Virus record (IMG/VR): IMGVR_UViG_3300009104_000034
Location: 1-45,965 of that record
Origin: a virus
Reading direction: 5' to 3' (one strand)
DNA length: 45,965 nt
The position numbers were made by a program, and so were the translations under genes. Every line of letters starts with the position of its first letter. Within the stretch, counting starts at the first letter, position 1. This document shows positions 1 to 45,965 of the stretch, piece after piece. Under the pieces are notes generated by a model. That model was not told where the DNA came from and made no database searches. It saw nothing but the letters and a program-made list of their open reading frames with translations.

Positions 1-126
1 GGACATGATATTGAATTAACTTACTTTGGAGCAAAAGGTAAACTTGAGAACGCAGTAAATGCTGCAATCGTTTGTAATACTTGTTATGAAGTGTTATTTA
101 ATTATGATAAGGAGGAATCAAAATGA
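1..126 (+). CDS. C-terminal end of an unknown protein (partial)
   Basis: The window opens inside this gene; 41 codons remain before TGA. The remnant contains a single CxxC pair (CNTC), so the protein may be another zinc-binding protein like several neighbours, but two cysteines alone do not prove that. Its stop overlaps the ATG of the AAA+ ATPase gene by ATGA, and a GGAGG ribosome site (111-115) lies in its last codons, so the two are probably co-transcribed and translationally coupled. Function unknown. Confidence 0.6.
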   Translation, partial: GHDIELTYFGAKGKLENAVNAAIVCNTCYEVLFNYDKEESK

Positions 127-1049
127 ACAAAGAAACAAAATTTATGAATAGAATGGATTCAGAAACCATTCCAAATAGAATACCAACAGCTGAAATTGCT
201 TTTGAAGAATATGATCCAAAAAACATAGATGTTTGGGACGAGTATGTTCCAATGAGAGATGAGGACGTTAGATTAACTAAAGCAATTTTAAGTGCACAGT
301 ACCCATATCTAATTGAATCTGAAAAAGGTCAAGGAAAAACACTTCTTGTACATACTATATGTAAAAGAGAGGAAATTGCCTTAGTAGAAGAACCTATTGG
401 TGTTGGAACTAAAAAAACTGATCTAATAGGTACAAAGGAAATAAACAGAGATGGTACAATATTCAATCTTGGTTTATTGCCAAGAGCAATAGAGGTTGCA
501 AACCATTATGGTCATGCTGTTTTGTATGGTGATGAAGGAAATGCACAAGATCATGAGATACAAAGATATTGGAATAGAATATGTGATGGAAGAAAATCCA
601 TTGTTGCAAATGGTAAAACATACAAGCTAAAAGAAGGTTGTAAACTTGCAATAATTTGGACTATAAACCCAGTAACATATGCAGGTATAAACACAATGAC
701 GGAAGATCTACGATCAAGATTCACTGGAAGTGTTTGGTCATATCCTACTGAGGATGATTTCAAGCGAGTGGTTAATTGGGGAGATCTTTCTCCAGATTTG
801 GTTATACAACCAATGTTAACACTGATACAAGATATTTACTCTTTAAGAGTAAAAGGAGAGGTTGAGTATGCTCTTTCGGTAAGAGATATTGCACAGTTTT
901 GTGATTATTTAAAACAAGCAATAGTCGATGAAGTAAAATCACCTATTGAAAATGCACTATCAGAAGTAGTATTAATAAAATATGGTGAACCCACTGAAAG
1001 AGAATTGATCAGAATACGAATTAATGACACATTTGGGGTGAACATATGA
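123..1049 (+). CDS. MoxR/CobS-type AAA+ ATPase
   Basis: A 308-residue AAA+ ATPase of the MoxR/dynein-midasin type. Visible motifs: Walker A ESEKGQGKT (residues 65-73), Walker B HAVLYGDEGN (131-140), sensor 1 IIWTINP (175-181) and an arginine-finger-like LRSRF (196-200). MoxR ATPases usually act with a von Willebrand A (VWA) protein, remodelling or loading metal into a target; such a VWA gene lies two genes downstream, with only a zinc-finger gene between. The start is fixed by GGAGG 8 nt upstream and an ATGA overlap. A specific cobalt-chelatase role should not be read into the CobS resemblance, since no cobalamin genes are nearby. Target unknown. Confidence 0.85.
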   Translation: MNKETKFMNRMDSETIPNRIPTAEIAFEEYDPKNIDVWDEYVPMRDEDVRLTKAILSAQYPYLIESEKGQGKTLLVHTICKREEIALVEEPIGVGTKKTDLIGTKEINRDGTIFNLGLLPRAIEVANHYGHAVLYGDEGNAQDHEIQRYWNRICDGRKSIVANGKTYKLKEGCKLAIIWTINPVTYAGINTMTEDLRSRFTGSVWSYPTEDDFKRVVNWGDLSPDLVIQPMLTLIQDIYSLRVKGEVEYALSVRDIAQFCDYLKQAIVDEVKSPIENALSEVVLIKYGEPTERELIRIRINDTFGVNI

Positions 1050-1423
1050 TAGGTAATGTGAAGGGAGGACGTACAAAGAAAGACAATCTAGAAAGATGTA
1101 TTAATTGTAACCAAACAATGAGGGCACCATACAAAGGTGGGGGTAAAATGTATTGCAATAGAGTATGTCTTGATCAATATAGGAACAAAAATGGGTATTG
1201 GCAAACATGGTATCAGAAAAAACCTGAAGTAATAGCAAGGCAGAAAAAACTATGTAATGTGTGCAAACGAAATATAAAAGAGGTTGGTGAAAGAAAACAG
1301 TCTAATAAATACTGTTCAAACAGATGTATGCTGATAGCACAAGGAATTAGAGATAGTGGGCAAACATATGTTGAGGTTAAAATGACATTACCACAATATA
1401 GGAGATATATGAAAAATGCCTAG
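1046..1423 (+). CDS. Zinc-finger protein with two tandem CxxC...CxxxC modules
   Basis: A basic 125-residue protein with two similar zinc-binding units: CINC followed about 16 residues later by CNRVC, and CNVC followed by CSNRC. The duplication suggests two treble-clef or MYND-like fingers binding nucleic acid or protein. It overlaps the upstream ATPase (ATGA) and the downstream VWA gene (8 nt), so it sits inside a tightly coupled MoxR/zinc-finger/VWA cassette and may be an adaptor for the ATPase. That role is inference from position; I do not recognise the family. Confidence 0.75.
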   Translation: MIGNVKGGRTKKDNLERCINCNQTMRAPYKGGGKMYCNRVCLDQYRNKNGYWQTWYQKKPEVIARQKKLCNVCKRNIKEVGERKQSNKYCSNRCMLIAQGIRDSGQTYVEVKMTLPQYRRYMKNA

Positions 1424-3092
1424 AAGAAACGTAGATGTATTGACTGAAAGAGAGTTGTTTGAAAAAACAGCTAGGCTCGTTGAACATGCACAAACCTGTA
1501 AAATAAAATTAGCATACCAAGATTCTGGATCAAACTATGCAAAATATATGGGACGTGACAAGTTGTCTGGATTGAAGAAGGTATATTATGTATGTATAGC
1601 ACAACCACCTGTAAAAGGAATAGCAAAATATACTGCATTAATTCATGAACTTGCTCATATATTGTACGATACCCCATTTAGTGGTATAAAAAATCTACTA
1701 GATCCCAAAACATCAATAATGGGTGGTACTAGATTCAAGGATCATAAACTAGCATTTAATGTTTGGAATATACTTGAAGATCAAAGAATAGAGTCACATC
1801 TTATGAGATGGTATCTTGCATATAGAAAAAGATTTATGAAAACAAGAGAGGGATTAGGAAAAAGTATGAAGTCTGATTGTGATATAAACAACCCCCTGTT
1901 TACAATAATGTCTTTAAGGTTTCAACGAGATGATTATGCGAAAAAAGGAAAGTATTATGAAGAAATTAAAGATGCATTAGAAAATGTTGAACACACTGAC
2001 AAGTTTGGTGCATTACGAATACTGATAACTCTAAGTGATGTGTTAAATGAATATTCAGAAAATGTCAAAGACACAATACTTGGTAGTAAAAAATACACAG
2101 AAAGTGCTTCTACTGAAGCCAGTGGAGAGTCTGAACAAAAAGAGCTTCTTGAAGAACTTCCAGCAGATGTAAGGACATATCTTAATGAATTTGGTTCAAA
2201 AATAGACAAAGATTCTTTAATAGAATCTGGTAAAATTGAAGGTGAGAAACAATTTCTTGATGTTAAAGGAAAAATGTTGGGTGATGGGAGTGGGGCAGTT
2301 GATAATACACCACCTAATGTTAAGATAATAGAGAGAGTGTCTGATAAAGTTTCACCTAATATGGAAATTGCCCACGCATTAAATAAATTATTTAAGCGTG
2401 TAAAAATGCTAAATAAACCACATATATCTACTGAGGGTGATGATGTTGATGTAGAAGAATATGTAGAGAGATATATTAATGGTTTAAAACTAAACGAGTG
2501 CCTAATGGGTGTAACGAAATCAAATGGTGCATCAATAGTTGTCTCAATAGATGGCTCTACATCAATGAGGTTTGATAGAATAGATACGGCAAGAAATCTT
2601 GTAGCAACTCTTTACAAATCTGTGGAGGGGTTAAAAGGAGTCGAAATACGAGGTAATATATGGTCTAGTAATGGTAATGGTGAAATAGGAATTACTGAGA
2701 TAAACAACGAAAAAGACGTGAAAAATATAACAGTACATGATAAGTATCCATGCACACCAACTCATATGGGACTTGATTACTCTGCTAAAATGCTAAAAGA
2801 GATGAAGGGAAACAAAAAGTTTCTTTTTCTCATAACTGATGGTGCGCCTAACTACTATAATGATGGTAAGCGTATACAAAGAAACAACTATCTAAAGATG
2901 TGTAAGAGATCTCTTAAAAAAGTTCTAAAACTTACACCAAATGTTGTATGTATATTAGTTAATTCTAACCCATATCATAGGTACGACTTAAGAGTGCTCT
3001 TTACGAAGAAAAGGGTTCTTGTGTTTAGAAACATGGAACGAGCATCCGAAAAGGTTATAAAACAATTTAAAGGAGTTATTATGAGCCGATAG
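1416..3092 (+). CDS. Metallopeptidase-like/VWA protein (DUF2201-like), MoxR partner
   Basis: A 558-residue protein. The N-terminal part carries HELAH (residues 77-81), as in the putative metallopeptidase domain of DUF2201-type proteins. The middle is acidic and probably a linker. The C-terminal part is a VWA domain with an intact MIDAS motif DGSTS (379-383) and a later TDG (474-476) after a hydrophobic strand. The MoxR plus VWA pair is a known chelatase-like arrangement in which the ATPase works on the VWA partner. It overlaps the zinc-finger gene by 8 nt and the next gene by 1 nt. Whether HELAH is catalytic is unknown; the second zinc ligand is not evident. Confidence 0.8.
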   Translation: MPRRNVDVLTERELFEKTARLVEHAQTCKIKLAYQDSGSNYAKYMGRDKLSGLKKVYYVCIAQPPVKGIAKYTALIHELAHILYDTPFSGIKNLLDPKTSIMGGTRFKDHKLAFNVWNILEDQRIESHLMRWYLAYRKRFMKTREGLGKSMKSDCDINNPLFTIMSLRFQRDDYAKKGKYYEEIKDALENVEHTDKFGALRILITLSDVLNEYSENVKDTILGSKKYTESASTEASGESEQKELLEELPADVRTYLNEFGSKIDKDSLIESGKIEGEKQFLDVKGKMLGDGSGAVDNTPPNVKIIERVSDKVSPNMEIAHALNKLFKRVKMLNKPHISTEGDDVDVEEYVERYINGLKLNECLMGVTKSNGASIVVSIDGSTSMRFDRIDTARNLVATLYKSVEGLKGVEIRGNIWSSNGNGEIGITEINNEKDVKNITVHDKYPCTPTHMGLDYSAKMLKEMKGNKKFLFLITDGAPNYYNDGKRIQRNNYLKMCKRSLKKVLKLTPNVVCILVNSNPYHRYDLRVLFTKKRVLVFRNMERASEKVIKQFKGVIMSR

Positions 3093-3310
3093 TGAGTAAT
3101 CCATTAAATAAACGTAGTATGCCAAAGAAGTTAAGAGAGAAGATAGTAAAAAGAATACTTGATATACAAAAAGAGCATTTTATACCACCACATCAAGACA
3201 CATATGAGGAAATAGATGAGGATAATGATGAAAAATTACAAATGAATCTCAGATCACATGAAATTTTGCACAGTGAATGGGCAGTTGGAGATAAAAAAAT
3301 TGCTAAGTGA
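3092..3310 (+). CDS. Small hypothetical protein
   Basis: A 72-residue protein, basic at the N-terminus and acidic in the middle (EEIDEDNDE). It starts with GTG overlapping the last base of the VWA stop; an in-frame ATG at 3119 would give a 63-residue form. It is the fourth gene of the AAA+/VWA operon. No family recognised and no signal or membrane segment seen. Confidence 0.55.
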   Translation: MSNPLNKRSMPKKLREKIVKRILDIQKEHFIPPHQDTYEEIDEDNDEKLQMNLRSHEILHSEWAVGDKKIAK

Positions 3311-3548
3311 TCGAGAAAAATTTATTCATCATTTTGTGACTTTGACAACGGTGAAAATAATTCATGATAAAATAAATTATGATAGAGATTTTGAGGGGCA
3401 AAATGAAGAAGAGGTTCAGCGAATTGTGAGAATAATAAGAGAAACACGTTGTAGGCATTTAAGAGATGATGAAGTGGAAATTCTTTTAGATGAATTGCGA
3501 GACGAAGCATTATGTGGTGGAACTACCATAAATCAATTTATTAAATAG
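3300..3548 (+). CDS. Small hypothetical helical protein, TTG start
   Basis: An 82-residue, probably helical protein rich in Arg, Glu and Asp. The preferred start is TTG at 3300, because GGAG lies 9 nt upstream (3287-3290) and the overlap with the previous gene is then only 11 nt. The in-frame ATG at 3258 would give 96 residues but a 53-nt overlap and no ribosome site. Last gene of the plus-strand AAA+/VWA operon. Function unknown. Confidence 0.55.
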   Translation: MLSDREKFIHHFVTLTTVKIIHDKINYDRDFEGQNEEEVQRIVRIIRETRCRHLRDDEVEILLDELRDEALCGGTTINQFIK

Positions 3549-3549
3549 A

Positions 3550-3559
3550 CTTAAATAGA
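3550..3559 (+). promoter_or_regulatory. TATA-box promoter for the zinc-ribbon gene at 3579
   Basis: CTTAAATAGA lies 20-29 nt before the ATG at 3579, the spacing expected for a leaderless archaeal transcript. A second TTAAATAG lies just upstream (3541-3548). No ribosome site precedes the ATG, which supports leaderless initiation. Confidence 0.5.
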
Positions 3560-3578
3560 AGTATTAAAAAAAACTTAT

Positions 3579-3764
3579 ATGTGTAATGGTCTCTGTGTTA
3601 GATTTAAAAGGAAGCGAAAAGAAAAAAACTATTATTGCCAAAAGTGTGCAAAGTTTATTCCAAAAAGTTGCTTAAAAAGAGAAGAAAAAGATAATGGACG
3701 GCTTAGATGTTCGTGCTGTAATGGTTTAGTTAGAAATAAAACAAGAGTGTATCTTACTACTTAG
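3579..3764 (+). CDS. Zinc-ribbon protein A
   Basis: A 61-residue basic protein with a CxxxC pair at the N-terminus, CQKC in the middle and CSCC followed by NGLVRNKTR at the C-terminus. It is clearly related to the minus-strand protein at 4544-4783, which has the same cysteine spacing and C-terminal motif (CPCCHGRVANRPR), so the pair arose by duplication. It has its own TATA box. It ends convergently with the HELAH gene, overlapping by 4 nt. Probably nucleic-acid or protein binding; the function is not known. Confidence 0.65.
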   Translation: MCNGLCVRFKRKRKEKNYYCQKCAKFIPKSCLKREEKDNGRLRCSCCNGLVRNKTRVYLTT

Positions 3765-4306
3765 TATCCAATTTTATCTTCGTTTCTTGAATTAACCAAG
3801 TCTTCAATATCCACACCAACAAATGACATTTTTCTCCATCTTGATATTGGGTATCTAAATTGTTTTATCCTTCCTTCAGTAACTCTATCATGAACTTCAG
3901 AACTGAAAAATTTTCTACTGTCTCCAGCTTTACCATGAAAATCATTATATCTCATTTTTACTACTTTGTCTGGGAAATATATCTGTAATATCATATGTGC
4001 CAATTCATGACAAATAACTGACATATTCTGTAATGTTATTAGGTTATTTTTATTATCTGTGACAAAACATACTATGTTTCCTCTGCCTGTAATTCCATGT
4101 GGAATACTGAAATCTAACTCTTCAAATCTTGGATCATTGGTATAAGCTCCATCATAATCGGTTGTTGGTTTTATTTCTATTACCCACTTATCTTGTTCCA
4201 TGTATCTTGGATAGTCTTTATAGTAATAATGATCATAAATATACTTTAAAATTAACTTTTCATATAATTTTGTGTCTATGTTTTTTGTTGTAAATTTTAT
4301 TTCCAT
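3761..4306 (-). CDS. HELAH metallopeptidase-like protein
   Basis: A 181-residue protein with the zinc-protease signature CHELAHMIL at about residues 98-106, preceded by a beta-rich N-terminal half. The C-terminal part (EVHDRVTEGRIKQF) has acidic residues that could supply a third ligand. It is too small for a classic gluzincin and resembles minimal phage-encoded zincin domains. It lacks a signal peptide, so it would act inside the cell. It overlaps the upstream membrane-protein gene by 10 nt, consistent with an operon. Substrate unknown. Confidence 0.6.
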   Translation of the reverse strand: MEIKFTTKNIDTKLYEKLILKYIYDHYYYKDYPRYMEQDKWVIEIKPTTDYDGAYTNDPRFEELDFSIPHGITGRGNIVCFVTDNKNNLITLQNMSVICHELAHMILQIYFPDKVVKMRYNDFHGKAGDSRKFFSSEVHDRVTEGRIKQFRYPISRWRKMSFVGVDIEDLVNSRNEDKIGY

Positions 4307-4554
4307 GTATATTTTCCCCTTATTGACTTATTATACTTTTCTGCCATGCCATTAAAAGCCCTTCTAAACATATATGATCTAACCATTGAAACTGTGGTGT
4401 AGATAACACCAATAATAACAGCTGTTGAGAGCACTTGATTTGATATATCATCAATAAATAGAGGCAACATGAATAAATTCAATAACAGTGCTATGAAAAA
4501 CCCTGCACCCACACTAAGAGTTGTCTCTAAAAGAGACTCTTTTTTACTCTGCAT
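4297..4554 (-). CDS. Two-helix membrane protein, DUF7220-like
   Basis: An 85-residue protein with two hydrophobic helices (about residues 12-32 and 40-60) followed by VRSYMFRRAFN and a charged tail. The order of N-terminal QSKKESLLE, two helices and the VRSY-x-xRRxFN motif matches a small membrane-protein family common in phage genomes (DUF7220, from memory). Location is the cytoplasmic membrane. Role unknown; a holin-like or envelope-modifying role is possible but unproven. It overlaps both neighbours. Confidence 0.6.
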   Translation of the reverse strand: MQSKKESLLETTLSVGAGFFIALLLNLFMLPLFIDDISNQVLSTAVIIGVIYTTVSMVRSYMFRRAFNGMAEKYNKSIRGKYTWK

Positions 4555-4783
4555 ACTGCTTATCCAACCTCAAAGCAATGTATTTTCTTTTATTTGTATT
4601 CAATCTTGGTCTATTTGCAACTCTACCATGACAGCATGGACATCTTATTTTATTAATAACGTCTTCATTTTTCATCCATTTATCACAAGTTCTACATCTA
4701 CTATGAGTTAGAAATGGTAACATTGATGGTCTAGTTTCAGTCCAATAATCACATTTACCTTTACAAACTATTACCACTACCAA
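4544..4783 (-). CDS. Zinc-ribbon protein B, paralogue of the one at 3579
   Basis: About 77-79 residues with a CxxxC pair, CRTC and CPCC, then HGRVANRPR. Cysteine order and C-terminal motif match the zinc ribbon at 3579-3764 on the other strand. The start is TTG at 4783 or GTG at 4777; AGGAAG sits just upstream and favours the GTG by spacing. It overlaps the 45-residue zinc ribbon upstream and the membrane gene downstream. Predicted zinc-binding; function unknown. Confidence 0.6.
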   Translation of the reverse strand: MVVVIVCKGKCDYWTETRPSMLPFLTHSRCRTCDKWMKNEDVINKIRCPCCHGRVANRPRLNTNKRKYIALRLDKQYAE

Positions 4784-4914
4784 ACACTTCCTTTATCACT
4801 ACAATCCATGTGAGACCCACAATTAGGACATCTTAGATGACATGGCTGAATTTCTTCCATGAGAAACCCACATTGTTCACAAACCTCACTAGTTGTTTTT
4901 CCCTTACTTGTCAT
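4777..4914 (-). CDS. 45-residue zinc-ribbon miniprotein
   Basis: A very small gene supported by its ATGA overlap with the methyltransferase stop and by four well-placed cysteines: CEQC at residues 12-15 and CPNC at 29-32, with extra cysteines at 25 and 38. The CxxC-x13-CxxC spacing is a typical zinc ribbon. Its stop overlaps the start region of the next zinc ribbon. Probably a nucleic-acid-binding or adaptor peptide; function unknown. Confidence 0.6.
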   Translation of the reverse strand: MTSKGKTTSEVCEQCGFLMEEIQPCHLRCPNCGSHMDCSDKGSVW

Positions 4915-5444
4915 ACCTCATTACCCCATGTCTCCCATTTAAGGCTTTTCTTTCTTGCAAACATTTCTAGTCGTGGTAAATCACCACAAAGCTCAACAAT
5001 TCTATCTCTAACTTCATCAGGCTTCTTTGAGTGTTTTTCAGGCACACTTTCTATAATTTGTCTTATCCCTGCATTAATTCTTTTTGGTTTTCCTTTAGTT
5101 GCCAACAAACAAATTTCTGCATTAGATCGTGTCCAATTACCCATGCCCATAAAATTTTTACCACTCTTATATTTTTTTACCCACGTAAATGCAACTGTTT
5201 TATAATTAAAGCCCCATGCTTTTATCACGTCAAATACAATATTTAGATTTGGAAACGTTATCCAAATAAATAAAAAACAATCATCATCTGTAATTTCATT
5301 AATAGGTAAGTTTTTTATCTCATCTAAACTCATAACTGGGTACTTACAACACGCACCACGATTACCTGCTAACGCTTTGTCTCTGTAAGACCAAGGTGGG
5401 TCTGTGTATATAATTTTATACTTTTTCTTTGGAAGATCTAAAAT
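4911..5444 (-). CDS. MT-A70-family adenine N6-methyltransferase, probable ATT start
   Basis: The product matches MT-A70 methyltransferases, which transfer a methyl group from S-adenosylmethionine to adenine N6. The catalytic motif DPPW is encoded at 5391-5402, upstream of the first in-frame ATG (5333), so a start at 5333 would lose the active site. The frame is open back to 5450 but has no ATG, GTG or TTG; the best candidate is ATT at 5444, preceded at about 6 nt by GGTGA, giving 177 residues, a usual size for phage members. A ribosomal frameshift from the upstream gene is the alternative. Likely role: marking viral DNA against restriction or altering expression. Overlaps the upstream membrane gene by 29 nt. 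Confidence 0.75.
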   Translation of the reverse strand: MLDLPKKKYKIIYTDPPWSYRDKALAGNRGACCKYPVMSLDEIKNLPINEITDDDCFLFIWITFPNLNIVFDVIKAWGFNYKTVAFTWVKKYKSGKNFMGMGNWTRSNAEICLLATKGKPKRINAGIRQIIESVPEKHSKKPDEVRDRIVELCGDLPRLEMFARKKSLKWETWGNEV

Positions 5445-5694
5445 GTTTTCTCACCCTCGCTATTATAGCCAATGTGACACCTATTAAGGGTATTGCTTCT
5501 AAAAGATCAACACCATATAGAAAGAAATCAGTTATTGGATGAACCCCAAAAAGACCAACCTCTGCTCCAAAAAAACACTCGGCAGCAGTAATGGTGTGAG
5601 GTATTTGTAAATATAAGACAATGGCAGTTATGACCAAAGATTTGGTAAAATGAGCTTCATACCAGTCGAGAAATTTATTTATTGGATTAGTCAT
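5416..5694 (-). CDS. Small membrane protein
   Basis: A 92-residue protein with two probable membrane helices (about residues 18-38 and 62-80) and a basic C-terminal tail (RVRKHFRSSKEK). The ATG is shared base-by-base with the upstream end of the divergent plus-strand gene; an AT-rich stretch about 26 nt upstream (around 5709-5721) can serve as TATA box. Its 3' end overlaps the methyltransferase. Function unknown; a holin-like role is possible. Confidence 0.55.
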   Translation of the reverse strand: MTNPINKFLDWYEAHFTKSLVITAIVLYLQIPHTITAAECFFGAEVGLFGVHPITDFFLYGVDLLEAIPLIGVTLAIIARVRKHFRSSKEKV

Positions 5695-5740
5695 GAAATA
5701 TAAGGCAAAACTTTATTATTTAACATTTTGCATTATTGAT

Positions 5741-5980
5741 ATGACTAAGGTGGATTTTAAAGTAAAACCTGATGAAAACAGGGGTTGCTATTATTCAGAA
5801 ACCGACAGATGTCTGGTATTTCTCCCAAACCATGAAACCATTGAAGATATATATAAGACGATAGACCATGAAATGTTTCATGCTTGTTTTGAAAAAGCTG
5901 ATGAAACTGATAACATGGATGAGGAAATGGAAGAACGACTTATTTTCTGCATGCAATGGGCTCCAGAATCATTAAATTAA
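5741..5980 (+). CDS. Small HExxH protein, metallopeptidase-like
   Basis: About 79 residues with the motif DHEMFHACFE, followed by an acidic DEEMEERLI helix typical of small phage zincin-like proteins. I prefer ATG 5741 because an AT-rich TATA-like stretch (CTTTATTATTT) lies about 22-32 nt upstream; the longer frame from 5693 would collide with the start of the divergent gene. No signal peptide is seen in this form. It ends convergently with the minus gene at 5972, overlapping by 9 nt. Substrate unknown. Confidence 0.6.
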   Translation: MTKVDFKVKPDENRGCYYSETDRCLVFLPNHETIEDIYKTIDHEMFHACFEKADETDNMDEEMEERLIFCMQWAPESLN

Positions 5981-6406
5981 GTTTGCTTTTCTAAGATAAA
6001 CTGATATTTCTTCTATGGATTTCTCATTAACCTCTTCTGACCATAGAGTAGGACACTCTTTATGCCATAAATCAACAACAATACAACCATTCCACTCCAA
6101 CATTTGTTTTTGAACCAAATCTTGACTTGTTTTTAATATACTATCATGGTGTTTGTCTTGGACACGAACAACAATTGTGGGTTTTGTTACCCTAAAAATA
6201 ACTATATCTAATGTTTCCTTCTCTTGCCTCTCAGATAATGTATCTGCCCAATCACCATTCATTAGTTTTTTAAATAAATATTGTATTTTAAATTCACACT
6301 CTATTTCTCCGAATATGCTTTTTAGTATTTTTAGAGCACTTCGCTCTCCTTCTCCCACGAACTTTTCGTTTGTTGCCTCTTCTCTTAGTTCTGAATCTCC
6401 CATCAT
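5972..6406 (-). CDS. Possible PD-(D/E)XK nuclease-like protein
   Basis: A 144-residue protein. The centre has two hydrophobic strands with acidic and lysine residues in the order E-x-LDIVIF ... IVVRVQDKHH, which resembles the D...(E/Q)xK core of restriction-like nucleases; this is a weak pattern match. It lies downstream of an HNH gene and of RadA, so a DNA-processing role fits. The start is uncertain: the ATG at 6406 implies a 113-nt overlap with the HNH gene, and a GTG at 6358 would shorten it. Function otherwise unknown. Confidence 0.45.
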   Translation of the reverse strand: MMGDSELREEATNEKFVGEGERSALKILKSIFGEIECEFKIQYLFKKLMNGDWADTLSERQEKETLDIVIFRVTKPTIVVRVQDKHHDSILKTSQDLVQKQMLEWNGCIVVDLWHKECPTLWSEEVNEKSIEEISVYLRKANLI

Positions 6407-6725
6407 TTCTACTTTCTTTTGCTACATTAATAAGCCTTTTGAAATTATCAGGTGAAAACATTTTAAGACGTTCAACTGATGTATGGTGTTTTTTACAAAG
6501 TAGTGCAAATCTATTTGGATCTTTTCTTATAATGGGTAAAACATATTCGTTATATGCATATGTATCAGAGAAATCAGAGTATATTTTGTCACTATTTAGG
6601 TATCTTTTATGATGAAAAACAAACCATTTACCATACTTTCTATGACATACTGCACATTTTAAATCAAACTGTGGCATTGCAGCCACATCTCTCTTCATTT
6701 TGTCAACTATGTCTTTTTTACTCAT
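6294..6725 (-). CDS. HNH endonuclease-like protein
   Basis: A 143-residue protein with CAVC, then FHHKRY and later FALLCKKHH, the zinc and metal ligands of an HNH (beta-beta-alpha metal) nuclease. The last 35 residues are extremely basic (RRGNKRKVRGRRR) and probably bind DNA; they lie in the long overlap with the next gene. It begins 4 nt inside the RadA stop, so it is in the replication operon. Plausible roles are homing, recombination or packaging-associated cutting; which one cannot be told from sequence. Confidence 0.65.
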   Translation of the reverse strand: MSKKDIVDKMKRDVAAMPQFDLKCAVCHRKYGKWFVFHHKRYLNSDKIYSDFSDTYAYNEYVLPIIRKDPNRFALLCKKHHTSVERLKMFSPDNFKRLINVAKESRNDGRFRTKRRGNKRKVRGRRRAKCSKNTKKHIRRNRV

Positions 6726-7771
6726 TCTACATTTACTAAGCCTTTATCCGTTAATATATATTCGGCATCAGCTTGTGCATGTTCTGGGCTATCAATCATT
6801 CTTGCAAGTCTTTTCTTACCAGATTTTTTGAAATATAGTCTATATGTTGAAGCATGTGCGACAACATTACCTCCTATTGGTTTTATTGGATCACCAAACA
6901 TCATGCTTGGATCAGATTGAACTTGGTTTGTAAAAACCACTGGACATCTAAAATAAAATGATATGTTCTTAATATGTGTCATTAGCCTTGCTATCTGCAT
7001 TTGTCTTTCAGCTAAGGTGCCTCTACCAAGATACTCTTCTCTAAATTGACCTATTGCACCATCAAGTATAACCAGTTTTGGTTTCTTTTCTAATAGTAGT
7101 TTTGATAATCCATTTATTGTACCTAACAACTGTTCAGTGTTTGGTGTATAGAGGTAAGTAATTTGATCTAGTTTACTCTTTGCTTCTTCTTCGGTAATCT
7201 CATTTCTTGCTACTAACATTTGAATTAATCTTCTTGGTTTAAAAGTATCTTCACAATCTATCCAAACAACATTACCATCATTTGAAATAGCTTCACATGC
7301 TAATGTGTTACAAAATTGGGTTTTTCCAGATCCAAACTCTCCATATATTTCATATGTTGCTTCAGGCTTTACACCACCACCCATTAGAGCATCAAGTTCA
7401 TCACACTTTGTTCCAAGAGTTGGTAGTTGATCATGATAATCCAATAATTCTGACACATCCATATCAGATTTTCTAATTAGATTGTTATCTTCAAGTATTT
7501 TCTGAGCTTTAAACACCCAAGAATCACAAGTTGGTTTTGCAACACTTGTTATCTCTGATACTTCTCTTGATCCCCTAACACAAATATCTATAATGTTGGA
7601 AACACCAAATGTTTCTAATTTTTTCTGAGTAACTGCACCTACTCCTTCTAACTGTGATACTGATAGATCTAAGTCGTCAATAGGTGGATAACCATCCTTC
7701 CTTTCAATTTCATCTTCATCTTCAACTTTCTTTTTTACCATTTTATCATCAAATTCGCTTATAAGTTCCAT
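6722..7771 (-). CDS. radA: RadA/Rad51-family recombinase
   Basis: A 349-residue archaeal-type recombinase: helix-hairpin-helix domain around residues 37-65, Walker A GEFGSGKT (144-151), Walker B LVILD (233-237) and a conserved EEYLGRGTLAERQ segment (246-258). It forms filaments on single-stranded DNA and drives strand exchange for viral recombination and repair. The residue after the Walker B Asp is Gly (DG) where cellular RadA has Ser, a mild divergence. The ATG lies 23 nt inside the end of the MCM gene, so the two are co-transcribed; an ATG ten codons later is an alternative start. Confidence 0.92.
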   Translation of the reverse strand: MELISEFDDKMVKKKVEDEDEIERKDGYPPIDDLDLSVSQLEGVGAVTQKKLETFGVSNIIDICVRGSREVSEITSVAKPTCDSWVFKAQKILEDNNLIRKSDMDVSELLDYHDQLPTLGTKCDELDALMGGGVKPEATYEIYGEFGSGKTQFCNTLACEAISNDGNVVWIDCEDTFKPRRLIQMLVARNEITEEEAKSKLDQITYLYTPNTEQLLGTINGLSKLLLEKKPKLVILDGAIGQFREEYLGRGTLAERQMQIARLMTHIKNISFYFRCPVVFTNQVQSDPSMMFGDPIKPIGGNVVAHASTYRLYFKKSGKKRLARMIDSPEHAQADAEYILTDKGLVNVE

Positions 7772-9701
7772 CTATGTTCAACTTTATAACATTATTATTT
7801 TCCCAACGATCTATTAAACGTTTTGTTTGTTCATCATCCATACCTGCTTTCATTAATGTCTCTTGAAATGTTTTAATCTTTACATTACCATCTGAATTTT
7901 TACATATATTCCACAACTCAACTAAGTTATGTTCTTTTGTTGACTTTTTATCAAAATAAATCTGTTCTTGAATTGATTGTCCATCTAATGATTGACCAAA
8001 TCCTTTATACATTGTAATTATTAATTTCTCTATTTCCTCTATGTCCTCAACATCAACGGTTTCTTTTAGTTTTAGTTTTGCGTATGCCATTGAAAGTCTT
8101 ACTAAGGCTTCAAGCTGTCTTATACCAACAGGCATTTGTGACTTTGCACTAGCAGTTCTCATCTTCTCGTATATTTTAAGAAGTTTTGATTTTGATTCAT
8201 CTAAAAGTTTTGGTTCAAGTTTCCTTGCATAATTAAGAAATGCCATTAACTGTGTCTCTGACATATATGCTGAGTCTTTACTATCTGTAAAAGAATTTAA
8301 AATATGTGTTGCTTTTGCCATGTCTTCTGTAACATGAACCCTGTCTTTAATTAACCAAATCATATCAAAACGTGATAAAAGTGGTGCAGGCACATCTATG
8401 TTATCTCTTAATGTACTATCTGGATCATACACACCATATTTTGGATTCGCAGCTGCTAATATTGCTGTTCTAGTTGGTAATGTCATTTGAATACCTGCTT
8501 TTGCTATACTAACTGTTTGTTGTTCCATAGCTTCATGCATTGAACTTCTATCATCTTTGTTCATTTTATCAAACTCATCAATAAACGCAAAACCATTATT
8601 ACAAATTGGTAACACGCCAGCTTGTGCAACAAATCTACCATCAGGCATTTTTACCATACCAATTGTCAATCCAGCTGCACTTGATCCTCTTCCACTTGTG
8701 TAAATAGATCTCTGTGTTATGGACTTTGCAAATTTTAATAGTTCAGATTTTGCCATTGATGGATCACCAACTAACAGTGTATTAATATCTCCTCTTTTTT
8801 TGGTTTTAACACCACCTACTAACTCCAAAAGAATGGCTAATTTAATATCACGGTAGCCATATATGTTTGGGGCAAATGACCCAACTAACCCATCAATAAA
8901 ATCACCATCTTTAGAATCAGATTCCAACTGTTTTAATTCTTCTGCTGATGGTTCAATTGGTTTTTGTTCTTCCAAATCATCAAGGCACAATATGTCAATA
9001 AATACATCATTTTCATTATTTTTAACATCTATAATACTTCTAAATAAACCTGTAATTTGTTTTCTTTGACCTACAAAAGATGTCCTAATATTCTCACCAA
9101 CTAACTTACCTGTTAAAATAACAGGGGAGTTGTTTTTAGAATCTTCCATAAACTCTTGCATTAGAATTGTTTGCACATCATCAGTGACAACTGACAGTGG
9201 GTCAACTTCTGTTTTTGCCTTTCTACACTGTGTATTATTACAAAAAGGAACTTGTATTTTTCTATCAATATTTGATTCAACACGGTAGTCTCTGTTACAA
9301 ATAGGACACAAAAATACGGCTTCTTTTATGAATGTTTTTGGTGAATCAATTGCTATAATTTGACAGTTAAATGTTATTGTTGTGTTTTCATACTTAGATG
9401 AAATACTATGCATGTTAGTTATTTTTTCTGAAACCAACTTAATTTTTAATCTTTTATATGCCGATTCAATTAATGGTAGCTTTTCTCTACCTCTTTTATC
9501 TGCAATCACCATGTAAATACATGTTTTAAGTAGATCTAAAAAGTTCTTAGGACTTTCTAAATAAAAATCTAAAAATGGCTGTGTTGATGGATTAAAACAA
9601 AATGTAGAATCTGGTCTTAAACCATCAATCACATCTGTGTATTTTGGGTGTGAGAGAGCTTGGTGTATTATGTCTCTTTGTGCAGAAAGTGAATAACTCA
9701 A
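7749..9701 (-). CDS. mcm: MCM replicative helicase
   Basis: A 650-residue minichromosome maintenance helicase that unwinds DNA ahead of the fork. The N-terminal domain carries a zinc-binding loop (CPIC at 132-135, partners at 154 and 159). The AAA+ core has MCM-type Walker A GDPSMAKS (312-319), Walker B FAFIDE (371-376), sensor 1 Asn 419 and arginine finger SRFD (443-446). The last 65 residues look like the usual winged helix. Full-length relative to archaeal MCMs, so likely active on its own. The start overlaps the RHH-like gene by ATGA. Confidence 0.95.
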   Translation of the reverse strand: MSYSLSAQRDIIHQALSHPKYTDVIDGLRPDSTFCFNPSTQPFLDFYLESPKNFLDLLKTCIYMVIADKRGREKLPLIESAYKRLKIKLVSEKITNMHSISSKYENTTITFNCQIIAIDSPKTFIKEAVFLCPICNRDYRVESNIDRKIQVPFCNNTQCRKAKTEVDPLSVVTDDVQTILMQEFMEDSKNNSPVILTGKLVGENIRTSFVGQRKQITGLFRSIIDVKNNENDVFIDILCLDDLEEQKPIEPSAEELKQLESDSKDGDFIDGLVGSFAPNIYGYRDIKLAILLELVGGVKTKKRGDINTLLVGDPSMAKSELLKFAKSITQRSIYTSGRGSSAAGLTIGMVKMPDGRFVAQAGVLPICNNGFAFIDEFDKMNKDDRSSMHEAMEQQTVSIAKAGIQMTLPTRTAILAAANPKYGVYDPDSTLRDNIDVPAPLLSRFDMIWLIKDRVHVTEDMAKATHILNSFTDSKDSAYMSETQLMAFLNYARKLEPKLLDESKSKLLKIYEKMRTASAKSQMPVGIRQLEALVRLSMAYAKLKLKETVDVEDIEEIEKLIITMYKGFGQSLDGQSIQEQIYFDKKSTKEHNLVELWNICKNSDGNVKIKTFQETLMKAGMDDEQTKRLIDRWENNNVIKLNIDGTYKRI

Positions 9702-10030
9702 AGTCTTCTCGAAACCTCCTTTCTTACATAATTTCCTAACTGTGTTAATCTTTCTTGAAGTTTTATCAAGTCATCATTTGAAAGACCGTTGATACAAACA
9801 TTCCATTTATCTGTCGTTGCCATGATTAATGGAAACTTTGAAGATACTAGCTTTGTATCGAACTCAGTTATTTTAGAATTTTTTGAGGCATGGTTTTTGA
9901 CATACTCATCTACTGCCACAGCCAATAAAAGGCTAAATGATAGATGTGCAGGTCTTATTCTTTCTAACGATTCAAAAATTGGTTTTGTTTTATTCCCAAT
10001 TGAAATCGTTGTAGTTTTTCTAAAATTCAT
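9698..10030 (-). CDS. Ribbon-helix-helix-like protein heading the MCM/RadA operon
   Basis: A 110-residue protein. Residues 5-45 read as a strand (TTTISIG) followed by two helices with SFSLLLAVAVDEYV, a pattern like CopG/Arc regulators; the C-terminal half is unassigned. ATG 10030 is preferred over the frame from 10054 because the TATA box at 10051-10060 puts transcription start at that ATG. As first gene of the replication operon just downstream of TTAAGTWA repeats, an autoregulatory or origin-binding role is an attractive inference. The fold call is by eye. Confidence 0.5.
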   Translation of the reverse strand: MNFRKTTTISIGNKTKPIFESLERIRPAHLSFSLLLAVAVDEYVKNHASKNSKITEFDTKLVSSKFPLIMATTDKWNVCINGLSNDDLIKLQERLTQLGNYVRKEVSRRL

Positions 10031-10050
10031 AATTAGGATACTAGGGACTA

Positions 10051-10060
10051 ACATATAAGT
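10051..10060 (-). promoter_or_regulatory. TATA-box promoter of the mcm-radA operon
   Basis: Minus-strand ACTTATATGT lies 21-30 nt before ATG 10030, the leaderless archaeal geometry. It would drive the RHH-like gene, MCM, RadA, HNH and nuclease-like genes. The TTAAGTWA cluster lies 50-150 nt upstream. Confidence 0.55.
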
Positions 10061-10111
10061 CTAATTAATTTTATAATTAATACTTGATCAACAATATGAC
10101 CAATGAAAAAA

Positions 10112-10205
10112 GGTTAAGTAAGTTAAGTAACATAAGATCGAAATATGAGTTAATTAACATTTAGTTAAGACAGTTTTGAAAGTTAGGTTACTTAAGTTAG
10201 TTAAC
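10112..10205. repeat. TTAAGTWA element cluster with long inverted repeat (operator array or origin)
   Basis: A non-coding stretch between the replication operon and the next minus-strand gene. Two 19-nt arms (10113-10131 and 10187-10205) are inverted repeats matching at 17 of 19 positions. Between them lies a perfect palindrome GTTAATTAAC (10149-10158) and a further GTTAAG. TTAAGTWA occurs at 10114, 10123 and 10192, and once inverted at 10188. It directly precedes the MCM/RadA promoter, so it may be a replication origin, an operator array, or both. No protein-coding frame runs through it. Confidence 0.55.
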
Positions 10206-10210
10206 TATTT

Positions 10211-10345
10211 TTAGACATTTAGCTCCAAATCAGGCTTAACATCATTTTGAACAAAACCATTTATAAAACCTTGAACCTTTTTGTCTTCAACAACCGTCTC
10301 TTTCAACTCTCCTTTTGAATTTTTCCAAGAAATTTTGATGAACAT
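10211..10345 (-). CDS. 44-residue hypothetical protein
   Basis: A small gene with its own TATA box (10367-10376) placed for leaderless translation from ATG 10345. The product is Lys/Val-rich, starts MFIKISWKN and contains an apparent strand-turn-strand pattern; it has no cysteines and no membrane segment. It sits between the wHTH gene and the TTAAGTWA cluster. Function unknown. Confidence 0.5.
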   Translation of the reverse strand: MFIKISWKNSKGELKETVVEDKKVQGFINGFVQNDVKPDLELNV

Positions 10346-10366
10346 AGAGACCTCTACACTAGTGAT

Positions 10367-10376
10367 GTATTTAAGT
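10367..10376 (-). promoter_or_regulatory. TATA-box promoter for the 44-residue gene
   Basis: Minus-strand ACTTAAATAC lies 22-31 nt before ATG 10345, with no ribosome site upstream of the ATG; leaderless geometry. Confidence 0.45.
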
Positions 10377-10396
10377 TTCGCTAATTATAAAAGGAT

Positions 10397-10660
10397 TTAT
10401 AATCTTTTAAAAATTCTGACACGACATTTTGCACCAGATTTAAATTTTATTGTTCCAAACTCTGATGAAAAGTAGCCCTCTTCTTCTAATTCTGTTAAGT
10501 ATATTAATGCCCTTCTGTGATGAATTTGTAAACCAGTTCCTATGATTTGTGCAGTTGTAGTTTTACCCTTTGATACCTTTTCAATTATTTGTTCTTTTGC
10601 TGTCTTTACTTGTAAAAAATCTTCATTTCCTTCCAATGTTAGAGTATACTTTGCTTTCAT
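10397..10660 (-). CDS. Winged-helix DNA-binding protein
   Basis: An 87-residue protein. Residues about 20-65 form a helix-turn-helix (KEQIIEKVSKGKTTTAQIIG, then IHHRRALIYLTELEEEGYF) typical of small archaeal winged-helix regulators. ATG 10660 overlaps the TGA of the upstream miniprotein (ATGA); a TTG three codons earlier is possible. It is third in the phosphoesterase/zinc-finger/wHTH operon, so it may regulate that operon or the adjacent replication region. Confidence 0.6.
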   Translation of the reverse strand: MKAKYTLTLEGNEDFLQVKTAKEQIIEKVSKGKTTTAQIIGTGLQIHHRRALIYLTELEEEGYFSSEFGTIKFKSGAKCRVRIFKRL

Positions 10661-10773
10661 GTATAACAATGCCTCTCATTATGCCAGCATTTCATACAAG
10701 TATTATCACCAATTTTTATGTTTGGCAAATCAACTTTATAATCAAGTGGTTTTTTACAAACTTTACAATCCAT
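10657..10773 (-). CDS. 38-residue zinc-finger miniprotein
   Basis: A tiny gene between two coupled genes: its ATG overlaps the phosphoesterase stop (TAATG) and its TGA overlaps the wHTH ATG. It has CKVC at residues 3-6 and CMKC at 26-29, with additional His and Cys near the end. The spacing fits a zinc ribbon. It may act with the adjacent winged-helix protein; that is inference. Confidence 0.6.
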   Translation of the reverse strand: MDCKVCKKPLDYKVDLPNIKIGDNTCMKCWHNERHCYT

Positions 10774-11603
10774 TATAAATGTCTCATTAATGGTTTTATG
10801 TCAAGTTTTGCTATATGTTTTCTTATGATTATCTCACCATTTGGTTCAATTATGAACTCTACCGTGCCTATATCAGGCGTGGTACCTGCTACCCCACCTC
10901 TAAATAGATGTGCATCTGGAAACTTCCAAGCTGGTGTTGATACACCATGAGTGTTTACAAACTCAACATGTACAAAATAATGAACATGACTTCTTACTAT
11001 TACATCTGCAGGGTGTAGTTTGTCTTTTTCAAAGTGCATGCCAGCTAGTTCTCTTGCTATTGCAGTAGTCCTATATGCTGCCCACTTGTTAAATCCTACA
11101 TGATGTGAAAAATTAAATATTTTACCATAACACTCTAAAAATGCATAATAATCAGTTGCTCCCTGACCACCATATGCTTTATACCTTAAGGCATTCATTC
11201 TGTTTGCTAATACCTCTTCATAGTTTGTACCATCAACTTGAACATGATACCCTGATCCTCTAACAAACATTATATTTTCATATCTACATCTTTTTGCTAA
11301 TTTCATAAAGTCTTGCATTCCGTCTTCAATATTTGTTGTCCATGATTGTTGACCAACTTGTTTTTTGTTTGCACCATCAATTGGTTCACCATTTATTACT
11401 AAAAGATCAGCCTTTTTTGATAATGCATCTGTACAATCATCCCAAGCTTCACCTAAAACTTGTTGAAGTTTGTTTGGTTTTATGTAAGTATCTGTTTCAG
11501 AAACATATGGCGATTCGCTACAAACTGCAGTTGAAGACATATCATGAATATCACTTCTAACTTCAATGACTTTTGAAGACTTACTACGACCCTTTAGTTT
11601 CAT
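10773..11603 (-). CDS. Calcineurin-like metallophosphoesterase
   Basis: A 276-residue protein with the ordered motifs of the binuclear metallophosphoesterase fold: SDIH near the N-terminus, VINGEPIDG (normally GDxxDG), RGSGYHV (in place of GNHE), FSHH and RSHVHYF (GHxH-like). Several ligands are changed (E for D, G for N), as in some phage members, so activity or substrate may differ. Likely substrate is a phosphodiester in nucleic acid or a nucleotide. It heads an operon controlled by a TATA box with an inverted repeat at the start site. Confidence 0.65.
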   Translation of the reverse strand: MKLKGRSKSSKVIEVRSDIHDMSSTAVCSESPYVSETDTYIKPNKLQQVLGEAWDDCTDALSKKADLLVINGEPIDGANKKQVGQQSWTTNIEDGMQDFMKLAKRCRYENIMFVRGSGYHVQVDGTNYEEVLANRMNALRYKAYGGQGATDYYAFLECYGKIFNFSHHVGFNKWAAYRTTAIARELAGMHFEKDKLHPADVIVRSHVHYFVHVEFVNTHGVSTPAWKFPDAHLFRGGVAGTTPDIGTVEFIIEPNGEIIIRKHIAKLDIKPLMRHL

Positions 11604-11605
11604 GA

Positions 11606-11634
11606 ATAGTCTACGAAGGACTATTATATAACCC
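11606..11634 (-). promoter_or_regulatory. TATA box plus inverted-repeat operator (phosphoesterase promoter)
   Basis: On the minus strand a TATA box (GTTATATAAT) is followed by a perfect 6-bp inverted repeat, ATAGTC and GACTAT (plus-strand arms 11606-11611 and 11619-11624, spacer 7), ending 2 nt before the ATG at 11603. The repeat covers the expected transcription start. The promoter at 22116-22144 has the same design, so a shared repressor is likely. Confidence 0.6.
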
Positions 11635-11641
11635 TATTGTT

Positions 11642-11998
11642 CTAGATATAATTTTTGTAATGAGAGTCGCATGACCAGCTTTCATGTGGTTTTTCATTTG
11701 GTGATTGTTTCATGTGCCAGTCTAATTCTGTTAGAACCTCATTGTTTGGGTGGTATATTTTAATATGTTGTTTATAATCATCTTCACTTCTACAAAGTCC
11801 AAAAGATGATTCATCACATAATTTACAAAGTATTGGTTTCACTCGATCTTGTGAAATTGGTTGACTTTGATTTTTTATGCACCAAGCACCACTTGGTTTT
11901 TTATGATCTATTAATTGCCATTTACCTGTCTTTTCATAGTGTTTTTTATTCCAGTATAATTCTTTTCGTCCACAAATGTGGCATGTTTTTTTAGCCAT
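11642..11998 (-). CDS. Zinc-finger protein with C2H2-like finger
   Basis: A 118-residue protein starting with CHIC. Its centre carries CKLC, another Cys, and a histidine pair in YKQHIKIYH, giving a C2H2-type finger; HKKPSGAWC and a C-terminal CDSHYKN add possible ligands. It is probably a nucleic-acid-binding accessory protein. It is preceded by a T-rich terminator of the gene at 12025 and only a weak TATA-like sequence, so it may be expressed by read-through. No specific family recognised. Confidence 0.6.
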   Translation of the reverse strand: MAKKTCHICGRKELYWNKKHYEKTGKWQLIDHKKPSGAWCIKNQSQPISQDRVKPILCKLCDESSFGLCRSEDDYKQHIKIYHPNNEVLTELDWHMKQSPNEKPHESWSCDSHYKNYI

Positions 11999-12000
11999 AA

Positions 12001-12013
12001 TAAAAAAAGGGGG
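12001..12013 (-). terminator. T-tract terminator after the gene at 12025
   Basis: On the minus strand CCCCC is followed by seven T, 12 nt after the stop codon. The same layout (CCCC then eight T) follows the probable capsid gene. T-tracts are the usual archaeal termination signal. Confidence 0.5.
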
Positions 12014-12024
12014 TTAAGAATAAC

Positions 12025-12369
12025 CTATTCAGGCTTTTTGCCTTTTGGATCGTACATTGTGAGTGCTAGCATTTCTCTACCAGAACCCTCTGCGATCTTG
12101 GTTACTACATAACATTCGAGACCATCTGAGGCATCTTTTTCAACAACTGCTTTTACAGTGTTTTGCCAATAGGGAGAGTTTCCTTGTCCAACTATTGTTT
12201 TTGCAAAAGAATGTCTTAGACCATCTGTAGTTTGTATTTCTATGACTTTTGCTTGATACTCTTCAACGAACTTTTCGTTAAATCCTTGTATGAAAATTGT
12301 TTCACCAGCTTTTAATGGTGTGGATTTTTCAAAAGAGCCATCAATGTCAAGAACTTCAGTGACTTTCAT
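12025..12369 (-). CDS. Hypothetical protein, possibly beta-barrel
   Basis: A 114-residue protein with alternating strand-like segments (KAGETIFIQGF, YQAKVIEIQT, LECYVVTKI), suggesting a small beta-barrel such as an OB fold, which would fit single-stranded DNA binding; this is a guess from pattern only. The C-terminus ends in a basic tail. It has its own leaderless promoter (12391-12404) and a T-tract terminator, so it is probably expressed alone. Confidence 0.5.
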   Translation of the reverse strand: MKVTEVLDIDGSFEKSTPLKAGETIFIQGFNEKFVEEYQAKVIEIQTTDGLRHSFAKTIVGQGNSPYWQNTVKAVVEKDASDGLECYVVTKIAEGSGREMLALTMYDPKGKKPE

Positions 12370-12390
12370 TATTACTCTATGTTATCAAAA

Positions 12391-12404
12391 CTATAATATA
12401 AGTC
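12391..12404 (-). promoter_or_regulatory. TATA-box promoter for the gene at 12025-12369
   Basis: Minus-strand GACTTATATTATAG lies 22-35 nt before ATG 12369; leaderless geometry, no ribosome site. Confidence 0.5.
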
Positions 12405-12407
12405 TAT

Positions 12408-12809
12408 TTATTCTTTTACCATTCTGATTAAAGCCATTAATTGATCCATCATTTTTGAACGAATCTGTCCAAATCTGTCACCATTGACATCTTCTTGTGG
12501 ATAAACTGCTTTTGTTTTATGATGTGCCACTAGGAAAAACTGATCCCAATATTCTGTTATTTTCTTAACTTCATCACTAACTTCAACATCAGGTAATTTT
12601 GTTACAATTGGAACTTTTCCATATCCTCCAGACAGTGTTGTTTGTCCTTTAGCAAATGGGGTATATTTTCCTCCTTGTGACTCAAAACATTCTTTATCAG
12701 CACATATTGCTTTAGGTTCTTTTTGATAAAATATATCATCGCCCACTTCCCAATCACTTCCACATATTTTACATGCGCCTGCATACTTACCTTTTATTTT
12801 GGTTCCCAT
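12408..12809 (-). CDS. Zinc-binding hypothetical protein
   Basis: A 133-residue protein. The N-terminal 40 residues hold CKIC and, after the glycine- and acid-rich turn WEVGDDI, a CADKEC pair: four ligands in a finger like those in some phage DNA-binding proteins. The C-terminal half is helical, ending in LMALIRMVKE. Start ATG 12809 is preferred over the longer frame from 12830 because a TATA box (12829-12841) lies 20-32 nt upstream. Transcribed divergently from the matrixin gene. Function unknown. Confidence 0.55.
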   Translation of the reverse strand: MGTKIKGKYAGACKICGSDWEVGDDIFYQKEPKAICADKECFESQGGKYTPFAKGQTTLSGGYGKVPIVTKLPDVEVSDEVKKITEYWDQFFLVAHHKTKAVYPQEDVNGDRFGQIRSKMMDQLMALIRMVKE

Positions 12810-12828
12810 TCCTATAATAAAACAGAAC

Positions 12829-12865
12829 AATAATATAAATCTTTTTAAGTTACGCGATAACTTAA
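12829..12865. promoter_or_regulatory. Divergent promoters with perfect 8-bp inverted repeat
   Basis: Leftward TATA box at 12829-12841 serves ATG 12809; rightward TATA-like CTTTTTAAGT (12841-12850) serves ATG 12870. A perfect inverted repeat, TTAAGTTA and TAACTTAA (arms 12845-12852 and 12858-12865, spacer CGCGA), overlaps the rightward TATA box and reaches to just before the protease ATG. The same 8-mer occurs in the cluster at 10112-10205. Confidence 0.6.
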
Positions 12866-12869
12866 TTTT

Positions 12870-13685
12870 ATGGACACGGTAGAAAAAGTACTATGGATAG
12901 TATTGATAGTATCTTTAGTATGCTTCTTTTCTTTAAATACTGCATTTGGTGAAGACAGGTTTGAAATATTAAGATTCACACACCCAGATAACCCCTCTGT
13001 TTGTATAATGGAGCCTGAGCCCATAGTTCAAGATAGATTTCATGAAGAGGTTTTTGATATGACAGTTCAATCTGTCTTAATTTGGCAGAATGAAATGAAA
13101 ACATATACTGGTGGTGATTGGTATATGCCAATTTCTTATTATGAACATGAAAATCATTTTGATAAGACACCAGAAGATTTCCCAGAGTGTAATATATTTA
13201 TAGAATTTCGTGAAAGAAATACAGGTGAGGGTGAAGGAACACCAAATAAAAAAGCACTTGGTTGGACAGGGTTTGACTTTTCAACATCATGGCATAAATG
13301 GTCATATGTTATGGTCTATATGAAAAGCCCAGAAATGAATCCTCATATTTCATTATGTATAGGTTGTGAAGAAAATAGTGATTTAACCATAGAACTTAAG
13401 CATAAAGACCTACCCTCTGACACGATTAATAGGATAATAATGCATGAGTTCGGTCACGCATTAGGAATAGGACATTATAAAGATGATAGAGTTGGTAAAA
13501 ATACACTACCAAGCCTCATGTACCCCACACTAAATCCATTTAAAGAAAACTCATTTAAGTTGGAAGAGGTGGATAAAGAGGCATTAAGAATGATTTATGG
13601 GGATGATGGGTTTGGTGGAGTTAAAGGACTGTCACCCTATTATTTTAGTGTTAAAGTCGATGATGTTGGTTGGAGATTAGAATAA
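12870..13685 (+). CDS. Secreted matrixin-like zinc metalloprotease
   Basis: A 271-residue metzincin protease. A hydrophobic N-terminal helix (about residues 7-25) followed by AFGED looks like a signal peptide or membrane anchor. The catalytic motif is complete, HEFGHALGIGH (192-202), with Met-turn SLMYP around Met 217. Length and layout fit matrixins without a propeptide. It would act outside or at the cell surface; thaumarchaea have a protein S-layer and no peptidoglycan, so degrading the S-layer during entry or exit is a reasonable inference. Start ATG 12870 follows the TATA box by 20-29 nt. It is one of two plus-strand genes in a minus-strand region, which suggests separate control or acquisition from a host. 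Confidence 0.85.
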   Translation: MDTVEKVLWIVLIVSLVCFFSLNTAFGEDRFEILRFTHPDNPSVCIMEPEPIVQDRFHEEVFDMTVQSVLIWQNEMKTYTGGDWYMPISYYEHENHFDKTPEDFPECNIFIEFRERNTGEGEGTPNKKALGWTGFDFSTSWHKWSYVMVYMKSPEMNPHISLCIGCEENSDLTIELKHKDLPSDTINRIIMHEFGHALGIGHYKDDRVGKNTLPSLMYPTLNPFKENSFKLEEVDKEALRMIYGDDGFGGVKGLSPYYFSVKVDDVGWRLE

Positions 13686-13692
13686 CAAAAGA

Positions 13693-13700
13693 CTTATATA
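13693..13700 (+). promoter_or_regulatory. TATA-box promoter for the gene at 13722
   Basis: CTTATATA lies 22-29 nt before the ATG, immediately after the protease stop; leaderless geometry. Confidence 0.55.
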
Positions 13701-13721
13701 ACAACTTATAAATTCACTAGT

Positions 13722-13937
13722 ATGGCAAGACGAAAAATTGGTAACTCTCACACAACTATTTGTGTTACTTGGGAAGATAAAGAGATGTTCAGAAAATTTG
13801 CACAGTTTGTAAAAGAAACAAAAACAGGTAAACTTTATGAAAGCGATGCTGTTTTATTTCATAAAATGCTAGAGTTTTTTGGAAACAGTCATAAACAAAA
13901 TGACACACCAAACAATACTTATCCTACCAAAACTTAA
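13722..13937 (+). CDS. Ribbon-helix-helix-like small protein
   Basis: A 71-residue basic protein. It has a strand-like segment (HTTICVTW) followed by two helices (EDKEMFRKFAQFVKE and YESDAVLFHKMLEFF), a pattern like small RHH regulators; the C-terminus is polar and disordered. It has its own strong TATA box just after the protease gene and could control the adjacent divergent promoter. DNA binding is inference from pattern. Confidence 0.5.
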   Translation: MARRKIGNSHTTICVTWEDKEMFRKFAQFVKETKTGKLYESDAVLFHKMLEFFGNSHKQNDTPNNTYPTKT

Positions 13938-14062
13938 TTTTTATTCTTTGCACAGTAAAGTTTTCTACACATTGGTGAACAATATATTCTCTGCCTACCC
14001 TTATAACGCCAAGGTAACACAGCCCCACATTCTATACAATGATGTGTATCATCCTTACGCAT
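13934..14062 (-). CDS. 42-residue zinc-finger miniprotein
   Basis: A short gene with four spaced cysteines: CIEC at residues 9-12 and CSPMC at 28-32, plus a further Cys, in a very basic context. The CxxC-x15-CxxxC layout matches each half of the 125-residue protein at 1046-1423. A TATA-like CTTAAATAA (plus-strand 14083-14091), formed by the last codons of the upstream gene, lies 21-29 nt before ATG 14062. It converges on the RHH-like gene with a 4-nt overlap. Confidence 0.55.
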   Translation of the reverse strand: MRKDDTHHCIECGAVLPWRYKGRQRIYCSPMCRKLYCAKNKN

Positions 14063-14082
14063 GAATTAAGTATATAAAGGTA

Positions 14083-16140
14083 TTATTTAAGGGTACTGTT
14101 TATCTGAATTCCTTTTAATCTTATTGATAGTAAATCAATAGATGCTTTATTTTTCTTTTTGTGAGCTTGTGATTTATTCCAACTCTTTCTATATTTTGCT
14201 CTACCTGCCTCATCTAAACTCTCATATTTTGCTCTAGCTTTTCCACTTCTACCTAAATATTGAGCAAATGTTGCTTCTTTTTTATCATAATCTGCAATTT
14301 GTTCTTGACGTATTTGCCTCCGTGTCTCAGCTAATTCTCTATTCTCTTCAGCAGTTCTGCCTTTTGGAGTCTTTTTTGAGCTAACTCCACGTCCACCAGT
14401 TGCTTCAAACTCTTCCTTTGCTCCAGTTCCCTGTAAGTGTTTTCCATCATCTTTTCTGGTTTTTAATTCTTTACCACTAAAATCTTCATCATGTCCCATT
14501 TGTCTCCTTCTACGAACCATTTCTTTATTATAAGCTGGTACTTTTTTCTCACTAACTTTTCCAGTTTTTGGGTCTGTTTCTTTTTCAGTTTTTGATTCAA
14601 TTCCTTTCAAGTCCTTTTTACCCCTTTTCCACGCTTCTAGTTTTTCTGGATCAGTTGGTTTTTTACCATATCTTTCCTCAATGTTATGTCGAATGTGTTT
14701 TATGTTTCTTTCTTTTTGCTCTTTATCTGTTAATGGATCTTTTTTATAATCTCTCTGTGCACGTTCTGGGAACTTGACTCTTTCTTGTTCTTTAATACGC
14801 TGTGCTGACACTTCCTTTGGTTCAGCTTTTGGAGGAGTCTTTAAAAATTCTTGAGTTGATTGTGCTTCTTTGTGGTCTTGTAGGGTATCTGTTATATCAC
14901 TTTTTGGTGGTTTTGGTGTTTGTTTTCTTGGGATAGAGCCTGATTCCTTTGGTTTTTTTGGAAAATCACTACCTGAAACTGCTTGGCTTGGTTTCTTTGG
15001 ATTGTCCCCACCAGCTTCCATCTGTTGTACTTTTAATTTTAATATTAAAGCCTTAATTATATTCAAACTTTTATTCATACCCAATGGGTCTTTAACACCA
15101 CCCTCTTCGGATCTAGTAACTTTTGGTTTATGTGGGTCTTCTTCTGTTTCACCCTCTCTAACAACAGAGTGTTTTGGTAATTTATCTGCCCAGTCTACTT
15201 TTGGTTTTATACCAGTTCCCCTTGGATTCTGTTTCTTAAACTTTGCAGCCTGTGCTTCAGCTCTTTGCTGTATCTTCTTTCCATGTCGTCTTAATGATTC
15301 TGCAGTACTTGTATATTCTTTTTGTTCTTTTGTGTCTTTTTTACCAGAAAGTTTTCCACCCTCTCTATCACCATAAAAGGCATCAAATTTATTATCTTTT
15401 AATCCAACTGGTTTATCTTTTTTTGGATTAACTGATTCTTCCTTCATAGGAACATCTTTTGGTGGGTATTTATGAGTAACTTTCTGTGGTCTTAATGGTC
15501 GAATTTTACCACCTTTGGCTCCCTGTCTTTCTTTACTTTCTTTTGGTTTATCTCCTCTCTCTGGTAAAATTGTATATGGTTTTTCTTTTTTTCTATCTTC
15601 TTCCACTTGTTCATTTTCTCTCTGTGTTCTTTTTAATCGCTTAATACCTGCTTCAGTTATTTTACTATGACCATGCCTTGATGACTCTTTACCTGCACCC
15701 ATTCCACCTGTACCAGCTTCAGCAGGGTCTTCATATGGAAGATATTTTGTATCTTTTGTGTGTTTTGGTTGTTTTTTCTCTGGTTGTTTTCCATGCTGTT
15801 GACGTGCTGTGGTGTGTTTTTTTGGTATGTTTATTTTTGGTTTTGATGCCTCACGTTCTTTTTGTTGCCTACCTGCTGCAGGCATTTTTTCATATGGATC
15901 TTTTGTTGCTACAACAGCAGCTCCATGTTCTTCATCACTCCATTTAGGTGATGCTCTTTCTTTTGTACCCCTTCTTTTTATTGGTGAACCATCTTTTGGT
16001 TTTACCTTCATTTCTTTTTTTGGTTTAGATTCAACTACTGGGAGTTTTTCAAATCGTTCTAAATTACTTTCTTTTTTTTCTTTCTTTGTAATACCAAAAT
16101 ACCAATTATTTACTGTTACTTCTGGAACACCAATGGTCAT
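14083..16140 (-). CDS. Large charged, disordered protein C
   Basis: A 685-residue protein dominated by Lys, Glu, Pro, Gln and Ser with almost no hydrophobic core apart from short stretches (NKSLNIIKALILKLKVQQM mid-protein, IDLLSIRLKGI at the C-terminus). It is predicted to be mostly disordered. It is the last of three consecutive coupled genes of this kind downstream of terminase; its ATG overlaps the upstream stop (ATGA). No domain recognised. It could be an internal virion protein or scaffold-like; sequence alone cannot decide. Confidence 0.65.
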   Translation of the reverse strand: MTIGVPEVTVNNWYFGITKKEKKESNLERFEKLPVVESKPKKEMKVKPKDGSPIKRRGTKERASPKWSDEEHGAAVVATKDPYEKMPAAGRQQKEREASKPKINIPKKHTTARQQHGKQPEKKQPKHTKDTKYLPYEDPAEAGTGGMGAGKESSRHGHSKITEAGIKRLKRTQRENEQVEEDRKKEKPYTILPERGDKPKESKERQGAKGGKIRPLRPQKVTHKYPPKDVPMKEESVNPKKDKPVGLKDNKFDAFYGDREGGKLSGKKDTKEQKEYTSTAESLRRHGKKIQQRAEAQAAKFKKQNPRGTGIKPKVDWADKLPKHSVVREGETEEDPHKPKVTRSEEGGVKDPLGMNKSLNIIKALILKLKVQQMEAGGDNPKKPSQAVSGSDFPKKPKESGSIPRKQTPKPPKSDITDTLQDHKEAQSTQEFLKTPPKAEPKEVSAQRIKEQERVKFPERAQRDYKKDPLTDKEQKERNIKHIRHNIEERYGKKPTDPEKLEAWKRGKKDLKGIESKTEKETDPKTGKVSEKKVPAYNKEMVRRRRQMGHDEDFSGKELKTRKDDGKHLQGTGAKEEFEATGGRGVSSKKTPKGRTAEENRELAETRRQIRQEQIADYDKKEATFAQYLGRSGKARAKYESLDEAGRAKYRKSWNKSQAHKKKNKASIDLLSIRLKGIQINSTLK

Positions 16141-17360
16141 TGTTTTCCATCTCTTCCCTGATCTCTATATCTTCCTTTTTTATCTGAATATCTTGCATTG
16201 TAAACACCAACTGTATCAGTTGAGTTTATGCCACTTGTGCCAGCTCCGTCACCTTGTTTTTTCTTAAATGGATTATATCCTTTTTGTGTTAATGATAACC
16301 ATGCTTCCCATGATTTTAATTTTCCTTCACTTGTTAATTTTTTCTGTCCTCTACCTTTTGGGTTTTGATTAGATGATCTATTACCATATGATGTTACATC
16401 TGTTTCATCTCTTTCATCAACTCTTGGTGCATCTTTTGGTGCCTTTGTTGGTGCATTACCACTTGGTAATTTTTTTTCTGGGGTACTTATTGGTTTAATA
16501 TCTCCACCACTTGGTAATCCCTCTCTTGTATTTACAAAGTTTCGTACACTAATTTTATTTACAAAGTTTTTATTCTTATCAGATTCACCACCAGTTGGTC
16601 GCCAATCTTGTCTCATTCCGTCAGTCTGTTCTTTTTTTTTGTGCTCTTCTTCCATGCCGTTATTTTTCTTTGCACCATGATATGCTTGTCTTTCTATTCC
16701 TTTATTATCTGTCCAATACACACCACCACCATGAGTATCTGCTAAATCATAAGCTTCTTTGGAATCATGTGTATCTCGTCTCCAATTTCCTCTTGCGCCT
16801 GTTGCACCATCTCTAGTCCATCTCACTTGCCACTTTGTTCCACCTTTTGGTTCTTTAATATCTGAGAATGAATCTTTGTTTTTATCTACTTTAGGTTTTT
16901 CTTGATGTTCGTGTTTGAACTCTTCTTTCTTATCATCGTCTGACTCACCTTCATAATCATCTTCTGCATCAAATGGTATCTTTGTTGAAACACCTGCTCT
17001 GTTACCACCAATTTGTCCATGTGTTGATTCTTCCAAGTTAGACTTACTTAAAACATCTCTTAGTTCAGGTGGTAGTTCTTCCCAAGTTTTTGATACAAAT
17101 CTTGGACTAAAAGCATGTGCTTTTTGTAATTCAACAACTCTTTCCTCTAAATCCATATCATTCCATGATTTATTGGTAATTATGTCCTTTACGAAAAATG
17201 TATCATTTATATGAATTTCATCTATATTGCCTGAGTCTTTTAAAACTGACACATATGCATTATTCATTTTTACTATAACACCTCTGCCCTCTATACCGTT
17301 TGTATAATAATGAATGTTGTCCCCAACTTTCGTATGCGTTATCTTATTTAAATTATCCAT
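16137..17360 (-). CDS. Charged, mostly disordered protein B with N-terminal small domain
   Basis: A 407-residue protein. The first 60 residues look like a small beta-barrel (KVGDNIHYYTNGIEGRGVIV), followed by a helical segment with a Trp- and Pro-containing motif (SKTWEELPPELRDVLSK). The rest is Lys/Glu/Gly-rich and disordered, then near the C-terminus KSWEAWLSLTQKGYNPFKKK. The WxAWL segment resembles VWKAWLES in the upstream protein A, so the two may share a docking motif. Second gene of the three-gene operon. Function unknown. Confidence 0.6.
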   Translation of the reverse strand: MDNLNKITHTKVGDNIHYYTNGIEGRGVIVKMNNAYVSVLKDSGNIDEIHINDTFFVKDIITNKSWNDMDLEERVVELQKAHAFSPRFVSKTWEELPPELRDVLSKSNLEESTHGQIGGNRAGVSTKIPFDAEDDYEGESDDDKKEEFKHEHQEKPKVDKNKDSFSDIKEPKGGTKWQVRWTRDGATGARGNWRRDTHDSKEAYDLADTHGGGVYWTDNKGIERQAYHGAKKNNGMEEEHKKKEQTDGMRQDWRPTGGESDKNKNFVNKISVRNFVNTREGLPSGGDIKPISTPEKKLPSGNAPTKAPKDAPRVDERDETDVTSYGNRSSNQNPKGRGQKKLTSEGKLKSWEAWLSLTQKGYNPFKKKQGDGAGTSGINSTDTVGVYNARYSDKKGRYRDQGRDGKQ

Positions 17361-17363
17361 TGC

Positions 17364-18641
17364 CTATATACTCTCTTTCAATCTTTCTATATAAGGTTTA
17401 CCGTTATTTTTACGCATTTTCTTTAAAATTTTCTTTTCTTCTAAAGAAAAATCATCCTTTGTGGTTTGAAGTTTTCTTGGGTCTTCCATGCCTGACTCAT
17501 GTGGATTTGCATACCTTGCATCACCCTGACCATCTTTTTCTACTTGATGTTTTATATGACCACAATATGCATCTGGATTATCCTTTTCCCTATTTGCAAT
17601 TACACAGGTTTCAAAGTCCTTGTATTCACCCATAGGCTTGGTTATGCTCTCCAACCATGCCTTCCACACCTTCTTTTTCTCATATTTCTGTCTTTTTTCC
17701 CTCCTCTCTTGGTCTCTTTTTGGTTTATCTCTCATAAATTGAGCAGCTTGATCCCTATTAAACTTCTCATCTTTCTTTTCTTGTGTGTTTGAATCACTAA
17801 TTGTATCTGTTGCTCGTTCTTGCTCGGTTCGATCTTCACGTGGAAGTCCATGTTGTGCTACTTGTAAGTGATCTTGAAACCTTTTTGAATGTGCTGCTGG
17901 TGCATTACCTTGTCGACCTAATACTGGATTCATCTGCATGTTTCCTCTAGTACTTGTTTTAACATTACCTGATGATGTTGTTACCTCTTCTTCATCTCTA
18001 GGGCGTTTTACCCCATGTTCTATAATGGGTGTACCCTTACCATGTCCTCTCACTCTCCACGTTGTACTTCGTAAGTTTCTAGCAGTAATATCCTTTTCAT
18101 CATCTTCAGGTCTCTTACTAGTTCTAACTGCACCTTCATTTTTAAAAGCCTTCATTTTACCATACATAAGTTTCTCAACCTCACTTAATTCACCATCTGT
18201 TAATTCTTCAAGAGGTTTTTCCTCACTAACTGCCGTTTCTTTCACTGGCTCTTTCTGCTTTTGCCCAAATAAACCTGTTCTTTTCTCACCATAAAACTCT
18301 GGGTTTTCTATAGAAGTTTGACCACCTTCACCATGCCTGCCTTCATCTGGATAGATTCTTCTGCCTATTCCTTTAACTCTTGCCTTTTCTTTATCACTCC
18401 ATCCTTCTCTTTCTCGTATTTTATCTAACACATTTCTTATCCTTTCTTCTTGATTCTTAATTTGAACATTAGCACGTTCAGGGCTAAATGCAATTCTTGG
18501 GTTTTTTCTAATTCTACCTGCTTTTGTCTGACCCCTACCAGTAAGATTATTTACACCATGTCTAATTTCTTGGGTCTTTTTATATCTATCATGCCACTCT
18601 TTTTTTTCTTTATCCCATGCAGCCTGATCCTTTTTATTCAT
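17364..18641 (-). CDS. Charged, mostly disordered protein A
   Basis: A 425-residue protein, very rich in Lys, Arg, Glu and Asp. Near the C-terminus it has a compact motif: VWKAWLESITKPMG, then DFETCVIANREKDNPDAYCG, a short Cys-containing module that I have seen attached to structural or protease-like proteins of archaeal and bacterial head-tail viruses (memory, not checked). First gene after its own promoter and just downstream of terminase. The virion link is inference from this motif and position. Confidence 0.6.
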   Translation of the reverse strand: MNKKDQAAWDKEKKEWHDRYKKTQEIRHGVNNLTGRGQTKAGRIRKNPRIAFSPERANVQIKNQEERIRNVLDKIREREGWSDKEKARVKGIGRRIYPDEGRHGEGGQTSIENPEFYGEKRTGLFGQKQKEPVKETAVSEEKPLEELTDGELSEVEKLMYGKMKAFKNEGAVRTSKRPEDDEKDITARNLRSTTWRVRGHGKGTPIIEHGVKRPRDEEEVTTSSGNVKTSTRGNMQMNPVLGRQGNAPAAHSKRFQDHLQVAQHGLPREDRTEQERATDTISDSNTQEKKDEKFNRDQAAQFMRDKPKRDQERREKRQKYEKKKVWKAWLESITKPMGEYKDFETCVIANREKDNPDAYCGHIKHQVEKDGQGDARYANPHESGMEDPRKLQTTKDDFSLEEKKILKKMRKNNGKPYIERLKESI

Positions 18642-18654
18642 ATATTTTATTCGT

Positions 18655-18668
18655 ATATTAATATATAA
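18655..18668 (-). promoter_or_regulatory. TATA-box promoter of the three-gene charged-protein operon
   Basis: Minus-strand CTTTATATATTAAT lies 14-27 nt before ATG 18641, between the terminase stop and this gene. It gives the operon separate control from the structural genes upstream. Confidence 0.5.
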
Positions 18669-18671
18669 AGA

Positions 18672-20054
18672 TTAACCGAATATGGCTTTTTGCAAGTCTT
18701 TTGCAACTTCTAGAACATGCCATTCATGACCTGTACTTACTGCCCTACAAGCTAATACGAGACTATCTGGATAATCATCATGTTCTTCTGATTTTATCTT
18801 CATAACGCCTGTTTCCGTATATTCTCTTCTTAGGTATGATAATTGATATACTAACTTATTTATCTCCTTTAATTTTATCTTATGATTTTCAAATAAAAGC
18901 CTCAAATTCTTATACATTTCTGCCTTTTCTTGTAATGAAAAAACAACCCCCCTAACTGGAAGTTCTTGCTCTCTAGCCAAATCTACCAATCCACCACCTA
19001 ATCCAGTTTCATCAATAAACACACTCTCTATCTTATAGTCTCTAACCATCTCTCCTATTCTACCAGCTACATCCACTACATTAGACTGTGCTTCACCATA
19101 AACATCTTCCACAAAAACAACCTCATTCTCATCAACCCCAATTATTGTAAAAACAGTTTCGTCCCTACCAGTTCTCGCAATATCCACACCCATATAGTAA
19201 CGAATCTGACCCTTTGGTTTATAATCAACTATTGCCTCTTTTATCAGCGTGTTTGGTATTAATGCATCGCCTATGTCCAAAAATTCTCCCTCTACCTCTT
19301 GAACATACTCATCTCTGGTGAGTTTCTTAATTTCCTCAATGAATGACGGATCTTCTTGAATTAGAGGGCTGTCAGTGGATTTAACGTGAAATTCTGTCCA
19401 CATTCCATCTGGATTTGATGGTTTTGAGTTCTGACATGCTTCAAAGAAATACCCTGATTTACTAAATGGTGTTGATGTTAACCACACTCTTGCATGTGTA
19501 GCCATACCAGAAGGTAGAAAAGCTTTCAAAATACTTGATTTAATGAAAGAACATTCGTCAGCAATAATACAATGTGGTGAATAGCCCCTAAGTGACACAC
19601 CTGTTTCACCTGTTGCTCTTGTAATTATTTTTGACATACCTCTACCATCAAGATAATTAACCCACATCTCTGATTGTGTGTTTCTAACAACAAATCCTTT
19701 AAGAAAATCATTATTTATTATTAGACTTCTTATTCTATCAAACATGATTGTTGCCTGATTTTGTGTTGGTGCTGCTATTACTATTGTACATTCATCTTTT
19801 ATGGTATCAAGTTGTAATGGAGCAAAGAATGCAAAGTGTATTGCTTTAACAGCAGTTGACATTGTTTTACCAACCTGTCTTCCACTACGATATACTATGA
19901 ATCTATCTTTGCAATTAACATATTTTTTATTATAGTCGAATAATTTATGATTTAAAAAAATTTCACTGAACTTACTTGGATCTGTAGCACAATCTGTAAC
20001 AACTTGCATGAATTGTTTTCTTTCTTCAACTTCTTCTGTTGTAGGTCTAGCCAT
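18672..20054 (-). CDS. terL: Terminase large subunit
   Basis: A 460-residue DNA-packaging motor. The ATPase part has Walker A RSGRQVGKT (residues 56-64) and Walker B IIADE ending at 166-167. The nuclease part has the three acidic sites of the RNase H-like fold: MGVDIARTG, VFIDETGLGG and DDYPDSLVLA. I prefer ATG 20054 over an in-frame start at 20084, because GGAG lies 8 nt upstream and the ATG overlaps the stop of the 42-residue gene (TAATG). It packages viral DNA into proheads via the portal, which is not in this window. Confidence 0.93.
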   Translation of the reverse strand: MARPTTEEVEERKQFMQVVTDCATDPSKFSEIFLNHKLFDYNKKYVNCKDRFIVYRSGRQVGKTMSTAVKAIHFAFFAPLQLDTIKDECTIVIAAPTQNQATIMFDRIRSLIINNDFLKGFVVRNTQSEMWVNYLDGRGMSKIITRATGETGVSLRGYSPHCIIADECSFIKSSILKAFLPSGMATHARVWLTSTPFSKSGYFFEACQNSKPSNPDGMWTEFHVKSTDSPLIQEDPSFIEEIKKLTRDEYVQEVEGEFLDIGDALIPNTLIKEAIVDYKPKGQIRYYMGVDIARTGRDETVFTIIGVDENEVVFVEDVYGEAQSNVVDVAGRIGEMVRDYKIESVFIDETGLGGGLVDLAREQELPVRGVVFSLQEKAEMYKNLRLLFENHKIKLKEINKLVYQLSYLRREYTETGVMKIKSEEHDDYPDSLVLACRAVSTGHEWHVLEVAKDLQKAIFG

Positions 20055-20182
20055 TAGTGAAACTCCTTTCCACAGTTTAAACATTCAGAATATCCCTTTG
20101 AATGACCATCATTTTTACCCCAATGCCACTTATATCCTTTTGAACTACCACATTCGGTACAACTGTCTCTATACTCAGTCAT
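20054..20182 (-). CDS. 42-residue zinc-ribbon miniprotein before terminase
   Basis: A small gene supported by overlaps at both ends: its ATG overlaps the upstream gene end and its TAA overlaps the terminase ATG. CTEC at residues 8-11 and CLNC at 34-37 give a CxxC-x22-CxxC zinc ribbon, with Trp and His between. It carries the terminase ribosome site in its last codons. It may assist terminase, but nothing direct shows it. Confidence 0.6.
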   Translation of the reverse strand: MTEYRDSCTECGSSKGYKWHWGKNDGHSKGYSECLNCGKEFH

Positions 20183-20279
20183 TTTGACCTCTTGTATGAC
20201 AATGACACTTACAACCTGTTTGCTCTATTATAACATCATCATCACAATGTTCACAGAAAATACAACAATGCTCATTCAT
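20175..20279 (-). CDS. 34-residue Cys/His-rich miniprotein
   Basis: Starts at ATG 20279 inside the end of the upstream gene, with GAGGGAAG as ribosome site. Cysteines form CCIFCEHC at the N-terminus and CKCHCH near the end. A similar C-terminal CxCxCH pattern occurs in the 40-residue protein at 21241-21363, so both belong to one mini-family of metal-binding peptides. Function unknown. Confidence 0.55.
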   Translation of the reverse strand: MNEHCCIFCEHCDDDVIIEQTGCKCHCHTRGQND

Positions 20280-20553
20280 ATTTTCTTCCCTCATACACTT
20301 CTTCTGGAATCCATACCCACTCACCCTTTGCATCTGGGCGATATTTTGCCTTTTTCTTATTATGAAGAACAAGTCTTAATATTTGCATTTTATTAGCTAT
20401 TGTATAGATAAGTTTGGTTTTTTCACTAGATTTTTTTGGCATTGTTTTTATCTTTTTATCTAACTCTTCTATCTCTTTTGTTAATTCATTCTCATCTGGT
20501 AAAGACCATTCAGGCTCCTCCCATAAATTTCTAACTAAATCACCTAATCCCAT
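20272..20553 (-). CDS. Coiled-coil small protein in the terminase operon
   Basis: A 93-residue protein. Residues about 20-65 form a heptad-like helix (LTKEIEELDKKIKTM, then a second helix IANKMQILRLVLHNKKK), ending in a Trp- and Glu-rich tail. ATG 20553 is chosen because AGGAGAGG lies about 10 nt upstream and the overlap with the 45-residue membrane gene is then only 10 nt. Position and helical hairpin would fit a terminase helper, unproven. Confidence 0.5.
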   Translation of the reverse strand: MGLGDLVRNLWEEPEWSLPDENELTKEIEELDKKIKTMPKKSSEKTKLIYTIANKMQILRLVLHNKKKAKYRPDAKGEWVWIPEEVYEGRKYE

Positions 20554-20681
20554 CTTCCATCGCCTCTCCTTACTTTTACTTTCTTCCAATCTCTTGTGTA
20601 CCAGCCTATAGTTAACCCACCAGCGAAAAACATTAGTGATATTATTGCCCACACTGTATTTAAATCAGCTATAGTCGACAT
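20544..20681 (-). CDS. 45-residue single-span membrane protein
   Basis: The ATG overlaps the stop of the upstream gene (TAATG). Residues 9-28 are hydrophobic (TVWAIISLMFFAGGLTIGWY), followed by a positive tail (KKVKVRRGDGR), giving an N-out/C-in type topology. Single-span peptides of this size in late viral operons are often holin or spanin-like; this is only a suggestion. Confidence 0.55.
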   Translation of the reverse strand: MSTIADLNTVWAIISLMFFAGGLTIGWYTRDWKKVKVRRGDGRWD

Positions 20682-21208
20682 TAGGTTCCATTACCTGTTT
20701 TATGTGCTTTTATCTGTCTAAATATATTTGCAATATCGCCCTCTTTGTTATATTCTTGTTTCTCGGTAACAGTTATTTTACTATTTAAATCATTAATTGA
20801 TTTGACTATTTCAAGAAGTGTTTTTATTTCTGATTTGGTGTTTCTGTCAGGTATATTTCCATCCATCTTTGCTTGAGTTAATGCCATGAGAACATTTTCA
20901 AATGATATTTTTGCTATCATATCTATCATTGATTTTAAGTCTTCTGGGTTTCTTGTGTCTAATTCATTTATGAATTTTATAAAATCTTCTCTAATTGCAC
21001 AAACTGCACCAGCTTCGTATTTTGGGCATTTACCATTTCCTCCGTCCTCTATTGATCTATATACACACTGATCACATAGAGCTGGTATGTTTGCATCTTT
21101 AAAATGCTTTGCACTGTTAAAAGGACTTATTGTTTTTCGTTTATCTTCAACAACTATGCTTTTTTTACCAACAGGCTTGATTTTAAACAGTTTATCTTCG
21201 TCAACCAT
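20681..21208 (-). CDS. Putative terminase-associated protein (small-subunit candidate)
   Basis: A 175-residue protein. A Cys cluster (CDQC, then CPKYEAGAVC, residues about 45-70) is followed by a helical region (LKSMIDMIAKISFENVLMAL, then LLEIVKSINDLNSKI). This Cys-cluster-plus-helices layout is one I associate with proteins next to terminase in archaeal and phage genomes, so it is a small-terminase candidate, on position and memory only. It has its own leaderless TATA promoter and starts the terminase operon. Confidence 0.5.
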   Translation of the reverse strand: MVDEDKLFKIKPVGKKSIVVEDKRKTISPFNSAKHFKDANIPALCDQCVYRSIEDGGNGKCPKYEAGAVCAIREDFIKFINELDTRNPEDLKSMIDMIAKISFENVLMALTQAKMDGNIPDRNTKSEIKTLLEIVKSINDLNSKITVTEKQEYNKEGDIANIFRQIKAHKTGNGT

Positions 21209-21225
21209 TATATAACAATTAATTT

Positions 21226-21237
21226 AGTATAATTTAA
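21226..21237 (-). promoter_or_regulatory. TATA-box promoter of the terminase operon
   Basis: Minus-strand TTAAATTATACT lies 18-29 nt before ATG 21208; leaderless geometry. It would transcribe the genes from 21208 down to terminase. Confidence 0.5.
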
Positions 21238-21240
21238 ACT

Positions 21241-21363
21241 TTATTCACCGACAATTTTATGACATAAACAGTCACATTTTAAACTCATTCTTTGAATAGG
21301 ACAATCTATATGTCTATGGTTTATACATTCAGGTGATAAATGCCTGACTACGGATCCGTCCAT
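21241..21363 (-). CDS. 40-residue Cys/His-rich miniprotein
   Basis: Starts at ATG 21363 inside the 3' end of the Cas4-like gene (16-nt overlap). It has C13, H16, H18 and C21 followed by CDCLCH (30-35). The CxCxCH ending matches the peptide at 20175-20279. Metal binding is likely; function unknown. Confidence 0.5.
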   Translation of the reverse strand: MDGSVVRHLSPECINHRHIDCPIQRMSLKCDCLCHKIVGE

Positions 21364-22115
21364 TTTTCTCTATTGTCCTCAAAACATAGTGAGGCATATG
21401 GACACATGCCATCGCAAAGATAACACTTTGTTCTTTCTGGAAGAATTTCCTCTTTCATTGAAGTTTTTATTATGTTTGCTTTTTCTATTATATCTAACAG
21501 AGTTTCTTCAACAGGTCTTAATTTAAATGATATTACAATTGGTTTGTCAAACCTGTCTTTTTCTATTTTATTTGATATGTAAATAACAGAACCAAATTCT
21601 GCATCTATATCGTAGCATTTTTTTAATAAAACCCTATACCTATTAATTTGATCTCTGTGTGACTCACTAACCTTTGCTGTTGCCCTACTAAAATAATCAA
21701 TGGAGCCTGTAGTTTTTTTATCACAAATTACCCACTTACCACCAACTTTTATCAAGTCATCTATTGAACCATAGATTATATCTAATTGTCTTGGATCATC
21801 ATCTTTTAGTTTTTTGGCTTCTTCATATGTTAAGGCTTCATCTCTTACATAGTCATATGCAAGAAATTTTTCATGATTTTCATCTGTTGCTAATTGTGAG
21901 TTGGAGTGCACAACCTGACCAAAATATAGTGATTTCATATCCTCTGTTGAGGCACGCTGTTCTGGTAAAACCTTTCTATAAATTACATTCCTCATGCATG
22001 GTTTGATAATATCTGAAACATGAATTTGTCCTAATCTTTCAGTTTTAAGAGCTTGCATTTGAGCCCTTCTGAATTGAAAATAGACTTCGCTATTAACATC
22101 ATCGATTTTTAACAT
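21348..22115 (-). CDS. Cas4/RecB-like PD-(D/E)XK nuclease with Fe-S cysteines
   Basis: A 255-residue nuclease. The active-site order is visible: His 70, Asp 119/120 (YGSIDD), DKK at 132-134 and Gln 156 (RDQINRY). Cys 40 and the C-terminal cluster CYLCDGMC...C (231-244) match the four-cysteine iron-sulfur site of Cas4/AddB-type nucleases. No CRISPR array or other cas gene is present, so the role is probably DNA end-processing in replication, recombination or host DNA degradation. The leaderless promoter carries an inverted-repeat operator like that of the phosphoesterase gene. Confidence 0.8.
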   Translation of the reverse strand: MLKIDDVNSEVYFQFRRAQMQALKTERLGQIHVSDIIKPCMRNVIYRKVLPEQRASTEDMKSLYFGQVVHSNSQLATDENHEKFLAYDYVRDEALTYEEAKKLKDDDPRQLDIIYGSIDDLIKVGGKWVICDKKTTGSIDYFSRATAKVSESHRDQINRYRVLLKKCYDIDAEFGSVIYISNKIEKDRFDKPIVISFKLRPVEETLLDIIEKANIIKTSMKEEILPERTKCYLCDGMCPYASLCFEDNREKWTDP

Positions 22116-22144
22116 AATAGTTATTCTTGAAACTATTATATAAC
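22116..22144 (-). promoter_or_regulatory. TATA box plus inverted-repeat operator (Cas4-like gene promoter)
   Basis: Minus-strand TATA box GAGTTATATAAT is followed by a perfect 7-bp inverted repeat, AATAGTT and AACTATT (plus-strand arms 22116-22122 and 22131-22137, spacer 8), directly abutting the ATG. Design and bases match the promoter at 11606-11634. Confidence 0.6.
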
Positions 22145-22149
22145 TCTAT

Positions 22150-22281
22150 TTATTCTTTTTTTACAAGTACGTTGGTACATTCGCACCCATCAACATCACA
22201 AGTTGTTTCACCTGTATGTTGGTTGTCATTATGACCACATTCTGTGCAAACTCCACCAGCTACCATTTTTATATCTGTCAT
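22150..22281 (-). CDS. 43-residue Cys-rich miniprotein at the end of the fibre operon
   Basis: ATG overlaps the stop of the upstream baseplate-like gene (TAATG). Five cysteines: CTEC at residues 11-14, then C28, and CEC at 33-35, with a His between; a zinc ribbon of CxxC-CxxxxC type is likely. Odd as the last member of a 14-kb adhesin operon. Function unknown. Confidence 0.55.
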   Translation of the reverse strand: MTDIKMVAGGVCTECGHNDNQHTGETTCDVDGCECTNVLVKKE

Positions 22282-22634
22282 TAATAACTCTCCTCAATTA
22301 CAAAGTTAAAAGTTTTCGTCTGTTCTGATATAGCGCCACCACTATCCTTCAATTCTACCTCGCCTGACCATATTCCAGCGTTTGCTATGGCTGTATCTGT
22401 TGTGACTAGAGTGTAACTAACTATTCCATTTGCTCTATTAGTATAGGTAATATTACCATTAATTATAAGAGTTCCATCAGGCTTCCAAACCTTCCATTTA
22501 CCTGTATTATATGTGACTGTATTTGAGAGGTTTTTTGCCGTGCCACCATCATCTGTGATGGTTAATTGCAGTGTAATAAGGCTACCAGCTTTAACTCTAA
22601 ATTCCGTTGATCTTCCTACCATATTCATACTCAT
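22281..22634 (-). CDS. Ig-like tail or baseplate protein
   Basis: A 117-residue all-beta protein: SLITLQLTITDDGG, KWKVWKPDGTLIINGNI and GIWSGEVELKDSG. The pattern of a strand followed by a W-x-PDG turn resembles the Ig-like N-terminal domain of baseplate upper protein (BppU)-type phage proteins. Its ATG overlaps the stop of the giant repeat fibre, suggesting that it caps or anchors it. Family call is by eye. Confidence 0.55.
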   Translation of the reverse strand: MSMNMVGRSTEFRVKAGSLITLQLTITDDGGTAKNLSNTVTYNTGKWKVWKPDGTLIINGNITYTNRANGIVSYTLVTTDTAIANAGIWSGEVELKDSGGAISEQTKTFNFVIEESY

Positions 22635-25600
22635 TAATTTCCACCTTCTACATTCTCTGATGTGTCTCCACTACTTATACTTTGCGAAGAATCGGCTGTT
22701 TCTTCTGACTCACTCGTAATACCTGTACTTGTGGATTGTGTAGAATCTGCTGTTTCCTCAGATTCACCAGTCCAAAACGTTCCCATGGTTTGAGTTTGGT
22801 AAACGGCTCCATCTTGTAACTTCTTAACAAATGCATGAATTACTCCTAATCCCTCAGAAACAACCTTTACTAGTATTCTTGTTCTTAGCCTAATCTGTGA
22901 GATTGATAGTGTTTCTGTTACAACATGAACTATTGTGAATGCTATTTGGTATGCCTCTGTTATCTGAATTGTTTCATTGATCTTTGGAATAATGTGTTTA
23001 AGAGAGTTCTTTGCTTCCGACATTCCAACAGTGTTTGAAATTAATCTAACTAATTCTCTTATTCTTGGTTTAACTTGAGTGATGTTTATATTATTGTTAA
23101 TTGTTCTTAACATTGTCCTCAAAGGTATATTATTAACAGTGACTGATACCGTTTTGTTAATCTGTTTAATCATTCCTCTTAATCTTATTCTATTTTCAGA
23201 CACTGAAACAGTATTGTTTACTAATCTTAATAGTACTCTTATTCTTGCTCTAATATGTGAAACTTCAATACTTTCATTAATTATTCTTCCAAGCACTCTT
23301 AATCTGTTTGTAGCAAATGATACCTGAATATCATTATTAATGATTCTTCCAAGTCCTCTTAATCTATTCTTCTGTTCGGTCATAGATAATGTGTGAGATA
23401 ATACTCGTTTCAAATCTAACACTCTTGTAAATGAATCAGTAAGAGATAGTGTCTTGTTTATTATTCTTAACATGGTTCTTCTGAATATTCTTGAATCAGA
23501 TATTGTCAAGGTTTCTGTGAATGATCTTACAAATGACATTCTGTAATTTTCGGTTAATGATACTGTATTACTTATCACCCTCATAATTTGTCTTAGTCTT
23601 GCTCTGATGTGTGTTATTTGTATTGTATCATTTATTGTTCTTATTACACTTCTCAAGAATAATTTTGATTCTGTAACTTGAACATCATTGTTAATGATTC
23701 TTAAGATAACTCTTAGTCTATCTCTGATATGTGTGATAGATACCGTGTCGTCTATGATTCTGATTATTACTCTTAATCTGTCTCTGATATGTGTGATCTC
23801 AACAGTTTCATTTATCACTCTCATAATTTGTCTTAGCCTGTCTCTAATGTGTGTTATTGAAACTGTATCATTAAATACTCTTAATAATCCTCTTAAGAAT
23901 AATCTATTATCTTCAACAGAAAGTGTTTCATTAACAGGTCTTCCCAAAGATCTTAATGTTATAATTTCATAAGTGGTTTGGAAAACATCAGATTGGAATA
24001 TTCCTTGGAATATTTTTCCTCTAGACACATTTATTGTCTCTATTATTGTTTTTATTCTACCAAGAACTATCTTGGAAGTAGTTCCAATACCAACAACACT
24101 TCCCTGAATCCTTGTAATTTCTTTTAACACAACCTGTGATATTGTAACAGATATTGATTCTGACACACTTTTTACCCAAGACTTGTAGAATGTCTCAGAT
24201 AGTTGTATAGAATTATTAATAGTTCGTGTTATTGCTCTTAGTCTTGCTCTAATATGTTCAACTGAAACTGTTTCACTCAAACTTCTTGTTAATGCTCTAG
24301 CAAAGTTTGCAACTGTATTAATAGATACTGTTTCTACCTGTATCTTAAATCGATCTCTGTATTTTATGAATGTATCAGATAATTCTAAAGTATCTCCAAC
24401 AACCCTTCTTATTTCTCTTAACCTATCTCTGATATGTGTGATACCGACTGTATTAGTTATTATTCTAGTAAGTCCTCTTAATCTAACTATACCACTGGTT
24501 ATTGAAACAGTGTGGTTGATTATCTTTCCAAGTCCTCTTAATTTGATTATACCATCAGATATTCCTAATATTTTGTTAACAGGTTTAACAAGTCCTCTTA
24601 ACCTTACTTGTGTTTCAGTTATGCCAACAGTTTTATTAATAATTCTTCTTAATTCTCTTAATCTTGGTTTCACTTGTGACACTTCTACTGTGTTATCAAA
24701 TATCCTTCTTAATTCTCTAGCAAAGTTTGAAGCAGTTCCAATTGAAACCGTTTCTGTAAATGATCTTGACATTCCCCTAATTAATCCTTCAGTTGTTGAT
24801 AATGTGTCAGATATGTGTTTACCAATTCCTAATACAGACATTGCTTCATAACCTGTTTGGAAGGCATCACTTTGGAACACATTATTTTGAAATATGTATT
24901 TAGTTAAACCTCTTGGAATTGTAACAGATATTGATTCTGCTATAATTCTTATTAATGCTCTTATTGGGTGTCTAATGTGAATAACATTAATAGTTTCATC
25001 AAATACCCTTCTAAGTAATCTCAAATAATTATGTTGGTGTGTTATATTAATTGTATTATCAATCATTCTTGTTAATGAAATATTTCTTATCTTATCAGTT
25101 GCAACACTCACGGTGTTATTAATTGTTCGTGTTATTATTCTTAACCTTGCTCGTAAGTGTTCAATATTAACTGTTTCTGATTTTATTCTTAATAGAACTC
25201 TAGTAAATATCATACCATCACTTATTCCAACAGTTTCAGTTTGACATTTCTTCCAACCTTTTATGAAAGCCTCTGATATTGAAGATGTGTGAGATATTGT
25301 TCTTTTCAAAGTTCTTAAAGCAACCCTGCCATCACTTATTCCAACAGTAATTGTTGGTGCTATCTTAACAAATCCAAGATATCTTAAACGCATTTCAGTA
25401 ACCCCAATAACTTCATTGATAGGTCGTGCTAAACCTCTTACCTTATTCTGAGCATGAGTTATCGAAACACTATTAGATATCAATCTAGTTATTGATCTTA
25501 CCCTCTCTTTAAAGTGTGTAACAGTTTGTGTTTCATTCTGTATCTTTAACATTGTTCTCAATGCAACGAATGAATCACCTATTCCAACAGTCTTATTAAC

Positions 25601-26320
25601 TAATCTTAATATAGTTTGTAATTTAACTTTAGATTCTAGTAATGAAACTGTGTCTCCAAATATTTTCAACAACCCCCTTAAGAATATTTTTCCTTCTGTA
25701 ACATTTTGTGTTTCGTTTACTAATTTGGTTCTTCCCATTAATTTCACAAACTCTATACCTTGTTGGAACACAGCGTTTTGGAATATTGATTGGAATGTTC
25801 CATACAATCCTACGTTAATACTTTCATTAACACTCTTAGTCCATTTTTTGTAATAAGTTTCTGCACTTTGAATTGTTTCACCAATTAGTTTTTTAATTCC
25901 TCTTAACTTTACTATACTTTCACTTACCTGTGAAGTTTCTCCTAATTCTCTAATAATGGTTCTATATGTGAGTATTGACTCACTATTATTTAACGACTCA
26001 TCAAATAATTTTATTAATCCTCTTTTTCTCACTTTAGTTTCTGAAATAGATGAAGTTTCTACAACATGATAAACCAGTGCTCTAAGTCTTATTCTAAATA
26101 CTTCAACAGATACCGATTCATTCGCAAGTCTTATTAACTCTCTGGTTCTTATTTGTGTTTCTGAAACTGATAATGACTCTGTTATTATTTTCTTAATAGT
26201 TGTTGGAACATCAAACACATTATTTTGGAATACATTCTTTTGAAATACAACATCTCCCCATGCTTTTTGAAAAACATTGCTTTGGAATGTGTCTTGAAAG
26301 ACTTGACTTACTTTAGCCAA
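22634..26320 (-). CDS. Giant 20-residue-repeat tail fibre protein
   Basis: A 1228-residue protein made almost wholly of about 50 degenerate 20-residue repeats (consensus near RLRxIxRxIxxTVSITHxxx), so the DNA repeats at 60 bp. Modules of repeated FQ (NVFQ, AVFQ, DAFQ) interrupt it four times: N-terminus, and coding positions near 25775, 24875 and 23990. The C-terminus is Ser/Thr/Glu-rich (SEETADS repeated). Regular beta-prone repeats indicate a long fibre shaft; FQ modules may be hinges or trimerisation sites. It is the longest gene in the window and lies in the adhesin operon, so it is probably a host-contacting fibre. Confidence 0.75.
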   Translation of the reverse strand: MAKVSQVFQDTFQSNVFQKAWGDVVFQKNVFQNNVFDVPTTIKKIITESLSVSETQIRTRELIRLANESVSVEVFRIRLRALVYHVVETSSISETKVRKRGLIKLFDESLNNSESILTYRTIIRELGETSQVSESIVKLRGIKKLIGETIQSAETYYKKWTKSVNESINVGLYGTFQSIFQNAVFQQGIEFVKLMGRTKLVNETQNVTEGKIFLRGLLKIFGDTVSLLESKVKLQTILRLVNKTVGIGDSFVALRTMLKIQNETQTVTHFKERVRSITRLISNSVSITHAQNKVRGLARPINEVIGVTEMRLRYLGFVKIAPTITVGISDGRVALRTLKRTISHTSSISEAFIKGWKKCQTETVGISDGMIFTRVLLRIKSETVNIEHLRARLRIITRTINNTVSVATDKIRNISLTRMIDNTINITHQHNYLRLLRRVFDETINVIHIRHPIRALIRIIAESISVTIPRGLTKYIFQNNVFQSDAFQTGYEAMSVLGIGKHISDTLSTTEGLIRGMSRSFTETVSIGTASNFARELRRIFDNTVEVSQVKPRLRELRRIINKTVGITETQVRLRGLVKPVNKILGISDGIIKLRGLGKIINHTVSITSGIVRLRGLTRIITNTVGITHIRDRLREIRRVVGDTLELSDTFIKYRDRFKIQVETVSINTVANFARALTRSLSETVSVEHIRARLRAITRTINNSIQLSETFYKSWVKSVSESISVTISQVVLKEITRIQGSVVGIGTTSKIVLGRIKTIIETINVSRGKIFQGIFQSDVFQTTYEIITLRSLGRPVNETLSVEDNRLFLRGLLRVFNDTVSITHIRDRLRQIMRVINETVEITHIRDRLRVIIRIIDDTVSITHIRDRLRVILRIINNDVQVTESKLFLRSVIRTINDTIQITHIRARLRQIMRVISNTVSLTENYRMSFVRSFTETLTISDSRIFRRTMLRIINKTLSLTDSFTRVLDLKRVLSHTLSMTEQKNRLRGLGRIINNDIQVSFATNRLRVLGRIINESIEVSHIRARIRVLLRLVNNTVSVSENRIRLRGMIKQINKTVSVTVNNIPLRTMLRTINNNINITQVKPRIRELVRLISNTVGMSEAKNSLKHIIPKINETIQITEAYQIAFTIVHVVTETLSISQIRLRTRILVKVVSEGLGVIHAFVKKLQDGAVYQTQTMGTFWTGESEETADSTQSTSTGITSESEETADSSQSISSGDTSENVEGGN
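22860..26200 (-). repeat. 60-bp tandem coding repeats in the fibre gene
   Basis: About 50 tandem degenerate copies of a 60-bp unit encoding 20 residues. The best-conserved block is around 23620-23900, where consecutive copies keep nearly identical bases (plus strand: TCTGATATGTGTGAT motifs). Divergence rises outward, suggesting recent unit duplications in that block. Unit length variation could change fibre length. Confidence 0.75.
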
Positions 26321-26329
26321 GATACTTCA

Positions 26330-27304
26330 CTATGCTACTTCTGTCCACGTATTTGTCGAACTATTCCATACATAGTGTTTATTGGTATCTGTGGTTTCAA
26401 AGATTGAGCCAGATTTAAGTTTTGTAGGAGAAGTTATACCATCTACTACTGCACTAAATGAATTACTTGTTGCAAATTTAAGAACGACAATACCTGAACC
26501 ACCATCTGAAGAAGTGTTTGCAGTACTATTTCCAGCACCTGCACCACCACCTGTATTTGGTGTTCCACCTGTACTGGAACCTTGCCCAGTTGGTGAACCT
26601 GAACCACCACCACCAAGACCACCTGTTCCATGACCTGTTCCTTGCCATGCTGAACCACCTCCACCACCAGCATAATATGTTGATGTGCCTGTAATTGAAC
26701 TTGCCACACCATCACCACCATTACCTGATTGTGTTCCACTTGAAGCGTTAGCTCCAACTTCACTTGCACCACCACCACCACCACTTTGATAGGGTGAAGC
26801 TGTATAACCACCATTACCACCACCTGCATAACCTTGACCTGCTGTTCCAGCACCACCTGTTGTTGTAGCTGAACTTTTTGGTGCACCAGCTCCACCAGAA
26901 CCACCAGCTACACCATTGTCATTAACCTTAGCTCCACCACCACCTCCAGTTGAGGTTATTGATGAAAATATTGAATCACCACCGTTGCTACCTGCTACAC
27001 TTCCATTAGCAGTTGATCCAGCTCCACCAGCTCCAACAGTTATAGTGTATGCTTGTGCTGTTACTCCAAAACCTGTTGCTGTTCTATATCCACCAGCTCC
27101 ACCAGCTCCAGCACTAGAACCACCACCACCTGCTACAACTAAATATTCTACATTAAATGAACCTGATGGTGTAAATGTATTTGTTCCACCCACTTTTGTG
27201 AATTTTAATATTGTATTACTTCCATCTTCAATAAAACCAAGTGTTGCCAATCTTTCTGCATCAGTTCCCTGAAGCCTATTACCTGCTAGATATTTTATTG
27301 CCAT
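26330..27304 (-). CDS. Glycine-rich adhesin
   Basis: A 324-residue protein. The N-terminal segment (MAIKYLAGNRLQG) shares an RLQG motif with two other fibre proteins. Residues about 50-280 are glycine-rich, bounded by EYLVVAGGGG and GSGIVVLKF, the hallmarks of a glycine-rich adhesin domain that can form polyglycine-II helices as in T-even gp38-type adhesins. The C-terminus (KSGSIFETTDTNKHYVWN ... WTEVA) is a small common virion module. Likely receptor-binding tip. Stop and start overlap with the upstream gene (TAATG). Confidence 0.75.
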   Translation of the reverse strand: MAIKYLAGNRLQGTDAERLATLGFIEDGSNTILKFTKVGGTNTFTPSGSFNVEYLVVAGGGGSSAGAGGAGGYRTATGFGVTAQAYTITVGAGGAGSTANGSVAGSNGGDSIFSSITSTGGGGGAKVNDNGVAGGSGGAGAPKSSATTTGGAGTAGQGYAGGGNGGYTASPYQSGGGGGASEVGANASSGTQSGNGGDGVASSITGTSTYYAGGGGGSAWQGTGHGTGGLGGGGSGSPTGQGSSTGGTPNTGGGAGAGNSTANTSSDGGSGIVVLKFATSNSFSAVVDGITSPTKLKSGSIFETTDTNKHYVWNSSTNTWTEVA

Positions 27305-28527
27305 TATACACTTGACACCCCATTGTAAAATTTAATGTCTGAAACAAGAAATGTCGCTGATCCACTATTTGCATTATTATCACCTGTGAATTGTAAATAT
27401 CGTAAATCTGACATGGCACTATTAGTTGCTTCTGATAAATGTGTTCTCATAGTCCTAGCACTATCACTAAATATTTCACTTTTGTATGTCGTTGCTGATA
27501 ATTTTGATAATCTGAAATAATAGTTTCCATACGTTGTTGATGGATAGAAGTTTTGTGCATCTTCAAAAGCAGCATTATATTGCGTGTTCACACCATCAGA
27601 ACAAGACATTTTTTGTTGCCCTGATTCTTGGAATATTGTTGTGCCAAGATGAGTTGTAGCACTTGAAGCTATCCAACCTGATGTATTCAAAAGTCCCATA
27701 AACCAAAAATTACTAGCACCTACCGAAAAAACAGAAAAGTTGACTGTGTATTCTAACACCCACTTATCTGATGATATAGTTCCTAGATCATAAACTGCTG
27801 AAACTCTGTTCGTGCCACTAGGTATTGCTATTGTTAGTTCGTTTGTTCCAATAGTCGCAGTATTATATGCTGTCCAATCACCTGCGACAAAATTCCCTGC
27901 GAATGTAGGAAACCATGCTGTGACACCATCTAATGTTTGATACCAATAGTAAGCTGGAACATCATCTGTTTGTTCAAAGATTGTATTTGTTCTAAAACCT
28001 GTTAAATTAGCTAATGGTGAAACAGCTAAATCAGTATCACCACCAACAACGGTAACATTTGTCCAAGTTTGGAAATCATTTTCCCAATAAGAATCCCATT
28101 GACCATATTTTGTTATCGTTGTTCCAATACCTGCTTCTATTTTTCCAACTGATGCATATACATTTCCATAATTATTTGAATGATCGCCATGAGCAAATGC
28201 TATGAATAATTTTTGTTCGCCACTAACATCACATAAATATCCCATCTTGAAAAAGTCATCATCATTACCAGATGAATCACTTATATTATCTTGTTCTACT
28301 GATGTGGTATCTGCACCTGTCGCACTAGCGTGCCAATTTTGTCTTGTAGAATAATGATCATTATCAGTTTCATTTCCATTGAAAAATGATCTTGGTGAGT
28401 TATTATTTCCATTGGCTTCACCATGAGAAAACCATTGTGATGTTTCTTTTGCTGTATATGTATCTGTTGAAAACGAATCACCTGATGATGATCCATAATC
28501 TTTATGCCCTAATTTTTGCCAAACCAT
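27304..28527 (-). CDS. Tail fibre protein with jelly-roll-like C-terminus
   Basis: A 407-residue, Ser/Thr/Asn- and aromatic-rich beta protein. The N-terminal part (MVWQKLGHKDYGSS, later VSGEQKLFIAF) resembles the N-terminal half of the protein at 31719-33002 (VNDSGSNKLCIWD). The C-terminal part (KWVLEYTVNFSVF ... FRLSKLSATTYKSEIFSD) looks like a lectin or LamG-type jelly roll. Likely receptor binding. TAATG coupling downstream. Confidence 0.6.
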   Translation of the reverse strand: MVWQKLGHKDYGSSSGDSFSTDTYTAKETSQWFSHGEANGNNNSPRSFFNGNETDNDHYSTRQNWHASATGADTTSVEQDNISDSSGNDDDFFKMGYLCDVSGEQKLFIAFAHGDHSNNYGNVYASVGKIEAGIGTTITKYGQWDSYWENDFQTWTNVTVVGGDTDLAVSPLANLTGFRTNTIFEQTDDVPAYYWYQTLDGVTAWFPTFAGNFVAGDWTAYNTATIGTNELTIAIPSGTNRVSAVYDLGTISSDKWVLEYTVNFSVFSVGASNFWFMGLLNTSGWIASSATTHLGTTIFQESGQQKMSCSDGVNTQYNAAFEDAQNFYPSTTYGNYYFRLSKLSATTYKSEIFSDSARTMRTHLSEATNSAMSDLRYLQFTGDNNANSGSATFLVSDIKFYNGVSSV

Positions 28528-29609
28528 TAGTCAGAACCCCATACCTTTATGAAAGATTTTGCAGAATAGTCTTGCCCTGAATTGTCATTAGTAATATCAA
28601 TTTCTGTTATCTGATTAGAAGAATCAAGCCACTTTGCACAACCCCATATTCTGTTAGGTGCTGTTGCCGAGTCAGAATTTACGCCATTTACACTTACCAC
28701 ATCATAAAATATTAATGAATCTGCTGAAGCATTATTACAGATGTATGCGTTTACAAAATACAAATCTTCCATACTAGAGTGTAGATCAATAGATGTTGAT
28801 GTTGCACTTGTAGATTGAGCACCATTATATTGATGAGTTCTTATGTATTGATTACTGCCTGTATCATTGTTAAATGTTAGATTCATTCTTACATCACCTG
28901 TTGCTTTAACATAGCCTTGCATCCATAAATATTTTTTAGCTGCTATCGTACCTGTTGTTAGATTATCACTTGTACCTGACAATGTGTTTCCACCCAAATA
29001 CTTCCAAAATCCTTCTCCTTCTGCTGCACCAGATGGATCAAGTCCTAGAACAATAAGTTCTGATCCATTTCCAAATGCTCGACTACTGTCGTAAGACCAA
29101 CCTTCAATCTGTGTTGTTGATGATGTATCACCTCTATATCCAAAATGCCTTCGTGCCTTTGGATTATTACCACTTCCATTATGAACACATTCATTGTAAA
29201 TATGTCGTCTTGATTGACCACTATAATTTGTTATATGCTGTATTCCAAAACTATCATACGATCCATCTCCTAATCCCATATTCCACCAATCATTACTACC
29301 AGAATTAAACTTGACATCTGTTGTTCCAGTTCCTTTAATGTCAACTCCTTTCTCACCATAATTACTTCCACTACCATTAGTACGACCAAGCACCATTACA
29401 TTTCCGTTAGAACCATTTTGTAGATTGTAAATACATTGTAAGTATCTATACTTTGTAGGAATTGATGATACTGTCAATGATCCACCTGCTGAACCATCTG
29501 ATGTGAGTGTTGTTCTATCAACTTCAACCCAAGATGGATTGTATGTTGGATCAGCTTTATCACTCTCTAATCCCTGTAATCTTTTTGCACCTACTCTTGT
29601 AATTGCCAT
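28527..29609 (-). CDS. Tail fibre protein, paralogue of the one at 33002
   Basis: A 360-residue beta-rich protein. It begins MAITRVGAKRLQG, the RLQG fibre motif, and ends KSFIKVWGSD; the protein at 33002-34102 has the same architecture and ends GSWIKVWGHD, with internal matches such as TAKKYLWFQ against AAKKYLWMQ. The two arose by duplication and probably bind different receptors or occupy different positions on the tail tip. Confidence 0.65.
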   Translation of the reverse strand: MAITRVGAKRLQGLESDKADPTYNPSWVEVDRTTLTSDGSAGGSLTVSSIPTKYRYLQCIYNLQNGSNGNVMVLGRTNGSGSNYGEKGVDIKGTGTTDVKFNSGSNDWWNMGLGDGSYDSFGIQHITNYSGQSRRHIYNECVHNGSGNNPKARRHFGYRGDTSSTTQIEGWSYDSSRAFGNGSELIVLGLDPSGAAEGEGFWKYLGGNTLSGTSDNLTTGTIAAKKYLWMQGYVKATGDVRMNLTFNNDTGSNQYIRTHQYNGAQSTSATSTSIDLHSSMEDLYFVNAYICNNASADSLIFYDVVSVNGVNSDSATAPNRIWGCAKWLDSSNQITEIDITNDNSGQDYSAKSFIKVWGSD

Positions 29610-30037
29610 TATCTCTTTCCTCCTAATATTTCATTAACTCGTTCTATATCAAGTTTCTTTCCACTACCATTGGTTTCTGTTTGTCCCCATTGTCTTAAAT
29701 CATCTCTAGTAGTGATTATCTTTCCACCATATCTGTCAATTATTCTCATAACTTTCTTTTCTTCTGCACTTGCAAATGTAAATTGTGCATCTACATATCT
29801 ACCCATTATTCCCTCGTTGTTTATCCATGTGCAGTTAAATCCTTCAATCTTTGGCAACATTCTTGCTCCACTAGTCATACCACTCTCACCTGCAAACATC
29901 TCACTATAAAGTCTATTATTGATGTCTTGAATCTGTGGCAGTTTCATTACCTGTTTAGTACATTCACCTATTACTAGATTACCACTAACTAGATTTGGGA
30001 ATCTTACACGTATCTTTTTTATTTTATTTATGTTCAT
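29609..30037 (-). CDS. Hypothetical protein in the fibre operon
   Basis: A 142-residue basic, alpha/beta protein (MNINKIKKIRVRFPN; IMGRYVDAQFTFASAEEKKV). It differs from its neighbours: fewer Ser/Thr and more Lys/Arg, so it is more likely an assembly or chaperone protein than a fibre. ATG 30037 overlaps the upstream stop (ATGA). No family recognised. Confidence 0.5.
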   Translation of the reverse strand: MNINKIKKIRVRFPNLVSGNLVIGECTKQVMKLPQIQDINNRLYSEMFAGESGMTSGARMLPKIEGFNCTWINNEGIMGRYVDAQFTFASAEEKKVMRIIDRYGGKIITTRDDLRQWGQTETNGSGKKLDIERVNEILGGKR

Positions 30038-30711
30038 GTGTTCCACGCCTCGAAATATCTAACCAAGCCTTCAATGACACCACCACCCTCACTATTTGCC
30101 ACATAAACAAAAGGTTGTAAATTTGTACCATAAGCATTAGGAATATCTGATGTTGTTTTAAGAACACCATCTATCTTACCTTCTGAACTTGATGTCTTTG
30201 TTTCTATTTTATAACAATGCCAATTATTTTCCTCACCTGCACTTAAACCTGAATCAATGGCAGTATGACTATCAACTTTGAATTTTATATTATTATTATA
30301 TGAATCTGAATACCATCTAATTGCACTTTTTACCTCCATATAATCATTACCATTCATTCCTACTTCCATATATCCATAATTTGTTGAAACTAGTTTTGAA
30401 ACTACTATACAGGCAGAACCATTATTTGCAAATTGTCTAACATCATTTCCACCAAAATCAATCCAACTTTTATTTCCATTTACTCCACCTGTCTTTAATG
30501 AAAACCCACCATCTATTGAATCTGACATGGCAAAAACTGATGTGCCTGATGTGCCTGTTACCCATCTTTTATCATCAAGGTTATCACCACAAAACCACTC
30601 TACAAAATGTGTTTTAGCTGGAATTATTCTCATTGTTGATGGTAATACAGTTGATGGGTTTTTTCTCACTGTTCTTGCAAATATATCTCTAAAACTATCA
30701 TAAGTTGCCAT
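30034..30711 (-). CDS. Lectin-like fibre module protein 3
   Basis: A 225-residue protein, one of three related modules. Shared landmarks: HFVEWFCGDNL near the start, MSDSIDGGFSL, a Lys-Ile-Glu strand (CYKIETK) and the exact C-terminal ending EAWNT before the stop. The layout fits a LamG/concanavalin-like jelly roll. Neighbours at 30711 and the C-terminal half of 31719 share it. Probably binds a surface glycan or protein on the host. Confidence 0.6.
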   Translation of the reverse strand: MATYDSFRDIFARTVRKNPSTVLPSTMRIIPAKTHFVEWFCGDNLDDKRWVTGTSGTSVFAMSDSIDGGFSLKTGGVNGNKSWIDFGGNDVRQFANNGSACIVVSKLVSTNYGYMEVGMNGNDYMEVKSAIRWYSDSYNNNIKFKVDSHTAIDSGLSAGEENNWHCYKIETKTSSSEGKIDGVLKTTSDIPNAYGTNLQPFVYVANSEGGGVIEGLVRYFEAWNT

Positions 30712-31394
30712 TATGTATTATACGCCTCCATATACAAAATATGACCTACTCTTGCAACACTATTACCATACATACTAAACATAGGTTGCATGGCTTGTGA
30801 AGGTAAGTTTGATGTGCTTGTGACAGTTAATGCAGAACCATACCAACCTTCAACCTCATTTATAGCACCTTGATGAGCAATAGTATAATCAACGCTTGAA
30901 GATTTACATTCTATTTTATGAAGGCGTTTGACTGTATCTTCTGCACTTTTTACTGATGTGTTTACAGAATTACCACTTGATCCGTCTTGGGTAAATAATC
31001 TATAATATGTATCATCTGCTGAATTTTGATAAAATGCACCATGATTTACTGCCTCATCTGTGCCTTTTTTAAATCCACATCTGATAATACCTGTTGTTCC
31101 ATATTCACGATATGTTACTGAAAGATTAACTGATGCATTATGTGCGTATGTATTTATGTTCCCAAAATCAATTCTTGACTGTGAGTTTGCTGAACTACCT
31201 GATGTAATTTTAAATCCACCATCTTTTGAATCTGACATGGCAAATGTACCTGCACCACCTCTAATATCATTTTTATTCCATGTATCTGTTCTAATCTCGT
31301 TACCACAAAACCATTCTACAAATCTATTCTTTGCAACAGTTGTGAATGGTTGAACTTGTTCATATAATGAATCTGTTCTTGTTGGACTAACCAT
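30711..31394 (-). CDS. Lectin-like fibre module protein 2
   Basis: A 227-residue paralogue of the downstream gene: RFVEWFCGNEI, MSDSKDGGFKI and the ending MEAYNT. The N-terminal MVSPTRTDSLYEQVQPFTTV matches the linker SVYESLNPLTTV in the protein at 31719-33002, showing that it derives from the C-terminal half of that gene. Jelly-roll fold inferred. ATG within the upstream stop region; TAATG to the next gene. Confidence 0.6.
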   Translation of the reverse strand: MVSPTRTDSLYEQVQPFTTVAKNRFVEWFCGNEIRTDTWNKNDIRGGAGTFAMSDSKDGGFKITSGSSANSQSRIDFGNINTYAHNASVNLSVTYREYGTTGIIRCGFKKGTDEAVNHGAFYQNSADDTYYRLFTQDGSSGNSVNTSVKSAEDTVKRLHKIECKSSSVDYTIAHQGAINEVEGWYGSALTVTSTSNLPSQAMQPMFSMYGNSVARVGHILYMEAYNT

Positions 31395-31722
31395 CTATAT
31401 CACTCCCTGTGTAATTACCTGTATGTGTATTACCTTCATCTAATTTAACTTCACCAAATGTTAGTTGAGGTATATCACCTTCATAATATCTTTGTTCACC
31501 CAATAGTCTTTCATCAAGTGTTGGATAACAAACATAGTAAAGTTTTGCGTTATCATAATCCACTGTCTTATTTTCACCAATAATACTTAGTGCTGGATAA
31601 CAATCATGACCTTTCTCATTCTCAAATACTTCTCCCCATACATTGAAATACATACTTCCGAGTAGTGCTAAAATTCCTACTCCCACCCAAAATGATATTG
31701 CTAATGCCTTTTCTATGATCAT
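31387..31722 (-). CDS. Membrane-anchored protein inside the fibre operon
   Basis: A 111-residue protein with one N-terminal hydrophobic helix (residues about 6-28, ALAISFWVGVGILALLGSMY) and a polar, acidic outside domain with two cysteines. It is out of place among soluble fibre proteins. It could be a superinfection-exclusion or lysis-related protein, or a virion membrane-contact factor; no evidence decides. ATG overlaps the upstream stop (ATGA). Confidence 0.55.
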   Translation of the reverse strand: MIIEKALAISFWVGVGILALLGSMYFNVWGEVFENEKGHDCYPALSIIGENKTVDYDNAKLYYVCYPTLDERLLGEQRYYEGDIPQLTFGEVKLDEGNTHTGNYTGSDIDG

Positions 31723-33002
31723 GTGTTATACGCCTCACAATATTTTACTTGAACTGCACTGTTATCATATTTTGAGTAAACAAATGGTTGCATAGCAGTT
31801 GAAGATAGATATGTAGTTCTTACTGCTTCCTCTACGCCATTGATATAACATTTTGCACTTGAGCTAAGTTGTTCTAATTTGTATGTCTGCCAATCTGATG
31901 GTGATAAACTTGAATTTAAATCTGTACTACCATCTGCCTTTTCAGTAGAATTATTCATTGTATAAAAATCAATAGCCGTTCCACCTGTTGCTATGTTAAT
32001 CTTCAAACCATTCAACCAATAGTTAGGCATTGTTCCACACATTCCCCAACCACCTTGTTTGTTTGTTCCAGTTGCTGTCATTTTTGCTACCCAAATAACA
32101 ACACTACCTGTATTACTGAATGGTTTTTTGTCATCAAATGCAATAAGTGTATTTTGTGATGATCCACCTGATGAATTTCCTACTAGCTTAAACCCACCAT
32201 CTACTTCATCAACCATTCCACTGCCTGTATGGTTTGAAGAAAGATAATCAGTATATTGCCATCTTCCATCATTTCCAGTGTTAAGTGTTCTTCCTTCAAA
32301 CCAATGAACAAATCTTTGTTTTGCTACTGTTGTAAGAGGATTTAATGATTCATAAACAGAATCGAATGGTGCGTATGCTACACCTGATACTGATGATGGA
32401 GTATTTCCTTTTTGAAAGAAAAGACCCGAATCATCATAATGATGTATTTTTCTTGTTGAAATATCTTCTATTCTTGTGCCTGTGTCAACATTTGTTAAAT
32501 TTTCTGTTCCGTCAACCTTTAAACCATTTGTTGGGTTTGTTGGTGTTCCATCACCAAGAATTGCTAATTTTGAATCTGCACCTTTTTTACCTGCAATAGC
32601 CACTTTATTTACAACTGCTGTATTTTCCCACTTACCAACACCATGAGTGTGCATAATATTTGATTGATTTGTAGCTGTGTCCCATATACATAATTTATTA
32701 GAACCTGAATCATTGACAAAAAATACAACAGAAAACTTTTCTGCCCAAGAATGTGCTTGTTCATCCAATCTTATTGCATTTGTATGTGATGTTGTTATAT
32801 CGCCACCATTGTCTTGCTCATATCTGTCGTAATACCCTGATGTAGAATCATTAAATGTTAAATCACTAGTAGCTCCAGTAGCATCTTGAGTGAAACAATG
32901 ACTGTTTAAAATCATACCACTTTCTGAATCAGGTATTGATGAAACAGAAATATTAGCATCATCTTCATCTGCTCTTGCTCCACCTGCTCTACCCCAAGCC
33001 AT
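31719..33002 (-). CDS. Two-part tail fibre protein with lectin-like C-terminal module
   Basis: A 427-residue protein. The N-terminal half (MAWGRAGGARADEDD, then VVFFVNDSGSNKLCIWD) resembles that of the protein at 27304. The C-terminal half (RFVHWFEGRTL ... VDGGFKL ... CEAYNT) is the same module that stands alone as the two genes at 30711 and 30034. It is therefore the likely parent of those duplicates or a fusion of both module types. Likely receptor-binding. Confidence 0.65.
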   Translation of the reverse strand: MAWGRAGGARADEDDANISVSSIPDSESGMILNSHCFTQDATGATSDLTFNDSTSGYYDRYEQDNGGDITTSHTNAIRLDEQAHSWAEKFSVVFFVNDSGSNKLCIWDTATNQSNIMHTHGVGKWENTAVVNKVAIAGKKGADSKLAILGDGTPTNPTNGLKVDGTENLTNVDTGTRIEDISTRKIHHYDDSGLFFQKGNTPSSVSGVAYAPFDSVYESLNPLTTVAKQRFVHWFEGRTLNTGNDGRWQYTDYLSSNHTGSGMVDEVDGGFKLVGNSSGGSSQNTLIAFDDKKPFSNTGSVVIWVAKMTATGTNKQGGWGMCGTMPNYWLNGLKINIATGGTAIDFYTMNNSTEKADGSTDLNSSLSPSDWQTYKLEQLSSSAKCYINGVEEAVRTTYLSSTAMQPFVYSKYDNSAVQVKYCEAYNT

Positions 33003-34102
33003 TAGTCATGCCCCCACACTTTAATCCAACTACCTGTCGCAAAATTTGAATTACCAGAGTTTGAATTATCAGCTTGTATTCTTGTGACTTGTGTATTCAC
33101 GCAATATTTACCTGCCCAACGCCATCGTTGAGGAATACTACCGTCAGAATTTGACCACACCAAATCACCATGAGTTAGTTTTTCTTTACTAGCACTATTT
33201 AATACATATCCGTTTATAAATTCATCCCCATTACCAAAACATGGTAGGAAGTGAGTGTCATCATCTCTATATACAGTTCCACCATTCTCTTGTGCGATTC
33301 TTCTGTATATATCTGCTGTACTATCATTATTGAATCGTAACTTCATAACAGGGCTACCTGATTCTGTTTTTTTGTAAATCTGAAACCAAAGATATTTCTT
33401 TGCTGTAAATACTCCACTATCAATTATATCACCATCTTCTGATAATTCTTCATCTGCTAATTGTTCCCAAAACTGACCTGATGTATCTGTTTGATCTGGA
33501 TCATATTCCAAAACAACCATCTCACTACCAGTACCATATCCACCACCTGATTCATCGTTAATAACATCAATACTTTTTGTAAAATTATTACTAAAAGACT
33601 GACTACCTGCATACGTTCTACCTGTTCCATGAATCATAGTAAGGCAATCTGTAGTTGCTCCAGTTGTATTGCTTTCAGTACATCTACCAATAAAGAACTT
33701 GTCATATTTTTCAGGGTTTGTCATAAAAAATGTAATAAACCTTCCACCACCATCTTCTATTGTTTTATCAGAATGTGTTGTAAAAAATCTGTTTGTTGCC
33801 GATCCCCCATCTTCAGTCATTGTACTACCACTTGTTGTATAAAGTCTTCTTGGTGCGTATGCACTACCACCTTCATCATCAAGTCTTATGTGTGAAACCT
33901 GTGATGAATTATTTTCAGGTATAATATGAATTAAAACTTGAAAAAATCTACTATGTGGTAAATTATCAACTTGTAATTTATCTACTGATGATTCGTTACT
34001 TCCTATTGTATGACGAGAAAATTCCTTCCAACCTGTATAATTAGCTGATAAACTTTCATTTGATCCAGCTTGAATCCTTCCACCGTCTAGATATTCTACC
34101 AT
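33002..34102 (-). CDS. Tail fibre protein, paralogue of the one at 28527
   Basis: A 366-residue Ser/Thr/Asp-rich beta protein. It starts MVEYLDGGRIQAGS, a variant of the RLQG fibre motif, and ends GSWIKVWGHD. It shares length and internal landmarks with the protein at 28527-29609. Probably a receptor-binding fibre attached through its N-terminus. It starts 13 nt after the preceding gene. Confidence 0.65.
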   Translation of the reverse strand: MVEYLDGGRIQAGSNESLSANYTGWKEFSRHTIGSNESSVDKLQVDNLPHSRFFQVLIHIIPENNSSQVSHIRLDDEGGSAYAPRRLYTTSGSTMTEDGGSATNRFFTTHSDKTIEDGGGRFITFFMTNPEKYDKFFIGRCTESNTTGATTDCLTMIHGTGRTYAGSQSFSNNFTKSIDVINDESGGGYGTGSEMVVLEYDPDQTDTSGQFWEQLADEELSEDGDIIDSGVFTAKKYLWFQIYKKTESGSPVMKLRFNNDSTADIYRRIAQENGGTVYRDDDTHFLPCFGNGDEFINGYVLNSASKEKLTHGDLVWSNSDGSIPQRWRWAGKYCVNTQVTRIQADNSNSGNSNFATGSWIKVWGHD

Positions 34103-34115
34103 ATCGGATGGACAC

Positions 34116-35372
34116 CTAAGCTATCTGTACTTCTACAGCTTTTCCGTTCTTATGAATTATAGCAAAGACACCCTCGTTGTTGGTATCTATTTTTTTAATG
34201 AAAATTTCTCTTTCACCAGCTCCACTGGCTTCTGTTGATACTGTTGTATTTACATCAATACCTGTTCCACTAGTACCTGTACCAGCGTATGATGTGCTTG
34301 ATTGATTATCAAATGCGTGTGTTGCTGTGGCTCCACCTCCACCTGTTGCCCATTCTGGTGCAGTTGCCCCAGAGTTCATTTTTAATGCTTGACCTGCTGT
34401 ACCTTTTGCTAGTTTAGCTAATGTTGTTGAACCTGTTGCATATAATATGTCACCTGCTGTGTATGAGGTTAAGTTTGTACCACCTTTTGCTACTGTTACT
34501 GTTGGTAGTTGTGCTACTGGTAGTGTTCCACTTGTAATATTTGAAGCACTTGTGGTATCGGTTGTAGCACTTGTTGCTAAACCTAAATCCGATCTAACTT
34601 CACTTGCATTTCTGCCCTCTACCTGTGTTCCATCAATTCTTAAGAAATCATCATCAGCTACGTTTGCATTTGCTTGTAATAATTTATCATCTCCTATACC
34701 TACATCTGCGTTTACAGTTACACCACCTGATGTTCCTCCACCTGTAAGTGCTGTACCTGCTGTTACGCCAGTAATATCACCTGTTGGGACTGTTGCTACT
34801 TGTGTATCTACATAATCCTTTATTGCTGCTGAAGTTGGTATTGTTGTATCATTATCATTTGAACCTATTCCTTCGGATTCTACTACTAATGCTGAGGCTG
34901 CGAAATTAGTGGTATCTAAATCACTTGCAGTTCCTCCACCATATCCATACCAATTATTTCCTTTTCTCATTAGTATTGTTGGTTTTGTTGCTGATAATAC
35001 TTCATCACTACCTGAAATTGTTTCAATCTCATTGTTTGCAAGAGTGTTGTTTTGACCACGATGTTTTAATGTAACGTTATAACCTGATTGACCAAAAAGA
35101 TATAACAAATCATATTCATTTGTATTTGTTAATGCTATTTCATCTATATCATCTGCATTTCCACCCTCACCAGCTATTACGTGAACTGAATCAGTTGGTG
35201 TTATAGAACCACCAGATATAGTAAGTGTGGCATTTGTTGGAGAAAATCCCAAAATACCTGCTTGAGATGGAGCTTCGTTCCACTCATTTGAACCCACAGG
35301 TGATGTACCATCATCTGGATAGCTTGAAGTATCTACTTGTGTTGCGTGTTTACCATAACCTACTCTAGCCAT
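34116..35372 (-). CDS. Tail fibre protein with marine-phage-type repeats
   Basis: A 418-residue protein very rich in Gly, Ala, Thr, Ser and Asp. The segment VAKGGTNLTSYTAGDILYAT and the following AKGTAGQALKMNSG are a repeat typical of tail-fibre shafts in marine phages. An Ig-like or beta-strand N-terminus (ATLTISGGSITPTDSVHV) comes first, and a small globular C-terminus (FAIIHKNGKAVEVQIA). First large fibre after the baseplate genes; its ATG overlaps the stop of the small gene upstream (TAATG). Confidence 0.7.
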   Translation of the reverse strand: MARVGYGKHATQVDTSSYPDDGTSPVGSNEWNEAPSQAGILGFSPTNATLTISGGSITPTDSVHVIAGEGGNADDIDEIALTNTNEYDLLYLFGQSGYNVTLKHRGQNNTLANNEIETISGSDEVLSATKPTILMRKGNNWYGYGGGTASDLDTTNFAASALVVESEGIGSNDNDTTIPTSAAIKDYVDTQVATVPTGDITGVTAGTALTGGGTSGGVTVNADVGIGDDKLLQANANVADDDFLRIDGTQVEGRNASEVRSDLGLATSATTDTTSASNITSGTLPVAQLPTVTVAKGGTNLTSYTAGDILYATGSTTLAKLAKGTAGQALKMNSGATAPEWATGGGGATATHAFDNQSSTSYAGTGTSGTGIDVNTTVSTEASGAGEREIFIKKIDTNNEGVFAIIHKNGKAVEVQIA

Positions 35373-35524
35373 TAGTTACCACGCACCTCTTCACCATCAT
35401 CTTTCTTTAAAAGAAAATTTACTTTTTCAGGGAATTGAATTTTATCATTAAGACCTGATCTACCTGTATCTCTTAAATGTATTCTCTCTAAAAGATTAAA
35501 GACCCCTTTCATGGTCATAGTCAT
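35372..35524 (-). CDS. 46-50-residue small protein before the fibres
   Basis: A short gene not separated from its neighbours: three in-frame ATGs at 35524, 35518 and 35512, stop overlapping the next ATG. The product is basic with an acidic end (LLKKDDGEE). No cysteines or membrane segment. Could be a small assembly protein; unknown. Confidence 0.5.
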   Translation of the reverse strand: MTMTMKGVFNLLERIHLRDTGRSGLNDKIQFPEKVNFLLKKDDGEEVRGN

Positions 35525-35528
35525 TGGA

Positions 35529-36176
35529 CTATCCCGTTCCAGACATTGTGTGGTTTACGTATAGTGTCAGAGTATCTGTACTCGTTTTGTGGAAAGTTGC
35601 TGGACTTGCAAAATTCCATCTTGTTAGAATTTTAGCATCAGTGGCTATTGTTTGTGCATTTCCACTACTTGATGTAACATTGCCTGTTGCTAAAATGGCT
35701 CCACCTGTAATTGGGTTTGTTGAGCCTGTATTAATCTGACCTGTTGTCCATGTAAATTTATAGGTTACAACGTTTGCTCCCTTGCCTGTATTGTCTGCTT
35801 CTTGGTCGTTTGCTTTTGGATAGCCTGATTCTACTGCTTGTACTGACCATGAGGCAGTTGCTGTTCCAGTTAAAATTTTATTACTAATATCTGATTCATC
35901 ATCTGCTTTGAAGTTTGTACTGTTTGAACCTGCTGCATCTGCACTTGATGGGTTTTGTAACACTGCTGAACAAACAAAAAAGTTTGGGCTTGGTGCTGAA
36001 CCTGAACCTACATATGCTGATTGCTGTGCATAATAAATATCACCGTCATTTGTGACTATATTTGAACCATACCACCAGTCTTTTGTGCCATCTTGATGTT
36101 CACAAACTAAACAAATATTGTTTTCTGGATCTGGGTTTTTTGGTGGTTGTCCTTTTCCTTGTCTTAAACTTATCAT
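35529..36176 (-). CDS. Tail-tip structural protein
   Basis: A 215-residue beta-rich protein (ATASWSVQAVESGYP; TGGAILATGNVTSSSG; ending in LTLYVNHTMSG). It has the composition of virion surface proteins and sits between the baseplate-like gene and the fibres. ATG 36176 is chosen because a TATA box (36197-36206) precedes it at 21-30 nt; it starts the fibre operon. Confidence 0.55.
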   Translation of the reverse strand: MISLRQGKGQPPKNPDPENNICLVCEHQDGTKDWWYGSNIVTNDGDIYYAQQSAYVGSGSAPSPNFFVCSAVLQNPSSADAAGSNSTNFKADDESDISNKILTGTATASWSVQAVESGYPKANDQEADNTGKGANVVTYKFTWTTGQINTGSTNPITGGAILATGNVTSSSGNAQTIATDAKILTRWNFASPATFHKTSTDTLTLYVNHTMSGTG

Positions 36177-36196
36177 AGTTATCATAAACTTTTGTA

Positions 36197-36206
36197 GTAT
36201 TTAAAG
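36197..36206 (-). promoter_or_regulatory. TATA-box promoter of the fibre operon
   Basis: Minus-strand CTTTAAATAC, 21-30 nt before ATG 36176, lies in the 41-nt gap after the baseplate-like gene. It allows the fibre genes to be transcribed apart from the tail genes. Confidence 0.5.
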
Positions 36207-36217
36207 ATTATTCGTGT

Positions 36218-38524
36218 CTAATAAACGGCTGTGGTTTGATTTGCTGTAGAAGCTATATCTTGAGTGACTGTTTTGAAATCATCCATAAAGTCATACGCAT
36301 GATCTCCCAAAGTCACGAATGTTTTCATGGCAGGAAATTTATAAGTAACCCTTTTTACGACAAAATCTTCCAAAAGGTGAGAGCCCTCATCGTCTAATTT
36401 TATCTTCATTCCTACTCCCAACCCATTTGAAATTCGTGGTGATCTCAATTCGGCATGTTTTGAAACATCACCTTTCGCACCAACCATTCTACGAGTAAAT
36501 GCTGCCATCGCTGTTAAATCCTCCATTTGTGGTATTATGAATTTTCTTGAACGTAATCCATGTTTTTTTATGAAGTAGTCATTCTTAGTTTGATAATAAG
36601 CACCTACACCTGAAATATCAATATAATTTGTTATTATTTCTACACCCCCTGCTGAAAATGATTTTAAAAATGTTATTTTCTTACCATCCCATGAATAATC
36701 TCTGTCAACCACTAATGGCTCAGCTTGGTCAGAGTTACTCACTGGTAATAACCAAACCCCATCTAATGAATGATATATTCTCTGATTATTAGACCCCTGA
36801 TCATCATAGTGTTCTCTTACGTCAAAAACTGTAGAGGTGGTAACAGAATTGTATTGTTGTTTTCTCTGTTTTATGAATGAATTTAATTTACCAAAAAGTG
36901 ATATGTCATTATAAAGATTTGAATCATCATATAAATTATTGGTAATGCTATAACCATCACTTGTTGAAAAATATGCCCATGTAGGAATATCACTTGATTC
37001 AAAAACCAATACTTTTCTTGGTAACATAAAGAATTGGTCGGCTCCGTTTAAGTGAGTAAGAACTGGTGGTGTTGCACTGTTATACTCTTTTCCACCCAGA
37101 GCAGATAGTAGTCTAACCGTGTCAATAAACCTTCCACCTGAATCATATCTATCAAGATTTCTAACATGAAATTGTGAAGTAGTTACTACTGAATCATCTT
37201 CATCATTAGGGTTCTGATATTGATACTCAAAAGCCACATCCCTTCCCAACTTTCCATCTGATATATTAACCCCTGTAGTATCAATACTATTTGCGTTATA
37301 GTTTGTTATTATGTCACCAACTATATTTTCTAATAGTGTTTCTCTCTTATTAGCATCAGAACTTCCATTTTGCTTATAATAATAAATACCCCTACCATTA
37401 GATGTTCCAGTTGAAAATAAATTATAATTTATTTCAGTCTTTAGTAAAACTGCACTCCAACCAACAGCATCAATAGTTGCATTACTTCCCCTTGAAGTTA
37501 TATCTGCAATCTTTCCAGCAAACTTCATTGTACTTATTGGATTTAATCTTTTCCAAATCTTTCCCACTTCAGAACCTATTCCACTAGTACCACCATTTAA
37601 TGGTGAATCATAAACTCGTACAGAATATAATTTACCTCTAAACTTCATATCTTCTGTCTGTGCCGAATCTGAGCATAAATATATATCTTTATATGTAGTA
37701 TCACCACTTACTGTTTTTTCATATTCATGACCATTTGCATGTTCTAACTCAATATAACTTGCTTTATTGTTAACAGAAATTCTTGTTCTATTATAATCAC
37801 CACCAAGAATATCATCTGGAACACTGTATACTCTAATATAGTGAACAGTTTCATCATCTGAAGATGCTGCAAGTAGAAGATTAGCATATGTTGAAGTTTC
37901 TAATACATTTGCAGTGCTTCCATTAACCATTGTACTTTTCAAATATCCATACCATTTTCCATTATAAGATCTTTGAATTCCAACTTGAAGACCACATTTT
38001 GAATTCATTCGTTGAAATATTATTTGTTTGTCATTATCATCCATATTTGCATCTGATGGTAATCTAAACCAAAGTTGAATTTCTCTACCACGTTGAAAAT
38101 TTATAGTCTCAGTGTTATTTTCACTTGTACTAGTTTTTGCCTTTATAACCTGACTCCCACCAGTACAGTCTAAACATTTCTGACCCAACATCCTTGTTGA
38201 TTTGTCAGTATCTACACTATAAACTGGATCAGCACTTCCATCTATCCTATCACCATCAATATTATATCCAGATTCATCTCTAAGATTATAATAAAAGTTG
38301 TATGCTAGTTTCAAGTTATCAACATTTACATCATCCATGACTACTGATACTACATCACCTACTTCAAGATCATATCCTTTTTTTACACTAAACACGGCAT
38401 TATCTATAGCTTTACTTCCTTCAAGATTTACTTGACCACTATTACATTTTAAGATATTTCTTTTTACGGTGTAATTTGATCCATCTATGCCCCTTCTTTC
38501 AGATAGAACTTTAATAAGACTCAA
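36218..38524 (-). CDS. Baseplate or tail-tip hub protein with LamG-like insert
   Basis: A 768-residue protein. It begins like tail hub proteins (GYDLEVGDVVSVVM), contains a jelly-roll-like insert (INFQRGREIQLWFRL ... FRGKLYSVRVYDSPL, residues about 140-310) and ends with a beta-barrel-like portion (KIKLDDEGSHLLEDF, VTYKF). Position after the tape measure and distal-tail genes fits the tail hub. The start is TTG at 38524, overlapping the upstream stop (TTGA). Hub role is inference from order and size. Confidence 0.6.
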   Translation of the reverse strand: MSLIKVLSERRGIDGSNYTVKRNILKCNSGQVNLEGSKAIDNAVFSVKKGYDLEVGDVVSVVMDDVNVDNLKLAYNFYYNLRDESGYNIDGDRIDGSADPVYSVDTDKSTRMLGQKCLDCTGGSQVIKAKTSTSENNTETINFQRGREIQLWFRLPSDANMDDNDKQIIFQRMNSKCGLQVGIQRSYNGKWYGYLKSTMVNGSTANVLETSTYANLLLAASSDDETVHYIRVYSVPDDILGGDYNRTRISVNNKASYIELEHANGHEYEKTVSGDTTYKDIYLCSDSAQTEDMKFRGKLYSVRVYDSPLNGGTSGIGSEVGKIWKRLNPISTMKFAGKIADITSRGSNATIDAVGWSAVLLKTEINYNLFSTGTSNGRGIYYYKQNGSSDANKRETLLENIVGDIITNYNANSIDTTGVNISDGKLGRDVAFEYQYQNPNDEDDSVVTTSQFHVRNLDRYDSGGRFIDTVRLLSALGGKEYNSATPPVLTHLNGADQFFMLPRKVLVFESSDIPTWAYFSTSDGYSITNNLYDDSNLYNDISLFGKLNSFIKQRKQQYNSVTTSTVFDVREHYDDQGSNNQRIYHSLDGVWLLPVSNSDQAEPLVVDRDYSWDGKKITFLKSFSAGGVEIITNYIDISGVGAYYQTKNDYFIKKHGLRSRKFIIPQMEDLTAMAAFTRRMVGAKGDVSKHAELRSPRISNGLGVGMKIKLDDEGSHLLEDFVVKRVTYKFPAMKTFVTLGDHAYDFMDDFKTVTQDIASTANQTTAVY

Positions 38525-39354
38525 TTTATCGTCACATTCTCAACTACTGAACTGCTTTGATTCCAATCAGTGTTTGTAGATGTTAACGCAGATATTTTGA
38601 AATCATACACTTTTTCACTTGATGTCCAACTATCATCAAGATCAAGAGTTAGAGACTGATCTGTTGCAGTTGTGGCACTTGCACTATATGTTATATCATT
38701 TGCATCTAAACGACTCCATCCAGAAGCAGTTGATTTTTTATATTTTACTGCATAGCCTGTTATTCCAGTTGCGTTACCAAATGACTCTGTAATAATATTA
38801 GGAACTGATGCTTTATGACCACTTCCACTGTCATCTTGAATTACTAAAAGAACCTGTGATGAGCTTCTTACTGGTGGTGATGCAAGTGTTGGATCAATTG
38901 AAGCTGCTACATTTCCATGTATAAATTGTAAATTACCCTCCCAAACAACTGGTGAAGATGCACTCAAACTAAATGACATTCTCATTAAAGTTCCTTGTAA
39001 TACTAAATTATTTGCAATTGTTAAAACATAACTATCTGCAACAGTAATTGGTACAAATTGTGTTTTAAAGAACTCAATTATGTCTATTGCTGATGTTGGG
39101 CTTGATGCCAAAGTACCTGACTCTGCAACAAATGGACAAGTCTCTAAATCCCTAATCTTCCACGCTATATTAGATGTTGTTGTGTTTCCCTCAACCTTAA
39201 TAAGAACATTCTCAGTATCTGCCTGCTGTGGTAAAGGCATTGGTGCCAAAGGAGTACTAAAATCTACTGATAATGTGTTTATGTTATCTGCATCATATCT
39301 TGTAACTGCACCTGTATCATCGTCAGTTTTTTTAAGAGAAAAAGGAACTACCAT
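38521..39354 (-). CDS. Distal tail-like protein with fibronectin-like C-terminus
   Basis: About 277 residues, beta-rich. The C-terminal 90 residues (TGYAVKYKKSTASGW ... YDFKISALTST) look like a fibronectin type III domain. First gene after the tape measure, the usual place of the distal tail protein. I choose ATG 39354 because it overlaps the tape-measure stop (TAATG) and follows GGAGG; a GTG at 39366 is possible. Confidence 0.6.
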   Translation of the reverse strand: MVVPFSLKKTDDDTGAVTRYDADNINTLSVDFSTPLAPMPLPQQADTENVLIKVEGNTTTSNIAWKIRDLETCPFVAESGTLASSPTSAIDIIEFFKTQFVPITVADSYVLTIANNLVLQGTLMRMSFSLSASSPVVWEGNLQFIHGNVAASIDPTLASPPVRSSSQVLLVIQDDSGSGHKASVPNIITESFGNATGITGYAVKYKKSTASGWSRLDANDITYSASATTATDQSLTLDLDDSWTSSEKVYDFKISALTSTNTDWNQSSSVVENVTIN

Positions 39355-41132
39355 TATCCTCCCCACCTTCCTTTCTTATTCTTATGAAGGGCTTCACTTG
39401 TAGCATTAGTTAATTCATTAACATCAACTGATGTTGCTACCATTCCAATATTTTGATTGAAAATTGTTGTATCTCCAGATGAAACCTGAGTCATTGATTC
39501 ACTAATTCCACCACTAACAGGTTGATTACCTACAGCAGTTTGACCTAAATTCCAAATATCTTCTGCCATTGATGTTTCTGGTACAAGGAACCCACCGACA
39601 TCTTCGCCAAGTGTTCCTATAGCACCCTCTCTTAAAGCATCATATGCATCAGGGTTTACTGCTTTAACAACTGACAATCCTACTTCAGCTGCTAATAGTG
39701 CCCAACCTGCAATTGGTATTGCTTTTGTTCCAAATCGTGCACCCCACTTTGCTACCTTTGCCAACTTATCTGCAGGTATTTTTCCTTGTAAGCCAGCTAA
39801 ATTTGCTTTAAATCTTCCTCTAAAATTCTTTTTGTTTTTTTGTTTTTCAATATCTTCATAATCTTGCAATGATGTTTTGGTCGTTTTTGTCGTTTTGGTT
39901 TTTTGTGTTGTTGTTTTATCACCTCTCCCTGTCGCCTTATCAAATATTTTTTTACCCATATACGCAGTAGAGCCTACACCCAATACCCCACCAGCAGCTA
40001 TACCTGCACCTGCAAGTCCAATTTGACCTTCAATTGGTTTATCAGGCTCTTGACCACTAAGACTTTTGAAAACATAATCAAGTACGTCCCATGGTGATAT
40101 TTTTTCTCCCAAAGCAAATATTGCACCCAATATGTCCCCCTTTACTAATTTTTCACCAATTTCAGTTCCCAACTGTGCTAATAACGGATATGCTTCTCTA
40201 AAGAATGGCATCACTGTTGAAAGAAGTAACATTGCTATTGGTCTTAAAATGAAACCTATAAAGTCACCAAATGGTCTTAAAACTAAATTAAATGATAAGT
40301 TCATAAGTTCTAACATTTTTTGTAACATTGGTGATACACTTAATAATTTTTTAAATGCACCAACAAGTAAACCAATACTAAATGCACTTATTATTATACC
40401 ATTTTTATGTTCACCTAAGAACTGTGCTAACCCTTCAAATTTACTTGCCATCTTTTTAATGGTTGGGTTTTCTAATATTTGACCAGCTGGTGATTCTGTC
40501 AAGTTTACCAATTCTTTTCTCAAACCTTTAAGTGACTCATTCATCATTTTAATCTCTTCTTCTTGTGCATGCCATGCTTCTTTTTTATCAGCACTCCAAC
40601 CCTCATCAAACTTTGGTAACTTTTCTTGTTTTTCTTCGAGGCTGTGAATCAAAGAGTTTATATCTCTTTCAGTTTGACCTTTCTGTTGCTGTGTTTGAAG
40701 AACTTTGGTGAATACACCAAATCCCATTCCCATGCCCTGTCGTGCACCAATACCACCCAACATGCCAGTCACCCTGTTTACACTTATAGTCATTCCCTCT
40801 AATGAGTGTCTCAGCTTAATGTTTCTCTGTACACCTTCTTGATGTTCTTGTTCTAATCTTGATTTATTTCTTCTACGAAGGTTTGATAATCCTTCTTCTA
40901 ATTTTATTGCCTCTCTTTTTATTTTTAATTCTCTTAAATCTTGTATTTCTCTCAAATCTGCATTTTTCTGGGCTAATTGTGTTTTTTTATTCCAAATCTC
41001 AAGAGTGGTTGCCATTTTAAGCATTCCTTTAGTTTCTTTCATATATGCATGATCTAGCTTTTCCATGCGCTTTTCAAGCCTTTTTATCATTTCTATTATT
41101 TCCTTTGTTAGGAAATTTGCATCGTCAGCCAT
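39354..41132 (-). CDS. Tail tape measure protein
   Basis: A 592-residue protein: long charged coiled coil (residues about 8-110 and 150-220), a hydrophobic middle with several membrane-like segments (GIIISAFSIGLLVGAF; FIGFILRPIAMLLLS), a Gly/Ala-rich stretch and a soluble end. This is the standard build of tape measure proteins, which set tail length and help DNA cross the membrane. By the usual 0.15 nm per residue rule the tail would be about 90 nm. A weak TATA-like CTTTAAGTAG precedes it. Confidence 0.85.
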   Translation of the reverse strand: MADDANFLTKEIIEMIKRLEKRMEKLDHAYMKETKGMLKMATTLEIWNKKTQLAQKNADLREIQDLRELKIKREAIKLEEGLSNLRRRNKSRLEQEHQEGVQRNIKLRHSLEGMTISVNRVTGMLGGIGARQGMGMGFGVFTKVLQTQQQKGQTERDINSLIHSLEEKQEKLPKFDEGWSADKKEAWHAQEEEIKMMNESLKGLRKELVNLTESPAGQILENPTIKKMASKFEGLAQFLGEHKNGIIISAFSIGLLVGAFKKLLSVSPMLQKMLELMNLSFNLVLRPFGDFIGFILRPIAMLLLSTVMPFFREAYPLLAQLGTEIGEKLVKGDILGAIFALGEKISPWDVLDYVFKSLSGQEPDKPIEGQIGLAGAGIAAGGVLGVGSTAYMGKKIFDKATGRGDKTTTQKTKTTKTTKTSLQDYEDIEKQKNKKNFRGRFKANLAGLQGKIPADKLAKVAKWGARFGTKAIPIAGWALLAAEVGLSVVKAVNPDAYDALREGAIGTLGEDVGGFLVPETSMAEDIWNLGQTAVGNQPVSGGISESMTQVSSGDTTIFNQNIGMVATSVDVNELTNATSEALHKNKKGRWGG

Positions 41133-41153
41133 GATTTATATATTTATCTTTAT

Positions 41154-41674
41154 CTACTTAAAGTTTTTCCTAAAACTTCGTCCAGTAGGAGGCATCGTTT
41201 TTTTAACCTCAGCCTCTTCCATAGTATTTTTATGTGTGATGAGCAATTTTTTAAGATATTCTATTGGTTGTGAATCAACGGTCTTTTTATCCCATCCAAA
41301 CTCTCTTGCGCAAAAATAATATATTAAATATCTTGATTCTTCAGATCCTCTAAGCTCTGGAATGTCTCCATCCAGTCCTCGATATAATCTGCTAAAGGGT
41401 GGTATCTCAGCACCTCTCTGAGTATGGCTTGAACTACTTTTGAGTCCAAAAGTTTTATAGTTACCACATCATTTATCTTAAATGGTGCTTTTTTAATTAC
41501 TTTAACTAGTAAGTTTATTCTATAAATCTGTAAATCAATTTTAGGTCTTGTAACATCTGATAAGTCAACTGCCTCGCCTACCAGTTCTTCAACATCACCA
41601 AAAGTTAAAGAGTCCTCAAATGCAACTTCTTCATCTTTACCATTATATGTAATTTTCACTTGTTGAAGTGCCAT
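41154..41674 (-). CDS. Tail assembly chaperone, frameshifted long form (gpG-T type)
   Basis: A predicted 173-residue product made by a -1 ribosomal frameshift. The first 94 codons are those of the short chaperone; at C CCT TTA (41399-41393) ribosomes would slip back one base and read 79 codons in the new frame to TAG at 41154. The shifted frame has no start codon of its own in its first part and encodes a protein-like sequence (SEESRYLIYYFCAREFGW). Position just before the tape measure is the classic place for gpG/gpGT of long-tailed phages, which hold the tape measure during tail assembly. Not experimentally shown here. Confidence 0.8.
41324..41674 (-). CDS. Tail assembly chaperone, short form (gpG type)
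   Basis: A 116-residue protein between the tail tube and tape measure genes. It begins with a small beta domain (VKITYNGKDEEVAFED), then helices with many acidic residues. It ends after 22 zero-frame residues beyond the slippery heptamer. Its job would be to coat the tape measure with the long form. It has its own TATA promoter (41691-41703). Confidence 0.75.
   Translation of the reverse strand: MALQQVKITYNGKDEEVAFEDSLTFGDVEELVGEAVDLSDVTRPKIDLQIYRINLLVKVIKKAPFKINDVVTIKLLDSKVVQAILREVLRYHPLADYIEDWMETFQSLEDLKNQDI
41393..41399 (-). other. Slippery heptamer C CCT TTA for -1 frameshifting
   Basis: Exact X XXY YYZ heptanucleotide (XXX = CCC, YYY = TTT, Z = A) in the zero reading frame of the short chaperone, at codons CCT-TTA. 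Slippage by -1 enters a frame open to 41154. No downstream pseudoknot or hairpin was worked out. Confidence 0.75.
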
Positions 41675-41690
41675 GTCTAATATCTATAAA

Positions 41691-41703
41691 CCTATTTAAT
41701 AAG
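41691..41703 (-). promoter_or_regulatory. TATA-box promoter of the tail chaperone
   Basis: Minus-strand CTTATTAAATAGG lies 17-29 nt before ATG 41674, just after the tube stop; leaderless geometry. Confidence 0.5.
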
Positions 41704-41706
41704 GGT

Positions 41707-42738
41707 TTATGTCTCTTGTGTTATTTTTGCTGCTATTGCCTTAAATGGCAAATCTTGGAAAACTACTTCAACAGGCTCTAAACCTGTTACACTGTGTTCA
41801 TCAAATGATAATCCAGTCAATTCTATTGTTAGTATTTGATCTGCATCTTGTGGGTTTGTAAATGTTAAACTTGCTGCAACTGTTGGTGTTGAACTATCTT
41901 CATCAATACCACCTTTTGCAGTTAAAGCTGTTGCATCTGCTGCCTGATCTAATAGGTGTTGTAGTAATGTTATATCTTTAAATGTACATTGGAATCTTCC
42001 AGTTATATCTAAGACTTTTCTAAATGCTCCAGTTGCGTGGTGTGAGCCTATCTTATACAATAAATCTGAGTTCTGGTTAAAGTTAATATCTACTGATTGA
42101 ACTTCACCAACAGGTTGTAGTGATGATCCATTAGATACTTTTAACACTCCATGTGCAAATGTAAATGGCACAGCACTTGAATGAATTTTTGTTTGGGCTG
42201 TCAAAGTTCCACCTGCGTGAGTGGTTGTTGCAGCAACTTCTTTTCCAAATGTAATATCTGCTGTTGCGTTTAATGGTTCTCCTATACTTGTTGATAACCC
42301 TATACTGTTAACAATTCCACCAAGTAATTTTCTTGTCATTAATACTTTTGAATTTTGATTATCTGCTGTTTGTAATTGAATTTGAGTTGTTATTGATCTT
42401 GCTGAAACTGGTGCTTGATCTTCACCCAATGTTGGTGGGTACGTAAAAGGTGCTGAACTGTCTACACCATATAATGTGGCAAATATCTCATGAGATGTTC
42501 TTGTGTCCATAACGAAACCAATTCCCAATCTTCCCTGTTGTTGACCATATGCATATGCTGTTGGCTCTACTTGACCTAAAGTGTTGAAATCTATTCTATT
42601 TGTGGTTAAGGATAATGATGTTACTCTTGTATTTAGTCCAAATGTTTTATCTGCAGTTACTGCTGTACCATATGCAGTTGCACCCTCTAATCCATAATGA
42701 ACCGATGCACCTGCGCCTGTATAAACTTCTGTTACCAT
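41707..42738 (-). CDS. Major tail tube protein
   Basis: A 343-residue beta-rich protein of the long tail-tube type. It has alternating strand segments (TRVTSLSLTTNRIDF; GRLGIGFVMDTRTSHEI; ILTIELTGLSFDEHSV) and lies between tail completion and tape-measure genes. No sheath gene follows, so the tail is probably non-contractile. A TATA box (42761-42770) before ATG 42738 gives this abundant protein its own promoter. Confidence 0.8.
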   Translation of the reverse strand: MVTEVYTGAGASVHYGLEGATAYGTAVTADKTFGLNTRVTSLSLTTNRIDFNTLGQVEPTAYAYGQQQGRLGIGFVMDTRTSHEIFATLYGVDSSAPFTYPPTLGEDQAPVSARSITTQIQLQTADNQNSKVLMTRKLLGGIVNSIGLSTSIGEPLNATADITFGKEVAATTTHAGGTLTAQTKIHSSAVPFTFAHGVLKVSNGSSLQPVGEVQSVDINFNQNSDLLYKIGSHHATGAFRKVLDITGRFQCTFKDITLLQHLLDQAADATALTAKGGIDEDSSTPTVAASLTFTNPQDADQILTIELTGLSFDEHSVTGLEPVEVVFQDLPFKAIAAKITQET

Positions 42739-42760
42739 AGATATAAAAGGTGTGAGTTAC

Positions 42761-42770
42761 TATTTAAATA
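42761..42770 (-). promoter_or_regulatory. TATA-box promoter of the tail tube gene
   Basis: TATTTAAATA (self-complementary) lies 23-32 nt before ATG 42738; leaderless geometry. Confidence 0.55.
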
Positions 42771-43187
42771 TTATTGAGGATCTGCCTTTCTTATGGATAA
42801 TGTTAGGATATAACTGTACATATTCCTATATAGATAGTTCTTACTGTAAGAACTGATTATTCTCAAATCTGCATAATTTGTGCCTGTCAAATTATCCTTT
42901 ATTAATTGGGATACTTTCTTCACAACTTCATTATGCCTAGTAATATCTTGATATGTTCTTATCTCTAATTCTAACATTTGCTCATGCCAATGTGCCTGAC
43001 CACCAATTCCGAAATAATTAACATTTTCCGTTTTTGGATAAATTATCAATTCATCAGTTCTATCATCCATAAATCCAACAGATCTTTTATCCCATATAGC
43101 ACTAACGTTTGGGGGTCGTATATCTGACCATTTTGTCTGAATCAGGTTTTTCACTATTTCAACTGCATCGTAGGTTAATGTTGCCAT
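42771..43187 (-). CDS. Tail completion/terminator-like protein
   Basis: A 138-residue alpha/beta protein (VEIVKNLIQTKW ... QMLELEIRTYQDITRHNEVV ... YILTLSIRKADPQ), the size and shape of tail terminator proteins that cap the tube and join it to the head. ATG 43187 is chosen because it follows the upstream stop by 1 nt; the longer frame from 43241 would overlap that gene by 53 nt. Confidence 0.6.
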   Translation of the reverse strand: MATLTYDAVEIVKNLIQTKWSDIRPPNVSAIWDKRSVGFMDDRTDELIIYPKTENVNYFGIGGQAHWHEQMLELEIRTYQDITRHNEVVKKVSQLIKDNLTGTNYADLRIISSYSKNYLYRNMYSYILTLSIRKADPQ

Positions 43188-43188
43188 A

Positions 43189-44064
43189 TTATTGTTTACC
43201 GTATGTGTATTTATAATTAACGTCATATTTAAAGAGACCATCTCTCCACCTCTCCTCTCTCTTCATATCAAAAGTGCCTTCTGCAGGTCTCATGGTCTTA
43301 GTGTGCTCATTCCATTGATCATCAGTCCAATGTGCAGGCTTTCTTCCAACATACCATATTTTTCTCGCAACTTTATATGTTGCAGAATCATATAGTGAAT
43401 TTATAGCCTTATCTTGATTTCTTCCTCTCTTTCCTATTCTTCCAACATATGCTGACATTTCTTCACTCATTTGGATGTTTTCTTGTGTTTGCTCTTCCCT
43501 ATCCTTCAAATACTCTTCCATCAATTCATCCTTAGAAAATGATGCATATTTCACTTCTTCAACCCATTGTCTTAATGTTGGTATATGTAATTTAACTGTT
43601 TTTGGATAAACTGCTTTTTGCATTTGTTCAGGTGTACCAACTGCACCTTTTTCAAGATCAACTACTTGTGATGTTAAAATTCTAGGCTCTGGTCTACTTT
43701 CATCCATTGCTTCAATATTTGTATCACTCGGTTCAGGTGTTCTTCCTCGTTGTTGAGCTTGTGCAACAGCTCTGTCTTTTTCTCTCATAGTTGCATCATC
43801 ATGAACTTTGAAAGTTCTCCTAACATCTTCTTCCATATATTCTGTACCATTAGTACTAATATCTCCATCAGATTCATTAATTGCTTTTTGAACTTCTGTT
43901 TCATTTCTATCATCTATAGGTTTACCATCAACTGTGACATCTTGATGTCCATTATCATTACGAACATTTTTACAACTTATCATCGCAACATCCATAGTAA
44001 TTCTTCTTGCAGCTTTTTTGAGCTTTCTTCCTAAATCATTAATAAACTTAAAGCCCAACAACAA
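43189..44064 (-). CDS. Neck or minor head protein
   Basis: Up to 291 residues, charged, with an Arg/Lys-rich N-terminus and a C-terminal Trp- and Tyr-rich part (KPAHWTDDQWNEHTK ... DVNYKYTYGK). It sits between the head-tail adaptor and tail completion genes, where neck proteins are found. The start is unclear: three successive TTG codons at 44064-44056 precede the first in-frame ATG at 43995. Family not recognised. Confidence 0.5.
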   Translation of the reverse strand: MLLGFKFINDLGRKLKKAARRITMDVAMISCKNVRNDNGHQDVTVDGKPIDDRNETEVQKAINESDGDISTNGTEYMEEDVRRTFKVHDDATMREKDRAVAQAQQRGRTPEPSDTNIEAMDESRPEPRILTSQVVDLEKGAVGTPEQMQKAVYPKTVKLHIPTLRQWVEEVKYASFSKDELMEEYLKDREEQTQENIQMSEEMSAYVGRIGKRGRNQDKAINSLYDSATYKVARKIWYVGRKPAHWTDDQWNEHTKTMRPAEGTFDMKREERWRDGLFKYDVNYKYTYGKQ

Positions 44065-44686
44065 CCACTTCTCGTCTGTTAGCTATACAATTCTCAATGT
44101 CCTCTTGCCAAATCTTTTTAGATTCACTTGGAGAGTTCATTCCACCTGTTGGTAGCTGATCCATACGAAAACTAGTGTTCATTAATTCTATTGCTGTCAT
44201 TTTAATTATACAATCTGCAATATCCAATGGGATTGTTGTATCACCTGAATATTCCTCTCCACCATATCTATAAGTTACTCTAACTCTATTTCGCCTTAAT
44301 ATACTGAAAAGAAAACCTCTTAAATGTAAACTTCCTCTTTCATACTCCATATCATACCATTGACCATTTGTAACTATGTTTTCCCAAGTTGCACTTGCAC
44401 CCTGCCAAATTTCTACTTTATCACCTTGATCAGCATCTAAATCTAATATTCTTCTATGCCTTAAGAAAATTGGTGTACCCCAACCAAATGTATAGAGTAA
44501 AGGTAAACTGTGAACTTCCCTTGTTATAGTCTTAGTTCTCCAAGCATGACCAGTTCTTCTCTCAAATTCTGATTCTTTCCTATTAATTATTTTTTCAACC
44601 TGTTTCTTATTAGGAGTACTAGTAGCAGTAATGGGGACTCTGAGAAAATCAGATACATCCTCGACTGAACAGTAAGTTGTAGCCAT
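44048..44686 (-). CDS. Head-tail adaptor protein
   Basis: A 212-residue protein. The N-terminus (TYCSVEDVSDFLRV ... KIINRKESEFERRTGHAWR) is the typical opening of gp6-type connector proteins that dock on the portal, with a beta insertion in the middle and a C-terminal helical segment (DIADCIIKMTAIELMN). Preceded by a TATA box (44708-44716). Position after the capsid genes fits. Confidence 0.65.
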   Translation of the reverse strand: MATTYCSVEDVSDFLRVPITATSTPNKKQVEKIINRKESEFERRTGHAWRTKTITREVHSLPLLYTFGWGTPIFLRHRRILDLDADQGDKVEIWQGASATWENIVTNGQWYDMEYERGSLHLRGFLFSILRRNRVRVTYRYGGEEYSGDTTIPLDIADCIIKMTAIELMNTSFRMDQLPTGGMNSPSESKKIWQEDIENCIANRREVVVVGL

Positions 44687-44707
44687 GTAATATATAAACT
44701 TAGTATG

Positions 44708-44716
44708 TATTTAAAT
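44708..44716 (-). promoter_or_regulatory. TATA-box promoter of the adaptor gene
   Basis: Minus-strand ATTTAAATA lies 22-30 nt before ATG 44686; leaderless geometry. Confidence 0.5.
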
Positions 44717-44983
44717 TTACTTGAAAACGACCGTATATTCTGCACTGCCTGTGACATCTGCATAGATTCCTTCCTCAAATCGTCTGTTAATATCTTGATA
44801 ATTTCCTTCAATTTCACCAAATATAGTGAATTCTGCTGAACCACTAGAATCTCCATTCTTTAAGATACATTTTGCTCCACTGGAACCCTTCTTGGTACAG
44901 AAAACTGCAACTACCACACCATGAGCACCTTTTATGGCTGTATCTGCATTGAATGATACTACATTGTGATTGTATTCTACCAT
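44717..44983 (-). CDS. Small virion-like beta protein
   Basis: An 88-residue beta-rich protein (NHNVVSFNADTAIKGAHGVV; AEYTVVFK at the end) with the Gly/Ser/Thr composition of virion surface proteins. It could be a capsid decoration or head-completion protein. ATG 44983 is chosen over the longer frame from 45001 because the TATA box at 45001-45013 puts transcription start near it. Confidence 0.55.
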   Translation of the reverse strand: MVEYNHNVVSFNADTAIKGAHGVVVAVFCTKKGSSGAKCILKNGDSSGSAEFTIFGEIEGNYQDINRRFEEGIYADVTGSAEYTVVFK

Positions 44984-45000
44984 AACATATGAAAGATTCA

Positions 45001-45013
45001 CGAATATATAAAG
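45001..45013 (-). promoter_or_regulatory. TATA-box promoter of the gene at 44717
   Basis: Minus-strand CTTTATATATTCG, 18-30 nt before ATG 44983. A short inverted CGAAT/ATTCG pair brackets it. Confidence 0.55.
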
Positions 45014-45028
45014 TTATTCGTATAAAAG

Positions 45029-45048
45029 AAAAAAAAGAAGGCTTTTTT
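45029..45048 (-). terminator. Hairpin and T-tract terminator
   Basis: After the stop of the gene at 45054, AAAAAAG-CCTT-CTTTTTT forms a 7-bp stem (plus-strand arms 45042-45048 and 45031-45037) running into eight T. It separates two singly transcribed virion genes. Confidence 0.55.
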
Positions 45049-45053
45049 GGACT

Positions 45054-45410
45054 CTAGTAGCCTATGACTATGAACTCAAATATCTTATTTGCGATACTTG
45101 TGCTATTAGCTAATTCTGCGAAAGCTGCGCCTGCTGAGCCACCAACTGTAAAGAGTTTAATCTTTTCATTGGCTTTGTCATATTCTACTTTGTATGTTGA
45201 ATCCGTGTATTCTGGGATTACAGCAACTAGTGTGGATATTCTCTGCTCCTTTAGGTCAGCCGACACTCCGTTGGTCGCATATGCATCTGAGCCACCTGCT
45301 GTGACTTTGATTTTATACACTCGCAACTTTGAGGTCAAAGCTGCTTGCCATGAGAGTGTTTTTCTCACGTTAGCGTTTGTCCAGTCTGATGTACTGGTTG
45401 TAACTGCCAT
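45054..45410 (-). CDS. Small virion protein, capsid-decoration candidate
   Basis: A 118-residue Ala/Thr/Ser-rich protein (SKLRVYKIKVTAGGS; EYDKANEKIKLFTVGGSAGA). It directly follows the capsid gene with its own strong TATA promoter and hairpin terminator, the set-up of a highly expressed decoration or stabilising protein. ATG 45410 is preferred; the frame from 45458 would begin upstream of the TATA box. Confidence 0.6.
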   Translation of the reverse strand: MAVTTSTSDWTNANVRKTLSWQAALTSKLRVYKIKVTAGGSDAYATNGVSADLKEQRISTLVAVIPEYTDSTYKVEYDKANEKIKLFTVGGSAGAAFAELANSTSIANKIFEFIVIGY

Positions 45411-45428
45411 AACAGAATGTATAATGAC

Positions 45429-45441
45429 ACATATATAAAGA
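45429..45441 (-). promoter_or_regulatory. TATA-box promoter of the decoration-like gene
   Basis: Minus-strand TCTTTATATATGT lies 19-31 nt before ATG 45410; leaderless geometry. Confidence 0.6.
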
Positions 45442-45444
45442 TAC

Positions 45445-45465
45445 CCCCTAGTTTTCACTAGAGGG
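45445..45465. other. Hairpin upstream of the decoration-gene promoter
   Basis: CTAGT and ACTAG (45448-45452, 45457-45461) with flanking C and G runs form a stem with one bulge and a 4-nt loop, just upstream of the TATA box. No T-tract follows on the minus strand, so it is more likely a regulatory site than a terminator. The remaining gap (45466-45560) shows nothing I can name. Confidence 0.35.
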
Positions 45466-45560
45466 AAATAGATTAACGTTGTTTAGATCTCCAACGCCCA
45501 AGAATGTGTAAGGCTCTGACTCTCACTAATCTAATTACAACTAACTTGAATTTAAGTATT

Positions 45561-45577
45561 AAAATAAAAAAAAGGGG
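45561..45577 (-). terminator. T-tract terminator after the capsid gene
   Basis: Minus-strand CCCC followed by eight T, then ATTTT, about 35 nt after the capsid stop. The stop itself lies within an 8-bp inverted repeat (arms 45602-45609 and 45613-45620). Confidence 0.55.
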
Positions 45578-45609
45578 TTTTAGGTATTGGATTTCTGATC
45601 TTTAAACTT

Positions 45610-45965
45610 CTAAAGTTTAATATCTCTAATCTTACCTTGTGACTTGAAATGTCTACAAACAGTTTCTCCCATAGTCCTAAAGACACCTTTCTCAACAAAT
45701 GCATTGTTGATGAATGGATAGCCTGCAGATCTACGAGTTGCTTCGTAATATTCTGTTGGAATTGCGATTTGTATACCAATTCTTGGGTAGCCATAACCTT
45801 CAGCATCTGAGGTGTCCAATGCGAATAGTCTTCCGACTTCTGAAGAGTCTCCAGAATCGCTTGGTGCATCTTTTGATGGAATGAATGGTATTCCATAAAT
45901 TGAGTCTACATGAATTCCGACTCCAGTACCTTTGAATGTTTGAATTCCATTTACATCAATTTGTA
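45610..45965 (-). CDS. Probable major capsid protein, C-terminal part (partial)
   Basis: The last 117 residues of a gene running off the window. The fragment (IHVDSIYGIPFIPSKDAP; GYGYPRIGIQIAIPTEYYEA; GVFRTMGETVCRHFKSQGKI) reads like the C-terminal part of an HK97-fold capsid protein, and it is followed by decoration-like, adaptor and tail genes in standard order. It has its own terminator. The call rests on pattern and gene order; the N-terminus is not visible. Confidence 0.65.
   Translation of the reverse strand, partial: QIDVNGIQTFKGTGVGIHVDSIYGIPFIPSKDAPSDSGDSSEVGRLFALDTSDAEGYGYPRIGIQIAIPTEYYEATRRSAGYPFINNAFVEKGVFRTMGETVCRHFKSQGKIRDIKL

Follow-up and report, generated by a model that had tools for sequence, protein, structure and literature searches.

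Between the genes of the tail tube protein and of a putative tape measure protein, the virus analysed here very probably encodes a G and G-T pair of tail assembly chaperones, the longer of which would arise by programmed −1 frameshifting at the heptamer CCCTTTA. The window, that is, the whole stretch of 45,965 nt under analysis, comes from IMG/VR record IMGVR_UViG_3300009104_000034, and all coordinates are window positions unless another contig is named. The heptamer, its register, a T frame that is both open and selected, and the conservation of a purine tract just upstream are read directly from the sequences. The locus has the following parts:

41707..42738, minus strand: tail tube protein, upstream neighbour (PF18906 Phage_tube_2, E 4e-13; phrog_290)
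41324..41674, minus strand: zero-frame gene G (tail assembly chaperone, as assigned below), an open frame of 116 aa with ATG at 41674 and stop at 41324
41393..41399, minus strand: slippery heptamer C CCT TTA (−1), seen in the sequence and in 80/80 G homologues
41154..41399, minus strand: T domain in the −1 frame, spanning 81 codons counted from the heptamer, with its TAG stop at 41156-41154
39354..41132, minus strand: putative tape measure protein of 592 aa, downstream neighbour, named from position and size only

The sequence-only reading had placed CCCTTTA at 41399-41393 as an X XXY YYZ heptamer in zero-frame register, and the codons there are indeed CCT (41398-41396) and TTA (41395-41393). 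It had further described the −1 frame as open to 41154 and devoid of a usable start upstream; the last T-frame stop lies about 70 nt before the heptamer, and no ATG, GTG or TTG occurs in between. The T frame of the window encodes PFSRLYRGLDGDIPELRGSEESRYLIYYFCAREFGWDKKTVDSQPIEYLKKLL..., and the predicted G-T fusion, composed of G residues 1-94 and 79 aa of T, reproduces the 173 residues given earlier. The two overlapping frames thus occupy the setting known for G/GT chaperones, flanked by a tail tube gene and a tape measure gene, the latter assigned by position: the 592-aa downstream neighbour is without a profile match in Pfam and PHROG, and in a related module (L085) the gene occupying the tape-measure place matches tape-measure profiles. 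In the contigs L031, L034 and L044 and their relatives, the zero-frame G runs about 46 codons beyond the slip site, giving a G/T overlap of about 140 nt in which both frames are conserved.

Heptamers of the X XXY YYZ type are common enough that one genome is only suggestive: the window holds 97 of them in register among 13,978 codons (0.007 per codon), and about 0.3 would be expected by chance in the G/T overlap. Among the listed window genes, CCCTTTA in register occurs at this site only. IMG/VR was searched with the zero-frame protein alone, with a G profile and, separately, with a T profile, the G profile carrying no information on T. All 80 loci recovered by the G profile, which represent 61 distinct proteins with identities to the window down to 37%, have CCCTTTA in register, and a T frame of 70-95 codons follows in 79 of the 80; the remaining contig stops at the heptamer. 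Homologues lacking the heptamer or interrupted in the −1 frame, on whose absence the sequence-only reading had staked its claim, were thus not met with by the G profile, the contig that ends at the site apart. None of the 61 distinct G homologues has a start codon in the T frame ahead of the heptamer. Among the T-profile loci, 77/80 show CCCTTT[A/C] and the other 3 show CCCAAAA, in the same register and close to the beginning of the T frame. By these sequence comparisons, the heptamer in the relatives cannot be due to chance.

The nucleotides themselves appear to be what is kept. In the DNA alignment of 37 sequences, the sole run of seven invariant columns is the heptamer. In 37/37 sequences its proline is encoded by CCT (background 39%) and, again in 37/37, its leucine by TTA (background 48%). 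The codon immediately before it is CAC (34), TAC (17) or TTC (10) in the 61 distinct sequences and never ends in T, so that the residue varies (His, Tyr, Phe) and the third base is always C, against a background of 10-19% for C-ending codons of those residues in the same genes. These codon counts come from related sequences and not from independent events; read in that way, the alignment indicates that the heptamer is under selection at the nucleotide level.

The T frame behaves as a protein-coding frame beyond the end of G. Its median pN/pS, measured downstream of the G stop in sequences that are related and hence not independent events, is 0.51 in frame compared to 1.01 and 1.12 when the two alternative frames are read, from which T is judged to be under purifying protein selection. 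A frame that lacks its own start and is nonetheless selected as protein is what G/GT chaperones present. Two sets of relatives need to be distinguished for the identification of T: clade A, which comprises the archaeal-type relatives of the window, and clade B, a second and bacterial-type set (contigs L065-L084). The T of the window alone matches the tail assembly chaperone family phrog_9001 weakly (E 0.087), that of clade B significantly (E 3e-5), and the T profile of the window's family is homologous to clade B T (hhalign probability 98%, E 1e-14). The earlier description of T as a plausible chaperone domain is borne out through this link and through the fold of G.

The AlphaFold2 model of G (pLDDT 91) matches predicted tail assembly chaperones, with probability 1.00, among them those of Bacillus phages (E 3e-4 and 8e-4) and that of Haloarcula hispanica tailed virus 2 (E 0.011); no good match was obtained in a comparison with PDB structures. 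The T model (pLDDT 77) gave a single near-significant match in the fold search, to an uncharacterised archaeal virus protein. By direct comparison, the window G and T have no significant match in Pfam and PHROG, the phage collection yields no convincing match for either, and the alignments of both are without a significant match among PDB sequences. Profile and predicted fold taken together, the assignment of G/T as tail assembly chaperones is supported, and with it, along with the conserved heptamer and T frame, the gpG/gpGT interpretation of the sequence-only reading. In BFVD, the G and T models match two separate uncharacterised proteins, A0A1S5Y368 and A0A1S5Y388; both records are from uncultured archaeal virus and bear close accession numbers, and the two may perhaps constitute an unrecognised G/T pair.

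Three other explanations of the two frames have been considered. That they result from a sequencing or assembly error, or from degradation of a single gene, draws on the fact that a single-base change could fuse them. The same offset is found at the same base in 61 distinct homologues on many separate contigs, however, and T is under purifying selection; the explanation, whose sequencing-error version the sequence-only reading had itself raised as a danger, is refuted by these independent relatives and has a probability close to nil. Translation of T alone from an internal start in the −1 frame, with no frameshifting involved, would find a candidate in the TTG that many relatives have in the T frame 24 nt past the heptamer, near a GAGG. 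The window has CTG and not TTG at that position, initiation there would remove the conserved beginning of T, a start upstream of the heptamer is missing from each of the 61 distinct homologues (61/61), and the codon-level conservation of the heptamer would be left unexplained, all of which makes independent translation of T very unlikely. A comparably small probability is given to the heptamer being a by-product of coding in overlapping frames, as opposed to a slip site. The zero-frame Pro-Leu is invariant, and CCCTTT[A/G] would be the only spelling if Pro-Phe were required in the −1 frame. Ribosomes that slip at the heptamer, though, never produce the −1 Pro-Phe, and no selection on it is expected for that reason; moreover, the preceding codon holds its third-base C as the amino acid changes, the CCCTTTC of clade B specifies a zero-frame Pro-Phe, and CCCAAAA stands close to the beginning of the T frame at three loci of clade B type. 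Programmed −1 frameshifting at the heptamer is the interpretation followed from here on.

The less expected part of the signal, absent from the sequence-only reading, is a Shine-Dalgarno (SD)-like element ahead of the slip site:

41411..41419, minus strand: SD-like tract AGAGAGGTG (core GAGGTG at 41416-41411), 11 nt before the heptamer

In the relatives, the purine tract reads AAGGAGGT, AGGGAGAT, GAGGGGGT and others, at a spacing of 11-12 nt to the heptamer, and at the tract position 61/61 distinct G homologues have one of the cores GGAG, GAGG and GGGG. With the usual 16S rRNA 3' end, AUCACCUCCU, assumed as the anti-SD of the host, the mean duplex energy in the G genes of clade A reaches its minimum at position −19 relative to the heptamer (−8.4 kcal/mol; gene mean −0.4). 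SD-like sequences also precede the starts of several other genes of this virus. It could be argued that the tract does no more than encode a Lys/Arg-Glu-Val/Ile motif, in which case frameshifting would stand without this stimulator; the motif is conserved in most members, and one divergent relative, L063, has a weak tract only. The codon usage speaks against it. The tract glutamate is GAG (31) in all, or in all but one, of the Glu-bearing members, whereas the genome prefers GAA (647 GAA vs 230 GAG), and the purine core survives the replacement of Glu by Gly in the relatives L050, L054, L056 and L058. Synonymous recoding of the same amino acids, furthermore, loses the anti-SD match with z = −14, a value that ignores shared ancestry, compared to z between −1.4 and +2.8 for 23 control segments of the G gene. 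Coding alone is thus considered rather unlikely, if clearly less remote than the alternatives to frameshifting discussed above. On this sequence evidence, the tract is kept at the nucleotide level beyond what the amino acids need, and by analogy to dnaX it probably promotes slippage.

Slippage, its frequency, the stimulator role of the tract and the chaperone action of the products are what we infer from the sequences, and the mechanism envisaged is as follows. The majority of ribosomes would translate G to its stop at 41324. Being complementary to the 3' end of the 16S rRNA, the purine tract 11-12 nt upstream would probably keep the ribosome at the slip site, where a fraction of the ribosomes, with Pro-tRNA on CCU and Leu-tRNA on UUA, would slip back by one base to CCC UUU, enter T and produce the 173-aa G-T fusion. 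In analogy to phage lambda, G is expected to coat the tape measure protein and T to recruit the protein of the tail tube. A structural element downstream of the heptamer has also been considered:

41357..41375, minus strand: hairpin that may form past the heptamer, CTGGATG-GAGA-CATTCCAG (window fold z = −3)

In the window alone the hairpin is stable, but two base pairs of the stem are lost in 23/36 relatives and covariation is almost absent, so that a role as conserved stimulator finds no support. An alternative register showed no covariation among the relatives, and RNAalifold gave nothing convincing downstream of the heptamer. The mean fold z in clade A is −1.7 downstream vs −0.25 upstream, and some local downstream structure is possible.

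The gene content of the window, which includes a large terminase gene, bears on the type of ribosome that would carry out the frameshift:

7749..9701, minus strand: MCM helicase (PF00493, E 3e-76)
6722..7771, minus strand: RadA recombinase (PF08423, E 1e-53; NCBIfam RadA NF003301 above cut-off)
123-1049, plus strand: AAA ATPase, in a CobS/CobT-like arrangement with a VWA-domain protein
1416-3092, plus strand: VWA-domain protein, following the AAA ATPase in that CobS/CobT-like arrangement

With MCM and RadA identified by profile, the archaeal replication genes reported in the sequence-only reading are confirmed. The MCM matches in the phage collection are to archaeal viruses in 16/16 records, and MCM and RadA occur together in 5/5 related long records (38.7-64.6 kb). 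Gene content accordingly points to an archaeal host, which we infer from sequence; a search of genome contigs for the host found no provirus or relative. The radA and ATPase genes are typical of Marthaviruses, viruses of marine and Lake Baikal ammonia-oxidising archaea, for which CobS has been described as well (PMC7678222). The window resembles them in its RadA gene and in its AAA ATPase gene, with that of a VWA-domain protein after it, a resemblance by published gene content only. Since RadA and such ATPases are typical of Marthaviruses, an ammonia-oxidising archaeon is a plausible host for the present virus.

Regarding known systems, Xu, Hendrix and Duda in 2004 reportedly described the gpG/gpGT −1 frameshift in phage lambda and other dsDNA phages (cited in PMC7911831). 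The present locus shares with lambda the order of tail tube, G, T and tape measure position, the short T in the −1 frame, the X XXY YYZ sequence near the end of G and the lack of a separate T start; it differs in the heptamer (GGGAAAG in lambda, CCCTTTA here), in its strongly conserved SD-like tract and in the archaeal replication genes of the virus. In E. coli dnaX, an internal SD located some 10 nt ahead of A AAA AAG stimulates −1 frameshifting. The SD-like element of the present locus, at a distance of about 11 nt to the slip site, is comparable, whereas the downstream hairpin of dnaX has no supported counterpart here. For archaeal tailed viruses, −1 frameshifts have been predicted in the tail chaperone genes of HVTV-1, HCTV-1, -2, -5 and Hardycor1, with GGGAAAC, AAAAAAC, GGGAAAG and GGGAAAT given as the sites of HCTV-1, HCTV-2, HCTV-5 and Hardycor1, respectively (PMC5009743, PMC8211752, PMC7911831). 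The suggestion of the sequence-only reading that the gpG/gpGT logic extends to an archaeal virus is thus supported, but the archaeal −1 frameshift as such had already been predicted for haloviruses and is not new. The haloarchaeal sites given all have A in the A-site codon, different from the CCCTTTA of the AT-rich family considered here. The literature searched gave CCCUUUA as a frameshift site for Giardiavirus only (PMC8230311); the heptamer is identical, yet Giardiavirus is an RNA virus of a eukaryote in which the anti-SD has no role.

What is probably new, the G/GT system being known, is that an unusual heptamer is combined with a probable SD-type stimulator and that this combination is fixed in a whole virus family. 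We consider it somewhat more probable than its contrary that this is a family of archaeal tailed viruses with a fixed SD-like tract and CCCUUUA, whose archaeal hosts' ribosomes frameshift by an SD-stimulated route. If true, a route so far known from bacteria (E. coli) would operate in archaea, at a heptamer unreported there. Experimental −1 frameshifting in archaea has mainly concerned a single cellular gene, that of the Sulfolobus alpha-fucosidase (PMC8211752, PMC8037382). The archaeal viral frameshifts are predictions, for which the family of the window provides a much stronger comparative case, and the heptamer together with the candidate SD-type stimulator is short enough for reporter testing. 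The T half of such tail chaperones is missed by annotation based on open reading frames.

Clade B shows that CCCTTTA is not specific to archaeal viruses, for it shares the heptamer. Its slip sites are CCCTTTA or CCCTTTC (e.g., L079:4920-4926), in most cases with a −1 stop (TAG) immediately before the slip site, and they have no SD-like tract; of the two clades compared, the tract is seen in the archaeal-type clade only. Homology between clade A G and clade B G is not detectable. The example examined, L085, combines a tail tube protein of the same Pfam family with an unrelated G and a homologous T, and carries genes typical of bacterial phages, among them those of a PAPS reductase and a ParB-like methyltransferase. 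Three T homologues (L160, L161 and L162) have CCCAAAA 93 bases before the start of the T match at position 3001, and the distribution of the sites suggests that CCCAAAA and CCCTTT[A/C] interchange within the bacterial-type clade.
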